From Oscillatoria nigro-viridis PCC 7112 (GTDB lineage: Bacteria > Cyanobacteriota > Cyanobacteriia > Cyanobacteriales > Microcoleaceae), in NCBI RefSeq assembly GCF_000317475.1, contig NC_019729.1, forward strand, positions 6,338,501 through 6,402,500: a stretch of DNA of 64,000 nucleotides, written 5' to 3'. How positions within the stretch are numbered: the first letter of the stretch is position 1; each line of letters opens with the position of its first letter. The translations under genes and the position numbers were made by a program. The notes beneath the pieces are model-generated. The model saw nothing but the letters and a program-made list of their open reading frames with translations. It did not search any database and was not told the origin of the DNA. This document shows positions 1 to 64,000 of the stretch, in pieces.

Positions 1-2
1 AC

Positions 3-671
3 TTCCCTTTAGGAGCTTGGGCCCTCGATGGCAACGATACAGTAGATGGGTCAGGGGCTAGCGAGTTAATCCTGGGAAATGAAGGGGAAGATTTTCTCAC
101 AGGCTTTGCAGGCAACGATTCTTTATTTGGGGGAAAAGGAAGAGATGCCCTGTATGGAAATGAGGGAAATGACTGCCTCAGTGGTGGTCTAGATGCTGAT
201 TTCCTTACTGGAGACGCTGGCGATGATATTTTATTTGGGGGTAGAGGCAATGATATTTTAGGTGGCGGAGATGGGAATAACACTCTGGTTGGCGGCTTGG
301 GCAGAGACTTATTAAATTGTGAGTTGGGCAATAATTTATGCGTTCTAGGAATAGATCCTGCCACTACAGATATCAATTCTAGTGATAGAATCGCACGTTT
401 CGATCCTGATTTTGATCGCATTGGATTAGCGAGTGACTTAACGGTCAATGATATAGTGTTGGAGCCGCTACAGAATGTGACAGTAACAGTTAGATTCGAT
501 TTCCCGCAAGCTTTACAAGCATTCTTCCCTCCAGCTTTTTTCAGCGAATTTAGCGAACCTCTTTCAGGAACTCTAATCAGAGTCAGGAATTCTAACGCGA
601 TTTTAGGTTTTGTAGACGATGTAACCCCTAATGAACTACAAAGCAGGATTATTTCGGTTCAGGGTTTCTAA
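3..671 (+). CDS. RTX (hemolysin-type) calcium-binding repeat protein, C-terminal part
   Basis: The open frame runs in from the left edge, so only the last 222 codons are visible. Residues 1-100 or so are glycine/aspartate nonapeptides of the GGxGxDxL type (GNEGNDCLSGG, GGRGNDILGGG, GGLGRDLLNCE), which fold into calcium-binding parallel beta-rolls in secreted cyanobacterial and proteobacterial proteins. The final 120 residues lack repeats and look like the conserved C-terminal domain often following such repeats (FDRIGLASDLTVNDIVLEPL), possibly linked to secretion by a type I exporter. The 5' part, including any enzymatic or adhesive domain, lies outside the window, so the specific role cannot be told. 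Stop at 669-671. Confidence 0.85.
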   Translation, partial: FPLGAWALDGNDTVDGSGASELILGNEGEDFLTGFAGNDSLFGGKGRDALYGNEGNDCLSGGLDADFLTGDAGDDILFGGRGNDILGGGDGNNTLVGGLGRDLLNCELGNNLCVLGIDPATTDINSSDRIARFDPDFDRIGLASDLTVNDIVLEPLQNVTVTVRFDFPQALQAFFPPAFFSEFSEPLSGTLIRVRNSNAILGFVDDVTPNELQSRIISVQGF

Positions 672-761
672 GTTCAGGACAATCATTGGTGATCTCACCA
701 ACTTATAATGTTGTTAGCTACAAATTAACTCCTGATATTTACAGGACTTACGCATAAATGC

Positions 762-796
762 TAGTAGTAGGGTGCGTATTTAGCACCTTACTACTA
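762..796. repeat. Intergenic hairpin with GGTGC core
   Basis: Inverted repeat of about 14 bp (TAGTAGTAGGGTGC against GCACCTTACTACTA, one mismatch) with a 7-nt loop in the 255-bp gap after the RTX gene. It lies between convergent genes, so it could serve as a bidirectional terminator. The GGGTGCG core also occurs at the ends of the inverted-repeat elements at 35446 and 44820. Confidence 0.5.
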
Positions 797-926
797 TGGG
801 TAGTGTAAAAATTGACTGTGCAGCGTAAGTATTGTAAAATTATTGACTCTTTGAGTCCGGAGCGGCGGACGAAAGTTGGTGTAGTAGCGATTTCAAGCTC
901 CTCTCGAAATCACTAATCACTAAGAT

Positions 927-1700
927 TTAGTGTGAGGAATTCAAGACAGCAACAACGCGAATTCGGCGATAATCTGCAATCCAATTACCATCGCGGTACA
1001 GGGTCGGCTGCAAACGCTCTTCAACTCCGTTAATTACGTGCGATCGCACATCATCAGACAACCCCGACAAAAACCCACCAGCAAACATCTCAATCCAATT
1101 TACCATACCCGCCCTGCCGCCTTCTAGGGGAGTAGGGCGATCGAATAACACCGCATAACCCACATCAAATCCCTGCTTTTCCAAAAGCCCAGCATACTCG
1201 CCAATACTCGGAAAATACCAAGGATTAAGCGCTTCAGGCTCCTCGCAGCCAATTTCTGACAAAACACTCAAAAGTGCGCGGACGATCGCCCCCACGTTCC
1301 CTTTACCGCCAAACTCAGCCACAAAACGCCCTCCCGGCTTCAGCGCTTTTTCCACACAATTAATTACAGCCTCCGGCTGCTTAATCCAGTGCAAAACCGC
1401 ATTAGAAAAAACAGCATCTAACGGCTCTTCAACTTGAAAACTCCTCGCATCAGCTACAGCGAAGTTAATGTGAGGATAGTTAACTTTTGCCGTGGAAATC
1501 ATCGACAAAGATGAATCAATACCTTGCACAAAAGCACCACTTTGAGCAATTTTTTCAGTTAACTGTCCCGTACCGCAGCCCAAATCCAGAATTTGTTCAC
1601 CAGCCTTCGGAGCGAGTAACTCCAAAAGCGATTCGCCGTACTGCCAAACAAAAGCATGATTTTGCTCGTAAAGAGCTGAATTCCAAAAATATTGTGACAT
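927..1700 (-). CDS. Class I SAM-dependent methyltransferase
   Basis: 257 residues. The SAM-binding motif I is clear (LDLGCGTGQLTEKIAQSG, about residues 38-55), followed by an acidic residue in GIDSS and by a motif II/III region (DAVFSNAVLHWI, then ALKPGGRFVAEFG). The overall plan is that of the trans-aconitate 2-methyltransferase/UbiE-like small-molecule methyltransferases; the substrate cannot be read from the sequence. It lies 57 bp downstream of a GNAT acetyltransferase gene on the same strand, and both diverge from a LysR regulator, so the pair may form one LysR-controlled unit (inference). Confidence 0.85.
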   Translation of the reverse strand: MSQYFWNSALYEQNHAFVWQYGESLLELLAPKAGEQILDLGCGTGQLTEKIAQSGAFVQGIDSSLSMISTAKVNYPHINFAVADARSFQVEEPLDAVFSNAVLHWIKQPEAVINCVEKALKPGGRFVAEFGGKGNVGAIVRALLSVLSEIGCEEPEALNPWYFPSIGEYAGLLEKQGFDVGYAVLFDRPTPLEGGRAGMVNWIEMFAGGFLSGLSDDVRSHVINGVEERLQPTLYRDGNWIADYRRIRVVAVLNSSH

Positions 1701-1757
1701 CTCTTCTCTCCTCTTCTCTTCGTGTCCTTCGCGCCTTCGCGGTTCGTTATTAAATTA

Positions 1758-2243
1758 TTAGCCAGCAAGCAAACCAATTCCATCCCCATCAATACGGCAA
1801 ACCCTAATATTTTCCAAAATGCGCGCTCCCTGCTTTTCATAAAAAGCAATTCCCGGTGCATTTCCAGTATTAACAGTCCATTCAATCCGCCCGCAATTTG
1901 TGGACTCAGCAATTTGTGCCAAATACTTTAACAGCGCTGTACCGACTCCCATACCGCGCATAGGAGCTTGCACAAATAAATCATCAAGCCAAAGACACGG
2001 CTGCGCCAATAAACTTGAATAGGAGGAATGAAAAAGAGCAAATCCTACCGCTTTTCCCGCAACTTCCGCCAACAAAACTCGCGCTAGCGGAGGCTGACAA
2101 AACAACGTTGGCTGCAATTTATCTACTGTTGCTACCAACAAATTTTTAGATCCGTCAAACTCGCTTTTTTGTGAAATAAAATCCACAATTAATTCCAAAT
2201 CTGCCCGATCGGCTTCTCTAATTTTGATATCCAAATTAGCCAT
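1758..2243 (-). CDS. GNAT family N-acetyltransferase
   Basis: 161 residues. Shows the GNAT order: N-terminal IREADRADLELIVDFI, beta-strands with VLLAEVAGKAVGFALFH, the acetyl-CoA pyrophosphate loop (QAPMRGMGVGTALLKYL, with the Q/RxxGxG/A pattern near residues 92-108) and a C-terminal NTGNAPGIAFYEKQGAR motif. This resembles the spermidine/diamine-like and general GNAT enzymes; the acceptor substrate is unknown. Start ATG at 2243 leaves 110 bp to the divergent LysR start at 2354, which is the likely shared regulatory region. Followed 57 bp later by a methyltransferase gene. Confidence 0.88.
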   Translation of the reverse strand: MANLDIKIREADRADLELIVDFISQKSEFDGSKNLLVATVDKLQPTLFCQPPLARVLLAEVAGKAVGFALFHSSYSSLLAQPCLWLDDLFVQAPMRGMGVGTALLKYLAQIAESTNCGRIEWTVNTGNAPGIAFYEKQGARILENIRVCRIDGDGIGLLAG

Positions 2244-2353
2244 TGTTTAACTCTCAACTTCGCCTATTAATCACTGTATGAAATATCATCATCAATGTCC
2301 AATATATGTTTAACTAACAACTGATACTTTTAAAATATAAATGATTGGGACTT

Positions 2354-3241
2354 ATGGAACTTCGGCATTTGCGTTATTTCATTGCAGTAGCAGAGGAACT
2401 GAATTTCACTCGTGCAGCAGAAAAACTGCATATTGCCCAACCTCCGCTGAGCCAACAAATCCAGCATTTAGAGGCAGAGTTGGGATTTCAACTGTTTCGC
2501 CGCACCAAGCGGACGGTACATTTAACGGCAGCGGGACAGGTTTTTTTCGAGGAGGCCGGGAAAATTCTGCTGCAAGTCGATCGAGCAATTCAACTCGGCC
2601 GACAAACCAGTCGGGGCGAACTCGGACAATTGACGATCGGCTTTGTGAGTTCCGCAGCACACAACGTGGTTCCGGCGATTTTGCAGGCGTTTCGCACTCG
2701 GTGTCCCGCCGTCAAACTGGAACTGCACGAACTGACCACAAACGAACAGTTGCAGCGGCTGCGGTTCGGGCAAATTGATATCGGCTTCGTGCGCCCTCCG
2801 GTTGAGGAAGAGGGGATAAATTCTGAAATCGTTTTTCGAGAATCCCTGATCGTGGCACTGCCAGAAACGCATCCGGCGGCCGATCGCGCGAAGGTAGAAT
2901 TGCGCGAACTCTCTACCGAACCGTTCATTTTATTTCCGCGCTCCCAGGCTCCGGGATTGTACGATGCGATCGTCAGTCTTTGTCAGCAAGCAGGTTTTAG
3001 CCCTCGCGCGGCTCAAGAAGCAATTCAAATGCAAACTATTGTGAGTCTGGTAGCGGCCGAGATGGGAGTGGCGATCGTCCCGGCGTCGATGCAAAATTTC
3101 CAGCGCAGCGGGGTTGTTTACAAAGCGCTGCCAGAATCAACCTGCATTGTGGCGATCGCTCTGATTTGGCGCAGCGATCCAACGGAGGCGGTGCAGCGGT
3201 TTTTGGAAGTCACCAGACAGATCGGCGGATTTGATATTTGA
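2354..3241 (+). CDS. LysR-type transcriptional regulator
   Basis: 295 residues from the ATG at 2354 (MELRHLRYFIAVAEELNFTR). An in-frame TTG at 2345 would add three residues but the family normally starts as chosen here. Residues 1-60 are the winged HTH (FTRAAEKLHIAQPPLSQQI), residues 90-295 the periplasmic-binding-like effector domain (LTIGFVSSAAHNVVPAILQAF). The helix sequence AAEKLHIAQPPLSQQIQHLE groups it with the CatM/BenM-like branch. Such proteins sense small aromatic or organic acids and often control a divergent operon, here the GNAT/methyltransferase pair (inference). No rbcL or nitrogen genes are near, so CbbR or NtcB is not suggested. Confidence 0.93.
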   Translation: MELRHLRYFIAVAEELNFTRAAEKLHIAQPPLSQQIQHLEAELGFQLFRRTKRTVHLTAAGQVFFEEAGKILLQVDRAIQLGRQTSRGELGQLTIGFVSSAAHNVVPAILQAFRTRCPAVKLELHELTTNEQLQRLRFGQIDIGFVRPPVEEEGINSEIVFRESLIVALPETHPAADRAKVELRELSTEPFILFPRSQAPGLYDAIVSLCQQAGFSPRAAQEAIQMQTIVSLVAAEMGVAIVPASMQNFQRSGVVYKALPESTCIVAIALIWRSDPTEAVQRFLEVTRQIGGFDI

Positions 3242-3430
3242 GATTGTAAATTTTAGATTGACTGGTAATTTGACAAAGTTATTAAAACTCAAAGATTTTC
3301 TGTGCAACAACACCCGTAGAATGATTAATTGATGCTCGGAGTTCGAGCAACTACCGCCGTAAAAGTCGGCACGATCGACCCAAACGGCTCACAATATCCC
3401 ACGTAACTATTCAGTACAAGAGAGCAAGGG

Positions 3431-4357
3431 ATGGTATTGGCAACAGAAATGGGTTCGTCCCAACCGGAATCCTCTTTCGATTTATCTGCTTATCTAGTCA
3501 AGCGAAAAGAGGCGATCGAGGTAGCTCTCGACAGTGCACTCCCGGTCATCTACCCAGAGACAATTTACGAAGCAATGCGCTACTCGCTGCTAGCGGGGGG
3601 CAAGCGCCTGCGTCCGATCCTGTGTCTCGCTAGCTGCGAACTCGCCGGCGGCACTACATCTATGGCAATTCCGACAGCTTGCGCTTTGGAAATGATCCAC
3701 ACGATGTCGCTGATCCACGACGATTTGCCGGCAATGGACAATGACGACTACCGGCGCGGGAAACTGACGAACCACAAAGTCTACGGCGAGGATATCGCCA
3801 TTTTGGCAGGCGATGGTTTGCTGACCTATGCTTTTGAATTTATCGCCACTAAAACTCAGAACGTACCCCCCCAGCAGGTGTTGCAGACGATCGCCCATTT
3901 AGCGCGGGCATCGGGCGCTGCTGGACTCGTAGGCGGTCAAGTGGTTGATTTGGAATCGGAAGGAAAGACAGATGTTTCTTTGGAAACTTTGAATTACATT
4001 CACGCTCACAAAACAGGCGCGCTGTTAGAGGCTTGCGTAGTTTGTGGGGGAATTCTGGCTGGGGCCTCGACTGCAGATTTGCAGCGGCTGTCTCGTTTTG
4101 CTCAAAATATTGGGCTGGCTTTCCAGATAATTGACGACATTCTGGATATTACTGCTACCCAAGAAGAACTGGGCAAAACTGCTGGCAAAGATGTTCAAGC
4201 CGGGAAAGTCACTTATCCGAGTTTGTGGGGAATTGAGGAGTCTCGGCGCCAAGCTTCGCAGCTTGTTGCTGATGCTAAGGCTCAATTAGCAGTGTTTGGG
4301 AGCAAAGCTCTACCGCTGCTGGCGATCGCCGATTTTATTACCAGCCGCAGTAACTAG
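3431..4357 (+). CDS. crtE: Geranylgeranyl diphosphate synthase (polyprenyl synthase)
   Basis: 308 residues. Head-to-tail prenyltransferase making C20 GGPP for carotenoids, the phytyl chain of chlorophyll and quinones. The first Asp-rich motif is at about residues 97-106 ([10 protein letters not shown]) followed by RRGK, and the second at 235-239 (DDILD); the substrate-binding GGKRLRP is at 56-62. Length and the cyanobacterial N-terminus ([16 protein letters not shown]) fit CrtE. An internal ATG at residue 7 is an alternative start; the upstream AGAGCAAGGG is a usable ribosome site for the first ATG. Followed after 14 bp by a PAP2-like membrane protein gene, so the two are probably co-transcribed. 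Confidence 0.94.
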
Positions 4358-4371
4358 AAATACCAAATACT

Positions 4372-4830
4372 ATGCAGGAAATTTGCAGCAGCGTCTTAAA
4401 CAATCATGTACTGGTGGTTGCTTTGCTCGCTTGTCTGGCGGCTCAGATCATGAAGTTGCCGATCGAGTTGGTCAAAAATCGCAAGTTTAATCTTCAGTAT
4501 TTGGTAACAACGGGGGGAATGCCCAGCGCTCACTCGTCTTTTGTGGGCGCTTTGGCTGCTGGAGTCGGACAAACGATGGGATGGGACAGTCCGGACTTTG
4601 CGATCGCTGCGATCTTTGCAATTATTGTGATGTACGACGCAGCAGGCGTCCGCCAAGCCGCAGGCAAGCAAGCTCGCATCCTCAACCAAATTATTGACGA
4701 GTTTTTTGAGGAAGATCACAACCTTAATGAGGCTCGCCTGAAAGAGTTGCTGGGACACACTCCTTTTCAAGTGCTTGTCGGTTTGGGGCTGGGAATCACT
4801 ATTGCTTGGATCGCAGGGCCTGCATATTAG
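4372..4830 (+). CDS. Divergent PAP2 family membrane protein (DUF212/YuiD-like)
   Basis: 152 residues. Contains the family signature TTGGMPSAHSSFVGAL (residues 43-58) and VMYDAAGVRQAAGKQA, typical of the divergent PAP2/acid phosphatase superfamily found in cyanobacteria, Bacillus (YuiD) and plants. Hydrophobic segments occur near 8-22, 50-65, 73-88 and at the C-terminus (VLVGLGLGITIAWIA). The family could act on lipid or isoprenoid phosphates, which would fit its position 14 bp after crtE, but no activity is established from the sequence. The N-terminal half of the classical PAP2 phosphatase motif is missing, as is usual for this branch. Confidence 0.88.
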   Translation: MQEICSSVLNNHVLVVALLACLAAQIMKLPIELVKNRKFNLQYLVTTGGMPSAHSSFVGALAAGVGQTMGWDSPDFAIAAIFAIIVMYDAAGVRQAAGKQARILNQIIDEFFEEDHNLNEARLKELLGHTPFQVLVGLGLGITIAWIAGPAY

Positions 4831-4869
4831 TTAACGGTTAACGGTTAACTGTTGACTGTTAACTAATCA

Positions 4870-5373
4870 CTACTGACCGAATTCTCCTTGCAGAATATCG
4901 TCGTTGTCATCGGCGATCGTGGCGACAATAGTAATAACCCGAGAAATTTCCCCCGCCGAGATTTCGGCGATCGTCCGAGTCGATATTACCGCAACTTGAT
5001 TGTCAACAATCGCAAAATGAGATTCCAAAGTAGACAGCCAATTCATTTCTAGAAGTTTCCGCATTAATTGAGCTTCATTCTTCGCCGGCAACTGCAGTAC
5101 AAAAGCCCACACAGTCAAAGAATCATCTTCGGTGTCGCCGGTGAGTTGCACGAACACTTCAACACTGCCGTACTTAAACTTCCAAAGATGTCCGCCAGCT
5201 TCATTTTGACCGACCATCACTTTTTGGTCTACAGCCATGCTGGCGATGACAGTTTCAATTTCTTCTGCATAGGTGACGGCTGTGGCTTTTTCGACCTGCT
5301 CGGAGGCGATCGCGCTTTCACTCGATTGGCTTTCTGCGGAAGTTGTTTGTAGGTTCGGCTCGCTGGTAGTCAT
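4870..5373 (-). CDS. YbjN domain-containing protein
   Basis: 167 residues. The first 40 are Ser/Thr/Glu-rich and look disordered; from about residue 37 a YbjN-like, type III secretion chaperone-like fold is suggested (VTYAEEIETVIASM, then GSVEVFVQLTGD, then LLEMNWLSTLESHFAIVDNQVAVISTR). YbjN proteins are small cytoplasmic alpha/beta proteins of unclear role, sometimes linked to stress or regulation. It converges with the PAP2 gene (39 bp apart, filled with a GTTAACT-type heptamer repeat). No partner gene is evident. Confidence 0.75.
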   Translation of the reverse strand: MTTSEPNLQTTSAESQSSESAIASEQVEKATAVTYAEEIETVIASMAVDQKVMVGQNEAGGHLWKFKYGSVEVFVQLTGDTEDDSLTVWAFVLQLPAKNEAQLMRKLLEMNWLSTLESHFAIVDNQVAVISTRTIAEISAGEISRVITIVATIADDNDDILQGEFGQ

Positions 5374-5445
5374 GATTGTATTTAGACGGAAAACTATTCC
5401 AATAATCAGTTTACTTGCTAAAGCTTAAAATTATGACTTTAAATA

Positions 5446-5476
5446 ACTGGTTCCCAGGCTAGGCCCGGGAACCAGT
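5446..5476. repeat. Strong palindrome ACTGGTTCCC/GGGAACCAGT
   Basis: Ten-bp perfect inverted repeat with an inner GG...CC extension and a short loop, in the 176-bp gap between two minus-strand genes. It may terminate the ferritin-like gene transcript or be a dispersed palindrome; no long T-run follows on either strand, so termination is uncertain. Confidence 0.55.
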
Positions 5477-5549
5477 ATCTCTCGCTTGTTTGCGGAGGCA
5501 GAGGCAAGTTTGACTTGCAAAGCGGTTTCAACCAGGTTCGCGATCGTAT

Positions 5550-6452
5550 TTAAGCCTTGGGCTTAGTCGCCGGCTTTTTCTCAATGGTATTCAAGCCGTT
5601 GAGGAACATGGGCACAAATTTCTCGACAAATGCCTGCGGGTCGCGCTTCCAGGCCCGCTGAGCTACATCGACTCTGGTCATTTGCAGATCCGGGGCCAGC
5701 AGGGTTGCGGGCAAGCGTTCTATCAGGTATTGCGGGCGTTCCCACATCGGCATGGTGTTGGCAATGTCCACGAGGCGGCTAACGCGGCGCAGTTCTGCCC
5801 CCAGCATGATATCCATTCCCGATTCAAAAGCTGCTTGTTCGATCGCCACATACTTGCGCTTTGCCTGTTCCACCTTCTGGCGGTGTTCCGGGCTTTTGTC
5901 GGCGATTTGGGCCAGCCAGCGGTTGCCCCAGCGGACGTGACCGGCTTCTTCTGGAAAAATCTTTTCGATAGTTTCGCGGATTTTGACGTTTTCTGCGGTT
6001 TGGGGAGCCTGTTTGAGGGCATGGATGTGCGCTGAGAAGTATTCGCAGCCCCGCTTTTCGGTGACGTTAATCGCGGCTAGGGAAGAAATTACAAAGTCTT
6101 CGCGGTCTTGGGCGGGGTCTTTTTGCTCGCTGTCGAGCAACCTTTCAAATTCGTCAATGTAGGAGACTCCCGGCGGCGTTCCCACATTTTGGCCGATGTC
6201 TACCAGCAAGTCGGTGAGCCACATGGCGTGCCGCGCTTCGTCGGAAATGTGCCGGGAGAGGTCGCGCACGAGTTCGGCCGGTTCCCCGTTTAGCCGTTCG
6301 ATCAAGTCGGTGAGGTCTTTGCAACTGCGCTGTTCGCTGTACCGGTAGCGGTTGAGGGTGATCAGGTGAACTTCGCGATCGCGCACTACATTAGCTAAAA
6401 TTTCGCGCGCTCCCATAGCGTTGCGAAGCTTGCGGGGATAGGCAACAGTCAT
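5550..6452 (-). CDS. Ferritin-like domain protein (putative di-iron helical bundle)
   Basis: 300 residues from the ATG at 6452 (MTVAYPRKLRNAMGAREIL); a longer frame to 6557 has no supporting features and a low-complexity N-terminus. Carboxylate/histidine helices typical of ferritin-like bundles are visible: ISDEARHAMWLTDLLVDIG, EKRGCEYFSAHIHALK and FPEEAGHVRWGNRWLA, giving three ExxH-like pairs. This family is conserved in cyanobacteria but its substrate is not established. The C-terminus ends in a Lys/Pro-rich tail. It is a single-gene unit; the 300 bp upstream contain a TTTAGAT heptamer array and no clear promoter match. Confidence 0.75.
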   Translation of the reverse strand: MTVAYPRKLRNAMGAREILANVVRDREVHLITLNRYRYSEQRSCKDLTDLIERLNGEPAELVRDLSRHISDEARHAMWLTDLLVDIGQNVGTPPGVSYIDEFERLLDSEQKDPAQDREDFVISSLAAINVTEKRGCEYFSAHIHALKQAPQTAENVKIRETIEKIFPEEAGHVRWGNRWLAQIADKSPEHRQKVEQAKRKYVAIEQAAFESGMDIMLGAELRRVSRLVDIANTMPMWERPQYLIERLPATLLAPDLQMTRVDVAQRAWKRDPQAFVEKFVPMFLNGLNTIEKKPATKPKA

Positions 6453-6625
6453 GCTTTTATGTTGTTTTGTAAAGATACTTGTATAAGTGTAACGCAATTT
6501 GGGCGACAACCAATTACCTCGCAAGGGTGAAAGTTGTTGTTTAGCACGGAGATTCAATTTTATACAGACAATTTTTTGACTGGCTCAACAAATGACAATA
6601 GTTTTGAGTTGCGAGTCATACCATT

Positions 6626-6700
6626 TTAGATTTTAGATTTTAGATTAAACATGACTGATGACTATGAGGGTTTGGAGCTTTTCTACAGTTAGATTATTTT
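6626..6700. repeat. Interspersed repeat: TTTAGAT array plus GACTGATGA/GGGTTTGGAGCTT block
   Basis: Three tandem TTTTAGA units followed by a block reading ATGACTGATGA...GGGTTTGGAGCTT. The same order of elements recurs at about 10330-10440 (after apcF), which shows that this is a dispersed intergenic repeat and not part of a gene. It fills most of the 303-bp gap upstream of the ferritin-like gene. Confidence 0.6.
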
Positions 6701-6755
6701 TTTAAACTGCTATCACGCAAGCGTTGCGCGGATCGCAGAAAGCAACCTCATACAC

Positions 6756-6989
6756 TCAAAACTTTTCAGTTTCTGTCGAGTCTGAAAGCTCCACACTAGC
6801 AGACTCTTGTTGAAATTTTCGCGCCTCTTCTACTTCTAATCTAGCCAGAGTTGTCGCCACATCGGCTAACTGTAAAGCCAGATTCATCCGACAAACCGGG
6901 TTTTTTTCCCTCCACAGGTCTTTTGCCAAGAAATGTACTCGATAGCGAAACATTTTAATTGAATTTGGCGGAGTAACTTTCACGGTCAT
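6756..6989 (-). CDS. Small hypothetical protein
   Basis: 77 residues, not recognised. Reads MTVKVTPPNSIKMFRYRVHF and then a helix-rich, acidic C-terminal half (LARLEVEEARKFQQESASVE). It overlaps the upstream gene by four bases (ATGA), a strong sign of translational coupling, so it is very probably real. No cysteine clusters, signal peptide or membrane segment. Confidence 0.6.
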   Translation of the reverse strand: MTVKVTPPNSIKMFRYRVHFLAKDLWREKNPVCRMNLALQLADVATTLARLEVEEARKFQQESASVELSDSTETEKF

Positions 6990-7312
6990 AGTCTTTCTTC
7001 TGTTGAAGTTTGAATGCGGAGCAGCACCCGTTCTAGCTCCAAGTAAACAAATGTCAGCATGATTACTTTATCTTCATCGGTGATTGTAACACTACAGGTT
7101 GCCGATCGAGGTTCAACGCCTTCGTGTCTGACAACTACAGTATATTTTCCCTGCTTCAGGTTATCAAAATTCACATCTGCCTCAAACAGGTCAACTGTCT
7201 CCTCGGCGAGCACTCGTCCCTCTTGAGTCAGTAAAGTGACAAACGCAATGCCGTCAACTGAAGTCATGGCGACGTTACTCTGATTGCGGATCATCACAAA
7301 AATATCGGACAT
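6986..7312 (-). CDS. Hypothetical protein, beta-rich (possible Ig-like/CNA-B-like fold)
   Basis: 108 residues, not recognised by name. The strands VDGIAFVTLLTQEGRVLAEETV, NFDNLKQGKYTVVVRHEGV and ATCSVTITDEDKVIMLTFVY follow the pattern of small carboxypeptidase-regulatory or CNA-B-like beta-sandwiches (prediction only). First gene of a two-gene unit with the 77-residue protein, and divergent from the secreted protein at 7350 with only 37 bp between starts, so the promoters must overlap. Confidence 0.6.
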   Translation of the reverse strand: MSDIFVMIRNQSNVAMTSVDGIAFVTLLTQEGRVLAEETVDLFEADVNFDNLKQGKYTVVVRHEGVEPRSATCSVTITDEDKVIMLTFVYLELERVLLRIQTSTEERL

Positions 7313-7349
7313 TTTTTGGTAATTGTTAATTGCTAGTTGCTAATTTAGA

Positions 7350-7829
7350 ATGAGTGCAGCATCTTACAAACAAAAGATCGTAAATACGGTGAATCATTTC
7401 AATTTTTTGCTAATTGTGACTGTTAGTACAGCGGTTCTCGGTTTGGGAAAAAGTGCGGCGCTAGCTGCTGTCTTGAATATCTCTGAGACAGGGCCTTGTT
7501 TGCAGATTCACAGCGTGCGGGTTGCTCAAAGGGACGATCGCAATTTAAGCAACTCGAAAGGTACATTAAAAGAAGGCAGTGCCCTCTCTGTCGATCCAGA
7601 TCGTGTGGTTGGCATACCAAAAGCTGAAGCGCGGCGGCGTTTTATTCTGAATAAGATATATCGGGTTCAGGAAGGCACTACCGCTGACGATTTGTTTATT
7701 GTTGATGAGAAAGCAAATAAATGGGCTGTAGAAAATGTCTCTGAGGCTACAATGGGCCCTACTACTCACAGCGTTGCCGAGATAGTGTCGGGTAACGGGA
7801 GAGTTTGGGCGCTGATTCAGAAGTTCTAA
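7350..7829 (+). CDS. Hypothetical exported protein
   Basis: 159 residues. The N-terminus has a signal peptide-like layout: KQKIVNTVNHF, then a hydrophobic core FLLIVTVSTAVLGLG and small residues AALAA around position 40. The mature part has no recognisable domain (VGIPKAEARRRFILNKIYRV, then VQEGTTADDLFIVDEKANK). Probably periplasmic. A good Rho-independent terminator follows immediately, marking a monocistronic unit. Confidence 0.6.
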   Translation: MSAASYKQKIVNTVNHFNFLLIVTVSTAVLGLGKSAALAAVLNISETGPCLQIHSVRVAQRDDRNLSNSKGTLKEGSALSVDPDRVVGIPKAEARRRFILNKIYRVQEGTTADDLFIVDEKANKWAVENVSEATMGPTTHSVAEIVSGNGRVWALIQKF

Positions 7830-7837
7830 ACTTCAAA

Positions 7838-7868
7838 AAAACGCCGCTTTTAAGGGCGGCGTTTTTAT
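7838..7868 (+). terminator. Rho-independent terminator
   Basis: Stem AAAACGCCGC (7838-7847) pairs with GCGGCGTTTT (7856-7865), loop of eight bases, followed by T-rich sequence. It begins nine bases after the stop of the exported protein. Because it is A-rich on the other side it could also end glnA transcripts from the minus strand, whose stop is at 7939. Confidence 0.85.
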
Positions 7869-7938
7869 CAATTAAAAATTACCGGTTAAAAATAGTACAA
7901 TTGCCATTTTTAACTTTTAATTTTTAATTATTAATTTT

Positions 7939-9360
7939 CTAACAGTCGTAGTAGAGAGAAAACTCGTAGGGGTGAGGACGCAGCCGCATCGGGTTGACTT
8001 CATTGTCGAGTTTGTAGGAAATCCAGGTTTGGATGAAGTCTTCGGTAAATACGCCGCTATCAGTTAAGAAACTGTGGTCTTTTTCTAAAGCTTCTAAAGC
8101 GCCTTCCAAGGAACCGGGAGTGGAAGGAATTTTGCTCAATTCTTCAGGGGAAAGGTCGTAGATATCCACGTCCAAAGGTTCGCCCGGATCGATTTGATTC
8201 TTGATGCCGTCTATGCCGGCGCACAGCATGGCTGCAAATGCTAAATAGGGGTTAGATGTGGCATCGGGACAGCGGAATTCTAACCGCTTGGCTTTGGGGT
8301 TGGTTCCCGACAACGGAATCCGCACTGATGCCGATCGGTTTCCTTGAGAGTAAGCTAAGTTTACAGGAGCTTCAAAGCCCGGAACTAAACGCTTGTAGGA
8401 ATTGGTCGTGGGGTTGGTGATTGCCAAAAGTGCCGGTGCGTGCTTGAGAATGCCGCCGATGTAATGCAGTCCCATTTGACTGAAACCAGCATATTTATCG
8501 CCTGCAAATAGAGGCTGACCGTCTTTCCAAATCGACTGGTGAACGTGCATCCCGGAACCGTTGTCGTTAAACAGCGGTTTGGGCATGAAGGTGATGGTTT
8601 TGCCGTATTTTTTGCCGACGTTTTTGATGACGTATTTGTAAGTCAGCAAGTAGTCGGCGGCTTGTACTAAAGTTGCAAAGCGGAAACCTAGTTCGCATTG
8701 ACCGCCGGTGGCGACTTCGTGGTGGTGCTTTTCGATGGGTACGCCGCATTTTGCCATTGTCAGCAGCATTTCCGTTCTCATGTCTTGTGAGGTATCGGTT
8801 GGTGCTACTGGGAAATAACCTTCTTTGTAACGCGGTTTGTAGCCGAGGTTGCCGCCTGCTTCTTCTTTGCCGGAATTCCAGCGACCTTCGATCGAATCTA
8901 CGTAATAGTAGCCGGAATTTTGGGTTTGGTCGAAGCGAACGTCGTCAAAAATAAAGAATTCTGCTTCCGGGCCAAAGAATGCTGTATCGCCGAGACCGGT
9001 GGAAAGCAAGTAGTCTATGGCTTTTTGGGCAATGGTGCGGGGACAGCGACTGTACGGTTCGCCGGTGCGGGGTTCTTTGATGCTGCAAATGAAGCTGATG
9101 GTCGGTTCTGCCATGAACGGGTCCATCCAAGCGGTGGTCGGATCGATGACCATCGTCATGTCTGATTCGTTGATGGCTTTCCAGCCCCGGATGCTGGAAC
9201 CGTCAAAGGGTACGCCGTCTGTGAATGCGCTTTCGTCGATTTGGTCGTGGTACAGGGAAAGGTGTTGCCAGATCCCCGGCATATCGATGAACTTGAGGTC
9301 AACGATCTGGATTTGATTTTCTTTTATGTAGTTTAAGGCTTCTTGCGGCGTCTGGAACAT
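7939..9360 (-). CDS. glnA: Glutamine synthetase type I
   Basis: 473 residues, the usual GSI length. ATP-dependent ligation of ammonium to glutamate, the entry point of nitrogen in cyanobacteria (GS-GOGAT). Motifs: beta-grasp signature FDGSSIRGW, catalytic [12 protein letters not shown], the ATP-binding [18 protein letters not shown], the glutamate-binding flap region [21 protein letters not shown], and the C-terminal [15 protein letters not shown]. Transcription starts upstream at an NtcA-type promoter (see 9420-9461). In cyanobacteria this enzyme is held inactive by GifA/GifB peptides, not by adenylylation; no gif gene is seen in the window. Confidence 0.97.
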
Positions 9361-9419
9361 GACTTACTCCTGATATTGGTTGTGTCTTGGCGATCGGCCG
9401 ATTTCAGACTGTTTGGGCG

Positions 9420-9461
9420 ATCGTAGGCCTTCAGCATCCACTATTTTGTATCTATGGCTAC
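9420..9461 (-). promoter_or_regulatory. NtcA-activated promoter of glnA
   Basis: A perfect NtcA box GTA-N8-TAC lies at 9448-9461. Read on the minus strand, exactly 22 bases separate it from a TACGAT element (9420-9425) that fits the TAN3T -10 box. The canonical NtcA class II promoter has GTAN8TAC, 20-24 bases, then TAN3T. The predicted start would leave a 5' leader of roughly 50 bases before the glnA ATG. Confidence 0.88.
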
Positions 9462-9626
9462 AAAATTTTGAAATAGGGGCCCAGTGCGGTCGGGCAGTTT
9501 GAGATTCTTGCCCTGTGGATTTTTCGGCTGAACATACAAGGCAAACGGCTGAATTTTACGACAGTTTGCCGGGGATAGACTACCCTTGGTGAAAATCCCA
9601 TCTCAAATCTTAATCAAACGCCGATT

Positions 9627-9640
9627 TGTAGTAGTCTACA
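9627..9640. promoter_or_regulatory. Palindrome TGTAGTAGTCTACA upstream of apcF
   Basis: A 14-bp near-perfect palindrome (TGTAG-N4-CTACA), 57 bp before the apcF ATG. The half-site resembles NtcA (TGTA...TACA) but the spacing is N6 between GTA and TAC, not N8, so NtcA binding is doubtful. It could be an operator of another dimeric regulator controlling apcF. Confidence 0.4.
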
Positions 9641-9697
9641 ATAGGCGGTCTGTCTCAGATAGCAAAGTATTGATAAAGATTTTTGGGAGAGAAACTT

Positions 9698-10207
9698 ATG
9701 CGCGATGCAGTGACGAGCCTGATTGAAAATTATGATGTTGCTGGTAGGTATTTAGACCGGGATGGTATCGATCGGTTGAAATCTTATTTTGCAACGGGCA
9801 CGGCACGGGTACAGGCGGCGGCTGCGATTAACAGCAATGCTGCGACAATTGTCAAGCAAGCTGGTATTCAGCTATTTGCCGAACAGCCGGAATTAATCCG
9901 TCCGGGCGGAAATGCCTACACGACTCGTCGCTACGCGGCTTGTCTGCGGGATATGGACTACTACTTGCGCTATGCTACTTACGCCCTAGTGGCTGGAAGT
10001 ACCGACGTGCTCGACGAGCGCGTGCTGCAAGGTTTGCGCGAAACTTACAATTCTCTAAGCGTTCCCATTGGCCCGACGGTGATGGGGATTGGCATTATGA
10101 AGGAGATGGTTAAGGCTCAGGTGGAAGCTGCTGGCTTGTCTGTGGGGCCTTTTTTGGATCAGCCTTTTGATTACATGATTCGCGAATTGAGCGAACAAGA
10201 TATTTAA
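9698..10207 (+). CDS. apcF: Allophycocyanin beta-18 subunit (ApcF)
   Basis: 169 residues from ATG 9698 with ribosome site GGGAGAG ten bases upstream; an in-frame TTG at 9685-9683 is not needed. Starts MRDAVTSLIENYDVAGRYLD, which separates ApcF from ApcB (MQDAITS). The phycocyanobilin-attachment cysteine is Cys82 in RRYAACLRDMDYYLRYATYA. ApcF replaces one ApcB in the core trimer containing ApcE, where it helps energy transfer to photosystem II. Gene stands alone, as usual for apcF, and is followed by a terminator. The second special core subunit, apcD, lies 16 kb away in this window. Confidence 0.95.
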   Translation: MRDAVTSLIENYDVAGRYLDRDGIDRLKSYFATGTARVQAAAAINSNAATIVKQAGIQLFAEQPELIRPGGNAYTTRRYAACLRDMDYYLRYATYALVAGSTDVLDERVLQGLRETYNSLSVPIGPTVMGIGIMKEMVKAQVEAAGLSVGPFLDQPFDYMIRELSEQDI

Positions 10208-10272
10208 GTCAATTTGCTAGTTCTTTTAGCAGCAAATTGTACTTGTGGCTGGCAGTTAGCAGCAGTTAGATG

Positions 10273-10315
10273 GATCGCTTTTTTTGGCCTCACAGCCTCC
10301 AAGCGATCTTTTTTT
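10273..10315 (+). terminator. Terminator after apcF
   Basis: GATCGCTT (10273-10280) pairs with AAGCGATC (10301-10308) and is followed by a run of seven T. The 20-base loop contains a small GG...CC pairing. The stem starts 65 bases after the apcF stop. Confidence 0.7.
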
Positions 10316-10329
10316 ATGGGTTATACAAT

Positions 10330-10440
10330 TTGAGATTATAGATTTCAGATTAAAGGTTTTAGATTAAAAATTAGAGATTAAAAATTTGAATAATTAGGAA
10401 TGACTGATGAATTAAGGGTTTGGAGCTTCCCTATAATTGC
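10330..10440. repeat. Second copy of the TTTAGAT/GGTTTGGAGCTT interspersed repeat
   Basis: Degenerate TTAGATT units followed by ATGACTGATGA and AAGGGTTTGGAGCTT, matching the block at 6626-6700. It accounts for part of the 714-bp space between apcF and tlyA. The rest of that space (10660-10920) contains HIP1-like sites but no gene I can support. Confidence 0.6.
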
Positions 10441-10460
10441 ATTCTTGTTTGAAACCGGTG

Positions 10461-10658
10461 CTAAAAATCGTCAACAAATCCCCAGACGAGGCATTTGTCC
10501 AGGGGATTTTTGGTTTGGCGCAGATCGACTTTGGCGGCGGTTGTTGCTTCTACTTCGCCATTGGGGTAAAGAATGTGAATGATGTCACCGCTGAGGAAGG
10601 CGAGGGGATTTTCTTGACAATTGCCCGGATTTCTGATAGGAAAGTTAATTGTTTTCAT
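10461..10658 (-). CDS. Possible small protein, unrecognised
   Basis: 65 codons, starting MKTINFPIRNPGNCQENPLA and ending CLVWGFVDDF. The composition is protein-like (SGDIIHILYPNGEVEATT), but there is no clear ribosome site and a same-length open frame exists on the opposite strand. May be a real small protein or a gene remnant. Confidence 0.35.
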   Translation of the reverse strand: MKTINFPIRNPGNCQENPLAFLSGDIIHILYPNGEVEATTAAKVDLRQTKNPLDKCLVWGFVDDF

Positions 10659-10922
10659 GGTCGATCGCCCTAATAATATTTGTAGCGCTTTTAGCTCGAT
10701 CTAAATCATCCGCTAGTCGCAAAAATTATTGTGTGATTCTACGGATGTTTATCTGTGATCCAACTACACACTCAGAGCGATCTCAGTCACATCATGCGAG
10801 GTGGGCGCGATCGCCCCGCGACGATCGAAAAACCAAAATAATCGCCAAAAATTAGCAGTCGGGCTTGTGGGTAAGTGCTAATCTGGTACTGTTCTTCACC
10901 CTATCCGTACAGATTAAAAACC

Positions 10923-11786
10923 TTGGCTAAACAGCGACTAGATATTTTATTGGTCAGCCTAGATTTGTGCAGTTCCAGACAGCAAGCTCAGGCATTAATT
11001 CGGACGGGGAAAGTCTCCATCAACCAACAGATAGTTGACAAACCTGGCACTGAGGTCGATATTTCAGCAAAGATTCAGATCAAAGAGCGATCGCGCTATG
11101 TTTCCAGAGGCGGCGACAAATTAGCCAAAGCTTTAGAAGTTTTTGCGATTCCCGTTGCAGGCAGAATTTGTCTCGACGGCGGCATTTCCACAGGCGGTTT
11201 TACCGACTGTTTGCTGCAAGCCGGCGCCGCCCTAGTGTACGGCATAGATGTTGGCTACGGTCAAGCAGATTGGGGCTTGCGTAACGATCCGAGGGTAATT
11301 TTGAAAGAACGCACCAATTTGCGGTACATGACTCCTGCTGAGCTTTACGGCGACTCTGCGCCAGCAGATTTGGCGGTAGTAGATGTGTCGTTTATTTCCC
11401 TGGATAAGATTTTACCGGCGCTGTGGGAATTGTTGGTACCGCCGCGAGAAGCGGTGTTGCTGGTAAAGCCGCAGTTTGAGGTAGGGCGCGAGAGAGTCGG
11501 GAAAAAAGGCGTAGTGCGAGACTCAGCAACTCAAGCCGATGCGATTTTTCAAGTGTGGAAGGCAGCCGCAGCTTTAGGATGGCAGCAGCGCGGCTTAACG
11601 TGGTCGCCTTTACTTGGCCCGGCCGGTAATATCGAGTATCTTTTATGGTTGGGGATCGATCGCGAACTGGAATCAGACCAGAGGGCGATCCTCTTCGAGG
11701 GCTGCGCTAACGAAGATGGTGTCGTGAAGGAACGGATCGCACAAGTCGCAAAAGCGGCCGCCCGGGAACTTGTCGGTCGATTGTAG
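10923..11786 (+). CDS. tlyA: TlyA family rRNA methyltransferase/putative hemolysin
   Basis: 287 residues from the TTG at 10923 (LAKQRLDILLVSLDLCSSRQ); the frame stays open to a GTG at 10875, giving 303 residues, but the S4 domain starts where chosen. Residues 1-60 are an S4 RNA-binding domain (RQQAQALIRTGKVSINQQIV), and the rest an FtsJ-like methyltransferase domain (CLDGGISTGGFTDCLLQAGA, then VYGIDVGYGQ, LAVVDVSFISLDKILPAL, VLLVKPQFEVGRERVGKKG). Family members 2'-O-methylate 16S/23S rRNA cytidines; the hemolysin name is historical. No neighbours share its function. Confidence 0.9.
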   Translation: MAKQRLDILLVSLDLCSSRQQAQALIRTGKVSINQQIVDKPGTEVDISAKIQIKERSRYVSRGGDKLAKALEVFAIPVAGRICLDGGISTGGFTDCLLQAGAALVYGIDVGYGQADWGLRNDPRVILKERTNLRYMTPAELYGDSAPADLAVVDVSFISLDKILPALWELLVPPREAVLLVKPQFEVGRERVGKKGVVRDSATQADAIFQVWKAAAALGWQQRGLTWSPLLGPAGNIEYLLWLGIDRELESDQRAILFEGCANEDGVVKERIAQVAKAAARELVGRL

Positions 11787-11901
11787 ATTTGAGATTGATT
11801 TCAAGATGTCAAGCTAATCAATTTAAAAAATCAAATTTGGAACTCCTGATTAATCTAAAATTTCAATTTTTTTTCAATCGGACTCCTCAACTTTCACAAG
11901 A

Positions 11902-12603
11902 GTGAATAATTCCATGCAATCATTCAAACAAGCCGGTTCGATTTTACTGTACGTTCTAGGTGCCATCGGGTATGTGGCGATTGTAGCTACTATTGTAGGC
12001 GTTTCAATTCTAATCAAGTGGGCAGCTCTGCTACTGGCGGACAAATTATTATATACAATTCTGATTATCGGCGATCTGTTGAGGGGGATCGAAATTATTG
12101 AACTGTTAAATATATTGGTATTTGCTTTTATCGGTATGGGAGTGGGTGTGGCGACAAGGCTTCTACCCCCTCAATACGGTCGCAAAATTAGTGCGGCTTT
12201 ATTGATAGTTATAGTTCCCTTAGTTTTCATGATTACGCCAGCCATTCGATATAATTCTTGGCTGGAAAAAGTGGAAGAATCGGATAAGTTATCGCCTGCG
12301 GAAACTGCAACCTTAACTAACTCATTTTTGAACAGAAAGGTAGGATTGCCTGGTTTCATAGGTTATTATGTATATACTGGTCAGTTTCCGGTTATTCCGA
12401 CGAAACAATCTGAGATGAAAGACCTCGACAGTTTTGAAAAAAAAGTTAATTCCAGATTTGTACAGTTCACAGGTATTGCTCCGACTATTGTTTCTTGGTC
12501 AATGCGGATTTGTTTTTGGCTGATTAGAATATTTTACTTTTCTATAGCGGTAATTGCGACGATCGCTCATTTTAGGGAAGGTGTTATAATCGCGAGACGG
12601 TAA
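11902..12603 (+). CDS. Hypothetical membrane protein, about four transmembrane segments
   Basis: 233 residues from GTG 11902 (an ATG follows four codons later). Hydrophobic segments: ILLYVLGAIGYVAIVATIVG (about 13-32), a second from WAALLLADKLLYTILIIG, LLNILVFAFIGMGVGVATRL, ISAALLIVIVPLVFMITPAI and WSMRICFWLIRIFYFSIAVI. Between segments lies a soluble loop (VEESDKLSPAETATLTNSFL). Not recognised as a known transporter. It is a stand-alone gene; GC content and codon choice are like those of neighbouring accessory genes. Confidence 0.6.
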   Translation: MNNSMQSFKQAGSILLYVLGAIGYVAIVATIVGVSILIKWAALLLADKLLYTILIIGDLLRGIEIIELLNILVFAFIGMGVGVATRLLPPQYGRKISAALLIVIVPLVFMITPAIRYNSWLEKVEESDKLSPAETATLTNSFLNRKVGLPGFIGYYVYTGQFPVIPTKQSEMKDLDSFEKKVNSRFVQFTGIAPTIVSWSMRICFWLIRIFYFSIAVIATIAHFREGVIIARR

Positions 12604-12666
12604 TACGATTTTCGATTTTCGATAAATCCTAGCTCTTCGATTCTTAAGAAATAACGCTCTTCTGAC

Positions 12667-12813
12667 CGAAAGCATCCAGGATAGAATCTCCCGGATTCAT
12701 CCGTCCAGAAATAAAAAACCTGTATCCGATAAACGAGCCCCTGAATTTCTCTGCGGGGTCAATGCTTCAATCTAAAATCTAAAATCTAAAATCGCGCAAT
12801 CGATTGACGCACC
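12667..12813. repeat. About 150-bp structured interspersed repeat, copy A
   Basis: Begins AAGCATCCAGGATA, passes CATCCGTCCAGAAATAAAAA and CCTGTATCCGATAAAC, reaches CAATGCTTCAAT and ends in ATCTAAA heptamers and ATCGATTGAC. The same order occurs at 37094-37242. Complementary pairs AAGCAT/ATGCTT and GGATA/TATCC allow a long imperfect hairpin. It fills the 227-bp gap between convergent genes. Confidence 0.7.
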
Positions 12814-12830
12814 CTAGTAAACTGCGATTT

Positions 12831-13478
12831 TTATGGCTGAACAATCAGTTGACCAATTTTTATCAAGACTTGAAGAACCGTATAAAGTTCATTCATTAGA
12901 GGAACAGGTGAAAAAATTCTTGATAAGTCATATTTAGGCGGATTCTGAAAGTCTAGCTTGACGAATACAATTTCACTGCCATTTGTCATCGCCGCAAAAC
13001 TCGGTCTATCCTTGCGGGGATTGGCGGTCATGTATGCTAGTGTTTGGGGAAGTGCAGACATTACTGAAATGGTGGTGCGCTTCGACTCTAAGAGTGTCAC
13101 CCAAAACTGATTTTGCATCACTAAAACATCAATCCGTCCCTTGAGAGTTTCTACTTCATCATCCTCGTCATCTAAAACAATTTGTACAGATTTTTCAGCC
13201 ATCATTTTAAAAGGTGGATCGTAAAAACCCGCTCGTTCCAATAGAGGCGAACCCATGATTAGCGTAACGGTTCCTTCTGTAAGGCTTCCATCATTTAAAT
13301 GATAGAGATATCGCCGCCGAATTAAATTGAGAGCGGCTTGATCGACTTCTGTAATTTCGGGTAAATCTGCATACCATTCTGGGAAAAATCCCTCCGATTC
13401 AGTTCGCGTAATATTGAATCGAGATTCAACATCTGCTAAAGTTTGGATAATTTCAGTAATGGCTGTTGTTTGTGTCAT
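12831..13478 (-). CDS. PD-(D/E)XK-like protein related to restriction subunit R N-terminal domain
   Basis: 215 residues. The core GRIDVLVMQNQFWVTLLESKRT gives the D...E-x-K constellation of the restriction-endonuclease fold, preceded by MMAEKSVQIVLDDEDDEVET. Proteins of this kind are common single genes in filamentous cyanobacteria, often labelled restriction endonuclease subunit R, without HsdM/HsdS partners. None is found here. It overlaps the upstream GTPase gene by four bases (ATGA-type overlap), so the two are translationally coupled, which suggests a joint role of the GTPase and the nuclease-like protein (inference). Confidence 0.7.
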   Translation of the reverse strand: MTQTTAITEIIQTLADVESRFNITRTESEGFFPEWYADLPEITEVDQAALNLIRRRYLYHLNDGSLTEGTVTLIMGSPLLERAGFYDPPFKMMAEKSVQIVLDDEDDEVETLKGRIDVLVMQNQFWVTLLESKRTTISVMSALPQTLAYMTANPRKDRPSFAAMTNGSEIVFVKLDFQNPPKYDLSRIFSPVPLMNELYTVLQVLIKIGQLIVQP

Positions 13479-14956
13479 ATTTTAAACTCTTGCTGCAAGC
13501 GATCGATAATTGTATTGCGCTCGATGGTGGCGAGAATTTCTTGAATTACCGTATCTTGTCCCAAGGGGCCCCAGGTGCAGCCTTTTTCTAAATAAACTTG
13601 GGCGGCGCGACCGACAGCGTAGGTTCCGTAGGCTGCTAAACTAGCTTGAGTGACAGCAACTCCGGCAAAAGTAGAAAAGCCGATTTGCGGGGCCGCAGCC
13701 GCCGCACTTTTGCCAAATCCCAACAGAAAACTGCTACCCAATTCTCCCAAAAGTACGCCGCCAGCGCTGGAGAAAATAGTCTGCCAAAGTTTCCCCGCTT
13801 CGTAACCAGTCATGGGTAAACCGTAAAGTCTGGATAAAGAGCGAATTAAGGCTAAATCTGCGACAGTTGCTCCCATTACATCCAAGAATGCCACTGGATT
13901 TAAACCGACAGCCAAAGCTTTATATTTTGCAAATTGCCAGATTAAATCTTCGGCTTCTGTTTGTCGCAATTTGAGAACGTGACGGGCAATGTTTGCTTCG
14001 GCATCTCTAGCTTCAACTAAAGCATTTAGAGCGAGGAGCGATCGACCTTCTCTGTTAAGAATTGTGAGAATTTTATGTTTGAGTTCGTCTATCTGCGCGG
14101 GCGGGGACTCCCATTCGTTAGTTACTCTTCCGTCTGACCATTCCACCCGCACTTGCACCGGCGCCGGTTCGGCGGCTACCATGACTATTTCTAAAGATTT
14201 GGCAGCTTTAGGCGGTGATTTTACAGTAGATTTATCAGATGGGTTGTTTGGGTCAGACAAATTTTCGCTATCTGTTTTCTCTGTTACCGCAGCGGCTGCT
14301 AACTCTTCAGAATTTGCCAGCGCTTGCAAACTTTGGTAAATAGCTTTTCTGTCTAATTCTGGATACAGGTCAATTTTATTAAAAACTAAAATTACCGGTT
14401 TTTGAGCTGTTTGCAATTCGCACAGTGCTTGATATTCAGTGCGGGTGATATCGCCTGCAACGACAAACAGAATTAAGTCAGCTTGGCGAGTTACTTGTTT
14501 CGCCATTTCGCCGCGCACTTCGCCGCCAACTTCATCAAGTCCGGGAGTATCTATTAATTCAACTTGCACCCCTCCTTTCCCGCCCTTGACAAGGGGGGGT
14601 TGGGGGGATTCGTCGCTGTCAAGGAAGGATAAAGGCACACTCCAGCGCACGGAACGCGGCCACTGAGTCACGCCGTTGAGAGGGCCTGTTTGCAGAATTT
14701 TTTGACCTAAAAGCGCGTTTAATACGGCTGACTTGCCGCGGCTGACTAGCCCGAAAGTAGCAATGCGGATTATATTGTGGTCTAGTTTTTCTGAGGTGGA
14801 AGTTAAGATATCTAACTGATATTGCAGCGCCGCTTCTAATTCTGTATTATTCGAGTTTTTTTTCCCTTGGCGCAGGTGGGAATAGCGCGCCAGGGCTTCG
14901 CGCAAACTGGCGCGGGCAAGGGATAAGCGATTTTCTTGAAGGGAATTGTCACCCAT
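13475..14956 (-). CDS. Era-like GTPase with DUF697 C-terminal domain
   Basis: 493 residues. Walker A GLVSRGKS at 69-76, G3 DTPGLDEVGG, G4 VFNKIDLYPEL. The C-terminal third (ALAVGLNPVAFLDVMGATVA, then SRLYGLPMT, then hydrophobic Gly/Ala-rich helices) matches the DUF697 membrane-interacting region of YcjF-like proteins. The stretch SPQPPLVKGGKGG just before G3 is the translated form of a known cyanobacterial dispersed repeat inserted in frame (DNA at 14568-14607), so this protein carries an insertion in the switch region. A second DUF697 GTPase lies at 16063-17511 on the same strand. Function unknown; likely membrane-associated. Confidence 0.82.
   Translation of the reverse strand: MGDNSLQENRLSLARASLREALARYSHLRQGKKNSNNTELEAALQYQLDILTSTSEKLDHNIIRIATFGLVSRGKSAVLNALLGQKILQTGPLNGVTQWPRSVRWSVPLSFLDSDESPQPPLVKGGKGGVQVELIDTPGLDEVGGEVRGEMAKQVTRQADLILFVVAGDITRTEYQALCELQTAQKPVILVFNKIDLYPELDRKAIYQSLQALANSEELAAAAVTEKTDSENLSDPNNPSDKSTVKSPPKAAKSLEIVMVAAEPAPVQVRVEWSDGRVTNEWESPPAQIDELKHKILTILNREGRSLLALNALVEARDAEANIARHVLKLRQTEAEDLIWQFAKYKALAVGLNPVAFLDVMGATVADLALIRSLSRLYGLPMTGYEAGKLWQTIFSSAGGVLLGELGSSFLLGFGKSAAAAAPQIGFSTFAGVAVTQASLAAYGTYAVGRAAQVYLEKGCTWGPLGQDTVIQEILATIERNTIIDRLQQEFKI
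14568..14607. repeat. Dispersed repeat inserted inside the GTPase gene
   Basis: C-run/G-run inverted repeat (ACCCCTCCTTTCCC...GGGGGGGTTGGGGGG) encoding SPQPPLVKGGKGG on the minus strand. The element is in frame and does not break the gene. Confidence 0.65.
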
Positions 14957-15095
14957 TGGCGATCGGCTTTTTTAAGCAAGTATAATTTAGCGTCGAATTA
15001 TAAATTCTACTTCTTATTTTAATACAATTTTTCATAAATTTATAATTTTTGAGTTTTGAGTTTTCCAAAAAATATTTAACGGGCTCTCCGGCCCG

Positions 15096-15290
15096 TTCCA
15101 CAATAACAAAAAAAATTTTGTGGCACAGGCATCTTGCCTGTTGTTCCACAATAACAAAAAAAATTTTGTGGCACAGGCATCTTGCCTGTTGTTCCACAAT
15201 AACAAAAAAAAATTGTGGCACAGGCATCTTGCCTGTTGTTCCACAATAACAAAAAAAAATTGTGGCACAGGCATCTTGCCTGTTCTTTTC
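15096..15290. repeat. Four tandem 48-bp units with two hairpins each
   Basis: Unit: TTCCACAATAACAAAAAAA, ATTTTGTGG, CACAGGCATCTTGCCTGTTG. Each copy contains CCACAA/TTGTGG and ACAGGCA-TCT-TGCCTGT inverted repeats. Four copies, differing by one or two A residues. They lie between the Uma2 and GTPase genes and cause artificial open frames on both strands. There are no variable spacers, so this is not a CRISPR array. Confidence 0.9.
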
Positions 15291-15297
15291 CCTAACA

Positions 15298-15906
15298 CTA
15301 GGCTCCGCCTCGGAAAATTTGATCGACGTTGAGTTCCATATTGGGAAATGTAGGTGAAATAATGCGATCGCTCCCTCTGAACTGTGTAATCCTATACTCT
15401 CCGTCCACAAGCTGGCAAACCGAAAGCGTTGGTTGTTTGGGGTCGCCAATATGACGTATACCGCCGAATCCAGCATAATCCGCAATCCAATATTCGAGGA
15501 TTCCCATCATTTCGTAATCTGCCAACTTTTTTAGATAATCGTCGCGCCAGTTGGTACTGACAACTTCAACAAGTAGCGGGATAGATGTTCCTTGGGTGAT
15601 TGTGGCTGACTTCAACCATAAGGGTTCAGATGCTAAAGCCTGACGGTTTAATAGCAAAACATCAGGGATATACCCTGTATCTTTAGCTGGTGGCTTAACT
15701 AGCGCTTTCGAGGGAATACGGTATGGCAGTTGCAGTTGGGTGTAGAGCAGGGTAAATTCTTGAACAAGGTATGCTGTGATATCTTCGTGTTCTCCTGTTG
15801 GCTGCATTTCAACCATTACCCCGTCGTGGAGTTCGTAGCATCTGTTTTCGGATTTATCTTCTAGAAATTGTTCAAAGGTTAGTATTTTTGGTGGAGTTTG
15901 TATCAT
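15298..15906 (-). CDS. Uma2 family endonuclease-like protein (DUF820)
   Basis: 202 residues from ATG 15906 (MIQTPPKILTFEQFLEDKSE). Shows the Uma2 plan: N-terminal TFEQFLE, CYELHDGVMVEMQPTGEHED, then PDVLLLNRQAL and LLVEVVSTNWRDDYLKKLADYE, and EYWIADY; the D...E-x-V/S catalytic-like PD-(D/E)XK residues are present. Uma2 proteins exist in tens of copies in filamentous cyanobacteria and their role is unsettled. A longer frame to 16011 runs through a repeat and is unlikely to be translated. It is flanked on both sides by repeats of the same GGCAAGATGCC type. Confidence 0.88.
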   Translation of the reverse strand: MIQTPPKILTFEQFLEDKSENRCYELHDGVMVEMQPTGEHEDITAYLVQEFTLLYTQLQLPYRIPSKALVKPPAKDTGYIPDVLLLNRQALASEPLWLKSATITQGTSIPLLVEVVSTNWRDDYLKKLADYEMMGILEYWIADYAGFGGIRHIGDPKQPTLSVCQLVDGEYRITQFRGSDRIISPTFPNMELNVDQIFRGGA

Positions 15907-15982
15907 CGTGCAAACTGTCTTTGATTGTATAACAGAAGGCAGAAGGAAGAAGGAAAATATTAACTGGTTGCCTGGTTCGGCC

Positions 15983-16052
15983 GGGGAAGGGGCAAGATGC
16001 CCGTTCCACAACCAAAAAACTGTCTTGTGGAACAGGCTTTCCGACCTGTTCC
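15983..16052. repeat. Dispersed hairpin repeat related to the 48-bp units
   Basis: GGGGCAAGATGCCCGTTCCAC, then TCTTGTGGAACAGGC and GACCTGTTCC. The GCAAGATGC hairpin and TTCCACAA motif are those of the 15096-15290 array, so the Uma2 gene sits between related repeats. Confidence 0.6.
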
Positions 16053-16062
16053 TTTATTTTAC

Positions 16063-17511
16063 TTAATTGGCCGCCGACTTAACTGTTTCGGGCGCAGATA
16101 CCTGAGATGAAAGGCGACTCGCTACTTGGTTGATGAAAGATTGCAAGAAGGAAACTTGCTGATTTTGCGTAAATACTGCTTGTAAAGTTTTAGTCAACTG
16201 GTCGATATTTAAAATGCCTATTGCAGCATTTTCCCCTTCTCGACTTTGGAAATATTCAACTAAACTCAGTCCAGCTATTCTGGTAAAATATGCTGCACTA
16301 ATTCCCTGAACCGCGCCTCCTGCTACATAGGTGACGGCATTGCTTTTCAGCAGTCCAGAAATAGTTTGAGTTGACAGTTCTACTAATCCCAATTTTAACA
16401 TTTGACTTGCCAAAGTTGCCGCTACTGTCTTAGCTTGGTCTAAGGAAAACTTTTGCTGGTAGATAGCGCCGAGGTCGATTACGAGTTGGGTGCTGATGGC
16501 GGTTGTTGCTAGCAAGTCTAAAGCGGGAACCGGGTTAGTAAAGACGGCGGCGGCGGCGATGTACTGATATTGTTCGATAATGGGAATTGCCCGATCGCGC
16601 CTGACTGCATTTAAGAATATTTTTGCCTCTAACTTGATACTTGCAGATTCGCGCACTGCACTCGCCCAGACCAACTGTTGCCGTTCTTCAGTTAAGATTT
16701 TAGTCAATCTTTCCGTCAGCGCGTCGAGTTGAGAGACTTGATTTTCAATGCGTTCTTTAAATGTGCCGTCCGCTTGGTGCTGGCGCACTTTAATAGAATT
16801 GGGAGAAGCTGCGATCGCAATTATATCTTTTGTTCCCAATATTCCTTGCATTTTCTGCTGCAAAGAGTGCAAAACCTGCGACTGCTGTTCTGGCAAATAT
16901 TGGTCTTGTTTGTTCCAGACTAGCAGCACGCGCTGACCTGCTGAAGCTAGCTGAGATAATGTTTTAAATTCGGAATCTGTGATGTCGCCCGCTGTCACAA
17001 ACAGCACTAAATCACCGCCGATTTTGCCATCGGCATTGCTATTAGCAAACAGCGGTGATGTTTCTTGTATGCTAAGCTTTTGCGGGTGTTGAGATGCCCA
17101 ATTAGAATTTAAAACTTGAATTAAGGTAGTTTTCCCGACAGCTTTGCCCCCAGTGACGGTAATCCGCAAATCTTGTCTGTCTAATTCGGTTCTGAGCCGA
17201 TCGAGCTTTGCTGTTAGATTAGCAGGAGCGGCGGAGTTTTGAGCTTCTGAAGCCAGCAATTTAATGGCGGCTTCGGAAGTCGCGATCGCTTTTTCGGCGG
17301 CTTCCCGGTTCGCCAGGGGTTCGGGGAGTGCGAGTTCTAGTTTGGGGGATTGTTGTTTCCACCACCAATACCCCGCACCGGCAGCCGCCAAGCCGATGAG
17401 TGCCGTTTCGCCCATTTCTGAACCCGAATGCTGTAGAGTTTCCAGCAGCCACAGCGCTGCTGAAAGTCCTATTCCGCCTATCAAAATCGGTCGTCGCAAG
17501 TTAAGTGTCAT
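16063..17511 (-). CDS. P-loop GTPase with membrane-anchored N-terminus and DUF697 tail
   Basis: 482 residues from ATG 17511, which has ribosome site GGAAGGG nearby; the frame extends to 17601 without support. Two N-terminal hydrophobic segments (LIGGIGLSAALWLLETL and ETALIGLAAAGAGYWWW), then a P-loop (VTGGKAVGKTTLI), a G3-like region that lacks the usual DTPG (LFVTAGDITDSEF is kept), G4 VWNKQDQYLPEQ, and a DUF697-like C-terminus (NPVPALDLLATTAISTQLVI). The degenerate G3 suggests altered hydrolysis. It probably acts at the membrane together with, or parallel to, the GTPase at 13475 (inference). Confidence 0.78.
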   Translation of the reverse strand: MTLNLRRPILIGGIGLSAALWLLETLQHSGSEMGETALIGLAAAGAGYWWWKQQSPKLELALPEPLANREAAEKAIATSEAAIKLLASEAQNSAAPANLTAKLDRLRTELDRQDLRITVTGGKAVGKTTLIQVLNSNWASQHPQKLSIQETSPLFANSNADGKIGGDLVLFVTAGDITDSEFKTLSQLASAGQRVLLVWNKQDQYLPEQQSQVLHSLQQKMQGILGTKDIIAIAASPNSIKVRQHQADGTFKERIENQVSQLDALTERLTKILTEERQQLVWASAVRESASIKLEAKIFLNAVRRDRAIPIIEQYQYIAAAAVFTNPVPALDLLATTAISTQLVIDLGAIYQQKFSLDQAKTVAATLASQMLKLGLVELSTQTISGLLKSNAVTYVAGGAVQGISAAYFTRIAGLSLVEYFQSREGENAAIGILNIDQLTKTLQAVFTQNQQVSFLQSFINQVASRLSSQVSAPETVKSAAN

Positions 17512-17769
17512 TTTTCCCTTCCTGTGGGTATTGCCGCCAAGCTTAACCTTCGCGGGCTTGGCCTCCCTCCCTATATTCCATCGTACCTCTGCGGCATCCA
17601 AACTGGCAGGCGGGCGATCGGGCTTTTGGGCGGATTACACCCTAAACCTTTTCCAGAATTGCAAAATGTTTGTAGTAAGGAGTTTAGTCTTTGCTATTGA
17701 GTTGGGAAATAAAGCAGTCAAGTCCTTACTACAAACTGTTAATCTTTGAGAAATCGGACGGGTAATTGT

Positions 17770-18852
17770 TTAGTCTCCCAGACAAATTCCCAAACCGCGG
17801 GCAGTTTTAACCAGAGTACCATTGAATTCTACAGGACTGTATCTGGCGATCGCCTTTTCCAGGGGAACGCTCACAACTTCCCGCTTTTGCCAAGATACCA
17901 TGCAGTCGTATTTCTCTTCGGCAATTAAATCAACTGCTGCCACGCCAAAAGCAGAAGCAACTAATCTTTCTAGCGGTGAAGGTGTTCCCCCGCGTTGAGT
18001 GTGTCCCAAAACGGTGACGCGAGTTTCTGCACCGCTGCAGTCAGAAATTGTATCAGCTAAATACTGACCAATTCCGCCTAATCGACTTTGACCTAAGCGA
18101 TTTGTGTGCATCATTAACTCGCCTTCTTCAGTGCGAACTGCCTCCGCTACTACAATTAAACAGTAGTTTTTTCCCCGGTCTTGGCGTTCTTGGATTGTGG
18201 CACAGATTTTGGCAATTGTGTAAGGGATTTCGGGAATCAGAATTATATCAGCTCCCCCAGAAATTCCGGCACTGATCGCAATATGTCCGGCGTCGCGTCC
18301 CATGACTTCAACAATCATGACGCGACTGTGACTGGCCGCAGTAAAATGCAAGCGGTCGAGTGCTTCAGTGGCAATATTGACAGCAGTATCAAAACCGATG
18401 GAACGCTCGGTAATTCCGACATCATTATCAATAGTTTTAGGAATAGCAACTAAATTCAAATTGCCGTGTTGAGCAATCTTCCTGAGAATGGCGAGACTGC
18501 CGTCGCCACCAATTCCAATTAAGGCATCCAGACCTAGTTGATGATAGCCTTCGATAATGTCGTCAGAACGATCGCGTACAGTCCCATCCGGCATCGGGAA
18601 AGCAAAAGGGTCGCCCTTATTTGTCGTGCCTAGCATCGTACCGCCAATGGTGAGCCACGAGTCTACTTTCTCAATATCCAAGGGAATTGCTTCAGGGGGA
18701 CGACTCATCAATCCGTTGGTGGCTTGACGAATCCCCATCACTTTCCAATTGTAAGTTCCCGTTGCGCGGTAGACAACGGCTCGAATAACTGCGTTTAAGC
18801 CTGCACAGTCACCTCCGCTAGTGAGGATACCGATACATTTTTGTTCTCCCAT
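17770..18852 (-). CDS. pfkA: 6-phosphofructokinase (ATP type)
   Basis: 360 residues from ATG 18852 (MGEQKCIGILTSGGDCAGLN). Phosphorylates fructose 6-phosphate in glycolysis. Motifs: nucleotide loop TSGGDCAGLNAVIRA, GIGGDGSLAILRKI (the Gly in GGDGS marks ATP- rather than pyrophosphate-dependence), catalytic PKTIDNDV, MGRDAGHIA, and LGHTQRGGTPSPLERL. Length and TIDNDV variation fit the group III cyanobacterial PfkA. An upstream in-frame extension to 18915 is not supported. The region 18953-18977 has an inverted repeat CTTTAC/GTAAAG that could be an operator or part of the promoter. Confidence 0.94.
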   Translation of the reverse strand: MGEQKCIGILTSGGDCAGLNAVIRAVVYRATGTYNWKVMGIRQATNGLMSRPPEAIPLDIEKVDSWLTIGGTMLGTTNKGDPFAFPMPDGTVRDRSDDIIEGYHQLGLDALIGIGGDGSLAILRKIAQHGNLNLVAIPKTIDNDVGITERSIGFDTAVNIATEALDRLHFTAASHSRVMIVEVMGRDAGHIAISAGISGGADIILIPEIPYTIAKICATIQERQDRGKNYCLIVVAEAVRTEEGELMMHTNRLGQSRLGGIGQYLADTISDCSGAETRVTVLGHTQRGGTPSPLERLVASAFGVAAVDLIAEEKYDCMVSWQKREVVSVPLEKAIARYSPVEFNGTLVKTARGLGICLGD

Positions 18853-19165
18853 AATTAATGCTCGACTTTTGTTACTCCGAATATGAGTTGAGCTTTCTAG
18901 AGCCCGATCGTCCAATCCTGATTTTCGACGAAAATAGGTAGGAAAAAATAAACTTTACTCTGTAACAGAATGTAAAGCTATTATAACTTTTGTGATTGCT
19001 TCATAAGATATCGCTTCTTTGGGGAGCGTTTCACTCGTTTGTGACTACTTATTGTATTTTCAAGCTGCATCGACCTCATTGAGTGCCTCATCTCTGACGC
19101 ATCCCACAAGTTCGATCGCCAACAAAGTAGCACCGCCAATCACCGTTTCCAACAAAACATCAATT

Positions 19166-19408
19166 TTACTTGGGATTGAGGCGTTTAGAAACTTGGTTAA
19201 TTATACCGCTGAGAATAGCACCGCCCATCAGAATTCCCAGGGCGGGATTAAATACGGGCTGCCAGAGACTGTACCACAAATCAAAACCGAGATTCACCCC
19301 GGTCGATCGACCCGCTACTGCGATCGCAAACCACGCAAAACTGGCAAAGACGAAAAATACATCAGCTACTAAAATCAAGTTGAGCAAGTTAAGAAATTTA
19401 TCTTTCAT
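19166..19408 (-). CDS. Small membrane protein, unrecognised
   Basis: 80 residues with two hydrophobic segments (LNLILVADVFFVFASFAWFAI, then PALGILMGGAILSGIINQV). Ribosome site AAAGGAA is well placed before ATG 19408, which supports a real gene. No family recognised. The 313 bp between it and pfkA hold an imperfect inverted repeat near 18953 and nothing else obvious. Confidence 0.6.
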   Translation of the reverse strand: MKDKFLNLLNLILVADVFFVFASFAWFAIAVAGRSTGVNLGFDLWYSLWQPVFNPALGILMGGAILSGIINQVSKRLNPK

Positions 19409-19545
19409 TGTGGAGGGTTCCTTTTGAGTGTATATGTGTCAAGTTTTGGCAAGCGGTTGGTAATGGAGCGGATTGATAGCTGCAACTGGCGATCGAATAA
19501 AGATAAAATATCATTCAATTGTTTTCGCGCACAGGCTGTCAAAAT

Positions 19546-20052
19546 ATGGTTCGCTATACACTTCCTCAAAGCCCCGAAATTATTTTAACTGTCAGAGGGA
19601 AAGATTCAGCCAAAGCCCGCGAAGAAGCGATGGATCGGCTGATGGATCTCATGGATGAGGGAAAGCTGCCTACGGAACTCGTGGAGGGATTTGGGCCCAA
19701 GCAGTTTGTTGAAGTTAAGGATATCGAAGATGCTGCGTCTGACGGCGAGGACGCGATTACTGAAGCCGTCCAGATTTTGAGCAATTTGGCAAGTCTCAAA
19801 TTGAAAGTCATGGAATCCCGCGAAGAAGCACTCAAAATCCGGGCGGCGATCGACATTTTGTTTACAGATGAGGCTGTGACTGCCGAGGAAATTGGTCGTT
19901 TGAAAGATGGTTTCAAGGTTCTCAAAAACTTTGCTCAAGCTAACGTCCGCTATCGAGAAGCTAGAAGTAAAGCCGAAGAAGCGCGGGCAATTCTCGACGA
20001 AGCTTTGCAATCTGTCGAACCGGAAAACAAGGCGCAGAAACCTGCGAAATAG
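19546..20052 (+). CDS. Conserved cyanobacterial hypothetical protein, helical
   Basis: 168 residues from ATG 19546 (MVRYTLPQSPEIILTVRGKD); an earlier in-frame start at 19519 adds only nine residues. Strongly charged, predicted mostly alpha-helical (AREEAMDRLMDLMDEGKLP, then EEIGRLKDGFKVLKNFAQAN, then RSKAEEARAILDEALQSVE). No membrane segment or catalytic motif. Probably soluble, with coiled-coil character in the C-terminal third. A hairpin at 20100-20125 likely terminates it. Confidence 0.75.
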   Translation: MVRYTLPQSPEIILTVRGKDSAKAREEAMDRLMDLMDEGKLPTELVEGFGPKQFVEVKDIEDAASDGEDAITEAVQILSNLASLKLKVMESREEALKIRAAIDILFTDEAVTAEEIGRLKDGFKVLKNFAQANVRYREARSKAEEARAILDEALQSVEPENKAQKPAK

Positions 20053-20098
20053 TAGGAGGTTACGTTAAAACATATTTCTGTCATTGCCATCCGACACG

Positions 20099-20138
20099 AA
20101 GCAATCGCAAACGTCGGCGATTGCTGAGTTTCTTTATT
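20099..20138 (+). terminator. Probable Rho-independent terminator
   Basis: AGCAATCGC (20100-20108) pairs with GCGATTGCT (20117-20125), eight-base loop, followed by a T-rich tract (GAGTTTCTTTATT). It is located 48 bases after the preceding stop. Confidence 0.65.
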
Positions 20139-20206
20139 CGGACATACAATAACTCTGCTGCCAGACATAATATTAACTTGATCCACATTGAAATCAGGAA
20201 AAAATT

Positions 20207-21025
20207 GTGAGCCAACAACAAACAGGAATTCTCAGAAACTCGATGTCAGGCAGCTTGCTGCTGGCTAAAAAATTAGGTTTTCAACCAGGAACTGTGATTG
20301 ATGTCGGTGCCGCCTTGGGAACTTTTAACCTTTACGAAACTTTCCCAAATTCGCGACATTTGCTAATTGAACCCATCGCCGAAAATGAACCTTATCTCGC
20401 AAAAATTTGCCGCAAGCTCAAAAGTGCAGAATACATTATTGCTGCAGCGACCAAAGAAGCGGGAGTTTTAACCCTCAACGTCAGTCCCGGTATGGTACAT
20501 TCTTCAATTTCTGAAAATCGCGTTACTAACAGCAGCGATCCTTATTTGAGAAACATACCAGCAATTACCCTAGATGGAATATGCAGGGAAAGAAACTTGC
20601 CAGGGCCCTATTTAATTAAAGTTGATGTAGACGGACAGGAATTAGATGTTTTAGCGGGAGCAACTGAGATTTTGCAGCAGACAGAATATGTAATTGTAGA
20701 AGTTACTTTGTTCGGTCAGATGTATGATGTAATGAGTTTTATGAAGTCCCAAGGATTCGCAGCTTACGATATAGTTGATTTGTCATATCGCCCGGTTGAT
20801 TCAGCTTTGTGGCAAGTTGACATGGCTTTTGTTAAGGAATCCGGTCACTTCAGAAGAGAGAGGGGTTACGCGACAGGAGAGCAGGATATCGAAGCACTGA
20901 ACTCGCATCTCAAAGCTTATCGGGAAAGTTTCATCAAACACATTGAGACTCATTACAGCGACCCAGTAGAGCCGGAACCACAGGTCACTCAAGCTGTTTT
21001 GGGCGAAGATTATGTCATCATTTAA
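20207..21025 (+). CDS. FkbM family methyltransferase
   Basis: 272 residues from GTG 20207, with GGAAAAA upstream. The SAM-binding segment GTVIDVGAALGTFNLYETFP (about 25-44) and LIEPIAENEPYLAKI fit the FkbM fold; NRVTNSSDP, ITLDGICRERNLPGPYLIK and DVDGQELDVLAGATEILQQT are the family's signature middle and end. FkbM enzymes O-methylate sugars or polyketides, often in surface polysaccharide synthesis. No glycosyltransferase or polyketide genes lie nearby, so the substrate is open. Confidence 0.88.
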   Translation: MSQQQTGILRNSMSGSLLLAKKLGFQPGTVIDVGAALGTFNLYETFPNSRHLLIEPIAENEPYLAKICRKLKSAEYIIAAATKEAGVLTLNVSPGMVHSSISENRVTNSSDPYLRNIPAITLDGICRERNLPGPYLIKVDVDGQELDVLAGATEILQQTEYVIVEVTLFGQMYDVMSFMKSQGFAAYDIVDLSYRPVDSALWQVDMAFVKESGHFRRERGYATGEQDIEALNSHLKAYRESFIKHIETHYSDPVEPEPQVTQAVLGEDYVII

Positions 21026-21246
21026 TCAGCTATTGTGCATTTAAACTGCATACTTGGGGCGGCGTCGGAGCAACGGCCCACAAGAGTTTGATTATTTATT
21101 GACGTGCAATTTAAATACTGAGCTAGCTTATGATGTCGAGTATAACGGGAGCATCTAAATGAAAGCAACCCAGCTAGAAATTGGAGTTAGGAGTCAGAAG
21201 TCAGGAGTCAGAAGAAGGGTTTTTACAAATATGAGTCCTCCCAAGC

Positions 21247-22296
21247 TTACAAACTTAAAAAAGGCACGTTTACTACTTCCCCTGACACCGATCCGACTTG
21301 CACTTTCAGTCCTTCGCCGCCCGCTTTTGTGCGGATGTAAGCAAGACCAAAAAAGCCAGATTCAGTTTCCGTAAAACTGGTGAGTTTGCCGACTTTTTCC
21401 TCCTCGATTGTGACTGTTGTTCCGGGTTCAACCGCACCGCTCAACTGAACGCCCCAAAGTTGCTGTTTGACTCCTTTGTAGGTGTTCAACCGGGCAATTG
21501 TTTCTTGACCGATGTAGCAGCCTTTGTCATAGGTAATCGTGTGTAAAAGACGGGCTTCTAGGGGGTTGTAATCGTCTGTGAGTTCAAAATCGGGGGCGGG
21601 GCGTCCTTGTTCGATTCGCAGTTGTTCCCAAACTCGATCGCCCATCGGTACGGCCCCAGCTTTGACTAATTCCTGCCACAAATTGGCTGCATCGCAAGCT
21701 TGTGCAATTAACGTGTATCCGAGAGTTGCTAAACCGCTACCCACCGCAACTCGGACTTCCCTACCTGCAAAATGTATCAATTTGTGGGTAGCGTAAGGTT
21801 GATTTTCTAGTTCGGTAACTCCGATTTTGTCTAATAGTTGAGTGCTTTCCGGGCCGAGGAAACTGAAAGCAACAGTTGTATCGGTTAAATCTGTTAACTC
21901 GACGCGATCCATTGGGAAAATATAGCGATCGAGCAATTCCAGTAGTTGGCGGCGGCGGTTGGGCGAAACTAGCAGCAGTACGGCATCTTCTGTAGCGTAA
22001 GCGGTGGCGAGGTCGATCGTCCGGGCGGTGGATGTGACGAAAACGGTATCGCAACCTTGACCGGGTTTGAGTATATTGAAGTTATTGGTACTTTGATTGT
22101 GCAAGAACCGGAGGCGATCGCTGTCTGAGATTTGAATGCGTCCCCAGTGAGTGCGATCGTACAAAGCCACACCTTGTTTCGTTGCTGCGATCGCTTCTGC
22201 GTCGTTACCAAAACTGACTGGCACAATTTCTTTGGTTGTTAACTCTGCAAAAGTAGCACCTGCCGCTGCTTGAATGTCGTGCAATTCTTGAATCAT
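21247..22296 (-). CDS. ygfZ: Folate-binding YgfZ/GcvT-like protein
   Basis: 349 residues. N-terminal half resembles glycine cleavage T protein folate-binding folds (LYDRTHWGRIQISDSDRLRF, FVTSTARTIDLATAYATED), and the C-terminal signature KGCYIGQETIARLNTYKGV contains the conserved K-G-C-Y-x-G-Q-E motif that defines the YgfZ family. YgfZ helps iron-sulfur cluster assembly or repair in a folate-dependent way. No gcv genes are present nearby, which favours YgfZ over GcvT. Upstream is a long palindromic repeat at 22333-22517. Confidence 0.92.
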   Translation of the reverse strand: MIQELHDIQAAAGATFAELTTKEIVPVSFGNDAEAIAATKQGVALYDRTHWGRIQISDSDRLRFLHNQSTNNFNILKPGQGCDTVFVTSTARTIDLATAYATEDAVLLLVSPNRRRQLLELLDRYIFPMDRVELTDLTDTTVAFSFLGPESTQLLDKIGVTELENQPYATHKLIHFAGREVRVAVGSGLATLGYTLIAQACDAANLWQELVKAGAVPMGDRVWEQLRIEQGRPAPDFELTDDYNPLEARLLHTITYDKGCYIGQETIARLNTYKGVKQQLWGVQLSGAVEPGTTVTIEEEKVGKLTSFTETESGFFGLAYIRTKAGGEGLKVQVGSVSGEVVNVPFLSL

Positions 22297-22332
22297 AAGA
22301 TTTTGTTGACTGTTAACTGTTGACTGTTGACT

Positions 22333-22517
22333 CTTGTTATTGGTTATTTGTTATTGGTTATTTGTTATATCAAATCCGGTGGGAGCGGAATTATCAGCGT
22401 GCGATCGGGCACGACGTGAGCGCTGACATTATCCAAATATCTTACTCCGATGCCACCGGAAACGATATTATTTGTTAGCTGCTACCAATAACCAATAACA
22501 AATAACCAATAACTAAT
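22333..22517. repeat. Long intergenic palindrome
   Basis: Left arm (22333-22365) of alternating GTTATTGGTTATTT units pairs with a right arm (22482-22515) of AATAACCAATAACAA units. Inside, CCGGTGG (22373-22379) pairs with CCACCGG (22455-22464 region), and the left inner boundary reads TATCAAATCC. The whole fits a MITE-like foldback element. It occupies nearly the entire gap between two minus-strand genes. Confidence 0.75.
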
Positions 22518-22896
22518 TACCCAAATTAGCGAATATTTCTTGAATTAATTGGCTGGCTTTAGCATCAAGACGATTCCAATCTACATCGCCAGTCTCATCA
22601 TCAATCAAGCTAGTATCAATTACAACTTCTTGGCTTTGGATGTGAGTGTGGCCGGGCTGGTAGTTGACAAAGCAGACTCGATAGCAAAGTTCCCAAATAT
22701 CGAGGCATCTTTGCTCGCCTTGAAGCTCTAAAAGTAGTTGATAACCAGGAATTGGAATCTGCACTTCTTGATAAGTACCCGTCCAAACTGACTCCTCTAA
22801 TTGTTTGCGGATGTTGTCGAGCACTCGAATCATCGCCGGCTGCATGAGCAGTTCAGCTTGCTGCCACGCGATCGGGCTAGTTATTTTAGGCTTCAT
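22513..22896 (-). CDS. Hypothetical cyanobacterial protein
   Basis: 127 residues from ATG 22896 (MKPKITSPIAWQQAELLMQP); nine further codons upstream are low-complexity. Reads as a small soluble alpha/beta protein (ELQGEQRCLDIWELCYRVCF, then IDDETGDVDWNRLDAKASQL). No named domain recognised. It ends exactly at the arm of the long palindrome, so its stop codon TAA may have been supplied by the repeat. Confidence 0.65.
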   Translation of the reverse strand: MKPKITSPIAWQQAELLMQPAMIRVLDNIRKQLEESVWTGTYQEVQIPIPGYQLLLELQGEQRCLDIWELCYRVCFVNYQPGHTHIQSQEVVIDTSLIDDETGDVDWNRLDAKASQLIQEIFANLGN

Positions 22897-23088
22897 ATAC
22901 AGGGTTCTAAAAAAGAAAATCAATAAATTAATTTTCTAGCATTGGGTGCCAACTTTTGAGACATTCGCCACAGAATGTTAAATTTAGTCCTCACCAAATT
23001 CAAAAGTCAACCGTCAACAGCAACAGTAACAGCCGTTCTCGGCTTGACGGCTAAAAACGGCTGAAACTGTTGATATTGAGTTATCGGA

Positions 23089-23160
23089 TGGGTAATGTAG
23101 GATTTGAACCTACGGCATCCTGCGTGTAAAGCAGGCGCTCTACCACTGAGCTAATCACCC
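23089..23160 (-). tRNA. tRNA-Val (anticodon TAC)
   Basis: 72 nt. The acceptor stem GGGTGAT pairs with ATTACCC, followed by U8-A9 and a D stem GCTC/GAGC. The anticodon stem CCTGC/GCAGG encloses loop TTTACAC with anticodon TAC (reads GTA and, with wobble modification, other valine codons). The T arm has GTAGG/CCTAC around TTCAAAT. No CCA is encoded. Confidence 0.96.
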
Positions 23161-23232
23161 AATTGCACTCACAAGGATTTATCATATCACAGTAACTCAG
23201 AAAGATCAAGTAAAAAAAATCCTAAACTTTAA

Positions 23233-23862
23233 ATGCCCTCTGGCCGCACCCACGATCGAATAACCATGTGGAGTTTGCCCGCTGTGGCAGCCCTCACCTT
23301 TGGCCAGACTCAGAGCAGCAACCTGACTTTGCTCGTTTCCGGCAGTTTCTTATTCGGCGGGCTGATGTTTGGGCCCGACTTGGATATCTACTCCTGCCAG
23401 TATCAGCGCTGGGGATGGTTCAAACCGATTTGGCTCCCGTACCAAAAAAGCCTGCGCCACCGCTCTTTTTTGTCCCACGGCCCTCTGATCGGCACTGCTT
23501 TGCGAATCTTGTACCTCGCTATCTGGATCGCGGTTTTCGGAGTGTTGGGATTGGCAATTGCCGAAAAAGTCGGGAACTTAGGCGGGAATTGGCAGGATGT
23601 GGTTTTGAGTTGCGGTCGATCGATCTGGGAACACCACATCGAAATTTTAGCCGTTTACATCGGTCTAGAATTGGGCGCTATGAGCCACTATCTGAGCGAT
23701 TGGGGCGGCTCGGCTTACAAAAGATTCAAAAAGAAAGGATTGAGCGGGTTGCGCCCTCCTAAGACAATTAAGAGGCCCAAAATCAAAGCTCCCACTCGCA
23801 CATCTAGCAAATCCATAGCAGAAGGAAGAAGGAAGAAGGAAGAAGGAAGAAGGAAGAAGTAA
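23233..23862 (+). CDS. Putative metal-binding membrane protein (DUF2227)
   Basis: 209 residues. N-terminus MPSGRTHDRITMWSLPAVAA with His/Asp positions, then DIYSCQYQRWGWFKPIWLPY and LRHRSFLSHGPLIGTALRIL, then EIDLGAMSHYLSDWG-like C-terminal motif (LELGAMSHYLSDWGG); these His/Asp residues are the presumed metal ligands of the DUF2227 family. Hydrophobic segments suggest a membrane protein. The last 15 residues (GRRKKEEGRRKK) come from a GAAGGAA tandem repeat that supplied the present C-terminus and stop codon, so the natural tail has been replaced. Confidence 0.82.
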   Translation: MPSGRTHDRITMWSLPAVAALTFGQTQSSNLTLLVSGSFLFGGLMFGPDLDIYSCQYQRWGWFKPIWLPYQKSLRHRSFLSHGPLIGTALRILYLAIWIAVFGVLGLAIAEKVGNLGGNWQDVVLSCGRSIWEHHIEILAVYIGLELGAMSHYLSDWGGSAYKRFKKKGLSGLRPPKTIKRPKIKAPTRTSSKSIAEGRRKKEEGRRKK

Positions 23863-23928
23863 TAAAATCAATTGTGGGAGTAACAACGTTATAACCGTCT
23901 TGGCGGTTGATATAAAAGGTAAATTATT

Positions 23929-24753
23929 ATGTCTAATTCTGAAAGTCGATCGCTCACAGCACTCGAAGAACTCATAGAAGTTGTGGCTAAATTGCGATCG
24001 CCAGACGGCGGATGTCCTTGGGATTTAGCCCAAACTCCCCAAACTCTAATTCCCCACATAATCGAAGAAGCTTATGAAACCGCCGACGCGATTCGCAAAG
24101 GAGATAAAGATGCGATCGTCGAAGAATTGGGCGACTTATTGTTACAGGTAGTTTTACAAGCTCAAATTGCCAGCGAATCGAATCAGTTTACCTTCGCCGA
24201 AATCGCTGCGGGCATTACCGAAAAACTGATTCGGCGCCATCCCCATGTCTTCGGCGATGTCGAGATTAACAGCGTCGATGAAGTTAACGAAAACTGGGAA
24301 AAAATCAAAGCAGCAGAAAAAGGTGAAACTTCAGAAAAGCCGCCAACTTTAGCCTCGAAAATGAGCCGTTATGCCAGCACTTTGCCGCCGATCGCCGCCG
24401 GGATGAAAATCTCTCAAAAAGCTGCGGAAGTGAGTTTTGATTGGGACAGTGTAGAGGGCGTTTGGGATAAATTTCACGAAGAAATGGCAGAATTTGAACA
24501 CGCTCTCAAACACGAGGATAAGGCAGCGCAGCAGTCGGAATTGGGAGATATTATGTTTGTGTTGATTCAATTAGCTCGCTGGTACGATTTAGATCCGTCG
24601 GCTGCTTTGCAGGGAACGAATCAGCGGTTTGTGCAGCGGTTTGCCTTAGTTGAAGCCAACTGCGATCGACCTTTGTCCGATTATCCGGTGGAAGAAATAG
24701 AAGCAATTTGGCAGCATGCTAAAGCTATAGTGGCTCAAAAGGGCGATGCTTAA
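23929..24753 (+). CDS. mazG: Nucleoside triphosphate pyrophosphohydrolase
   Basis: 274 residues with two MazG domains. It hydrolyses (d)NTPs to monophosphates, clearing aberrant nucleotides and possibly ppGpp precursors. First domain: GGCPWDLAQTPQTLIPHIIE, EAYETADAI, EELGDLLLQVVLQAQI (EExxE and ExxD metal ligands). Linker: RRHPHVFGDVEINSVDEV. Second: VSFDWDSVEGVWDKFHEEMA, SELGDIMFVLIQLARW. Length matches typical MazG. Confidence 0.94.
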   Translation: MSNSESRSLTALEELIEVVAKLRSPDGGCPWDLAQTPQTLIPHIIEEAYETADAIRKGDKDAIVEELGDLLLQVVLQAQIASESNQFTFAEIAAGITEKLIRRHPHVFGDVEINSVDEVNENWEKIKAAEKGETSEKPPTLASKMSRYASTLPPIAAGMKISQKAAEVSFDWDSVEGVWDKFHEEMAEFEHALKHEDKAAQQSELGDIMFVLIQLARWYDLDPSAALQGTNQRFVQRFALVEANCDRPLSDYPVEEIEAIWQHAKAIVAQKGDA

Positions 24754-24876
24754 TATCAAATCCGTTGGTATCAGAATGATAAATCTCTCTCTTTTCTCCT
24801 TCTCTGCGCCCTCTGCGCTCTCTGCGGTTAAAAACTCCAAATCTAACTAATTTGGTTTAATCAGTTCAGATATCAA

Positions 24877-25278
24877 CTACTCGTAGAGCTTGGCATCATT
24901 GTACGGCGGATGTTCGCACGCGATATATAAAGCATTTGTCGGTTCCAGGGCCTGCCCTGTCACCGGATCGATCGGCTTGAGAACAAAGCATAACAGAGAG
25001 AGCGATCGCCAATCCAAATTATCCAGCTTCCCGCGTTCGTAACGGTTGACTGTTGCGGCACTGATACCCACATCTTTGGGTACGGGTTGATTTGTAGCTG
25101 TGAACAGCGCCTCTTCATATCCCTTTGTTTTGAACTCTGTTTCGCTGACAGACCAGCCTGTTGTCTGTCTTGCTGCTTTTAAAATCTTCCCCAAACGCAT
25201 CCGCCCCGTTTCCGTGAAGCGAACGGGACGCAATTCCTGCCGATTATCTACCACAGCCTTGTTAGAGAGTCCTGACAT
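24877..25278 (-). CDS. Helix-turn-helix (XRE-like) regulator
   Basis: 133 residues from ATG 25278 preceded by GGTGGGAAAA; a GTG nine bases upstream is an alternative. The segment RMRLGKILKAARQTTGWSVS and VGISAATVNRYERGKLDN is a lambda repressor-like HTH (the YERGKLDNL stretch is the hallmark after helix 3). The C-terminal 40 residues (DPVTGQALEPTNALYIACEH) do not match a known partner domain. Such lone cyanobacterial XRE proteins are often remnants of plasmid or toxin-antitoxin units. Transcription from a separate promoter is likely; the region upstream is non-coding. Confidence 0.75.
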   Translation of the reverse strand: MSGLSNKAVVDNRQELRPVRFTETGRMRLGKILKAARQTTGWSVSETEFKTKGYEEALFTATNQPVPKDVGISAATVNRYERGKLDNLDWRSLSLLCFVLKPIDPVTGQALEPTNALYIACEHPPYNDAKLYE

Positions 25279-26126
25279 TTTTCCCACCTACGTTAACTCT
25301 CAAACTAGCACAGCATCAATGATTGAGGGTTCCACGAGCAACATCTGAGCTTAAGAAGTTTAAATTAAATCTCTTTGCACAAGTGCAATAAGACTCCGAT
25401 CTAGTAATATGTAATTGACTCTCAACAGAACTTGCCTCTCAAACCCTGAGTATACAGCCATGACAGCACTGTTTCGCCGCATCCAACCCTCGAAAAAGCT
25501 CCGCATCACCGTCAGGTCGTAGGCGTAAGCCGGGGCGTAGCCATCGCCCAACTGCTCAAAATCAGCCAAAACCTGATTAAGCGAGTCGAATCATGGGCTT
25601 TCGTGGTTTTCGTCCACCGGCGGGATAGAGGCGGCCTGTTTGTCAGCTACCGCAGGCTGGAAGAATGGCAAAATGCGTTAGCGAAGCCCTCGAAGAGGAT
25701 CGCCCATCACATCCAAACCTGCCCCACCCTTTCCGAACTCTCGCAGATCAAAACATCCATTCACTACGACAGCCGGAAATTTCAAAAACAATCTCTTCCA
25801 AAAACCATTGACTTTTTAGTTCAAATGTGCATTGAAAGACAAGACATTCTCGAAATCTGGGAAAGCTCAAACTGCATTGCTTCCTAGCAGAAATCAAGCA
25901 GATTTCCTAACACTAGCAACCGCACCCAACCGTGAGGACGCTGTTAATTACTCAAACCTTGCCTTTGATTCTGTCAACTGTCAACTGTCAACTGTCAACT
26001 GTCAACTGTCAACTCTTCCTTGCCCAAAACAGAAGCGAAACATTTGCGAGCAATTGCGAGATCGAATCACCCCAAAAATCACCCGCGAATGCTCCGCCAC
26101 ATCCATGAAAGCAATCGCCAAAGCAA
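25279..26126. other. Gene-poor stretch with broken frames and a heptamer array
   Basis: No intact gene is supported. Short frames on both strands (69 codons at 25360-25569 minus, 94 codons at 25603-25887 plus) are interrupted by stops, and a cyanobacterial GGCGTAAGCCGGGGCGTAGCC repeat lies inside at about 25517. 25973-26014 is a run of six GTCAACT units. The stretch looks like decayed coding DNA. Confidence 0.55.
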
Positions 26127-26612
26127 TTAAGACATTGCCTGAGCGATATAATCAAAATAAGGAGCTGCTTCCTTAGCATCATCCTGATTGAGCAAAGCCA
26201 AAGAAGCTTCCTTCAAACAGCGGATAGCTTCGACCATGCCAGGAACAGGAACGCCCAGAGAATTATACATTTCCCGAACGCCAATCAAACCGATGCTTTC
26301 GATCGGCTCCTTGTCACCCGCCAAGATACCGTAGGTAATCAGGCGCAAGTACCAGCCGTAATCGCGCAGACACAAAGCCCGTTCGCGCTGGCCGTAAGCA
26401 TTGCCCCCAGGAGAGATAAAGTCAGGTCGTTTTTTCCAGAGTTTTTTACTAGCTTCTTCAACAATTTTCTTCTCACTATCAGACAGCGCAGTAGCAATAC
26501 GCACCCGCTGTTCTCCGGTTTTAAAGAAATCATTGATACTTTGGAGTTCGCCGGTACTGGGATAACGAAGTTCGTCGTCGGCTTGGAGAATTAATTGGCT
26601 AACTACGCTCAT
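26127..26612 (-). CDS. apcD: Allophycocyanin alpha-B subunit (ApcD)
   Basis: 161 residues. Phycobiliprotein of the phycobilisome core; ApcD replaces one ApcA in a core trimer and passes energy to photosystem I or the membrane. The sequence [20 protein letters not shown] and [20 protein letters not shown] is that of ApcD and not ApcA; Cys81 in [17 protein letters not shown] binds phycocyanobilin. C-terminal [20 protein letters not shown] is conserved. Single gene, as usual for apcD. Upstream (26613-27081) is a stretch with a decayed open frame. Confidence 0.95.
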
Positions 26613-26751
26613 TGTTATTCAAATTTGAGGATAACATTAATAAACATTCCCATCTGTTGGCGACGGGATTCTTGGTTCGTAGACTCGCCTTGCTCCTAAC
26701 ATTTATCAATCCTAGAAGTAGAGGGTAAATCTCCCCAAGCGTTATGCTTGA

Positions 26752-27063
26752 TGTTCAAGCCAGTTTCCTTGTGTTCCAAGGTACTGCGGGAAAAACTCAA
26801 AAACTGCGAGTGAGAGTTTTGATGTCGGCAGACACTTTGACTGTTTAACGAGTTTTTGCTACATCGCCCCAACAGCCTATCGCACCGACGGGATCGAGGC
26901 AACTCGCGACAAGCTAGACTCCCCGGTTGAAGCTTGGCTTTATCAGCAAGACGTTCAGCAGCAGGAAGACAGCCTGCAATTGAGCTTGAGTGCGATGGCT
27001 TACGCCCCGCTTCGCTACGACTTATCTCAGGAAAGAGAGAGCGATATTGCATTACCATATTAA
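26752..27063 (+). pseudogene. Possible decayed gene fragment
   Basis: 103 codons open in frame with no start codon at the front and a stop at 27061-27063. The translation reads protein-like from the middle (CYIAPTAYRTDGIEATRDKL, then SPVEAWLYQQDVQQQEDSLQ), with the interspersed GATGGCTTACGCC repeat inserted near the end. The parent family was not recognised. The opposite-strand 125-codon frame (26696-27073) has poor protein-like composition. Confidence 0.3.
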
Positions 27064-27081
27064 ATCCTACCACGACTACTT

Positions 27082-28494
27082 GTGACCAAATCTAAATTCC
27101 CCACCCCAAACTCGACGAAATTGGCAAACCCTTGCCAGCAAGGTCAACTGATTGAGATAGAGATTACTGACTTGACAGACACCGGCGACGGAGTTGGTCG
27201 TTTTGGCGAGTTAGTAGTCTTTGTGCCCGATACCGTGACGGGCGATCGAGTCCTTGTCCGCCTCGTGCAAGTCAAATCCACCTATGCTACAGGCAAGCTG
27301 GACACACTTCTGGAAACCTCCGAACACCGCATTCGAGCTAACTGCATTGTCGCCGACAAGTGCGGCGGCTGTCAGTGGCAGCACGTAAATTATCAATATC
27401 AGCTTGCAGCCAAGCAAAATCAAATCACTCAAGCGTTAGAACGGATTGGCGGATTTAGCAATCCGCCAGTTGATGAAATCTTAACGGGAAAAATCGAGGG
27501 ATTTCCCCAATTTTTGGGATACCGCAACAAAGCGACTTATCCAGTCGCAATATCTGCGACAGGTCAAGTCCAAGCAGGTTACTATCAAAAAAGCACCCAC
27601 AAATTAGTCAATCTCAATCAGTGTCCGGTGCAAGACCCGCGCCTCAATCCTTTGTTAAAAGAAGTCAAAGAAGACATCCACTGGCGGGATTGGCAAGTCT
27701 ACGACGAAAAGAAACATACAGGAGAATTGCGTCACTTGTCCTTGCGGATCGGACGGCGCACCGGCGAGATGCTGCTAACTTTAATAGTTCGGACTGGAGA
27801 CTTGCCGGGAATCGAAGAGCAAGCATCAGAGTGGCTGAAACAATATCCTCAACTGGCAGGGGTTTGTTTGAATATAAATCCCGCTCAAACTAATGTGATT
27901 TTTGGTACCGAAACTCGCTGCGTTGCGGGTCGTTCTTATCTGCGAGAAAGCTTTGCTGGGATGAATTTTCAGCTAAGAGCCGATACTTTTTTTCAGGTAA
28001 ATACAGAGGCGGCTGAAGCGTTGTTAGAGGTGATGGTAGGAGAATTGAATTTGCAGGGAAACGAGGTTTTGGTTGATGCTTTCTGCGGAATTGGTACTTT
28101 TACTTTACCCCTGGCAAAACAAGTAAAAATAGCCATAGGTCTAGAAGTGCAAGCGGCGGCGATCGAACAAGCCCAATTAAATGCTGAGTTAAATGACGTG
28201 AGAAATGTCGAGTTTCAGGTAGGAACTGTAGAGAGTTTGCTGCCTTCCTTGGGATTGACACCGGATATTGTGCTGCTAGATCCGCCGAGGAAAGGGTGCG
28301 ATCGCGCGGTTTTGGAAGCGATCGAGGAAATCAAACCAAATCGTATTGTTTATGTTAGCTGCAAGCCTGCTACTTTGGCTCGCGACCTGAAGATTTTGTG
28401 CGAAAATGGGGATTATAAGTTAGCGCGAGTGCAGCCGGCGGATTTCTTTCCTCAGACTTCTCATGTTGAGTGTGCGGCGTTTTTGGTGCGGTGA
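27082..28494 (+). CDS. rlmD: 23S rRNA (uracil-C5)-methyltransferase, RlmD/TrmA family
   Basis: 470 residues from GTG 27082. N-terminal TRAM domain (QGQLIEIEITDLTDTGDGVG, about 16-70), an iron-sulfur motif with Cys residues in CIVADKCGGCQWQH and the later NQCPV, a SAM-binding domain (VLVDAFCGIGTFTLPLA), and the catalytic VYVSCKPATLARDL with LLDPPRKGCDRAVLEAI. These are the hallmarks of m5U methyltransferases acting on 23S rRNA (RlmD/RlmC) or tRNA (TrmA/TrmFO is separate). Length and TRAM domain favour RlmD. No operon partner; the next gene is 150 bp away. Confidence 0.92.
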   Translation: MTKSKFPTPNSTKLANPCQQGQLIEIEITDLTDTGDGVGRFGELVVFVPDTVTGDRVLVRLVQVKSTYATGKLDTLLETSEHRIRANCIVADKCGGCQWQHVNYQYQLAAKQNQITQALERIGGFSNPPVDEILTGKIEGFPQFLGYRNKATYPVAISATGQVQAGYYQKSTHKLVNLNQCPVQDPRLNPLLKEVKEDIHWRDWQVYDEKKHTGELRHLSLRIGRRTGEMLLTLIVRTGDLPGIEEQASEWLKQYPQLAGVCLNINPAQTNVIFGTETRCVAGRSYLRESFAGMNFQLRADTFFQVNTEAAEALLEVMVGELNLQGNEVLVDAFCGIGTFTLPLAKQVKIAIGLEVQAAAIEQAQLNAELNDVRNVEFQVGTVESLLPSLGLTPDIVLLDPPRKGCDRAVLEAIEEIKPNRIVYVSCKPATLARDLKILCENGDYKLARVQPADFFPQTSHVECAAFLVR

Positions 28495-28643
28495 ATGAAA
28501 GGGCGATCGGTTTTTGGGAATGAAAGGGCGATCGCGCTTATTTGATTCTTGGCATTTTGGTTGAGTGTTATAATACTATTTGTGCTAAGTTCCTAAGTGC
28601 GTGGGTTTGGAGAGAATGGAAACTAGGTCTTTGAGTAAAGTTT

Positions 28644-29063
28644 ATGTCGGCTAGGGATGTTTTCCATGAGTCTGTGAAATCCGCTCTCCTGAAGGATAAT
28701 TGGGTAATTACCCACGATCCGCTGAAGCTAAAGTTTAGCGAAGACGATCGGCTCAGGATTGACTTGGGGGCGGAACAGCTTTTAGCCGCAGAGCGAGGTG
28801 TGCAGAAGATTGCGGTGGAAGTTAAAAGCTTTCTGAGTGAATCAGCTATGTTTGATTTCCACCTAGCCCTCGGTCAATTTTTGAATTATCGACTAGCACT
28901 CAGAAATTTGGAGCCAGATCGATCGCTCTATTTGGCAGTTCCGATCGCTGCTTATAATTCATTTTTCTCTCGTGCTTTGCCCCAAGCGGCGATAGCTGAG
29001 TACGATTTAAAGTTGTTAGTATACGACCCTACTAATGAGGTGATTGTAGAATGGATAGATTAG
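28644..29063 (+). CDS. xisH: XisH family protein (fdxN element excision controlling factor)
   Basis: 139 residues. Starts MSARDVFHESVKSALLKDNW, contains DLGAEQLLAAERG and IAVEVKSFLSESAMFDFHLA. The D...E-V-K arrangement is a PD-(D/E)XK nuclease-like core. XisH was named for its effect on fdxN element excision in Anabaena, but homologues occur in many cyanobacteria without that element, and none of XisF or the element is seen here. The stop overlaps the start of xisI by 13 bases, so they are translationally coupled. Confidence 0.93.
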   Translation: MSARDVFHESVKSALLKDNWVITHDPLKLKFSEDDRLRIDLGAEQLLAAERGVQKIAVEVKSFLSESAMFDFHLALGQFLNYRLALRNLEPDRSLYLAVPIAAYNSFFSRALPQAAIAEYDLKLLVYDPTNEVIVEWID

Positions 29064-29386
29064 CTAAATATCGGCAAATTGTTCGCACTTTCTTGATGGA
29101 ATATAGCAAGACTAAACCGATCAATGACGACATTGAAATCCAGGTATTGTTTGACACAGAACATGACCATTATCAGATAGTAGATTTAGGTTGGGACGGT
29201 CACAATCGGATTTATAGTTGCCCGATCCACTTAGACATCAGAGATGGGAAAGTCTGGATTCAACGCAATCAAACCGATGAACTGATTGCTCAGGAGTTAG
29301 TGCTGATGGGTGTGGCGCGGGAGGATATTGTTTTGGGGCTTCAGCCTCCCTATGCAAGACAGTTTACGAGCTATGGTGTCGCTTAG
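29051..29386 (+). CDS. xisI: XisI family protein
   Basis: 111 residues. MDRLAKYRQIVRTFLMEYSK and IEIQVLFDTEHDHYQIVDLGWDG, then the HLDIRDGKVWIQRNQTDELI segment are characteristic of XisI. It starts 13 bp before the end of xisH. XisI is the usual partner of XisH; the two-gene unit probably acts as a mobile defence or toxin-antitoxin-like module in cyanobacteria (inference). Confidence 0.93.
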   Translation: MDRLAKYRQIVRTFLMEYSKTKPINDDIEIQVLFDTEHDHYQIVDLGWDGHNRIYSCPIHLDIRDGKVWIQRNQTDELIAQELVLMGVAREDIVLGLQPPYARQFTSYGVA

Positions 29387-29406
29387 GCTGTTTAGGAAAT
29401 TCTGTT

Positions 29407-29667
29407 TTACTCTCGATCGCGCGATCGCAAATTAGCTCGAATTTGTGCCATTGCGGTTGCACCGTCTGCGACTTCACCGCGTTGGGATGCAAGATGTCCA
29501 ATCAGTGCGTCTTGTTGGAGTTCTTGCAGTCGTCCTTGATAAATATCTTGCTGTTGTTTGAGTAGTTTAATGGCTGCAAGGATAACGTCGATCGCGCTGT
29601 TGTATTTGCCGCTGGTGAGTTGGCGCTGTATGAGGGCTTCGGCTTCAGGTGGCAAAACAATTTGCAT
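29407..29667 (-). CDS. ParD-like antitoxin, no visible toxin partner
   Basis: 86 residues. Ribbon-helix-helix start MQIVLPPEAEALIQRQLTSGKYNSAIDVIL fits ParD/CC2985 antitoxins; the remainder (LQELQQDALIGHLASQRGEV) is the extended toxin-neutralising tail. A ParE/RelE toxin gene would be expected directly downstream, but the stop is at 29407 and the next minus-strand space holds only xisI on the other strand. So it is an orphan antitoxin or its toxin has been lost. Confidence 0.78.
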   Translation of the reverse strand: MQIVLPPEAEALIQRQLTSGKYNSAIDVILAAIKLLKQQQDIYQGRLQELQQDALIGHLASQRGEVADGATAMAQIRANLRSRDRE

Positions 29668-29714
29668 GGTGTTTGAGATGAGGGGGTGTTTATTCTATTG
29701 TAGGCGATCGCCCT

Positions 29715-30245
29715 TCAGTTAGATTGGTTTGTTGAGGGGCGATCTTTTGTATCCATGTCTTCTGTCATTGTTGCTTCTGAAAGCGAAGGTAATGTTAGTT
29801 GGAGGTGAATGTCAATTGTTATGGTATGAGTTTGATTATTCAAACCTATGTTAACTATGTTTACTAACGGAATTTGGGGTGAATAATTGCTTGAGTGAGA
29901 TTTAACAGAGGGCATAGTTTTATATCCAGCTTCCTCTAGCCAGTTATGAATATTTCTCCAGTTGCTTACCTTTTCGTTAGGTACATCTGTAATTTTTTTG
30001 AAGTATTGATATAAAGTTTTAGATACATAAACCTCAACACCTTTACGACTTTGATGGAGTTGGCTAGCTATTTCCGCAGGACTGTGACCGCAGAGCAAAC
30101 CTCGGAGAAAAAGCTTTTCTCGTTCTGTAAGTCCCTTTCTGGCACGAGGAGATACTTGCCACTTGGCTTCTGCCATAGCTTTGTAGAGCCTTTCCAAGTC
30201 CCAGTTATTCGCAGCTTCGGCAAACATCTCGTCGCTGGATGTCAT
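29715..30245 (-). CDS. LuxR-like HTH regulator
   Basis: 176 residues. An HTH core near residues 38-85 reads LTEREKLFLRGLLCGHSPAE, IASQLHQSRKGVEVYVSKTL, the pattern of LuxR/GerE helices and also of the HTH at the front of the NB-ARC protein at 42808. The rest includes WRNIHNWLEEAGYKTM and a Thr/Ile-rich tail (IVNIGLNNQTHTITIDIHLQ). It has no receiver domain. It diverges from the tandem dynamin-like pair at 30624-34621, 378 bp upstream, so it may control that pair (inference). Confidence 0.7.
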   Translation of the reverse strand: MTSSDEMFAEAANNWDLERLYKAMAEAKWQVSPRARKGLTEREKLFLRGLLCGHSPAEIASQLHQSRKGVEVYVSKTLYQYFKKITDVPNEKVSNWRNIHNWLEEAGYKTMPSVKSHSSNYSPQIPLVNIVNIGLNNQTHTITIDIHLQLTLPSLSEATMTEDMDTKDRPSTNQSN

Positions 30246-30623
30246 CGCAGTATGTCTCGCTTAGTTGATAGCTAAAGCCTAACTAAAATTATAGCTTTGG
30301 CTAGTTGCTATCTGAGTATAACTTAGTTTATCATTGCTGAAACCGGTGTGGCGATCGCTCTGCTGTAAAAAGAGCGGGCTATGTGTCAAGAGTTTAGGGT
30401 GCAGATACAGCAGCGGTTAATGGGCTAGTGTAAAGATTTGTAACAATACGCCAAATTCTGCGTAAAAATTCGGGATTGAAGCCGAATACATATATAGGAG
30501 GAAGATTTTGCTTGGTGCGGGACTGAGTTGGTACTGGATGCTTAGGCGTTGCGGTATCTATTTGGGGTGAGTGCGATCGGGCAATACACGCTTTTCTGTA
30601 TCAAAAATTGAACGGATAGTAAT
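30246..30623. other. Intergenic region upstream of the dynamin-like pair
   Basis: 378 bp with no gene supported. It contains GCGATCGC sites and a purine-rich TATAGGAGGAAG at about 30492, too distant from the start codon to be its ribosome site. The start of the dynamin-like gene follows GGATAGTAAT. Confidence 0.5.
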
Positions 30624-32555
30624 ATGAATAATTATGATGACCATATACAATTTGCCGAGAATGTAATTGAGCGATCGCAACTTCCCCAATCTCAAAGAGA
30701 TGGGTTACGTCAGCTAATCCAGCGCATTCAGCAAAGACAAAACGATCCAAATCTTTATTTAGCAGTGATTGGAGAATTTTCTAGTGGTAAGAGTACCTTT
30801 ATCAATGCCTTACTCCGTGATAATTTGCTGAAAACATCAGCTTTAGTGACAACTGCTGCTGCTACTAGATTACGCTATGGTCAAGAAATTAACATAGAAA
30901 TAAATTTTAGGCAAGTTCCAGAAATAATTAAACCCAGAAGATTTTGGGCTAGAAATGCGATATCAGCTATTATTAGATTTCTCGATAGTTTAGGTTTAGA
31001 CTTTGACATAATAACTGCTATTGAAGTTTTTTTTAATGATGTCGTTGCTTTTTTATTCAGCCTTTTTAACATATCAAATAATCTTACAAATATAATTACA
31101 TCTGAAGACATTAGGGCTAAGGGTATAGATATTAGGGAGTTTATTCACAAAGTTACGTCTGAAGAAGAGATAGCTAAAGAAGTTATTGATGTTAATATTA
31201 ATCATCCAGCCACTTTTCTACAAAATAATATCGTGATTATTGACCTACCTGGTACTAATGCTACCAATACCAGACACGCACAAATTACACGAGAAATTGT
31301 AGAAAATGAAGCTGATGTTGCTATTGTTATAATTCCTGCTACACAACCTGTAAGTGACACTTTGGCGGAATTTTTGAGCTCGACAATACAATCTTCGCTA
31401 GATCGCTGTATATTTGTTGTTAGCCGCATGGATCAAATTCGCCAGAGAGAACATAATAGAATGTTGGCTAATGTGAGAGAGAGATTGGTAGATCAGCTAG
31501 AAGTTAATCCTAATAAATTGTATTCATGTTCTGCTCAGGTTGTTATAGATGATGTCACAGGAGAGCAGCAAGCAGTAAATAACCCGGAATTTTGGATCGA
31601 GCAATTTACGCAAATGCAGGTTGAAATCATAGAACGCTTAAAAGCTGAACGGAACGCAATTATTAGTGAAAATATCCAAGGTTTATTTGGTCAGCTATTT
31701 AATCAAATCAAAAGTTATTTACAATCTCAATGGAATCAATACAAGGAAAAAGAATCTAAAATTCAGAAAGAAACGATTCAAGACATTGAATTTTTTAAAA
31801 ATCAACAATATAGAGAGTGTATTAATATGATCGATAGAACTGCTAGTCGCTCGGAAAATAAAATCAACGATCATGTTGACACTTTTAGAGATCGAACTAC
31901 TGCTAAAGTAAAAGAAGCTATTTTTGGCGCAAGTGATTGGGACGGTCTCAAGTATGTTGTTAATACTAAGGTTGCGACAATTTTACGAGATCAACAAAAC
32001 TTACTAAGTGATAGTATTCAAAATGAATGCCATAATCTTTCTCAGTCTGCACAGGAAGTTGGGCAATATTTTGATAAAAAATTTACTGAAGTCTATCGAA
32101 GCTTACAAGCATTAGGTGGGCGTGTTGAAACTAATTCGGTGTTCGCCAGTAGTAATATTTCAATCAATACATATTCAGTTATTTCTTCTGCACAACAACT
32201 CAATAGTTCAAATTTTGGTAATGCAATGGCAGGCTTTTTTTCTCATGTATTTCGTGGTTTACTTGACGATCGCAAGCAAAAGATTTGGAATGAAATTCGA
32301 CCTAAAATTTATAACTGTTTTGCTGAAATCAAACAACAGGTGCAACCAACAGTAAAGAAAGATGCAGACAATCTGAAGACAGCCATCAATCAGCGGATTA
32401 ATGCTTACATTACTCACTACAAATCTGTTGTAGATGGTATGTTGAACGAACAAAAAATGGAATTGCAGCGATTGACACAGTTGCAAGCGACCATTCAAGC
32501 TGACTTAGCGGAGATTGAGCGAAGGCAACTGCAAATAAAAGTCAATTTACGTTGA
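30624..32555 (+). CDS. Dynamin-like GTPase, first of a tandem pair
   Basis: 643 residues. Walker A GEFSSGKS at 50-57, switch region SALVTTAAATRL, G3 VIIDLPGTN, G4-like FVVSRMDQ. The region 90-190 includes a hydrophobic loop inserted between G2 and G3 (IIRFLDSLGLDFDIITAIEV, then FLFSLFNISNNL) not seen in canonical dynamins. C-terminal two-thirds is alpha-helical with coiled-coil character (YKEKESKIQKETIQDIEFFK). AT-rich and without HIP1 sites for most of its length, unlike the housekeeping flanks, so recent acquisition is likely. Probably forms a heteromeric membrane-remodelling pair with the next protein (inference from known two-gene bacterial dynamins). Confidence 0.85.
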   Translation: MNNYDDHIQFAENVIERSQLPQSQRDGLRQLIQRIQQRQNDPNLYLAVIGEFSSGKSTFINALLRDNLLKTSALVTTAAATRLRYGQEINIEINFRQVPEIIKPRRFWARNAISAIIRFLDSLGLDFDIITAIEVFFNDVVAFLFSLFNISNNLTNIITSEDIRAKGIDIREFIHKVTSEEEIAKEVIDVNINHPATFLQNNIVIIDLPGTNATNTRHAQITREIVENEADVAIVIIPATQPVSDTLAEFLSSTIQSSLDRCIFVVSRMDQIRQREHNRMLANVRERLVDQLEVNPNKLYSCSAQVVIDDVTGEQQAVNNPEFWIEQFTQMQVEIIERLKAERNAIISENIQGLFGQLFNQIKSYLQSQWNQYKEKESKIQKETIQDIEFFKNQQYRECINMIDRTASRSENKINDHVDTFRDRTTAKVKEAIFGASDWDGLKYVVNTKVATILRDQQNLLSDSIQNECHNLSQSAQEVGQYFDKKFTEVYRSLQALGGRVETNSVFASSNISINTYSVISSAQQLNSSNFGNAMAGFFSHVFRGLLDDRKQKIWNEIRPKIYNCFAEIKQQVQPTVKKDADNLKTAINQRINAYITHYKSVVDGMLNEQKMELQRLTQLQATIQADLAEIERRQLQIKVNLR

Positions 32556-32632
32556 TGTATTAAATCAGTTACCTAACTCAATCTCTCTAATCTCACTGGC
32601 TAACTCTATCTAATAGTCAAAAGGAGACTACT

Positions 32633-34621
32633 ATGAACTCTAACGATCGACAATATCAGTTATTTCAACAAAAACGTAACGCCCTAGCTGTTTTAGTAAA
32701 GCAGCAAATAGATGTGTTACATTCTCTTAACATGACCGAAACAGAAGCAAATATTTGTAAGCTAGAGGAGCGAATTTTAACCGATGGCTTCAAAGTGCTT
32801 GTAGTGGGTGAGTTTAAGCGGGGAAAAAGCACTTTTATTAATGCTTTGTTGCGACAAGAAGTGCTACCTGCTTATTCAACCCCAACTACTGCAATCATCA
32901 ATGAAGTTAAATGGGGAGATAAGCAGAAAGCGATGCTATATCACAAAAAGCCTGCTTCTGGTTCACCGCGACCGCCCCAGGAAATACCTGTGGACAAAAT
33001 TGAGGAGTATGTTGTTATTAAAGACTCTGGTAAAAAAGAAGGCCAAGAAAGCCCCTATGAAAAGGTGGAATTATTTTGGCCTTTAGAACTTTGTCGCAAT
33101 GGTGTAGAAATTATTGATTCTCCCGGACTCAATGAAAATGAAGTACGCCAGCAAGTCACGGTAGATTACTTGTCAAGAGTCGATGCTGTGCTTTTTGTTC
33201 TGTCTTGCGAACAACTTGGTCCTTCAATTTCTGAACAGAAGATGATTGAACTGTTGAGTAATTGCGGTCATGAGGATATCTTTTTTATCTGCAATCGCTT
33301 CAATGATATTCGCAGAAAAGAAGAGCAAGAGCGAGTCAGACAACACGGCTTATCTCAGTTTAGTAATCTAACCAAACAAGGAACCAAGGGTATCTTTTTC
33401 ATCACGGCTGTGGATGCTTTGGAAGGTTATTTAGAGAACGATGTGAACCGGATTAAGGCTTCTGGTATAGAACTTGTAGAGCAAGCACTAGCAACATTTT
33501 TAGCTAAGGAAAGAGGGCGGGTAAAAATTGTTCGTTCAGAAAAGATTTTCCGAATGTCTGTTGAGGAATCCAGAAAAATTATTCCTCAGCGAGAATCGAT
33601 GCTGAGAACTGATTTGCAAACTTTGGAAAAACGCTATGCTGATGCTCAAGAGTCATTGCGATCCCTAGAAAAGGAGCGTGAAAGCATAGTTAGACGGATA
33701 TCGAACTTCCGCGAAGATATTAAAGAGTTAGTTCGGGGTAAAGCTCGCGAGCTTCTCAATAAAGTCAATGAAAAACTTGATGACTGGGTGAGTGAATATA
33801 CAATCCAAGAAAGCGTAAAACTATTCTCTAAAGATATCTTCAACATGGAAGCGGCAGCTAAAAGAGTTGTCGAAGAGGTAACTCAATATCTTTCTAGCAA
33901 AGTAGAGAAAGAGTTTACCCAATGGCAACGTCACGAGTTACAGCCTTTTTTGGGAAGCCGTTTGGACGATCTATTCCGAGAATTAGAAGACAAGGCAGGT
34001 AATTTTTTCTCCGATTTAGATCGAGTGCGTGTTGAGGTTTCTGGAACTAAGATATCAAAACTAGATGTAGAAGTAGAAGACACTAAAATTTCTCCTATTA
34101 ATCGCATTCTCTCTGGTATTGCTGGTTTTGTATTCATGGACTATGGTTCAGCCGCGATAGGAGGGTTATTTGGCTACAAAGAAATGCTCAAGAGTCTGAT
34201 TCCTCAAATTGCTACCGTTGCAGTAACAATAGCGTTTGCTGGACTCAATCCTTGGGTATTAATTCCAGCAATATTTGGTAGTAGTACACTACAAGCCTTT
34301 ATTAAGGTTAACGGAATTAACGATAAGGTTAAACAACAAGTAGGCAAAGAATATGGATCTACATTGCAAGCATCAAACCAGCCAAATGAAGTAGCTAATG
34401 CTGTTGCAGCTAAGATTAAAGAAATTGAGGACGGTGTAGATGGAGGACTTGGTAGCGAGATTCAAAGTGTTCGGACTCAAGTTAACTCAATTTTGGCTGA
34501 AAAGCAAAAAGGTCAAGTCAATGTTGACCAAAAGATTCAGGAGTTAAAATTGCTCTCGGAGCAATTAAATGCTATTGATGGGGAACTGAATGAGTTGATG
34601 AGACAAGTTGCTCAGATGTAG
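32633..34621 (+). CDS. Dynamin-like GTPase, second of a tandem pair
   Basis: 662 residues, preceded by AAAGGAGA as ribosome site. Walker A GEFKRGKS at 59-66, TPTTAIINEVKWG (G2 and P-loop neighbour), G3 IIDSPGLNENE, G4-like FICNRFND. C-terminal half has a long coiled-coil (TDLQTLEKRYADAQESLRSL) and then a paired hydrophobic segment with glycines (INRILSGIAGFVFMDYGSAA, then LIPQIATVAVTIAFAGLNPW), the membrane-inserting paddle of bacterial dynamin-like proteins. Gap to the first protein is 77 bp, same strand. Closely similar two-gene sets exist in other bacteria, where both proteins act together on membranes. Confidence 0.88.
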   Translation: MNSNDRQYQLFQQKRNALAVLVKQQIDVLHSLNMTETEANICKLEERILTDGFKVLVVGEFKRGKSTFINALLRQEVLPAYSTPTTAIINEVKWGDKQKAMLYHKKPASGSPRPPQEIPVDKIEEYVVIKDSGKKEGQESPYEKVELFWPLELCRNGVEIIDSPGLNENEVRQQVTVDYLSRVDAVLFVLSCEQLGPSISEQKMIELLSNCGHEDIFFICNRFNDIRRKEEQERVRQHGLSQFSNLTKQGTKGIFFITAVDALEGYLENDVNRIKASGIELVEQALATFLAKERGRVKIVRSEKIFRMSVEESRKIIPQRESMLRTDLQTLEKRYADAQESLRSLEKERESIVRRISNFREDIKELVRGKARELLNKVNEKLDDWVSEYTIQESVKLFSKDIFNMEAAAKRVVEEVTQYLSSKVEKEFTQWQRHELQPFLGSRLDDLFRELEDKAGNFFSDLDRVRVEVSGTKISKLDVEVEDTKISPINRILSGIAGFVFMDYGSAAIGGLFGYKEMLKSLIPQIATVAVTIAFAGLNPWVLIPAIFGSSTLQAFIKVNGINDKVKQQVGKEYGSTLQASNQPNEVANAVAAKIKEIEDGVDGGLGSEIQSVRTQVNSILAEKQKGQVNVDQKIQELKLLSEQLNAIDGELNELMRQVAQM

Positions 34622-34721
34622 CAGTTTTTTGTTTTTCCCAGAGCGATAGCCCCTCTCCCCTCCTCAATCTTAAAGTGCGATCGCCCTTATTTTCCGAAAG
34701 TGCGATCGCCTTAAAATCATG

Positions 34722-35057
34722 TCAAATATATTCAATCCTCCCCATCATTTCTTCAGGCGCATACACTTCATAAATTAAAATAAAACTACGGATAATCTCG
34801 CCAACAAAACGAGAATTAGGAGGACAATAGACAATCCCCGGATAATCTGTGGTATCGCTTGCCATAATTAAAAAATCGTCATTGTGAGTTAATATCACGC
34901 GCTGCTCTTCGCGAATAAACGCTAGGTGTGACTCATCGCTTTTAGTACGCAACCCTGCATCAACTGTTGTCGTCACATCTATCCCGTAACGACGTAAACC
35001 GCGCGCAATATTAGAGTCAATATGTTCGTCTAAATGAAAACGAATTTGCTCACTCAC
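34722..35057 (-). CDS. DUF5615 PIN-like toxin
   Basis: 111 residues. Starts IRFHLDEHIDSNIARGLRRY with the conserved Asp of the PIN-like fold, then ESHLAFIREEQRVILTHNDDFLIMA with the second pair of acidic residues, features of the DUF5615 family. PIN-domain RNases cut mRNA or tRNA. Its start overlaps the end of the upstream DUF433 gene by eight bases, the standard order for this toxin-antitoxin type. Confidence 0.86.
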   Translation of the reverse strand: MSEQIRFHLDEHIDSNIARGLRRYGIDVTTTVDAGLRTKSDESHLAFIREEQRVILTHNDDFLIMASDTTDYPGIVYCPPNSRFVGEIIRSFILIYEVYAPEEMMGRIEYI

Positions 35058-35370
35058 CTCTAATTGCCCTCAATTTTTCTTGTAACGGAGATGGTGGACT
35101 ATTACGCTTTAATTCTTCCACAATAGCTCGACTTTCAGCAGTGTGACGATCGATTTCTTCTCGACGATCGTAATAATAGGTCATTGCTGCATGAACTGAG
35201 GCAAGTGGTAAGTCATACTTGCCGGCAATTTCTTCTATAGAAATTCCCATTTTCAGATACATTTCGGCGATGTGTGCTACAGCAATTCGATGACCAGCAA
35301 TGCGTGGCTTACCACCAAGTACCCCAGGCGTAATTTCGATATGTTCTGTGATGACGGATTCCTTAGACAT
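35050..35370 (-). CDS. DUF433 antitoxin
   Basis: 106 residues. VITEHIEITPGVLGGKPRIA, GHRIAVAHIAEMYLKMGISIEEIAGKYD matches the DUF433 helix-turn-helix antitoxin; the ILGGKPRI segment is its hallmark. The C-terminal 30 residues (RRNSPPSP...) form a neutralising tail. Forms a pair with DUF5615 downstream. Such pairs are widespread in cyanobacteria. Confidence 0.9.
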   Translation of the reverse strand: MSKESVITEHIEITPGVLGGKPRIAGHRIAVAHIAEMYLKMGISIEEIAGKYDLPLASVHAAMTYYYDRREEIDRHTAESRAIVEELKRNSPPSPLQEKLRAIRGE

Positions 35371-35445
35371 TATAGTTAAAGGCTATTAATTGGTAATTTT
35401 TAAGCTCTTTAATATTAGCACAAATAGTCACAGTTAAACCAAATT

Positions 35446-35509
35446 GTAGGGTGCGTTAGACATTAATTCTTTCGATTTCAACCGGTTTGAAGGATCTGAC
35501 GCACCCTAC
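35446..35509. repeat. 64-bp inverted-repeat element GTAGGGTGCGT...ACGCACCCTAC
   Basis: Eleven-base perfect terminal inverted repeats enclose 42 bases of unrelated sequence. A second copy with longer arms is at 44820-44885. It lies in the 318-bp gap between the antitoxin gene and the SPFH-FHA gene; the rest of that gap shows nothing gene-like. Confidence 0.75.
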
Positions 35510-35688
35510 GAACAGTATTTCGATCGCCCTCACCACCAACTAGATGCAAACTAGATCCAGTCCGGCCTGAATCGGGGGGAGTCCAGAAGTATAGAATAGA
35601 GGTTGCCGAACCGGCACACCGCCCGATCGCTCGCCCCCAGCAATTTGTTACCCTAAAAATAGAATCTCCCCTCCCTCAACTCCCTCCC

Positions 35689-36804
35689 ATGAACAACGCT
35701 TCTCCCCTGATTCAAACCGTGACTCCAGAACGCTGGGCCGGGTTTAGTATGGACTTTATAGGGGCGGGTTACACGGGTTTGTTGGTCAAAAACGGCCGCG
35801 TCGTGCGTACCCTAAAATCCGGGCGGCATTTCAGCTTCGCCCTTCCCCTGCTAGAACAGTGTCAAATTGTCATCGTAGACACCAAACTCCGCAATTTGGA
35901 GGTACAGTCGCACGGAGATTTTTTGTCTAAGGATCGATTTTTAATTGATGCCACTCTGACTGTTATTTATCAAGTTATAGATCCGAAACGAGTAGCTTTG
36001 GAATTGTCCGATCCTCTAGCTGTTTTAGCAAGTGCAGTTAAGGATTGTATGGGATTAGCGATCGGGCAAATACCCCTACAACAGCTTATCAGTCAAGGAC
36101 GGCTGTTGCTGCGCCAAAATTTGCTCGATCGCGTCCAAGATTTTTATACCCTAGGTTTCAACTTAGAAGACGTGCGAATTGGCGATGTCAGCTTTCCCGA
36201 AACCAACGGAGTTATTCGCCAAGTTGAGGGAATGAGTGCCCGACAAGAAGCAGAAAATGCCGCCGCCCTGCAAATGAGAATTGCCGAAGCAGGCCGTCCG
36301 ATCGTTCCTCAATCTCCCGTACAGCAGTTAAACTTAATTTCAGGTAATTCTCCTGCGAGTCTTCCAGCTTCTGACACAGCAGCAGGGTTCGATCGAGATT
36401 TACAACAACTGACACAACAACTTGCTCAAAACAGCCTCCCTCCTGGGAGAAATCCTCCCCAACTTGCACCAACCGTACTCGCAAGCAGCGATCGCAAAAC
36501 AACCGCATATTTAATCTACAAACTTTCTGGAGAGGCGATCGCCCTAACAGCCAATCCCTTTACAATTGGACGCGAACCAACCAACACTTTAGTATTGCAA
36601 GATCCGCAAAGTTCGCGCTACCACGCTCAAATCCGCCGGGCCACTGACGAACTTGGCAAACAGCGATATCAGCTTGTCGATAGCGGCAGTTCCAACGGCA
36701 CTTTTGTGGGTGGGCAGAGGCTGGCTGCTAACGAGCCTTTTTGGCTGCCAAATGGTTGCGAAATTGCGATCGGCGACCAAAAATGGATCTTTCAAAATTC
36801 GTGA
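35689..36804 (+). CDS. SPFH (band 7) and FHA domain fusion protein
   Basis: 371 residues. Residues 15-200 have the SPFH/prohibitin plan (GLLVKNGRVVRTLKSGRHFS, VIVDTKLRNLEVQSHGDFLS, ATLTVIYQVIDPKRVALELS, ARQEAENAAALQMRIAEAGR with the terminal coiled coil). Residues about 280-370 are an FHA domain (TIGREPTNTLVLQDPQSSRY, SGSSNGTFVGGQRL) that binds phosphothreonine. A Pro/Gln-rich linker joins them. No signal peptide or transmembrane segment is clear. The combination is uncommon; it may link a membrane-scaffold protein to a Ser/Thr kinase pathway (inference). Followed by a perfect 17-bp hairpin at 36832. Confidence 0.85.
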   Translation: MNNASPLIQTVTPERWAGFSMDFIGAGYTGLLVKNGRVVRTLKSGRHFSFALPLLEQCQIVIVDTKLRNLEVQSHGDFLSKDRFLIDATLTVIYQVIDPKRVALELSDPLAVLASAVKDCMGLAIGQIPLQQLISQGRLLLRQNLLDRVQDFYTLGFNLEDVRIGDVSFPETNGVIRQVEGMSARQEAENAAALQMRIAEAGRPIVPQSPVQQLNLISGNSPASLPASDTAAGFDRDLQQLTQQLAQNSLPPGRNPPQLAPTVLASSDRKTTAYLIYKLSGEAIALTANPFTIGREPTNTLVLQDPQSSRYHAQIRRATDELGKQRYQLVDSGSSNGTFVGGQRLAANEPFWLPNGCEIAIGDQKWIFQNS

Positions 36805-36831
36805 GTGACAAATATGAAGATGTTTTTAAAC

Positions 36832-36882
36832 AGCAGATAAACACAGATAAACCCCATCAGCGTTCATCTGTGTTTATCTGCT
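36832..36882. terminator. Perfect 17-bp hairpin downstream of the SPFH-FHA gene
   Basis: AGCAGATAAACACAGAT (36832-36848) pairs exactly with ATCTGTGTTTATCTGCT (36866-36882), loop 17 bases. The downstream sequence is GACATCTGCGGTTAAAAAA, so a T-run is missing on the plus strand; it may be a degenerate terminator or dispersed repeat. Related CTGCGG...TTTATCTG sequence occurs at 36965-37015 and 59020-59060. Confidence 0.6.
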
Positions 36883-36964
36883 GACATCTGCGGTTAAAAA
36901 ATCCCAATTTGAGTAACTTGCTTTAATCACGATATACAAGTAATAGATTCCGAATCTACCGTCA

Positions 36965-37020
36965 ATATGAATGTTTTTTTAAACCGCAGATAAACGCAGA
37001 TAAACGCAGATAAATTCCAT
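36965..37020. repeat. Tandem CGCAGATAAA repeat
   Basis: Three tandem CGCAGATAAA units (part of the TCTGCG/CAGATAAA family, also at 36832-36905 and 59000-59062). Confidence 0.7.
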
Positions 37021-37082
37021 CGGCTTTCATCAGTCAGGTTTCTGTAGGGGCGTTACCAAGAGTCCCCGCCCTTTCAACACAG

Positions 37083-37242
37083 CTTGACAATCAAGCATCC
37101 AGGATACAAGCCCCGGTATTCATCCGTCCATACATAAAAAACCTGTATCCGATAAACTTGCCGAACGTATTTATCTCGCGCAAGTCAATGCTTCAATTCT
37201 TTAATCTAAAATCTAAAATCTCAAATCTAAAATCGATTGACA
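37083..37242. repeat. About 150-bp structured interspersed repeat, copy B
   Basis: TTGACAATCAAGCATCCAGG, then CATCCGTCCATACATAAAAA, CCTGTATCCGATAAACTTG, CAATGCTTCAAT and ATCTAAA heptamers, matching copy A at 12667-12813 over about 145 bases. It contains GGATACA/TGTATCC and AAGCAT/ATGCTT complementary pairs. The 564-bp gap between the SPFH-FHA and YkvA genes is filled almost wholly by repeats. Confidence 0.75.
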
Positions 37243-37368
37243 ACTTCTCCCTCCCCAATTCCCTATACTCCCAGGTAGAAGTCTCTTGCCAACCCTAGGG
37301 GGGATATCTCCACAACCATTTCGAGCGACAATTTGTCAAGATTGAAAATATAAGTAGAGGACAACCCC

Positions 37369-37683
37369 ATGAGCTTTTCTATACAATCTGTTTACAACTG
37401 GTACCGCGACACCCTCCGCAACCCCAAATACCGCTGGTGGATTATTCTGGGAACCCTGGCATATCTGGTAAGCCCGATCGACATTGCCCCAGACTTTCTC
37501 CCCGTCGTCGGACAAATTGACGATGTGGCCATTGCAGTCTTGCTGATTTCGGAAGTGTCCCAAATGGCGATCGACTACTTTAAATCCCGCCAAACAGAGA
37601 CAGCTTCAGCATCCGAAGCCACCGGCAGCCCTTCTGAAGCCAAAGGCAGCACCGTTGACGTAGATGCAGTTTCTGTACAATAA
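37369..37683 (+). CDS. YkvA family protein (DUF1232)
   Basis: 104 residues. Hallmark of DUF1232: IILGTLAYLVSPIDIAPDFL and PVVGQIDDVAIAVLLISEVS, a small protein with one or two membrane-associated helices around YWWIILGTLAYLVSP. Function is not known. The C-terminal 35 residues are a Ser/Ala-rich tail. A terminator follows, so it is a single-gene unit. Confidence 0.88.
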   Translation: MSFSIQSVYNWYRDTLRNPKYRWWIILGTLAYLVSPIDIAPDFLPVVGQIDDVAIAVLLISEVSQMAIDYFKSRQTETASASEATGSPSEAKGSTVDVDAVSVQ

Positions 37684-37707
37684 TTGCCAAAAATAATCGA
37701 TCGCTAC

Positions 37708-37746
37708 AACCCCGACTTCTTCAAGAAATCGGGGTTCTTGTTTTTT
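37708..37746 (+). terminator. Rho-independent terminator after the YkvA gene
   Basis: AACCCCGA (37708-37715) pairs with TCGGGGTT (37729-37736), 13-base loop, then CTTGTTTTTT. Located 25 bases after the stop codon. Confidence 0.85.
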
Positions 37747-37826
37747 AAATGGTAACTGCTCAGATCGTGCTCCAAAGCTGGTAATTTTAACTATGATCCA
37801 TCTGTGCTAACAACAAATTTTTATAG

Positions 37827-38867
37827 ATGAAGTTTAGCGAAATAGTAGAAAAACTTAACTTAGCCACCAGTCGCACCCTCACAGCGTCGGCTGCTACCGA
37901 TCCGGAAATTACAGGCGCGGCCCCTGTTGATGAAGCTGCACCCGGTACTATAAGTTACATAGAAGGTGCTAAATTTGCCGTTCATACAGCCACTACAAAT
38001 GCTTCGGCTTTAATTTTACCCTTAGATGAAAGCCTCCAAGCTCAATGTACCGATCGCAACATTGCTTGGATTGCCGCAGCAGATCCGCGATTGCTGTTTG
38101 CTGAAACCATCGCCATTTTCTATCAACCGTTTCGCCCAGCATCGGAAATTCATCCCTCAGCCGTCGTTCACCCCTCAGCAGAAATTGGTGAAAATGTCTA
38201 TATCGGCCCCCACGCCGTTATTCAAGCAAAAGTCAAAATTGGCAGCAACGTTTGCATTCACCCAAATGTCGTAATTTACCCTGATGCGGAAATAGGCGCC
38301 GGCACAGTTTTACACGCTAATTGTGTCATTCACGAACGTACTCGCATCGGGGCAAATTGCGTGATTCACAGCGGTGCGGCGATCGGTTCCGAAGGTTTTG
38401 GGTTCGTGCCGACAGCCTCCGGGTGGGTGAAAATGGAGCAGTCTGGCTGCACTGTATTAGAAGAGGGCGTTGAGGTTGGCTGCAACAGCACGATCGACAG
38501 GCCCGCTGTCGGAGAAACCCGCATCGGCCAAAATACAAAAATCGACAATTTAGTACAGGTAGGTCACGGCTGTCAAGTCGGGAAAAATTGTGCGTTTGCC
38601 GCTCACGTCGGCATGGCTGGGGGAGTAAAAATTGGCAACAATGTAATTTTGGCAGGTCAAGTAGGAATTGCCAATCAAGCCAAAATCGGAGATGGGGCGA
38701 TCGCCACTGCTAAAGCTGGAATTCACAACGACGTGCCTGCAGGTGCGATCGTGACGGGCGTTCCAGCAATTCCCCACAAACTATTTCTCAAAGCCGCAGC
38801 AATCTACAACCGCTTGCCCGAAATGTACCAGTCTCTGAGGCAAATTCAGCGCAAGCTCGATCGGTAG
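37827..38867 (+). CDS. lpxD: UDP-3-O-acylglucosamine N-acyltransferase
   Basis: 346 residues. Third step of lipid A synthesis, transferring a 3-hydroxyacyl chain to the 2-amino group. N-terminal uridine-binding domain (GAAPVDEAAPGTISYIEGAK) then a left-handed beta-helix of hexapeptide repeats (IHPSAVVHPSAEIGENVYIG, VCIHPNVVIYPDAEIGAGTV), catalytic His in QVGHGCQVGKNCAFAAHVGM, and a C-terminal three-helix bundle (YNRLPEMYQSLRQIQRKLDR). Although cyanobacteria have reduced lipid A, lpxD is common in filamentous species. No other lpx gene is in the window. Confidence 0.94.
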   Translation: MKFSEIVEKLNLATSRTLTASAATDPEITGAAPVDEAAPGTISYIEGAKFAVHTATTNASALILPLDESLQAQCTDRNIAWIAAADPRLLFAETIAIFYQPFRPASEIHPSAVVHPSAEIGENVYIGPHAVIQAKVKIGSNVCIHPNVVIYPDAEIGAGTVLHANCVIHERTRIGANCVIHSGAAIGSEGFGFVPTASGWVKMEQSGCTVLEEGVEVGCNSTIDRPAVGETRIGQNTKIDNLVQVGHGCQVGKNCAFAAHVGMAGGVKIGNNVILAGQVGIANQAKIGDGAIATAKAGIHNDVPAGAIVTGVPAIPHKLFLKAAAIYNRLPEMYQSLRQIQRKLDR

Positions 38868-38952
38868 TCAATTGGCAGTTGGCAGCAGTCAGCAGTCATT
38901 AGTTAACAGTTAACAGTCAACAGCCAACAGTATTATAGTTGCAACCCATTAA

Positions 38953-39816
38953 ATGTGGAATAGTATAACTAACCTGCGATTGCTGTCGCCGTCAATACCA
39001 GCAATTGTCAAAATAATCTTGTTTTTCTCAACTTGGATTGTTGTGTGGCTTCCCGCAGCGATCGTGCTGGCGATCGCCCTCAAATGGCATCCGCCCCAAC
39101 CCCTGGGAAACAAAAAATTACCTTTACTAGCTTCCCTATACCTGATTGTCCCCTTCATTTTATGGGCGACAAGTTGGATCGAAAACACATCTTTTACTAA
39201 CTGGGGTTGGGATTGGCAACCCGCAGTTTTGATGTCATTAATGCGGGGATTAGGATTAGGAATAATCAGCTTAGTATTTTTATTCGGTCTGCAATTAACC
39301 GCAGGCTGGCTCGATATAAAAAAAAGCGAAAATTCCACCGAAACAGGCGAAAAACAAATAAATTTTTGGACTTTAATTTTTAACCCTGCTAGTCTGCTGA
39401 CTCTGTTATTAGGACTGTGGATCAGCGCCACAGAAGAGTTAATCTTTCGCGGCTGCTTGCAAACAATCCTCCAGCAAGATTACTCAGTGCTAATTGCAGC
39501 AGCGATCGCCAGTTTCATTTTCGCGATCGCCCATCTAATTTGGGCCGCCAAAGAAACTCTACCGCAACTGCCCGGATTGTGGCTGATGGGCATGGTTTTA
39601 ACATTAGCCCGCATCGCCGACAACGGCAGTTTAGGATTGGCGATCGGCATTCACGCAGCTTGGATTTGGGGTATAACTACCGTAGATACAGAAGGCGCAA
39701 TTAATCCCACAGGCAGGGCACCGGAATGGATTACAGGAATAGCAGCGAAACCCCTAGCAGGTGCAGCCGGAATTTTGTTATTGCTAGTAACAGCAGCCGT
39801 GCTTTTGTTAATTTAA
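38953..39816 (+). CDS. CPBP family intramembrane glutamic endopeptidase
   Basis: 287 residues. Catalytic EELIFRG near residue 160 (motif 1, EExxxR) with FAIAHLIWA and GIHAAWIWG providing the other motifs of the CPBP/Abi family. Six or more hydrophobic helices (IPAIVKIILFFSTWIVVWLP and others). Members prenyl-protease-like proteins or bacteriocin immunity; in cyanobacteria most are uncharacterised. It follows lpxD after a GTTAACAGTCAACA repeat and has its own start. Confidence 0.9.
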   Translation: MWNSITNLRLLSPSIPAIVKIILFFSTWIVVWLPAAIVLAIALKWHPPQPLGNKKLPLLASLYLIVPFILWATSWIENTSFTNWGWDWQPAVLMSLMRGLGLGIISLVFLFGLQLTAGWLDIKKSENSTETGEKQINFWTLIFNPASLLTLLLGLWISATEELIFRGCLQTILQQDYSVLIAAAIASFIFAIAHLIWAAKETLPQLPGLWLMGMVLTLARIADNGSLGLAIGIHAAWIWGITTVDTEGAINPTGRAPEWITGIAAKPLAGAAGILLLLVTAAVLLLI

Positions 39817-39979
39817 ATAAGACTTACCCTAAAAAATCCGGTTTCTTAGAAAAGATTGGCTCTCCTGAATTTGTGGTATAAATGATAGTATAAGCGTCTT
39901 CCTCATCCGAGATATGGGGCCCGCACCACGAGAATTTTTATTTTGCTGAGCACCATAAACTCAGGACATTTGGATTATG

Positions 39980-40120
39980 ATATCAATTCCGGTTGCACTC
40001 CTGATAATAGTTGACTGTTGACTGTTAACCGTTAACTCTGGATCGCAAAAATCAATGATGCTTGAGTGTTGAATGTTGACTCGATTTTACGCCCGACTTG
40101 CGAAGCGCGAATTAGATATG
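39980..40120. repeat. MITE-like element, copy A (ends ATATCAATTCCGG...ATTAGATAT)
   Basis: Begins ATATCAATTCCGGTTGCAC, includes GTTGACTGTTAAC units and TGAGTGTTGAATGTTGACTC, and ends CGCGAATTAGATAT. Copies with the same start and a GGATTTGATAT end are at 51961-52103 and 53874-54012. The ends are inverse-complementary (ATATCAAT against ATTAGATAT/TTGATAT), as in MITEs. It accounts for most of the 321-bp gap before the next gene. Confidence 0.7.
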
Positions 40121-40137
40121 ATATCTACTCTCTTGAC

Positions 40138-40596
40138 TCAAATATTCAAAGGACGCGATGGCGGTGGTGGCATTGGCGGTTTAGCGATCGCCAGAGACTT
40201 AGAATAGCGAGCCTCTAAAACACCAGTTCTAAACTGAGCCACTTTTTCTCCCTTCCTGTGAAATACTATCACGTTAACCCGACTGCTGTAAATAGTCAGA
40301 TAGCGCTGTTTGACAATGAAGGCAAGAATAATAAAGACAACACCGATAAAAATACTGAGAGTCGGAATTCCTAACCAAAACAGCCACCAAGTACAACCCT
40401 CTCCTGTTTCAATTGCTCTAACATCCTCAATCGGAATAAACACTTCTTTTGTTTCTAATCCGAAAAAAGATTCCGAGCTGATTTGTAACATTTCGCCAAC
40501 TAATTTAACCGCAATTGTGCCATTACTTTGAACTGGAACAATCCCCACAATTTGACCGGGTGTACCGCTGATTTGGATGACTTGATTAGATTTCAT
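40138..40596 (-). CDS. Hypothetical membrane protein with PH-like cytoplasmic parts
   Basis: 152 residues. One strong hydrophobic segment (WWLFWLGIPTLSIFIGVVFI, about 67-95) between two beta-rich parts (VVGIVPVQSNGTIAVKLVGE and YSSRVNVIVFHRKGEKVAQF), like small YcxB/bPH membrane proteins. C-terminal Pro-rich tail. Not assigned to a known family. First in reading order of a minus-strand cluster of small unknown genes upstream of the NB-ARC gene. Confidence 0.55.
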   Translation of the reverse strand: MKSNQVIQISGTPGQIVGIVPVQSNGTIAVKLVGEMLQISSESFFGLETKEVFIPIEDVRAIETGEGCTWWLFWLGIPTLSIFIGVVFIILAFIVKQRYLTIYSSRVNVIVFHRKGEKVAQFRTGVLEARYSKSLAIAKPPMPPPPSRPLNI

Positions 40597-40650
40597 ATTT
40601 ATTGTCTATTGGCGGTTCGGAAAAGCTATTATATCGCCTCGTTTTATGAT

Positions 40651-41013
40651 TTAGCACGTCCGAAGAATTGTATAACAACAACCTCGACCTATTTGTTGAC
40701 TCAAACTTGCTCTTCCTATCGCCACAAGTACCACTAAAACCTCTTGCGTATAATAGGAAAGTTGATGCCCGTAGCTGTAAGGTAAATCTAACTGGCTGGC
40801 CACTGGTTTGAGGACATTGGCTGCTTCATCTTTATTAACTTGATGTCCCTTGAGTTGATTGTACAAATACTCCACTACTTCACAAGTAATGTTTTTTGTA
40901 AATACGATTGTAGGTCTTTGAGTCTTAATCACATCTACTCGATAGTTTGAGCCTTCACGGTAGACGAGGTGGCAGTTGCGTAATTTAACCTCTCCAATCA
41001 ATTCGCTCTCCAT
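40651..41013 (-). CDS. Hypothetical protein
   Basis: 120 residues, not recognised. N-terminal beta-hairpin MESELIGEVKLRNCHLVYREGSNY then an alpha segment (EVVEYLYNQLKGHQVNKDEA) and a hydrophobic stretch (LVVLVAIGRASLSQ). Cysteine near the C-terminus (GRGCCYTILRTC). It belongs to a group of small accessory genes of one strand. Start ATG 41013 is not obviously preceded by a strong ribosome site except AGGAGGAA in the RNA around 41018-41025, which is well placed. Confidence 0.5.
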   Translation of the reverse strand: MESELIGEVKLRNCHLVYREGSNYRVDVIKTQRPTIVFTKNITCEVVEYLYNQLKGHQVNKDEAANVLKPVASQLDLPYSYGHQLSYYTQEVLVVLVAIGRASLSQQIGRGCCYTILRTC

Positions 41014-41097
41014 CTGTTCCTCCTATTCGATTCTCTAAGCAATTAGCAGCGATCTCTCTTGGGCAATTTACAAATAAAATTGCTCATCTTATATTTA

Positions 41098-41436
41098 CTA
41101 ACACCCAAACTCTTCTGCAAGTCTCCGCCTCAAATCTCCAGATAGTGGTAATTGGCGGATTTCTTTGCAAATTGCAGCATGAGATTCTCCATTTTGAATG
41201 CGCTGCCTGTAAATTCCAATTAACAGCGCTTCTAGACCGTACTTAGATAACATTTCTGTCGCTAAACCGATGATGCCCAGCAAAGCAATGCCACCGAACA
41301 TTCCTGCTGGCCCACCTAACATTGCCAAAGCCGTCGTAATTGCGGCGGCTCCTGCAAAACCTGTAGTTGCCATCACAATTAGAAGTAAAATCACAGGCAA
41401 TCCTAGTCCTGCTGCTTTCCTAACAAACTCGTCCAT
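41098..41436 (-). CDS. Small glycine-rich membrane protein
   Basis: 112 residues. Long Gly/Ala-rich hydrophobic block (ILLLIVMATTGFAGAAAITT, LAMLGGPAGMFGGIALLGII) in the first 60 residues, then a soluble helical tail (SKYGLEALLIGIYRQRIQNG, and EIRQLPLSGDLRRRLAEEF). The pattern recalls small pore-forming or membrane-associated effectors with glycine zippers such as the ISG12/IFI6-like family, but this is a weak analogy. RNA ribosome site AGGAGCGAC precedes the start. Confidence 0.6.
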   Translation of the reverse strand: MDEFVRKAAGLGLPVILLLIVMATTGFAGAAAITTALAMLGGPAGMFGGIALLGIIGLATEMLSKYGLEALLIGIYRQRIQNGESHAAICKEIRQLPLSGDLRRRLAEEFGC

Positions 41437-41615
41437 AATGTCGCTCCTAGTCTGTATATAGAGGGATTAAACATCATATACTTTTGTTTTTTTGCCTTGA
41501 CTTCCTTTTAACAAAAGGCTTCAATGAAACAAGAAAAAAAATACTCATTTCATTAATTTTTCCTAATTGATTGAAAGATTTGGTATGTGTTTAAGTTTGA
41601 ACTCTAGTATCTTAG

Positions 41616-42113
41616 CTAGTCCCACTCCAAAAACTTGATAGACAAATCATTGTTATTGCGATCGCCTAGTTGAAGAGCGTTGTCCATAATTTTCCTGAAT
41701 TCATAACCCTGATTGCGAGCTAATACACCCCCAAGCTGAACAGTCAAAAATTGGACTACAGCTCCGTCTCGTTTATCGATAAATTGGACGCTGATAGACT
41801 GAACTTTAGCCGTCTTACTTTGCTTGTTGGTCAACCGCCCTACAAGAAATCGCTGAGTTCCTGTATTTTCCATCGCTAATCCAGTTAACTCCAGTCCATT
41901 CACGAGCTGAACCCTAAAAGGGTCTGGCTTCCGCGTGTTTTCAGGTGGTTTGGGAAATCGACAAAGCCGATCGAGAGATTCATACTGTTTTCTTTCAGAA
42001 TTCAACTGAAAACACCCCGGATACTCTTGGGCGATCGCCCTCGGAAACAGATTGAAAGCAGACAGAAGCGCGATCGCAGGTAAAGCGGTTATCAACTTGA
42101 CGCACCTAAACAT
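41616..42113 (-). CDS. Hypothetical secreted protein
   Basis: 165 residues. Signal peptide MFRCVKLITALPAIALLSAF with cleavage after AIAQ near residue 28. Mature part: ELTGLAMENTGTQRFLVGRL and TAKVQSISVQFIDKRDGAVV, a beta-rich domain that resembles the periplasmic FxLYD-like fold. Probably exported. It is the gene closest to the 694-bp regulatory gap before the NB-ARC gene, and is divergent from it. Confidence 0.6.
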   Translation of the reverse strand: MFRCVKLITALPAIALLSAFNLFPRAIAQEYPGCFQLNSERKQYESLDRLCRFPKPPENTRKPDPFRVQLVNGLELTGLAMENTGTQRFLVGRLTNKQSKTAKVQSISVQFIDKRDGAVVQFLTVQLGGVLARNQGYEFRKIMDNALQLGDRNNNDLSIKFLEWD

Positions 42114-42508
42114 GGCTTTTTACTCTCCAATCGGCAACGATACTCGTAAGTTGTTTTAGTCCAGCAGTTTTCACAGATAAATCTGGTTTTGACCTCCACT
42201 GATTAACCAGGGTCAAACCCAAAAATTATGCAAAGCTGAGGGGGGAAACTGTATTCAGGTTCGCTGAACTCAGAAAGCTCTCCGGCTGCGCCGACTTTCT
42301 GAAACATCCACCGCGCCTAACTGAGATTAATGTATCAAGCAAAGTTCTAATTTGTCAAGCTAATGCTCAAAAAAATCTCATTAAGTGAGACAAGACCCTC
42401 AAAAGTTGATTTCAAAAGGCTTTAGCCCCTCTAACGGCAACTGAAACAAGCTCTAAACCTCTACCAATAAAGTATTCAGACCGAGCAACGGCTCTAAATT
42501 TCAGCCGG

Positions 42509-42703
42509 TCGCCCCTCAATTATTCTGTTATTTATCTCGTTTATCTCGCGACAAGTGAGAAAAAAGCCCGTACAATCAAGTTACAGCCCAGAAACCTCTG
42601 TTTGCGCCACCCCTCAGTTCTTCTGTTGTATATCTCGTTTATCTCGTTTTAAGTGAGAAAAAAGCCATATAATCAAGTTACAGCCCAGAAGCCTCTGTTT
42701 CCG
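42509..42703. promoter_or_regulatory. Two tandem promoter-like 97/98-bp repeats upstream of the NB-ARC gene
   Basis: Copy 1 (42509-42606) and copy 2 (42607-42703) are about 85 percent identical by eye. Each holds TTATCTCG (twice), AAGTGAGAAAAAAGCC and a -10-like box (TACAAT at 42571, TATAAT at 42668) followed by CAAGTTACAGCCCAGAA and CCTCTGTTT. The TCTCGTTT...GTGAGA pair looks like an operator. A looser third AAGTGAGA occurs at 42385-42393. The second box lies 135 bases before the ATG of the NB-ARC gene. Confidence 0.6.
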
Positions 42704-42807
42704 ATACCCAAATGCCTGTGTTCGCTTATTTGCAGCGATCGCCCCGTCCTTTCCCAGCTATCTTTGAGTAGAACCGCCCGCCTTGTAATACCTGTATTCA
42801 ACGTAGT

Positions 42808-44808
42808 ATGAAACTTCCCGAAGATTTTTTAATAACTTTAGCCACTAAAGTTGGCATTTCCGAAAACGAATTTGAAGTCTTATCAAGAGCAATTAAAGGC
42901 GAATCCATGTCTGATATTTCAGACCAGCTTCGAGTTCGCAAAGATGCCTTACAAAAACGCCTGGGAGAAGTGTATAAAAAATTTGAAGTTCAAGGTGCTG
43001 GGCCTGGAAAATTAGCAAAACTCCAGCAAATTCTCGTAACTGAATACCAGAAACAAGTTGCCACGAACCGTCACGATGCTACAACCGACCGCGAAGTTGC
43101 TCCAACCCTAGAGAATACCCGCTTCCAAGACGCAACTATCCCTCAATTTTCACCGCGTATTGATTGGGGAGAACTCCCAGCTCAAGAACCTTTCTACGGG
43201 CGTAATTCCGAAATAGAAACTCTCAAAAAATGGATAGTAACAAACCGTTGTCGAGTAGTCACAATTTGTGGCATGGGAGGGATTGGCAAAACAGCATTAG
43301 CCACCCAAACTATACAACAAATTCAAGGGGAATTTCAAACCATAATCTGGCGAAATATCGCCACCTCTGGCACCCTTGAAAAACTCTTGCCAGACCTCTT
43401 GCAATTCCTATCTCATAATTCAGAAATTGAGCTTCCCAAACCCAGCAACTCACTCATCTCCCAATTAATAGGATATTTGCGTTTAACCCGCTGTTTATTA
43501 GTATTCGATGAAGTCGAAACTATCCTCGAAAGCGGACAGCTACCAGGACAATACCGCCCAGGATACGAAAGTTACCGGGAACTCTTCCAACAAATAGCAC
43601 AAACCCCTCACCAAAGTTGCCTGCTTATCATCAGTTGGACTCACCCTAGAGAACTCGGTAATTTAGTAGAAACAACCTTACCTTGTCGAGCTTTACAACT
43701 GAGTGAATTACCAGAAAGAGATGCCAAAAAGATCATCTTATCCGCCCCCCAAGTTTATACTTCAGAGAGTAATTTACTATCAGAAATCATTGACCTATAT
43801 GGCGGCAATCCCCTCCTTTTAAAAATAGCCGTCACTCATGCTCAAGATATGTTAGCGGGCAATTTAGCACAACTCATTAAAAAAACTCCGTCGGTTATTG
43901 AGGGCATTGTCCGAGATTTGTTTGAGGATCGAGATTTGTTTGAGGATAAATTTCAGAATTTTTATGAATTAGAAGTAAAAGTATTGTCTTGTTTGGCAAG
44001 CAATAAACCCGCCACCATTAGCGAGTTGCAATCCAGTCTACTATTTGCTGAAGACTTATCAGAATTGAAACTGGCTGTAGAAATTCTAATCGAGCGATCG
44101 CTCCTGCAAGCCCTCACCGACTCCGGGGAAGAACGCCTGACAGTCAGCCCGCAGGCTAGGCGATTTGTCACCCATCAATTAATTGCTAAATACCTGAATC
44201 AAATTGGTTACAAGAAATACTTAGAGAGTGAGTTACAGACAGCAAAATGTTATTTAACACAAACCATTCGCTACAATCCAGAACTGCCAGCAGCTCACTA
44301 CAATTTAGGGTCAACCTACGAAAAACTAGAAGATTTGCCCAACGCTCGCCAGCACTACAAAAAAGCAGCAGAATATAAAAACAGTCGCGCTGGCGGTGCT
44401 GCTGTCAATAATTTAGCTCGATTGGAAATTCTCAGCGAAAATTTTGACGTAGCGGTAGAACTAATTCTCTCTATTTTGCCACAAGTTAATGACAAAATAG
44501 TGCAAGTCACGCTCCACAAAAATCTGGGATGGGCTTATCTAGGACTGCAACTTTACAGTGACGCAGAGACTCACTTGGAAAAAGCAATTGAATTAGATAA
44601 CTCCTATGCTGTAGCACACTGCTTGCTAGCACAAGTTCTCGAAGCAAAAGGGGATACAACAGCAGCTATTTCTTGCTGGCAAAAATGCCTGAATTGCTCT
44701 GCACAAGGCCAACAACAAGAAGGTGTGGCGTGGAAACTTCCAGAATTAAGTATTTGGAAGAGTTTTGCCCGCGACCGCCTCAGTGCTTCGGGCAGAGAAC
44801 CTAATTAA
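42808..44808 (+). CDS. STAND NTPase: HTH, NB-ARC and TPR domains
   Basis: 666 residues. Residues 8-85 form an HTH related to the N-terminal domains of vWA-MoxR-associated/NB-ARC proteins (ISENEFEVLSRAIKGESMSD, then ISDQLRVRKDALQKRLGEVY). NB-ARC: FYGRNSEIETL, P-loop GMGGIGKT at 155-162, Walker B-like CLLVFDEVETIL near 229-240, and the GxP-like GGNPLLLKIAV. C-terminal TPRs from about 465 (AAHYNLGSTYEKLEDLPNAR, and HKNLGWAYLGLQLYSDAETH). STAND proteins are switch ATPases; many act as NLR-like immune receptors or regulators with a fused effector. Here no enzymatic effector domain is fused, so the HTH or a partner gene may serve as output (inference). Confidence 0.88.
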   Translation: MKLPEDFLITLATKVGISENEFEVLSRAIKGESMSDISDQLRVRKDALQKRLGEVYKKFEVQGAGPGKLAKLQQILVTEYQKQVATNRHDATTDREVAPTLENTRFQDATIPQFSPRIDWGELPAQEPFYGRNSEIETLKKWIVTNRCRVVTICGMGGIGKTALATQTIQQIQGEFQTIIWRNIATSGTLEKLLPDLLQFLSHNSEIELPKPSNSLISQLIGYLRLTRCLLVFDEVETILESGQLPGQYRPGYESYRELFQQIAQTPHQSCLLIISWTHPRELGNLVETTLPCRALQLSELPERDAKKIILSAPQVYTSESNLLSEIIDLYGGNPLLLKIAVTHAQDMLAGNLAQLIKKTPSVIEGIVRDLFEDRDLFEDKFQNFYELEVKVLSCLASNKPATISELQSSLLFAEDLSELKLAVEILIERSLLQALTDSGEERLTVSPQARRFVTHQLIAKYLNQIGYKKYLESELQTAKCYLTQTIRYNPELPAAHYNLGSTYEKLEDLPNARQHYKKAAEYKNSRAGGAAVNNLARLEILSENFDVAVELILSILPQVNDKIVQVTLHKNLGWAYLGLQLYSDAETHLEKAIELDNSYAVAHCLLAQVLEAKGDTTAAISCWQKCLNCSAQGQQQEGVAWKLPELSIWKSFARDRLSASGREPN

Positions 44809-44819
44809 TTCAATTACTG

Positions 44820-44885
44820 TAGGGTGCGTCAGTAGTTCTCAGTTTTTCGATCCTACTTCACCATTTAACTAGCTGACGCACCCTA
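44820..44885. repeat. 66-bp inverted-repeat element TAGGGTGCGTCAG...CTGACGCACCCTA
   Basis: Perfect 13-base arms, 40 bases between. Similar in ends to 35446-35509. It begins 12 bases after the stop of the NB-ARC gene, so it may also act as its terminator, although no T-run follows. Confidence 0.8.
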
Positions 44886-45374
44886 ATAAAAGAGCGCTAG
44901 CAATTAAAGTTATTTAGTTCGGAGGAACTATCGGATCTTCCTCTCCAGAACTGCATTTTGTTCTGCGCTCAGCTTGGGCAATTTCCATCAAGAGGTAACT
45001 ACCAATGGCTGATACTAAACTTGCCTCTATATTGGCGATGATTTCTCCCGCAGCATTGGGAACCACCATTGCTAATAATGTCAGGGGGGTAGATGAAACT
45101 ATAGGTATCACAGCTCGTTTCTCCGTCAAAGAAAGGGATCAGGGAGAAGCGAGTTGGCCAACTGCGCTCTATTATTAACCAGGGGGTAGGGAAACAATTA
45201 TGCAAAATTTTCAGAAAAAATTTCCCCTCATCAAGCTGCAAACCTTCTCAGTGCTTGCTTTACGGATTATTGAAATTTCTGAAAATCTTACATTGAGACG
45301 CAATTAAATCCTAGGCAGAGTACATCTCTGAGGTAAAATCAAGTCTAATCCTTTAATTGCTCAGGCATAGTCTC
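44886..45374. other. Intergenic stretch with a weak minus-strand open frame
   Basis: About 490 bp between the NB-ARC and SWIM genes. A 71-codon TTG-start frame at 44914-45129 (minus) is hydrophobic (NAAGEIIANIEASLVSAIGS) but has no ribosome site and is not supported as a gene. Nothing else is recognised. Confidence 0.4.
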
Positions 45375-47153
45375 ATGCCAATTCCCAAACTCAGTGAAGC
45401 GACGATCCAGCACAATACCTCTGCCGAATCCCTCAAGCGCGGTGAAACTTACTATTTAGCGGGTAATGTTACTAGCGCTGTCCTGCGTGGCAATATCGTG
45501 CAAGCAATAGTGGAGGGTTCTTCTGTGCAACCTTACCGTATTACGATAAACTTTGATGGCGCTAATGTGGCATCATCAAATTGTACTTGTGCTTACGATC
45601 GCTTTGGGTGGTGCAAACATATTGTTGCTACCCTGTTATTATGTCTGCGACAACCACAAATAATTGAGCAGCGCCCGACACTGGAACAATTACTCGATCG
45701 CCTCCACGATGTACAAACCCAGCAATTAATACAACATTTAGTAGAAAAAGAACCCTCCCTCATCGATCCGATCGAACGATACGTTAACTTAATTGCTATT
45801 TCTACGCCTCCACAGCAACCTACTAAAGCACCCCGTCGCACCTCCATTAATCCGGCTCCTTTTCGACAACAAGTACGACAAATTTTGCGAAATGCTGTGC
45901 GTTATTTCGACGAGGGATGGGGGGAAGAAGACCCCATTACAGAAGAACTTTTAGATGTGATTCAGCAAGCACAGGAATTGATCGCAGAGGGAGACGGTAA
46001 CAACGCCTTAGTAATCTTACAAGCCATCACCGAAGCCTGCGTTAAAGATTGGGATGACGTAGAAGAATATGGCGCTGAAAGTTCTGATATAGCTAACGCT
46101 TTGGATGAAGCTTGGACAGAAGCCATTTTGACGGCTGAACTAACTGCTGAAGAAGAGATCGATCTCCAGGTGATGTTAGAAGCTTGGCAAGATGAATGGG
46201 ATTGCGATTTCACCATGAGCTTGAAAGCTTTACGCCAAGGTTGGGATGACCCCCTAATTCAACAGGTACTTCAAGGAAATATTACGGGGCAAGAAATAGG
46301 AGCTAATGACGCACCAGAATGTGCTAAGAACTTAGCATTAATTCGCTTGCAAATCCTCGATCGCCAGGAACGCTATCAAGAATACTTATACTTAGCGCAA
46401 GCAGAAAACTGCTCTCAACAATACTTGACGATGTTAAGTCGTTTGGGGAGAGTAGAAGAAGCAGTGGAAGCTGCTGCTACTCAGATGAAATCAGCGGAAG
46501 ATGCTTTTGCTCTCGCTCAAAGTTTACAAGCACAGGAAGCCCAATCTGAAGCTCTAAAAATTGCTCAAACTGGGTTGAATTTGTCAGGCAATTGCCTTTA
46601 TAAACTAGCAATTTGGACGAGTGAGTTGGCTGTTGAGTTGGGAGAGAACGAAGTTGCATTAAATTCTAGAATGCAGGTCTTTCAAATCAAACCATCCTTT
46701 GCCGATTATCTTTTAGTGAAGGAGTTGGCAGGAAACAGTTGGTCAACTGTAAAAGCAAATTTGTTAGCAACTCTGAGAAGTGATAGAAGTTGGGGAGTTT
46801 CTGAAGCACAGGTTGATATTTTTCTCTATGAAGGACTTATTGAAGATGCGATCGCTGTTGCTGATGGTTTGAGTGGCTACGAATCCGCACTGATTCACCG
46901 AGTAATGGGGGCTGCGATCGCCCACCGCCCCGATTGGACGATCGCCAATGCTTGTCGGCTTGCTGAATCGATTATGGATCGGGGGAAATCAGAGGACTAC
47001 GATCGTGCAATTAAGTGGTTGGAAAAAGCCCGCGCTGCCTATTTACAAATGGGGCAAAATATTCAGTGGTCTGCTTATCGTTCTCAACTTATGCAAGTAC
47101 ACAATCGGAAGCGGAAGTTAATGGGGATGCTGAAGAGTCCAGATTTAGATTGA
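45375..47153 (+). CDS. SWIM zinc finger domain protein
   Basis: 592 residues from ATG 45375 (MPIPKLSEATIQHNTSAESL). The SWIM motif is complete: CTCAYDRFGWCKH with ligands Cys70, Cys72, Cys80, His82 (CxCx7CxH). The rest is predicted alpha-helical with TPR-like repeats (ALIRLQILDRQERYQEYLYL, then EEAVEAAATQMKSAEDAFAL). SWIM proteins bind DNA or proteins; in bacteria they sit near Snf2 helicases or in conflict loci. No helicase is adjacent. It is followed nine bases later by the convergent CHAT gene, which must share a terminator region. Confidence 0.85.
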   Translation: MPIPKLSEATIQHNTSAESLKRGETYYLAGNVTSAVLRGNIVQAIVEGSSVQPYRITINFDGANVASSNCTCAYDRFGWCKHIVATLLLCLRQPQIIEQRPTLEQLLDRLHDVQTQQLIQHLVEKEPSLIDPIERYVNLIAISTPPQQPTKAPRRTSINPAPFRQQVRQILRNAVRYFDEGWGEEDPITEELLDVIQQAQELIAEGDGNNALVILQAITEACVKDWDDVEEYGAESSDIANALDEAWTEAILTAELTAEEEIDLQVMLEAWQDEWDCDFTMSLKALRQGWDDPLIQQVLQGNITGQEIGANDAPECAKNLALIRLQILDRQERYQEYLYLAQAENCSQQYLTMLSRLGRVEEAVEAAATQMKSAEDAFALAQSLQAQEAQSEALKIAQTGLNLSGNCLYKLAIWTSELAVELGENEVALNSRMQVFQIKPSFADYLLVKELAGNSWSTVKANLLATLRSDRSWGVSEAQVDIFLYEGLIEDAIAVADGLSGYESALIHRVMGAAIAHRPDWTIANACRLAESIMDRGKSEDYDRAIKWLEKARAAYLQMGQNIQWSAYRSQLMQVHNRKRKLMGMLKSPDLD

Positions 47154-47162
47154 GGCTGAAGT

Positions 47163-50100
47163 TTACCGTAAACCGGAACAAGTGAAAGCGGCCCAATAAA
47201 AAGGGTCAGCAAAAGGGAAATCTAAGCAACTAATTATTTCCAGTCGTTGCAAAGTTTTGTAATTGCGTGTTGCTGTTTCGGCCCGCTTTTCTTCCTCTTG
47301 TAGCCATTGCAGGTAGTCGGGGGAACCTTCTGAATAGGAATTACGCTGGTTTTCTGCAAACTGGCGATCGCCCTCAGCCTCTTCAAATTTGCGTTCTAAT
47401 AAATCACCAAGTTGCCGAGAATAGCAAGCGACAAATTCTGACCCAGAGAGCGATCGCAAATTTATTTGTGCTTGCTGCAAGGCTTTTGGGCGGCTACTTC
47501 CTTGCTGCCGAAGTTTGTGATAAAAAATTGAAAATAAGGCTGTTGCTAAATCATCTACAGCCCACAGCGCGCTCACAACACTCCGAGCACCCGCACATAA
47601 AAAGCCCGTCGATAATGTCAAAATATCATCAGTAATTTCCGCAGTTCCCAACCCTGTTTCACAACAGGATAAAAACACATCAACTAGATGAGGAAGCCGC
47701 CAGCCCGGTGTCATTAACTGCCCCAAAGTAATGCTACCATCTGCCAATTCTAGTCTGGATTCTAACGGATTATCAAGGCGAGATTGAGCGTGATGGCTAG
47801 AGATAATTCCCTGGACTTGTTGAGACAGTTGCCGATAGTTGCTGACGGTTGCTTGGCTGCGTCCTCGTAAGCGTTGTTCGTTGCGAATATTATACAGTTT
47901 GGCAATTTGTTCACCCTCAAAACTTGCACAGGGTAAATCTTCCGTTGCATCTTCCACAATACCATACATTAATCGATCGTTGACAGGTGGACGTTTGTGG
48001 CAAAATTCTAAAACTTGACAGCTAGGACTGTAACGAATAAGAAATTTATCTCCTAAATATTGACCATTTTTTAAGGGTAAAGCAGCAAAAGGAATTTGGT
48101 GTAGGCAAAGGTGAGGAACAATAATCAGTTCCTCTATATTATTCAGGTACTGACTAATCAGGTTATCGATTTGCAGGCGGCGGGAAAGTTTCGCTAAAAA
48201 CTGCGGAATTCGATTTCTCCACTTAGCTTTACATTGTAATTGCTCTTGGGCTGATTTACTTGAATCGCCAGCCTCCAAGTAGGGTTTTAGCCAACCTTCA
48301 TAAATCCATTGTTGTAAGTTTTTGCCTCGTTTTCTGGTTATTTTGTACAAATTAAGTTCGGTTTGTCGCACAACAAATACATATGTATCTTCATCAGTAG
48401 TGTAAAAATTAAGTATAGCTGTAGTAGGGCGATCGATGAGTTCTTGGATAGCGGTTAAATCAGGGGGACTTACTTGAATTTCGCCCGCTAAAACCGGATC
48501 TAAACGTCTTAGTTGTTCCCAAATTTGTTGTTTTTCACTTTCTAAACCTTGGATATTTTCACTAATGGCTTCTAAAGCTGCTCTATTGCGTGTACGCTCC
48601 ATATCAATTAGATCCTTAGCTCTAACTGCAATTAACTTCTGCTTTTTGCTTGATTTATTTAAACCGGAACGTTCGCAATCTATCTGTCGTTGAATTACTT
48701 CAAATTCTGCTAAATATTCTTCTACTTCTGAAGGTATATCTCCATGAGAGTAAAGGTCATTACTGGCAATTAAATCTACTAAGCGACGAGAGCGGGAACG
48801 TTCTACATATTCAAAAGCTTGTTGAAAATTTTTCGTATTAACTAATGCTTGTACAATATGTTCATAAAGATATATATCTTCTCCTAAAATTTCTTGGCGG
48901 CGTCGATCGGTATTAGCCCAAACTCGCAATTGTTCTAAAGCTTCAATAGCAAGAGAATACCCTTCAATAGCTTCTATCCATAGTCCTAATTTGAAGGCAA
49001 TTTGACCTAAAACTTGTCCCGAAATCAGACAATGTTGGGGGAAATCTTGAGGAGTTCTGACTTTTAATGCTAACTTGAAGTATTGCATTGCTTCAGTAAA
49101 CTGCTCTAAGTTGTGGTAGAGATAACCTAAATTATTTTGTACAGTTGCCCAATTTTCAGGAAAATCTTTGAGAGTATAAACTTCTAAAGCAGCTTGGTAA
49201 TAGTCCCCCGCCAGATTTAGATTTTCGTCAAAACTTCCTTGAGTGCGATCGCTATAAGCATTACCTAAGTTTAATTGCACCATAGCCCAATCTTCAGGAA
49301 AATCTTTCTGAGTATAAACTTCCAAAGCTGACTTATAGTAATAAATAGCCATTTCTAAATTTTCAACTTCATTTTCAATACTGCGACTCCTATAGGCATT
49401 TCCTAAATTATTTTGCATCATTGCCCAATCATCAGGGGAAATTTGACGGGTGTTTACTTGCAAAGCCATTTGATAGTAATTAATGGCTATTTCTAAGTTA
49501 TTATCCTCATCTCCTAGCCGACGTTCGCTATAAGCACTACCAATATTATTTTGCAGCATTGCCCACTGTTCAGGGAAATCTGAACGAGTATATATTAGTA
49601 AAGCATTTTCATAACATTTGATAGCACTTTCTAAACTTTGTAAGGAATCTCCATAAATTCGTTCGCTATGAGCAATTCCTAGATGCTGTTGTGTTTCCGC
49701 CCACTGTTCGGGATAATTTTCATAATTACGAACTTGCAAAGCATTATTAAAAGCTTCAATTGCTAATTCTATATTTTCGAGACGGCTACCATATTTGCGA
49801 TTGAGATAAGCAATCCCTACATTATTGTGAATCATCGACCATTGTTTCCGATTAAATGCTTTTTGATAAGATTCAAGACAGGTAAGATAAAGAACAATAG
49901 CTTCTTCTACATTTTCAGCTTGATTCCCTTGAGCATTTCTTAAATAAAAAGTTCCTAAGTTATTTTGGAGCAAACCCCAAATTTCAGGAAATTGACTAGA
50001 ACAGCCAGCATCTAAAGCAATTTTATAATAGCCGAGAGCTTTCTCAAGGTTATCAACTCGCTCTCCTTTAACTCTATTTTGATAGCCATACCCTAAATTA

Positions 50101-51923
50101 TTCTGAATTTTCAACCAATTTTCTAAAGAAGTCTCTGGATCGTAAATAGTTAAGGCATTTTGAGAAGCAGCAATTGAAGCTTCAATATTTTCGGAAAGGT
50201 CTCCTTTTAGTCTTTCTAAATAAGCAACTCCTAAGTTAAGTTGTATCAGTCCCCACACTTCTGTAAAACTCTCAGAATTATACACTTGTAATCCTAATTC
50301 ATAATATGCAATTGCCCGTTCCAAGTTATCGGAATATTTTCCACTTGTAGAAAGATAATAGGAAAATCCTAAATTATTTTGAGTGTTCGCCCAATTGTCG
50401 GGATAGTCCTCACGATTATAAACTTGTAAAGTAGCCTCTATCAAACTCCTACCTAATTCTATATTCTGTTCTTGACTTCCCTTGAATCTGCTGAGATATG
50501 CCGCCCCTAAATCATTATGAATAAACGCCCATAATTCAGGAAATTCTTCTTTTTTACAAATTTGTAGAGCAGTTTGATAACACTCAATCGCTTTCTCAAT
50601 ATTATCAGCACGATTTTCTATTTTTTGACGGTAAGCATCTCCCATACAAAATTGGATCGTACTCGATTCTTCGGGGAATTCTTCAGGAATATAAACAGTT
50701 AAAGCCGCTTGATAACACTCAATTGCTTTTTGGAGATTGTCGTCTCGACTATCTTCAATTATTGTCATATAAGCATTACCTAAGCTCTCTTGCGTTTCTG
50801 CCCACTGTAGGGGAAAATCAGTATAAGTACGGACTTTTAAGGCATTGTCAAAAGCGGCGATCGCCCTTTCAATGTTATCTAATTTTTGCCCTTGAATACG
50901 ATTATAATAAGCTAGACCCAAATTATTTTGAATTCTTGCCCAATCTGTAGGATTATCCTCTTTTGGATAAACAGCCAAAGCAGCATGATAATATTTAATT
51001 CCTAGTTCTATATTTTCCGATTCATCTCCCTTAACACGGTGGAGATAAGCCAAACCTAAATCATGCTGAATTTCCGCCCATTTTAAGGGAAACTCTTGAC
51101 AATTACACACTTTTAATGCTAATTGAAAAGCAGCGATCGCCCTCTCCAGATTTTCTTCTAAATCACCTTCAACTCTGTCAAAATAAACTAAACCTAAGCG
51201 ATGTTGAATTAAACTCCACAATTCCGGTTCATCGGTATCATTACAACATTGTAAAGCTAATTCATAACACTCAATTGCCCTTTCTAAATTCCTGCTACGG
51301 TTCCCAGCAAGGCGAATTTGATAAGCAAACCCCAAATGGTTTTGAGCAATCAACCAATCCTCGTGGTAATCTTCTCGATCGATCGCAGTCGCTACTTGTT
51401 GATATCCCGCGATCGCAATTTCAATATTGTTTACACAATCGCCCAGAGTAAAATCTTGAATAAGGCTACTAAAAGTTCCAATTACCGTGGCTATATCGTA
51501 AGCTTCTTCAGACTCTAATTTCGCTAAAACGTCAGTTGCCCAACTTCGCAAAAACCAATCAAAATTATCATCTAATTTATCTAAATTTTTCTCTAAAATA
51601 GGATACACAACTTCTGCATCTCCTTCACTTGCTTCGATTGCTTCCAAGACTTCTATGAGAAATTTTAATAATTCTTCAGAATTAGCTAATTCAGACCGAA
51701 TTTGAATTAAGTCTTTTATCTTCGCCGCAGCACTCCGCAGCCAGTCAGAACCCTCTTCATTTCCCTCAATCAATAACTCATCGGCTACCTCGTTCATCAC
51801 CTCTAATAAACCTTCATTAATCAGGTCTGAACAGTCATCCAAAATATCTCCTTCTTCACCCTCCGGACAGGTACGTAGCATTTCAATTAGGTGACGATAA
51901 GCAGAGTTGAGCTGTTCTTTCAT
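47163..51923 (-). CDS. Giant TPR-CHAT caspase-like protease
   Basis: 1586 residues. N-terminus (1-180) is acidic helical. About 17 tandem 46-residue repeats of the TPR type follow (consensus LGNAYSDRxxGdxxeNLExAIxxYxxAL), spanning about 185-960. A helical linker (SRSRRLVDLIASNDLYSHGD, and EEYLAEFEVIQRQIDCERSG) leads to the C-terminal CHAT domain (about 1150-1586) with His1378 in SSHHAQS and Cys1421 in VFLSCCETGLG, the caspase dyad. CHAT-TPR proteins are separase/caspase-like; in type III-E CRISPR a related protein cleaves a sigma regulator. Here the partner genes are a DUF1822 and a sigma-like protein, immediately upstream. So it may cut a regulatory protein on signal (inference). Confidence 0.92.
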   Translation of the reverse strand: MKEQLNSAYRHLIEMLRTCPEGEEGDILDDCSDLINEGLLEVMNEVADELLIEGNEEGSDWLRSAAAKIKDLIQIRSELANSEELLKFLIEVLEAIEASEGDAEVVYPILEKNLDKLDDNFDWFLRSWATDVLAKLESEEAYDIATVIGTFSSLIQDFTLGDCVNNIEIAIAGYQQVATAIDREDYHEDWLIAQNHLGFAYQIRLAGNRSRNLERAIECYELALQCCNDTDEPELWSLIQHRLGLVYFDRVEGDLEENLERAIAAFQLALKVCNCQEFPLKWAEIQHDLGLAYLHRVKGDESENIELGIKYYHAALAVYPKEDNPTDWARIQNNLGLAYYNRIQGQKLDNIERAIAAFDNALKVRTYTDFPLQWAETQESLGNAYMTIIEDSRDDNLQKAIECYQAALTVYIPEEFPEESSTIQFCMGDAYRQKIENRADNIEKAIECYQTALQICKKEEFPELWAFIHNDLGAAYLSRFKGSQEQNIELGRSLIEATLQVYNREDYPDNWANTQNNLGFSYYLSTSGKYSDNLERAIAYYELGLQVYNSESFTEVWGLIQLNLGVAYLERLKGDLSENIEASIAASQNALTIYDPETSLENWLKIQNNLGYGYQNRVKGERVDNLEKALGYYKIALDAGCSSQFPEIWGLLQNNLGTFYLRNAQGNQAENVEEAIVLYLTCLESYQKAFNRKQWSMIHNNVGIAYLNRKYGSRLENIELAIEAFNNALQVRNYENYPEQWAETQQHLGIAHSERIYGDSLQSLESAIKCYENALLIYTRSDFPEQWAMLQNNIGSAYSERRLGDEDNNLEIAINYYQMALQVNTRQISPDDWAMMQNNLGNAYRSRSIENEVENLEMAIYYYKSALEVYTQKDFPEDWAMVQLNLGNAYSDRTQGSFDENLNLAGDYYQAALEVYTLKDFPENWATVQNNLGYLYHNLEQFTEAMQYFKLALKVRTPQDFPQHCLISGQVLGQIAFKLGLWIEAIEGYSLAIEALEQLRVWANTDRRRQEILGEDIYLYEHIVQALVNTKNFQQAFEYVERSRSRRLVDLIASNDLYSHGDIPSEVEEYLAEFEVIQRQIDCERSGLNKSSKKQKLIAVRAKDLIDMERTRNRAALEAISENIQGLESEKQQIWEQLRRLDPVLAGEIQVSPPDLTAIQELIDRPTTAILNFYTTDEDTYVFVVRQTELNLYKITRKRGKNLQQWIYEGWLKPYLEAGDSSKSAQEQLQCKAKWRNRIPQFLAKLSRRLQIDNLISQYLNNIEELIIVPHLCLHQIPFAALPLKNGQYLGDKFLIRYSPSCQVLEFCHKRPPVNDRLMYGIVEDATEDLPCASFEGEQIAKLYNIRNEQRLRGRSQATVSNYRQLSQQVQGIISSHHAQSRLDNPLESRLELADGSITLGQLMTPGWRLPHLVDVFLSCCETGLGTAEITDDILTLSTGFLCAGARSVVSALWAVDDLATALFSIFYHKLRQQGSSRPKALQQAQINLRSLSGSEFVACYSRQLGDLLERKFEEAEGDRQFAENQRNSYSEGSPDYLQWLQEEEKRAETATRNYKTLQRLEIISCLDFPFADPFYWAAFTCSGLR

Positions 51924-51960
51924 GTTACATTTTTTGGGTTAATATCAGTTTTGGTTTTAC

Positions 51961-52103
51961 ATCAATTCCGGTTGCACGAGTGACACGATCTAGAGGAGAC
52001 GGCAGTGCCGTTTTCCTACCTGGATTAATTTTCGGGACACGCGACACTGCGCCGTGTCGAAAGCTCTGAGTAATATTAATTCCGAGGGTAGGGGATTTGA
52101 TAT
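51961..52103. repeat. MITE-like element, copy C, between DUF1822 and CHAT genes
   Basis: Starts ATCAATTCCGGTTGCAC and ends GGATTTGATAT, like the other copies, with a different interior holding hairpins CGGCAGTGCCG and GACACTGCGCCGTGTC. It splits the sigma-like/DUF1822/CHAT unit, leaving 297 bp between genes that are otherwise contiguous. Confidence 0.7.
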
Positions 52104-52220
52104 CACAGGAGTGCAAGTATCTGTATCGTTACAAATATATAGGCAAGCGAGCATGATACTCGCATTCCTAAAAAACGCTTTTTACAAAATGGGAATGTTC
52201 TCAGTTTGGTGAAAAAATAT

Positions 52221-53063
52221 TTAATTTTTTGTTTCAATGCCCCAAATTTCTGCTAATTTATTTAGCAGTTTTTGGGCTAATTGTTGGCGTTGTAAATCTG
52301 CGGAAATAACTTTTTCTTCTCGACCAATTTCTCCAATAAAAGTTTGTTGTTCAGCAGAATACTCAACTATTTTGTGGTGAGGATTAATAGGAATACTAGC
52401 GACTAATACATCTGCTCCTGCATACCGCCATTTAATGGGTTTAGTAGTTCGGTAAATGCGCTCTAATTGAGCGATAATTTCTGAAAAGTTTTGTGTTTCT
52501 AAGAGTTGTCGCACTTCTACGGCTACTGGATCGTCACTTCTCAAAAACTGATTTCCTAATTCCAGACGATAGAGATGATCGATCAGAGCATCTAAGTTTT
52601 GGAGTTGGGCAATTTGGATCTGGCTTGGCAACGGGGAATTATCCAGTGACGGGGTAAATCCTAGCAGTTTTCCTGAGTCTAATTTTTCCCCAAATTCAAC
52701 TATTACATAGCCGATTCTGTCTTCTATGGCTGCTGGTGGAATTGCGATCGCACTTTCTCCAAACCAAACCGGGCGGCATTCTAATTTACCAATCCCTGGT
52801 AACACCAAATCAGCAATATCCCACTGGGCGCGGACGACAGGATGCCAACTATCGCCTTGAATTAAATCGGGTTCGTAAGCTTGCCATTTGAGGTAACTAT
52901 AAACAACATAAACTGCTAAAGTATTCACATAAACTCGTTTGGCAGCCTCGTGCTTTGTCAATTCAGGAGCGAGTTGCAGAGTTTCGGCAGCAAATTTTCG
53001 AGCGGTGCGGTGAGCATCAGTACCTAGTGGAACTGTCAATAGCGTTGGGTTTGTGCTTTGCAT
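52221..53063 (-). CDS. DUF1822 family protein
   Basis: 280 residues. Family signature VYVNTLAVYVVYSYLKWQAY, then GDSWHPVVRAQWDIADLVLP, GIGKLECRPVWFGESAIAI, and DRIGYVIVEFGEKLDS. DUF1822 is restricted mostly to cyanobacteria and almost always follows a sigma-like gene and precedes CHAT or related effector genes, as here (3 bp after the sigma-like gene). Function unknown; a role as regulator or inhibitor of the sigma-like or CHAT protein is inferred from context. Confidence 0.92.
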   Translation of the reverse strand: MQSTNPTLLTVPLGTDAHRTARKFAAETLQLAPELTKHEAAKRVYVNTLAVYVVYSYLKWQAYEPDLIQGDSWHPVVRAQWDIADLVLPGIGKLECRPVWFGESAIAIPPAAIEDRIGYVIVEFGEKLDSGKLLGFTPSLDNSPLPSQIQIAQLQNLDALIDHLYRLELGNQFLRSDDPVAVEVRQLLETQNFSEIIAQLERIYRTTKPIKWRYAGADVLVASIPINPHHKIVEYSAEQQTFIGEIGREEKVISADLQRQQLAQKLLNKLAEIWGIETKN

Positions 53064-53066
53064 AAT

Positions 53067-53765
53067 TTAATCCTCTCTTGTGTATCCTAGCTCTAATGCG
53101 ATCGCTTGGAGCAAGGGGCGACAGTTCCTTTCCCAGTGTGATTTTAGAGTTTGGTAGTTGATGTTAAATTCTTTGGCGATCGCAGTAAACTTGTCAGGCG
53201 TGGTTTTAAACAGCACCTTTAATGTGAGAACTTGACAGTTACACTCTGGATAATTTTTAGGATGACAGGATCGAAATTTCCCATCGGGGTCTTCTTGGAC
53301 GTATTGTTCTAGCTGTTGAATAATATTCTGATAATTTTCTTGCTCTAAAAGTGTGATATAGCCATCCAAACCACTGCGGGTAGGAGTATAAAAACTTGTT
53401 TCTGAAAGCAAATCCAGCAACGCGGTTTCAGTATCTGAGCTTCCTATGGGGGCATCTAAACTGTAGGTGGGCGGTTGAGAAGGTAACTTCAAATCCTTAA
53501 TGCGCCACTCTAGGTAACTATTTATCCATTGTCGCAGTCGTCTTGACACATTCGGATCGCTAAGCTTGAAGTTCGAGCAAATGCTTTTGTTCACCCATAC
53601 CCAGGTTTTATTTAAGGCGTCTAAATAATCGGGATGTGGCGATCGCAGTAGTCCGGGAAGTTGCTGCAGTTCGGCGAGCAATCGGTTCATCGCTTTGCGC
53701 CTTTGGGAGCTGTTTGGGGGGTACTCGCATACCTCCTCAATTAGTTGGCGCAGCAGTTGATCCAT
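53067..53765 (-). CDS. Sigma-70-like factor
   Basis: 232 residues from ATG 53765 (MDQLLRQLIEEVCEYPPNSS); the frame could extend to a TTG at 53795. The middle region LNKTWVWVNKSICSNF and VSRRLRQWINSYLEWRIKDL resembles region 2 (core and -10 binding), and the C-terminal TAIAKEFNINYQTLKSHWER is region 4-like HTH (-35 binding). The first segment YPPNSSQRRKAMNRLLAELQ is the usual N-terminus of this cyanobacterial subtype. It shares the operon with DUF1822 and CHAT. It could transcribe an effector regulon or be the target of the CHAT protease (inference). Confidence 0.88.
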   Translation of the reverse strand: MDQLLRQLIEEVCEYPPNSSQRRKAMNRLLAELQQLPGLLRSPHPDYLDALNKTWVWVNKSICSNFKLSDPNVSRRLRQWINSYLEWRIKDLKLPSQPPTYSLDAPIGSSDTETALLDLLSETSFYTPTRSGLDGYITLLEQENYQNIIQQLEQYVQEDPDGKFRSCHPKNYPECNCQVLTLKVLFKTTPDKFTAIAKEFNINYQTLKSHWERNCRPLLQAIALELGYTRED

Positions 53766-53873
53766 AGGTGTTAAATTAATTATTTGACTTCTCAACTCAT
53801 TGTTGCACCCCTTGGAGATTGTCCGCTAACCAGAGGATGCTCTGTGTTCTGCGTAGACCCAAAAGTTAGAGTT

Positions 53874-54012
53874 ATATCAATTCCGGTTGCACTGCTCATG
53901 ACTGTTGACTGTTAACTGTTGACTGTTAACTGTTAATCGAAAAACTGAATGATGGTTGAGTGTTGGATGTTGACTCGATTTTATGCCAGACGATGAAGCG
54001 CGGATTTGATAT
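53874..54012. repeat. MITE-like element, copy B
   Basis: ATATCAATTCCGGTTGCACT, then GTTGACTGTTAACTGTTGAC units, TGAGTGTTGGATGTTGACTC, ending CGGATTTGATAT. Closely matches copy A at 39980-40120. It sits upstream of the sigma-like gene, so a promoter may lie in or beside it. Confidence 0.75.
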
Positions 54013-54025
54013 GACAGATTTCAGA

Positions 54026-55330
54026 TTAATTCAAGTGTCGATCGATCGTCACAATCGAAACCGGCCGCAACGCATCAAAACGAGTTGAATTCCCCCCAGC
54101 CACAGAACGCGATAACTGCACTTGCAAAATTCGGTAACTCCAGTGCGGTTCCCGGCGCACCCGATCGCCCATCCAGCTCAAAACAGTAGCAATATCCTCA
54201 AAAGCATCCAAAGCCAACACGATCGAGCCTCCAGGGAGCAGCCGCAGCGCGCAAACGCCCAAAATTTTAGTCAACCCTCCGCCACTACCGCCAATAAAAA
54301 TCCGGTGCGGAGGACGCAAGCGGTGCAAGATTTCCGGGGCAGTTCCGTAAATCGAAAACACATTTTGCAGCCCAAAACGGCCGTAGTTGAACTCGATCGC
54401 AGAAGTACCAGAAACCGTTTTTTCGATCGCGTACACCTCAGACTGCGGGAATAAACGAGCAATTTCGATCGACACAGAACCGTTACCAGCACCCACATCC
54501 CAGACAACCTGTCCCGGTTGCAAAGCCAATTGTGCCAGCACCAACACCCGCACTTCCCGTTCAACCGTCAAACCCGGCCTGTCGCCGCAACCGATAAAAG
54601 CTGCATCCGGTATGCCCAACAAAGGCAACTTTTCCAAATCCAAAGGTTCTGCCCTCGGCGGGGACTCCCGCAGCATCACAACCACGCTCAGCGGTGCAAA
54701 AGACTCTCCCAGCAAAGCAGACAGAGAACGGAGGCCCACCCGCTCGTGGGCCGAACCCAAATTCTCGCAAACCCAAAACTGGTAGCGTGCAGGCAAATCT
54801 AGAGCTTTCACCAAATTGGCCAGGGCCGCCGGAGTATGAGTTTCGTCGGCGAGCACCGCAATTTTCTCGACACCGAGTTTGAGTTTTGCAGTCAGTTCCT
54901 CAAAATAACGTCCTTGAGAGCCAACAAAATGAGCGTCTTGCCAAGGGATTTGCAAGCGGTTAAAAGCCAACTGCACAGAACTGACGTGGGGGTGAAAAGT
55001 CAATTTTTCTGCCGGCAATTGGGAAATTAACAACTTTCCCCAGCCGTAGAACAGCGGGTCGCCGGCCACTAAAATTACGATCGGTCGATCGCGGGGTTCC
55101 ACCGTCCCCGCAGAGGGTTCTAATTCGGCTTGGGTCGCCCACCAGCGCCGAATTTCCAGAACTGCTTCGGTCAAATCTTCCAAAGCCCAGCGCTCTCCGT
55201 CGTGCTGGGGAAAATAGCTCAAATGGCGCTCGCTCCCTATTAGCAGAGCGGCCATTTCTACAACCTGCCGCGCCGATTCGCTCAGCCCAGCAGCTCCATC
55301 TAAACCGATACCAACAACGTGTACTGTCAC
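54026..55330 (-). CDS. cobL: Precorrin-6Y C5,15-methyltransferase (CbiE-CbiT fusion)
   Basis: 434 residues. Residues 1-210: tetrapyrrole methylase domain with the SAM-binding MTVHVVGIGLDGAAGLSESA, DRPIVILVAGDPLFYGWGKL, HPHVSSVQLAFNRLQIPWQD. Residues 245-434: CbiT-like decarboxylating methyltransferase (VWDVGAGNGSVSIEIARLFP). Converts precorrin-6Y to precorrin-8 in aerobic and anaerobic cobalamin routes. No other cob/cbi gene is in the window and no cobalamin riboswitch was recognised upstream. Confidence 0.94.
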   Translation of the reverse strand: MTVHVVGIGLDGAAGLSESARQVVEMAALLIGSERHLSYFPQHDGERWALEDLTEAVLEIRRWWATQAELEPSAGTVEPRDRPIVILVAGDPLFYGWGKLLISQLPAEKLTFHPHVSSVQLAFNRLQIPWQDAHFVGSQGRYFEELTAKLKLGVEKIAVLADETHTPAALANLVKALDLPARYQFWVCENLGSAHERVGLRSLSALLGESFAPLSVVVMLRESPPRAEPLDLEKLPLLGIPDAAFIGCGDRPGLTVEREVRVLVLAQLALQPGQVVWDVGAGNGSVSIEIARLFPQSEVYAIEKTVSGTSAIEFNYGRFGLQNVFSIYGTAPEILHRLRPPHRIFIGGSGGGLTKILGVCALRLLPGGSIVLALDAFEDIATVLSWMGDRVRREPHWSYRILQVQLSRSVAGGNSTRFDALRPVSIVTIDRHLN

Positions 55331-55346
55331 TTTTTAAGCAAAAAGT

Positions 55347-55380
55347 AAAAAACCAGAATTATTGATTTTTCCTGGTTTTT
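55347..55380 (-). terminator. Probable terminator of the 2H phosphoesterase gene
   Basis: On the minus strand AAAAACCAG pairs with CTGGTTTTTT around a 16-base loop; it lies between the 2H gene stop (55595) and the cobL start (55330). The T-run following makes it a plausible terminator on the minus strand. Confidence 0.5.
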
Positions 55381-55458
55381 CATAAATTTTTTCCTTGACT
55401 TTACTGTCAAACAAAAATAATTAAAGCATTTAATAGGCAATATCCTGACTCTTGTCAA

Positions 55459-55594
55459 AGGGGAGAGAGGGAGAGGGGGCGAGAGAGTGGGAGAGTGGGA
55501 GATGGGGAGAGTGGCAGATGGAAAAAATCTTCACATCAATCCTATTCCTTTTTCCTTTTTCCTTCTTCCCTCTTCCTTCTTCCCTCTTCCTTCG
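55459..55594. repeat. Purine tract followed by pyrimidine tract
   Basis: 55459-55520 is GGGAGAG-rich (AGAGAGGGAGAGGGGGCGAG), and 55548-55594 is CTTCC/TTCCC-rich. The paired purine and pyrimidine runs form an imperfect inverted repeat, possibly able to fold as H-DNA. Related GAAGGAA runs occur at 23821 and 15944. Confidence 0.6.
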
Positions 55595-56413
55595 TTAAAA
55601 CTCAAAAACAGGCCAGTCCGGTTGCCGGAGGTAGGTGGCCATGTCCTCAAACTTCCGCAGTTCCACTCGGTTTACGGACTGTTCTTGCGGCGTGTCCAGC
55701 CATTGCTCGTTCAACTCTGACAGCAAAGCGCACAAGCGATCGCGGTCAAGGTTCGGCCCGGTGTCCCCAAAATAAGCCAGAGTAATGTGGGCAGTAAAAT
55801 GATATTGCTGTTCAATTCCCAAAGCCATTAAATCGGGATTTTGATAGATCGATCGGCGAAACTCCAGAATTTGCTTGTAAGAGTTTTCATCCGTCGGTGC
55901 CAAACAAACACCCACAGCTCTAGTCATCACCATCAACCCCAGCACTATCCAGCGAATGGGAGCGCCGCCCGCCAAGGGTTTGCAGGCGGCAAAACTATCG
56001 GCCATGCGCGAGCGCAGTTGCTCCTCAAATTCGGGATTTTTATCAGAGGCATCTCGAAAAGCGCTGTTCCAAATCAAATCGGCTACGGTTAAATGGAAGG
56101 TATCAGGAGGCAGTGCCACGATCGCACCCTCCGCTGTTTCCTGCAATAGCCGTTGTTGGATCGAGTGCAAATTACTATACAATGCAGCATTTTCTGCATC
56201 TTCTCCCGCAGGGGGCGTAATCACTGAATAACCTGGAAAAGGTACAGGAGCTCTCCGGCCTGCTTCGTCGGGCTTAAATTTTGGAGATTCCTGAATGTGT
56301 TCCACCTGGGACTTGTAGGAGTCCAGCAGCGTCATTCGCGCCACCCGATTTACGTAAGCTTGATAAGTATCATCCAATCTTGATTTCCTCGCGGTGACAT
56401 ACTCCCACACCAA
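55595..56413 (-). CDS. 2H phosphoesterase-like protein (DUF1868)
   Basis: 272 residues. Two His-x-Thr motifs define the 2H superfamily: FHLTVADL (about 105-112) and FTAHITLAYFG (about 205-215). The N-terminal PFPGYSVITPPAGEDAENAA is like the DUF1868 group. Members are RNA ligase or cyclic phosphodiesterase-like enzymes acting on 2'-5' or 2',3'-cyclic bonds. The stop abuts the pyrimidine repeat. Probably a single-gene unit. Confidence 0.82.
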   Translation of the reverse strand: MVWEYVTARKSRLDDTYQAYVNRVARMTLLDSYKSQVEHIQESPKFKPDEAGRRAPVPFPGYSVITPPAGEDAENAALYSNLHSIQQRLLQETAEGAIVALPPDTFHLTVADLIWNSAFRDASDKNPEFEEQLRSRMADSFAACKPLAGGAPIRWIVLGLMVMTRAVGVCLAPTDENSYKQILEFRRSIYQNPDLMALGIEQQYHFTAHITLAYFGDTGPNLDRDRLCALLSELNEQWLDTPQEQSVNRVELRKFEDMATYLRQPDWPVFEF

Positions 56414-56511
56414 ATTTTATATTATGGCGCGGGCTTCCAACAGCCCTATTCAGGATATGTTGGACAAGCCTCGCGTGCAACTCTAATTTTTTTGGCTAGT
56501 GAGCGTTCTTC

Positions 56512-57489
56512 ATGCAAATTTACCTGTTTTGGGGGGAAGACGACTTTGCGATGGCCCAGGCTGTGACAAGTTTGCGCCAAACAGTCCTCGACCCCAACTG
56601 GGCTAGTTTTAACTATGACAAGATTATTGCCGATTCCGCCGGAGCTGTGGTCGAAGGGCTCGATCGAGCCTTAACGCCCCCCTTCGGTACCGGCAGCCGT
56701 TTTGTCTGGCTGGCAAATACGACTGTAACGCAGCAGTGCTCTCCCGAACTGTTAGCGCAATTTGAACGGACGCTGCCGGTGATTCCCCCTACCACCGTGC
56801 TGCTGCTGACATCCGTCAAAAAACCCGACAGCCGGCTCAAGTCTACCAAGTTAATTTCCCAGTCCGCCCAAGTGCGGGAATTTTCACCGATTCCGCCTTG
56901 GAATGACAAAGAATTAGCCCAGCGGGTGCGCCAAGTCGCCGGCGAAATGAACGTAAAATTGACAGCCACGGCGATCGAACTTTTGGCCCAATCCATTGGC
57001 AGCGATACTAGACAGCTATACAGCGAACTCGAAAAATTGCTGCTGTTTGCGGGCAACCGCAGCCAACCTCTGAACCCGGAGGAAGTTGCAGCACTGGTGC
57101 ACTGTCACGCCCAGAATACCTTCCAGCTAGCCGATGCGATTCGCGAGGGCAATACCTCCGCCGCTTTGGATTTACTGGCCGGCTTAACTGGCCGCAGCGA
57201 GCCTGGTTTGAGGATTGTGGCTGGCTTGACAGGTAAGTTTCGGACTTGGCTGTGGGTAAAGGCGATGATCCAAGCGGGCGATCGCGATGATAAAATTGCT
57301 CAAGCTCTAGATCTCGGCAATCCGAAACGAGTATACTATTTTCGTCAAGAAGTCAAGAACGCCAGCTTAGAAAAACTGCAAAAGAGTTTGCCCTTGCTGC
57401 TAGACTTAGAAGCTTCTTTAAAACGGGGGCGAGAAGAAAACTCAACCCTGCAAACCAAAGTTATAGAACTTTCTAGCTTGTTTCGCTGA
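56512..57489 (+). CDS. holA: DNA polymerase III subunit delta
   Basis: 325 residues. Starts MQIYLFWGEDDFAMAQAVTS, with LTSVKKPDSRLKSTKLISQS and LDSLLFAGNRSQPLNPEEVA-like middle part (LEKLLLFAGNRSQPLNPEEV), and HAQNTFQLADAIREGNTSAA and LRIVAGLTGKFRTWLWV at the C-terminus, as in HolA. The clamp-loader subunit that opens the beta ring. ATG 56512 has TAGTGAGC upstream and no strong ribosome site. The 242-bp gap after it contains a direct repeat ACAACAAATTTTTACAACAAATTT. Confidence 0.9.
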   Translation: MQIYLFWGEDDFAMAQAVTSLRQTVLDPNWASFNYDKIIADSAGAVVEGLDRALTPPFGTGSRFVWLANTTVTQQCSPELLAQFERTLPVIPPTTVLLLTSVKKPDSRLKSTKLISQSAQVREFSPIPPWNDKELAQRVRQVAGEMNVKLTATAIELLAQSIGSDTRQLYSELEKLLLFAGNRSQPLNPEEVAALVHCHAQNTFQLADAIREGNTSAALDLLAGLTGRSEPGLRIVAGLTGKFRTWLWVKAMIQAGDRDDKIAQALDLGNPKRVYYFRQEVKNASLEKLQKSLPLLLDLEASLKRGREENSTLQTKVIELSSLFR

Positions 57490-57731
57490 GGCGCGACAGG
57501 GCACAGGAACGGCCCCTTACTGTAAATTTTTACAACAAATTTTTACAACAAATTTCAATAGCGCCTATGTGCTTGATGCCGGAGCGCGGGGCAAAAGGTC
57601 AATAGATACTAGAAATATTCTCAGAATGCCAAAGTAGAAGTTAATGTGGTAAATAAATATTGTCCGCCGAATGCCGATCGGTTAATATTATTTGCCGGCT
57701 CTCCACCCCCCCCCAAAAAAGAGCGCTACCC

Positions 57732-58721
57732 ATGACACAACAGAACCTGCGGGAACTGCTCAAGCAGGGCGATCCAAAAGCGATCGCATCTAGCATCAAC
57801 CGTACACTCAAACCCAAAGGCATCAACGCCGATGTGACGCGGGACAACGGCTGCCTCCACATAATTCTGGAGGCAGACAAAGTACCGGATCAAATGGTAT
57901 TGGTCGATTTCATCCGCACCGGCATGACGAAGCTGGGACTCGCATCAATTCACACTGTAAAGGTTTACGGGCGTCGAACAGGTGACGGATCGCCTGCGTG
58001 GGAAGATGAAATCGATCTGATGCCTGCGGATTCAATGCCTTACCCCTTGGATAGTGGAATGCCTGACGACTCTGTAGGTTTAGATGATGTCGAGCCCGAA
58101 GGCGAAGACTATTATCAAGAAGAAGAATTCGATCGAGATGACGACGAGGAAGACGAAGACGAAGACGAAGACGAAGATCAAGCCCCGCCTCCGAAAAAAC
58201 AATTTCCCAAATGGGTAATACCTGTGGGTATCTTAGTACCTCTGGCGGCGATCGCAGGGCTATTCTTTACTAAAACTTTCCCCTTCGCCGACTCGAACCC
58301 AGAACCCATCGCCCCCGAAGCAGCTTCCCCCTCCCCGCAACCCTCATCTCCCCCTTCTAAAGCCGCTGCATCCTCGACCGCCGCATCTCCGGGCACCCCA
58401 CAGGCAGCCTCCCCTGCACCAAAACCCGCTCCCACTGCTGCAGCACCAGCCAGCCCAGCTTCTCCTGCACCAAAACCCGCCGCGCCTAAGCCTGACTCTT
58501 GGAGGGTAGCCGTTAACACAGCTCAGAAGGCAGCAATTTTGGCCCAGAAGGCTCAGTCTCAAAATGAGTGGATAGCAGTAGCAAGCGAGTGGCAGCAAGC
58601 GGTTAAGCTCATGAGAGCCGTACCGTCAACCAGCCCGAACTATCAAAAGGCTCAGCAAAAAGCAGCAGAGTATCAGGCTAATCTGATTGTTGCCAACCGC
58701 AGGGCAGCAGCAGCGCCTTAA
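57732..58721 (+). CDS. Acidic, Pro/Ala-rich single-pass membrane protein
   Basis: 329 residues from ATG 57732 (MTQQNLRELLKQGDPKAIAS); an earlier frame to 57660 adds 24 residues with no support. Residues 1-85 form a conserved cytoplasmic domain (INRTLKPKGINADVTRDNGC, LASIHTVKVYGRRTGDG). Then a Glu/Asp tract (EEFDRDDDEEDEDEDEDEDQ), a membrane helix (VIPVGILVPLAAIAGLFFT), a Pro/Ala/Ser-rich periplasmic linker and a helical C-terminal region (QKAAILAQKAQSQNEWIAVA). Common as a hypothetical in filamentous cyanobacteria. No function known. Confidence 0.75.
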   Translation: MTQQNLRELLKQGDPKAIASSINRTLKPKGINADVTRDNGCLHIILEADKVPDQMVLVDFIRTGMTKLGLASIHTVKVYGRRTGDGSPAWEDEIDLMPADSMPYPLDSGMPDDSVGLDDVEPEGEDYYQEEEFDRDDDEEDEDEDEDEDQAPPPKKQFPKWVIPVGILVPLAAIAGLFFTKTFPFADSNPEPIAPEAASPSPQPSSPPSKAAASSTAASPGTPQAASPAPKPAPTAAAPASPASPAPKPAAPKPDSWRVAVNTAQKAAILAQKAQSQNEWIAVASEWQQAVKLMRAVPSTSPNYQKAQQKAAEYQANLIVANRRAAAAP

Positions 58722-59220
58722 GAGTTTTGAATTTTGAGTTGAATACTCCATGTGCTAAAAGTCAAAAGTCAAAAGCCAAAAGTAAAAAAACTTGTTTTTA
58801 CTGAAAGCTTTCTTACTTTTGACTTTTTTCAATTTTATTAAAATTTCATTTAAGTTTACCTATTGCTTTAAATCCAAAAACTGTAATTCTTTTTCATTAA
58901 ATCGTTTTTAAGCCCATTCTAGTTTCATTTTGATATCAAATCCAGTAGCATCGCCAGCCGTACAATCCAATCAACAGTCAACAATCACCGTGCAGGCGGA
59001 CTCGCTCTAATTCATCCGCGTTAATCTGTGTTTATCTGCCCTCATCTGCGGTCAAAAAAAGAGAATGTATTAACCGCCCCGGACAAGGGATGGACGCAGA
59101 TGCACGCAGAGGTCGAGAAGAGAGATAGGGGTGAGGCGCTGAAATAGATTTCTTAGACAGGTATTGACATTCTTCCCGGATTGGGTAACTATTGAGTTGT
59201 AGTATTAGAGGTAAGCAACT
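58722..59220. other. Intergenic region before the IS607-like element
   Basis: 499 bp without a gene. It has an AAAAGTCAAAAGTCAAAAGCC / TTACTTTTGACTTTTTT inverted repeat (58755-58830), which may terminate the preceding gene, a TATCAAATCCAG motif at 58933 like the MITE ends, the CTGTGTTTATCTG repeat (59020-59062) and, near 59150-59220, the probable left end of the IS607 element. Confidence 0.55.
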
Positions 59221-59862
59221 TTGGAGACTCAATCAGACGTGACACTCTCAATCGGGGAAGCGGCTAAGGAGCTTGGTATTTCGACAAAGACGCTGAGACG
59301 CTGGACTGATGCAGGCAAGATTAAGTTTGAGCGCTCTCCCACGGGACAGAGACGCTTCTACCTTACCGATATCAAGCGAATTACTCCCAGAGACTTAAAC
59401 CAGGCAGACGATCGAATCACTATCAACTATGCCAGAGTTTCTAGTCATGACCAAAAAGAAGATTTAAAGCGTCAAGCTGCTGTTTTGGAATCGTTTAGCG
59501 CTGCCAATGGCTGGCAATTTGAAACAATTCAAGACTTAGGCTCTGGACTTAATTACAAGAAAAAAGGACTGACAAAACTACTCAAACGAATCATGTCCGG
59601 TGAGGTTGGCAGACTTGTTGTTACTCACAAAGACAGGCTTCTAAGGTTTGGTTCCGAGTTAGTTTTCGCAATGTGTGAGGAATTTGAATGCGAGGTAGTA
59701 ATAGTCAATAAATCGCCGGATGAATTGAGTTTTGAACAGGAATTAGTTCAAGATATGATTGAATTAATTCAGGTTTTTAGCGCTAGACTTTATGGCGCTA
59801 GAAGTCACAAAAACAAAAAACTGATTGATGGTATAGCTAAAGCAGTGGAGGACGTAAAATAA
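59221..59862 (+). CDS. tnpA: IS607 family serine recombinase
   Basis: 213 residues from TTG 59221; a GTG start at 59239 is possible. MerR-like HTH at 8-60 (LSIGEAAKELGISTKTLRRW), then a serine recombinase domain: INYARVSSHDQKEDLKRQAA with nucleophile at Ser74, LGSGLNYKKKGLTKLLKRIM, VVTHKDRLLRFGSELVF and MIELIQVFSARLYGARS. It mobilises IS607 elements using a circular dsDNA intermediate. It overlaps tnpB by one base (TAATG), the usual IS607 layout. Ser and Arg residues present, so it is probably active. Confidence 0.94.
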   Translation: METQSDVTLSIGEAAKELGISTKTLRRWTDAGKIKFERSPTGQRRFYLTDIKRITPRDLNQADDRITINYARVSSHDQKEDLKRQAAVLESFSAANGWQFETIQDLGSGLNYKKKGLTKLLKRIMSGEVGRLVVTHKDRLLRFGSELVFAMCEEFECEVVIVNKSPDELSFEQELVQDMIELIQVFSARLYGARSHKNKKLIDGIAKAVEDVK

Positions 59863-61046
59863 TGCTACTCAGTTTCAAGACGGAATTAAAACCTAACAAT
59901 AGACAGGTGACTCTATTCCGTCAACACTGTGGAGTAGCCAGACACGCTTACAATTTTGGCAATGCTATTATTCAGGAAGCTTTACAACTTAGAGAGGCTG
60001 ATAAAACAATCAAAATTCCCTCTGCTATTGACTTGCACAAACGTCTAGTCGCTGAGATTAAACCAGCTAATCCCTGGTATTATCAAAGCTCCAAAGCAAG
60101 TCCACAACAGGCTCTGGCAGAGGTAAGGACGGCATGGGATAGATGCTTCAAAAAAGTCTCTAAACAGCCTAGATTCAAGAAGAAAGGCAAGTCTAAAGAC
60201 AGTTTTTATCTTGAGCAAGGCACTAAAGCAAAACCTGGTATCAGCAATGATGGTAAGCGAGTTAAACTCCCTAAAATTGGTTGGGTGCGATTGCACGAAC
60301 CTCTCCCCATTACGGCTACTCATAATTGCGTAATTAGTCGCACTGCCGACAAATGGTTCATAGCCATCAAGTATGAGATTGAACAGCCACCAATACCTCT
60401 AAATCGCCCCTCTATTGGTGTTGATATTGGTATTAAGGAATTAGCTGTCACCAGTGACGGAAAGGTTTTTGCTAACCCCAAAGCTTACCGCAAAATGAGT
60501 AAGAAAATGAAGCGATTGCAGCGCTCTGTTAGTCGCAAAGTTAAAGGCTCAAAGAACAGAACTAAGGCAGTTAGAAAGCTGGCAAAACTGCATTCTAGAA
60601 TTTCATTCATCCGCAAAGATGCTATTCATAAACTCACCAATCATCTCGCTAAAAACCACAGCGTGATTAAAATTGAGAATTTGAACGTCAAAGCATTTTT
60701 GAAAAATCACAAATTGGCGGGTGCGATTGCCGATTGTGGAATGTACGAATTTAAGCGACAACTTGAATATAAAACTGAGAAATTTTCTAGTCAGTTGATT
60801 TTAGTTGACCGCTTCTTTCCTAGTTCTCAAATCTGTTCAAATTGTAGGAATCACCGCCACAAAATGCCATTAAAGAATCGAGTCTATGTATGTCCTGATT
60901 GCGGTCATACAGAGGACAGAGACTTGAACGCAGCTAAAAACATTGAGCGATGGTTTGAAGGAATTCACATTCCGACCCACATTCCGCACCCTCAACTGGC
61001 ACACACGCAGTTGGGGTGCTCCGTCCGAGTCTCTCGTCCGAGATAA
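59862..61046 (+). CDS. tnpB: TnpB RNA-guided nuclease (IS607/IS605 OrfB)
   Basis: 394 residues. Complete RuvC-like triad: Asp188 in GVDIGIKELAV, Glu272 in KIENLNVKAFL, Asp354 in EDRDLNAAKNI. Zinc ribbon CSNCRNHRHK...CPDCGH with Cys325, 328, 344, 347. N-terminal HxxxYN-like region (HAYNFGNAIIQEALQLREAD). TnpB uses a right-end-derived guide RNA to cut DNA next to a TAM. The tail (RWFEGIHIPTHIPHP) is coded over the right-end hairpin at 60988-61022, so guide RNA and coding region overlap. It appears intact. Confidence 0.95.
   Translation: MLLSFKTELKPNNRQVTLFRQHCGVARHAYNFGNAIIQEALQLREADKTIKIPSAIDLHKRLVAEIKPANPWYYQSSKASPQQALAEVRTAWDRCFKKVSKQPRFKKKGKSKDSFYLEQGTKAKPGISNDGKRVKLPKIGWVRLHEPLPITATHNCVISRTADKWFIAIKYEIEQPPIPLNRPSIGVDIGIKELAVTSDGKVFANPKAYRKMSKKMKRLQRSVSRKVKGSKNRTKAVRKLAKLHSRISFIRKDAIHKLTNHLAKNHSVIKIENLNVKAFLKNHKLAGAIADCGMYEFKRQLEYKTEKFSSQLILVDRFFPSSQICSNCRNHRHKMPLKNRVYVCPDCGHTEDRDLNAAKNIERWFEGIHIPTHIPHPQLAHTQLGCSVRVSRPR
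60978..61042 (+). ncRNA. Right-end hairpin and probable TnpB guide RNA scaffold
   Basis: GCACCCTCAACTG (60990-61002) pairs with CAGTTGGGGTGC (61010-61021) around ACACACG. It overlaps the tnpB stop. In the TnpB system the guide RNA scaffold comprises the end of tnpB and the right end, with the guide just after it. Exact ends cannot be set from sequence alone. An inverted copy lies at 63163-63226. Confidence 0.55.
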
Positions 61047-61285
61047 TAATCAAAAATACCCGCGACCTGTTGGGTCACAATCGCATCGACCTGTTGGGGC
61101 AAGTTGAAAATTAACTGCTTTCGGGCAAATCCTAGATTCTCGATATCTAACAACACCTTCATCCGTCATAATTAACTATTAATCGACAGCAGATATTTCC
61201 AGCAGCCTGATAATTACACATCACTACTGAATCAAATATTTATGAAATTTCTGTCAGTTTTGCTCATCAAACAAACTGCTCGATC

Positions 61286-62985
61286 TCAGATTAATAAATA
61301 ATAAGACTTACAGGAGAGCGGCAGCAAGTTCAATATAGCCATTCGCTCGGCTGTTAAATTAGAAATTTGTTGAATCCCTTGTAGGCTCACCAGATGAATT
61401 GATTGAAATATCTGGCAAATCCAACGGAGCGTCGGTCGATTAGTTTGTTTGCCCAACTGATTTTTCAATTGGGAATTAGTGCGTTGCAAACTGTGACGCA
61501 GTAACCTTTGACCTAAAGTATAGACTAACAAACACAAACCCATTACCAATGCCAAAGCTTCGATTCTTTCCGGCGACTTGAGAAATACACTGTCCGTAAA
61601 AAACAGCGGATCTTTCAAGAACCCAAACCCTCTTTCTGCTGACTGCTGTTCTTTGTATTTCACAATCATATCGTCAGGCTCTAATTGCTGAGTTTCCAGC
61701 ACATTAGTGGCGAGAATAAACCTGCCACAGGCTTTGGTTTCTTTGGCGATCGCACCTGTATCTGGTTCCAGTTTTGCTTGAACTTTAAATCTCTGTTTCG
61801 AGCTGGATTTCTCGCGAGCATTTGGATCGTTAGTATTAGTCTTTACTGTAATTTCTTTGCTACTAACTTGGGTGATATTGTAAAATTTTAGTTGTTTGGA
61901 TAAGCGATGAGCTGCGGCGGCAGCGTCGGCGGCACAAGCAAATTCAATTTTTGAGAGTTCTTGCAGTTTATTCTCAGCTTCAGCCTGGGCTTTTTTGAGT
62001 TTTTTTCGAGTTTTTGTCGGTCTGAATCGCGTCGCAAACTGCTCTCTACTACTAGCCATCTTTGTTCAATTCCACCATAATTACTTTTGTGTTCTGACCA
62101 GCTATATCCACTCACAGAACTGGGGGTAAATTCTGCTTCATTTAACTGAGATACCAGTTGCTGCGCTTGCTTGATACTCAACGGTACGCGGGTTAACCAT
62201 CTTAAATTGGTTAACATTTCTAAGTTAGGAGCTGAATATAATGCACTATCTGCAACCATTAAACTGTCAAGGTTTAACTGTTGTTTAAACTCCTGACAAA
62301 TTGATGCGAATATGGCTCGATCTGATTCATTTCCCGAACCCACCCGTAAAAATAGCGGTACATCTCCATCGCTACTACAAATTAAATCTAAAATGAATTG
62401 TTTTAAGTCGGGTCTGCGATCGCGGGAGTAGCCGTAGGTAATCTTAATTGGCACGGCAGATGACACGGGTTTAGTTGACTCGCTATCTTCGCTATCTTCG
62501 CTATCTAGCGCCGTTTCTGGCTCGATAACAGATACAGATGGTAGCTCGGATTCGTATTTGCCATGCAGGTGAAAGGAAGTTGAATCTAAATGGGATGTCT
62601 CTGTATCGAGCTCAAATTTTTGAGCTGCTGAAGCGGCAATAGTTGTAAATATTTGGCTGCTGCCTGCTAAATATAGCTTGTCTAATACTCTACCTAAACG
62701 GTATTCATTCAGGTGTGATGCTTGAATACCTTCACCCATTAAATGTTCGAGCGCTTTGCCTTCAAAAAATTTAGGAAATAAGTATAATGGAGCGGAAACA
62801 AGCCCTAACCCATTGATAATCATTGCTTTGACTGCTAGACCTGGACTGACAATCTCACCCGGTTGTTCCCCTACTAACTCATTGATTTTTTGGACAATTT
62901 CTATTTCATCAACTAGACCTGCTATTAAACCAAGATGGTCGAGGTTAGAGACGGCGAGTTCAGTTGCTTGATGCACGGGTTTCAT
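61286..62985 (-). CDS. IS1634 family transposase, split in two frames with -1 frameshift signals
   Basis: Frame 1 (62985 to 61888, 365 residues) carries the N-terminal DUF4277-like part and DDE residues (HLDSTSFHLHG, DSLMVADSALYS). Frame 2 (to 61286, open from 62059) carries the rest including the Glu of EQQSAERGFGFLKDP. The frames join if the ribosome slips -1 at A AAA AAC (61999-62005) or A AAA AAG (61990-61996), both in the correct phase for frame 1. Joined product: KNSKK-AQAEAENKLQELS, about 566 residues, the normal length. Either programmed frameshifting or a single-base loss explains it. Confidence 0.85.
61990..62005 (-). promoter_or_regulatory. Two tandem -1 frameshift heptamers
   Basis: On the minus strand A AAA AAC (62005-61999) and A AAA AAG (61996-61990) both sit in the X XXY YYZ phase relative to frame 1 and lead into frame 2. 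No downstream hairpin of obvious strength was identified. Confidence 0.6.
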
Positions 62986-63162
62986 TCGATCGAGCGAATT
63001 GTTTGCTACTTGAGTTTAGACTATTTTTATCCTCCGCGTCGCACGGGGGATAATTGGTTTTTGTTGTTAATTTACACGCTCGTACATTTTCCAACTGAAT
63101 CGATCGCTTGCTCGATCACCTGACACGGCAGGCGAGAGTATTTCTACTCATCTAGAGCCGAC

Positions 63163-63226
63163 TGATCGACTCGGACGGGGCACCCCAACTGCGTGTGTGC
63201 CAGTTGAGGGTGCGGAATGTGGGTTC
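63163..63226 (-). repeat. Inverted copy of the TnpB right-end hairpin
   Basis: The plus strand reads CGGACGGGGCACCCCAACTG, CGTGTGTGCCAGTTGAGGG, TGCGGAATGTGGGT, the reverse complement of 60978-61040 with only a few differences. Orientation is opposite to the intact tnpB, so its guide side faces position 63160 and lower. Confidence 0.85.
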
Positions 63227-63232
63227 CGATTC

Positions 63233-63380
63233 GCTCAGATTAAGTAAGTCAAACGGTAAGCTCTACCGAGATTGCCTGTGGAGTAGGCAAACCCTCAGAA
63301 GTCATTCTGAGACTACGCTGAAACAGGAAGTAAACACTAAAGTCCAAAACTTTCGAGCAATGGGTAGCTTTGGGTAAGTT
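63233..63380 (+). pseudogene. TnpB 3'-end remnant
   Basis: Plus-strand codons near the end read STEIACGVGKPSEVILRLR in one frame and TLKQEVNTKVQNFRAMGSFG in another, both typical of the tails of cyanobacterial TnpB of the IS891/IS1341 type. A frameshift separates them. There is no further upstream tnpB sequence. So it is a decayed 3' end of a second, unrelated TnpB element. Confidence 0.6.
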
Positions 63381-63602
63381 TTATAGAGCGGAGAATTCCG
63401 AGACTAACAGATTTAATATGACACCAGTATTCGATCCGATATTTTGCTAGCTTTTGGGTAGTATACTCTAACCAGCAAGCTACGATTTATATACAGCGAG
63501 CGGAATACTCGCACTCCTTCCTGTAAAAACAAAATTTCCTCAACAAAAACAGCAACAACTCGGTTTCTTGGATCGACCGGGTTGCTACACACAGAGCTTG
63601 GT
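63381..63602. other. Intergenic region with a short hairpin
   Basis: No gene supported. GCGAGCGGAATACTCGC (about 63498-63514) is a small hairpin whose pattern recurs at 52147-52163 (GCGAGCATGATACTCGC). Confidence 0.5.
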
Positions 63603-63998
63603 TTAAATCAGTTCTTCCCCTTGATTTAAACGCTGAATTCCTTGATTTTCCTCTACGCGCACAATACCATCTTTCGGAATATTGAGGATGCCTGTAAATG
63701 AATTTTGGCTTACTTTCAAAGCTTGTTCCTTATTTTTGTACTCTGCCAGTTCGCGCTGTAAATTGTCAATTGTCTGTTGAAACTGAGCGGCTTCTCTGAG
63801 CCTTTCTTGTTCTGAAAAGTCCAGCAATTGAATCAGATTAGCCACTTGAGCTTCCAGTAATTGGGTTTCGTCAATATTGTTATTTGTAACAAACGTTGTA
63901 GGATTTTCTGAATACTCAAAAACACTTTCTTGGTCGGGGATGGACAATGCTGTTTTGACACTAAGTGCCAAATCTTTAAACTTTTCAGCCGTGCTTTG
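63603..63998 (-). CDS. Hypothetical coiled-coil protein, partial
   Basis: The open frame continues to the right edge of the window, so the 5' end is outside; an internal TTG at 63971 may start a 122-residue frame but the frame stays open beyond it. Strong heptad pattern (TQLLEAQVANLIQLLDFSEQ and RLREAAQFQQTIDNLQRELA) gives a coiled coil. C-terminal part: SFTGILNIPKDGIVRVEENQ. No family recognised. Probably a cytoplasmic helical adaptor. Confidence 0.6.
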   Translation of the reverse strand, partial: QSTAEKFKDLALSVKTALSIPDQESVFEYSENPTTFVTNNNIDETQLLEAQVANLIQLLDFSEQERLREAAQFQQTIDNLQRELAEYKNKEQALKVSQNSFTGILNIPKDGIVRVEENQGIQRLNQGEELI

Positions 63999-64000
63999 GG

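Follow-up and report, generated by a model that had tools for sequence, protein, structure and literature searches.

It is already known that diverse immune operons can share a regulator. The BrxR/CapW regulators, which carry a WYL domain, form a small family of transcription factors that is found beside diverse defence systems and binds its own promoter region (PMC9122601, PMC9122588, PMC9122589). CapS, which combines a STAS domain with a winged helix-turn-helix (HTH) and has a GHKL kinase partner (CapK), is an autoregulated local regulator located before unrelated immune operons (PMC13373217). Double GTPase, Hsp70, vWA, caspase, and AAA components have been described in the NTP-dependent conflict systems of multicellular prokaryotes (PMC7159879). 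With regard to dynamin-like proteins (DLPs), the Tandem A/Tandem B pairs of cyanobacteria, which include the Nostoc BDLP, consist of two different tandem DLPs, the downstream one being BDLP-like (PMC5827413). Operon-paired dynamin-like genes are also known from LeoABC and Campylobacter (PMC4159319, PMC6104087). The Campylobacter pair forms a hetero-oligomer that tethers membranes (PMC6104087), and DynA of Bacillus confers phage resistance (PMC8844932).

We analyzed a 64,000-nucleotide stretch of Oscillatoria nigro-viridis PCC 7112 (NC_019729.1, positions 6,338,501–6,402,500; hereafter the window), in which an earlier note had described a LuxR-like HTH gene divergent from two tandem DLP genes (DLP1 and DLP2) and flanked by xisH/xisI, an orphan antitoxin, and a toxin–antitoxin pair. 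All of these genes were found, and the flanking genes had matches to the expected Pfam families (table 1). Comparison with related loci suggested that the HTH gene, its predicted operator, and the divergent promoter probably constitute a local control unit for exchangeable operons, among which the dynamin pair is one. Similar to BrxR/CapW, the HTH family is located beside diverse defence-like operons and has conserved sites at its promoter, here recognized from sequence alone. It differs from them in its GerE-like HTH, its divergent placement, its occurrence in filamentous cyanobacteria, and the fact that module exchange can be seen in place at one chromosomal site; no Pfam match to a WYL domain was detected C-terminal to the HTH. 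It also resembles CapS as a putative local regulator that precedes unrelated, probably immune operons and in its predicted autoregulation. However, neither Pfam nor NCBIfam matched a STAS domain in the HTH protein, and the HTH loci lack a constant STAS or kinase partner, no kinase being common to all of them. Several of the sibling operons contain parts like those of the NTP-dependent conflict systems, and a word search of that study (PMC7159879) found neither a shared LuxR-like regulator nor dynamin modules. No description of the HTH family was found in the open-access literature, although absence there is not proof of novelty. As far as these searches reach, the HTH family, its operator, its spread among filamentous cyanobacteria, and the replacement of whole operons in place behind it are new.

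Table 1. Features of the HTH–dynamin locus and its flanks (window coordinates).
Feature	Position	Strand	Evidence
rlmD-like 23S rRNA methyltransferase gene (core, left edge of variable site)	27082..28494	+	Named from sequence, not by family search
xisH (hotspot flank)	28644..29063	+	Pfam XisH, 181.6 bits
xisI (hotspot flank)	29051..29386	+	Pfam XisI, 146.7 bits
Orphan ParD-type antitoxin (hotspot flank)	29407..29667	-	Pfam ParD_antitoxin, 26.6 bits (cut-off 21)
Solo GerE/LuxR-like HTH regulator, 176 aa	29715..30245	-	Pfam GerE, 27.7 bits (cut-off 23.5); family alignments; model
Divergent promoter/leader region	30246..30623		Common with L059 to ~30587; likewise L060, L073
Predicted operator: CTRAY half-sites ~14 bp apart plus inverted TTAG copies	30265..30334 (core 30265-30307)	+	Alignment
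DLP1, Tandem-A-type dynamin-like GTPase, 643 aa	30624..32555	+	Pfam Dynamin_N, 90.1 bits; PADLOC LeoA, E=2.4e-22
DLP1 hydrophobic insertion between switch I and switch II, ~residues 110-150	30951..31073	+	Alignment, hydropathy; helices in low-confidence model
DLP2, Tandem-B-type dynamin-like GTPase, 662 aa	32633..34621	+	Pfam Dynamin_N (89 bits) and Dynamin-like_hel_bact; PDB 2j68
DLP2 membrane paddle (hydrophobic hairpin)	34100..34279	+	Hydropathy/motif reading
Right exchange boundary	34672..34721		DNA similarity to L063 and L127 (other modules) restarts at 34672
PIN-like (DUF5615) putative toxin (hotspot flank)	34722..35057	-	Pfam DUF5615, 45.8 bits
DUF433 putative antitoxin (hotspot flank)	35050..35370	-	Pfam DUF433, 62.5 bits
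SPFH-FHA protein gene (core, right edge of variable site)	35689..36804	+	Pfam Band_7 and FHA

GerE was the sole domain found in the HTH protein by Pfam and NCBIfam, and neither database revealed the receiver or autoinducer domain of classical LuxR/NarL regulators. The structure model (mean pLDDT 75) predicted N-terminal helices, an HTH at approximately residues 39–84, and a C-terminus composed of one beta hairpin (residues 127–149) with weak tails. No significant match came from a fold search with this model, an expected outcome given its small size and low confidence. Members of the family were detected in 29 of 30 genomes of the genus, with up to eight matches per genome when fusions are counted; across the phylum, 48 of 386 genomes had a member. 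Phages and plasmids were considered as vehicles of spread and rejected: the HTH was absent from phage records and viral contigs, its only plasmid occurrence was an NB-ARC fusion on one Gloeothece plasmid, and DLP1 had no plasmid match. A second HTH copy of the same genome (L025:4713-5220; C1:199729-200220) has an early TAA after 82 codons with the remainder in register, and the dynamin gene beside it is intact; the regulator is thus not always kept. In L113:613-1863 the HTH is fused to a WD40 propeller, and frames of similar length recur in many genomes of the genus.

To characterize the neighborhood of the family, 72 solo HTH loci were read. A divergent gene starts 100–850 bp from the HTH start in 71 of them, whereas control genes have a divergent upstream neighbor in 26–38% of cases; among non-redundant loci the proportion was 30 of 31 (binomial P ~5e-12 at p=0.38). 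These divergent operons were sorted by hand into approximately 33 unrelated types, with module labels set by hand and module ends taken from open reading frames. They include dynamins, E1-Ubl-E2-JAB, caspase-FHA-kinase, and vWA-PP2C-kinase operons, KAP and other AAA ATPases, DO-GTPase and Hsp70-like operons, and RTX proteins. Pfam searches supported E1 (ThiF), Ubl (YukD-like, weak), E2 (UQ_con), JAB, DO-GTPase (weak), and Hsp70 in one set of modules; AAA, adenylate kinase, KAP NTPase, CBS, and protein kinase-RDD in another; and, in further sets, a single large dynamin, FHA, caspase, kinase, and subtilase-RTX, as well as vWA, PP2C, kinase, RTX, and TPR. PADLOC matches of the sibling modules comprised E1-E2, JAB, QatA/PDC-S20, caspase, and IetA. 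On the other hand, RTX, LGFP, or subtilase-RTX genes, none of them typical of immunity, are found at about one-fifth of the loci, and several of the modules are uncharacterised; both observations count against a defence reading. An E1-Ubl-E2-JAB-like module (L175:769-7421) also contains a VirD4/TraD-type coupling ATPase (T4SS-DNA_transf, 61.9 bits), and a vWA-PP2C-kinase module includes a protein kinase fused to a type IV pilin-like GH domain (L161:5743-8154).

The idea that the HTH gene is a regulator of the dynamins as such was rejected, since close relatives of the HTH face many unrelated operons. In a tree of 68 HTHs, the nearest neighbor of the window's protein (96% identical) belongs to locus L059, which has an E1-Ubl-E2-JAB operon, and those of L060 (DO-GTPase) and L062 (E2-E1-JAB) are also close; L061, which carries the identical type of dynamin pair, is less close than these three. 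Module types recur across several well-supported clades of the tree.

Analysis of the upstream regions revealed a predicted operator. In the 150 bp immediately upstream of the HTH gene, 31 non-redundant loci contain 54 CTAAC/GTTAG sites compared with 13.0 expected from dinucleotide shuffles, and 19 loci have two or more such sites (2.0 expected). Three CTRAY half-sites spaced by approximately 14 bp and followed by an inverted TTAG were recognized, whatever the module, in 36 of 37 non-redundant loci, a count made by eye on the alignment with L182 as the exception. In the window's own genome the pattern marks two of the three HTH loci. A genome-wide scan gave 12 matches versus 21 for the reversed control and thus no excess beyond the HTH loci, which fits a local regulator. 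The conserved DNA extends further in some loci: the HTH gene and the intergenic DNA are common to the window, L059, L060, L061, and L073 (to the contig end), and the operons behind them are of unrelated kinds, the promoter/leader being nearly identical before DLP1, E1, DO-GTPase, and Hsp70-like operons.

We identified 34 pairs of loci that share DNA on both flanks and carry different modules. Because toxin–antitoxin genes are repeated in these genomes, the pairs with long flanks are the strongest cases, such as L025 and L132 (left 3.2 kb at 91%, right 2.0 kb at 91%), L027 and L152 (left 2.9 kb at 89%, right 1.6 kb at 93%), and the window and L127 (left 1.9 kb at 88%, right 2.3 kb at 92%). In most inspected pairs, the left breakpoint coincides with the operator edge at +55 to +97 relative to the HTH start, with outliers at +280 to +450 in some pairs and at the HTH start itself (0) in window/L127. 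In pairs with a clear module end, the right breakpoint mostly falls no more than ~120 bp past the last module gene, after which similarity restarts (e.g., window/L063, L027/L152, and window/L127). What these alignments establish is the unit itself, its conserved operator-like repeats, its divergence, and the fact that operons have been swapped in the interval from the operator edge to the right flank.

The chromosomal site of the window is also variable. The rlmD-like gene lies beside the matching site in relatives (78–97% identity), and the SPFH-FHA gene is present in 28 of 30 genomes of the genus. Between them, genome G033 (L184) has an empty site with a gap of 460 bp, G162, G150, and G166 have the HTH with other modules, G109 has accessory genes including a Piwi-domain protein, and G168 has a STAND NTPase. 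Judging from this gene content, the interval is a variable hotspot carrying defence-like genes. The Piwi-domain protein (L185:7372-9690) has 772 aa.

Several other explanations of the unit were considered. The HTH might be a mobile or hitch-hiking autoregulated gene whose operator controls the HTH alone, the divergent operons recombining at hotspots without being regulated by it. The predicted operator, which lies within ~90 bp of the HTH start and is nearer to it than to most module starts, could indeed serve the HTH gene alone; some modules begin 500–850 bp away, and CTRAY-type repeats are also found upstream of certain HTH fusions, the clearest case being the HTH-WD40 gene of L113. However, pure autoregulation would make superfluous both the near-constant divergence and the conservation of the promoter/leader far towards the effector start in the window, L059, L060, L061, and L073, and we consider this explanation unlikely.

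It is less probable still that the HTH is a dedicated regulator of a membrane-maintenance dynamin pair that responds to membrane stress or serves thylakoid/envelope repair, with no role in defence. BDLP-type dynamins do remodel membranes, and the paralogous HTH in the same genome (L025) also faces a dynamin gene, as do those of ten other loci, but the HTH clade of the window faces E1-Ubl-E2-JAB, E2-E1-JAB, and DO-GTPase operons, and the DLP pair is rare and located in a variable hotspot. Finally, related domains occur as N-terminal fusions to NB-ARC and WD40 proteins (one NB-ARC fusion lies on the Gloeothece plasmid), which would suit an adaptor that acts with effectors at the protein level, like death-like adaptor domains, rather than a transcription factor. 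The GerE match above cut-off, the repeat operator conserved in nearly all loci, and the fact that the HTH is a separate divergent gene tied to no single effector make such a role very improbable.

Under the preferred reading of a local control unit, the HTH protein would bind the CTRAY repeats and control both its own gene and the divergent operon. By analogy with BrxR/CapW and CapS, it would most likely act as a repressor that is relieved by an infection or stress signal. Homologous flanks, namely, the HTH gene and operator on the left and toxin–antitoxin or core genes on the right, may allow new operons to recombine under ready-made control. With less certainty, the exchangeable operons may mainly be cell-defence or conflict systems, and DLP1 and DLP2 may assemble into a GTP-driven hetero-oligomer by which membranes are tethered, resealed, or sacrificed when the cell is attacked. 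A protective or sacrificial role at the membrane is plausible in view of the Campylobacter hetero-oligomers and the phage resistance conferred by DynA. A possible antiphage role for the pair is supported by context, namely, its location in a variable hotspot with a Piwi gene in one relative and a STAND NTPase in another, and the PADLOC matches of the pair and of several sibling modules.

A broader reading, to which we give slightly less than an even chance, is that the HTH gene and its operator serve filamentous cyanobacteria as a genomic docking platform, where whole conflict operons are captured, expressed under one inducible control, and replaced. Its cargo would comprise dynamins, ubiquitin-like conjugation, caspase-kinase and vWA-phosphatase-kinase systems, ATPases, and secreted RTX proteins. 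The logic is similar to that of an integron, but the platform would act on whole operons and through flank homology. If the control unit is real, the HTH with its CTRAY operator would provide a single conserved marker, easy to search for, that points to many conflict operons of filamentous cyanobacteria that are as yet unstudied and under similar control. Candidates for bacterial ubiquitin-like, caspase, and dynamin systems would be among them, and a common inducing signal would be predicted. Module exchange is visible in place, the site and regulator being constant and the operon different, and bacterial dynamin pairs gain a testable context as accessory, probably inducible genes that are interchangeable with defence-like operons.

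As for the dynamin pair, its description as an accessory module with a conserved HTH neighbor was borne out. A DLP2 ortholog (92%) was detected in one of 29 genus mates, and in L061, from the same genus, the full block XisHI-ParD-HTH-DLP1-DLP2-PIN-DUF433 is repeated; the dynamin genes are therefore not core genes that occur in all relatives without the HTH. Of 148 genomes examined from the order, 7 had a DLP1 match, with identity of at most ~40% over the main stretch outside the window's genome. The same three-gene order was thus found elsewhere in L061, but three more distant DLP1 relatives had no HTH gene nearby in the stretches read. Other DLPs, less closely related, are common throughout the genus, which also has a separate and widespread DLP pair of another kind. 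The pair is also AT-rich, as previously noted (GC 37% vs ~44–46% outside, within the lowest 2% of 4-kb windows). The reported scarcity of HIP1 sites proved weaker than claimed, with one site compared with a median of 4 and equally low counts in 11 of 120 windows, and was discarded as a sign of foreign origin.

Both proteins contain Dynamin_N, and only DLP2 is BDLP-like over its length, in agreement with the earlier note that two different GTPases are present. DLP2 aligned with the Nostoc BDLP (PDB 2j68) across residues 48–646 (E=1.4e-35), whereas DLP1 matched it in short stretches alone (1.1e-13). By sequence, the two are of the Tandem A/Tandem B type described from cyanobacteria. The G1, G3, and G4 motifs were found in DLP1, and G1 and G3 in DLP2, which has NRFN at the G4 position. 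The pair also matched PADLOC models of LeoA (2.4e-22 and 1.1e-20) and LeoBC (1.5e-10 and 4.3e-12). Sequence similarity to LeoABC and the Campylobacter pair is low, and the locus contains two DLP genes only and not the leoA-leoB-leoC set of PADLOC.

The paired membrane helix that had been noted in DLP2 corresponds to its paddle hairpin, and the hydrophobic insertion between the switch regions of DLP1 was likewise recovered, with a 19-residue Kyte-Doolittle peak of 1.92 at residues ~127–150. Among five DLP1 sequences, the insertion is present only in the copies of the window and L061. The peak in L061 is just 1.35, so the insertion need not span a membrane, and the DLP1 structure model, based on five sequences (mean pLDDT 66), is not reliable enough to show where it lies. 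These two copies also lack the glycine-rich paddle hairpin, which is kept in the other three relatives. The switch-region insertion, the missing paddle hairpin, and the adjoining HTH unit distinguish the window's pair from published Tandem A/B pairs (PMC5827413).

Additional dynamin-related genes were observed. On the minus strand of the window, at 14378-14764 in a frame of 498 aa, lies another GTPase with a weak Dynamin_N match. In L033:11-8137 and L035:8734-15914, four-gene operons consist of DLP1, a 258–277-aa gene, a 793–843-aa gene, and DLP2, with no HTH nearby; the middle genes of L035 matched Peptidase_C39_2 (just below cut-off) and Dynamin_N (a third dynamin). In L025, a 71-aa glycine/alanine-rich hydrophobic peptide (5448-5663) is encoded upstream of the 796-aa dynamin (5779-8169), an order that is repeated in L130, L133, L138, and L150. 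This dynamin itself lacks any strongly hydrophobic stretch, and its membrane hairpin may be supplied by the separate 71-aa gene.
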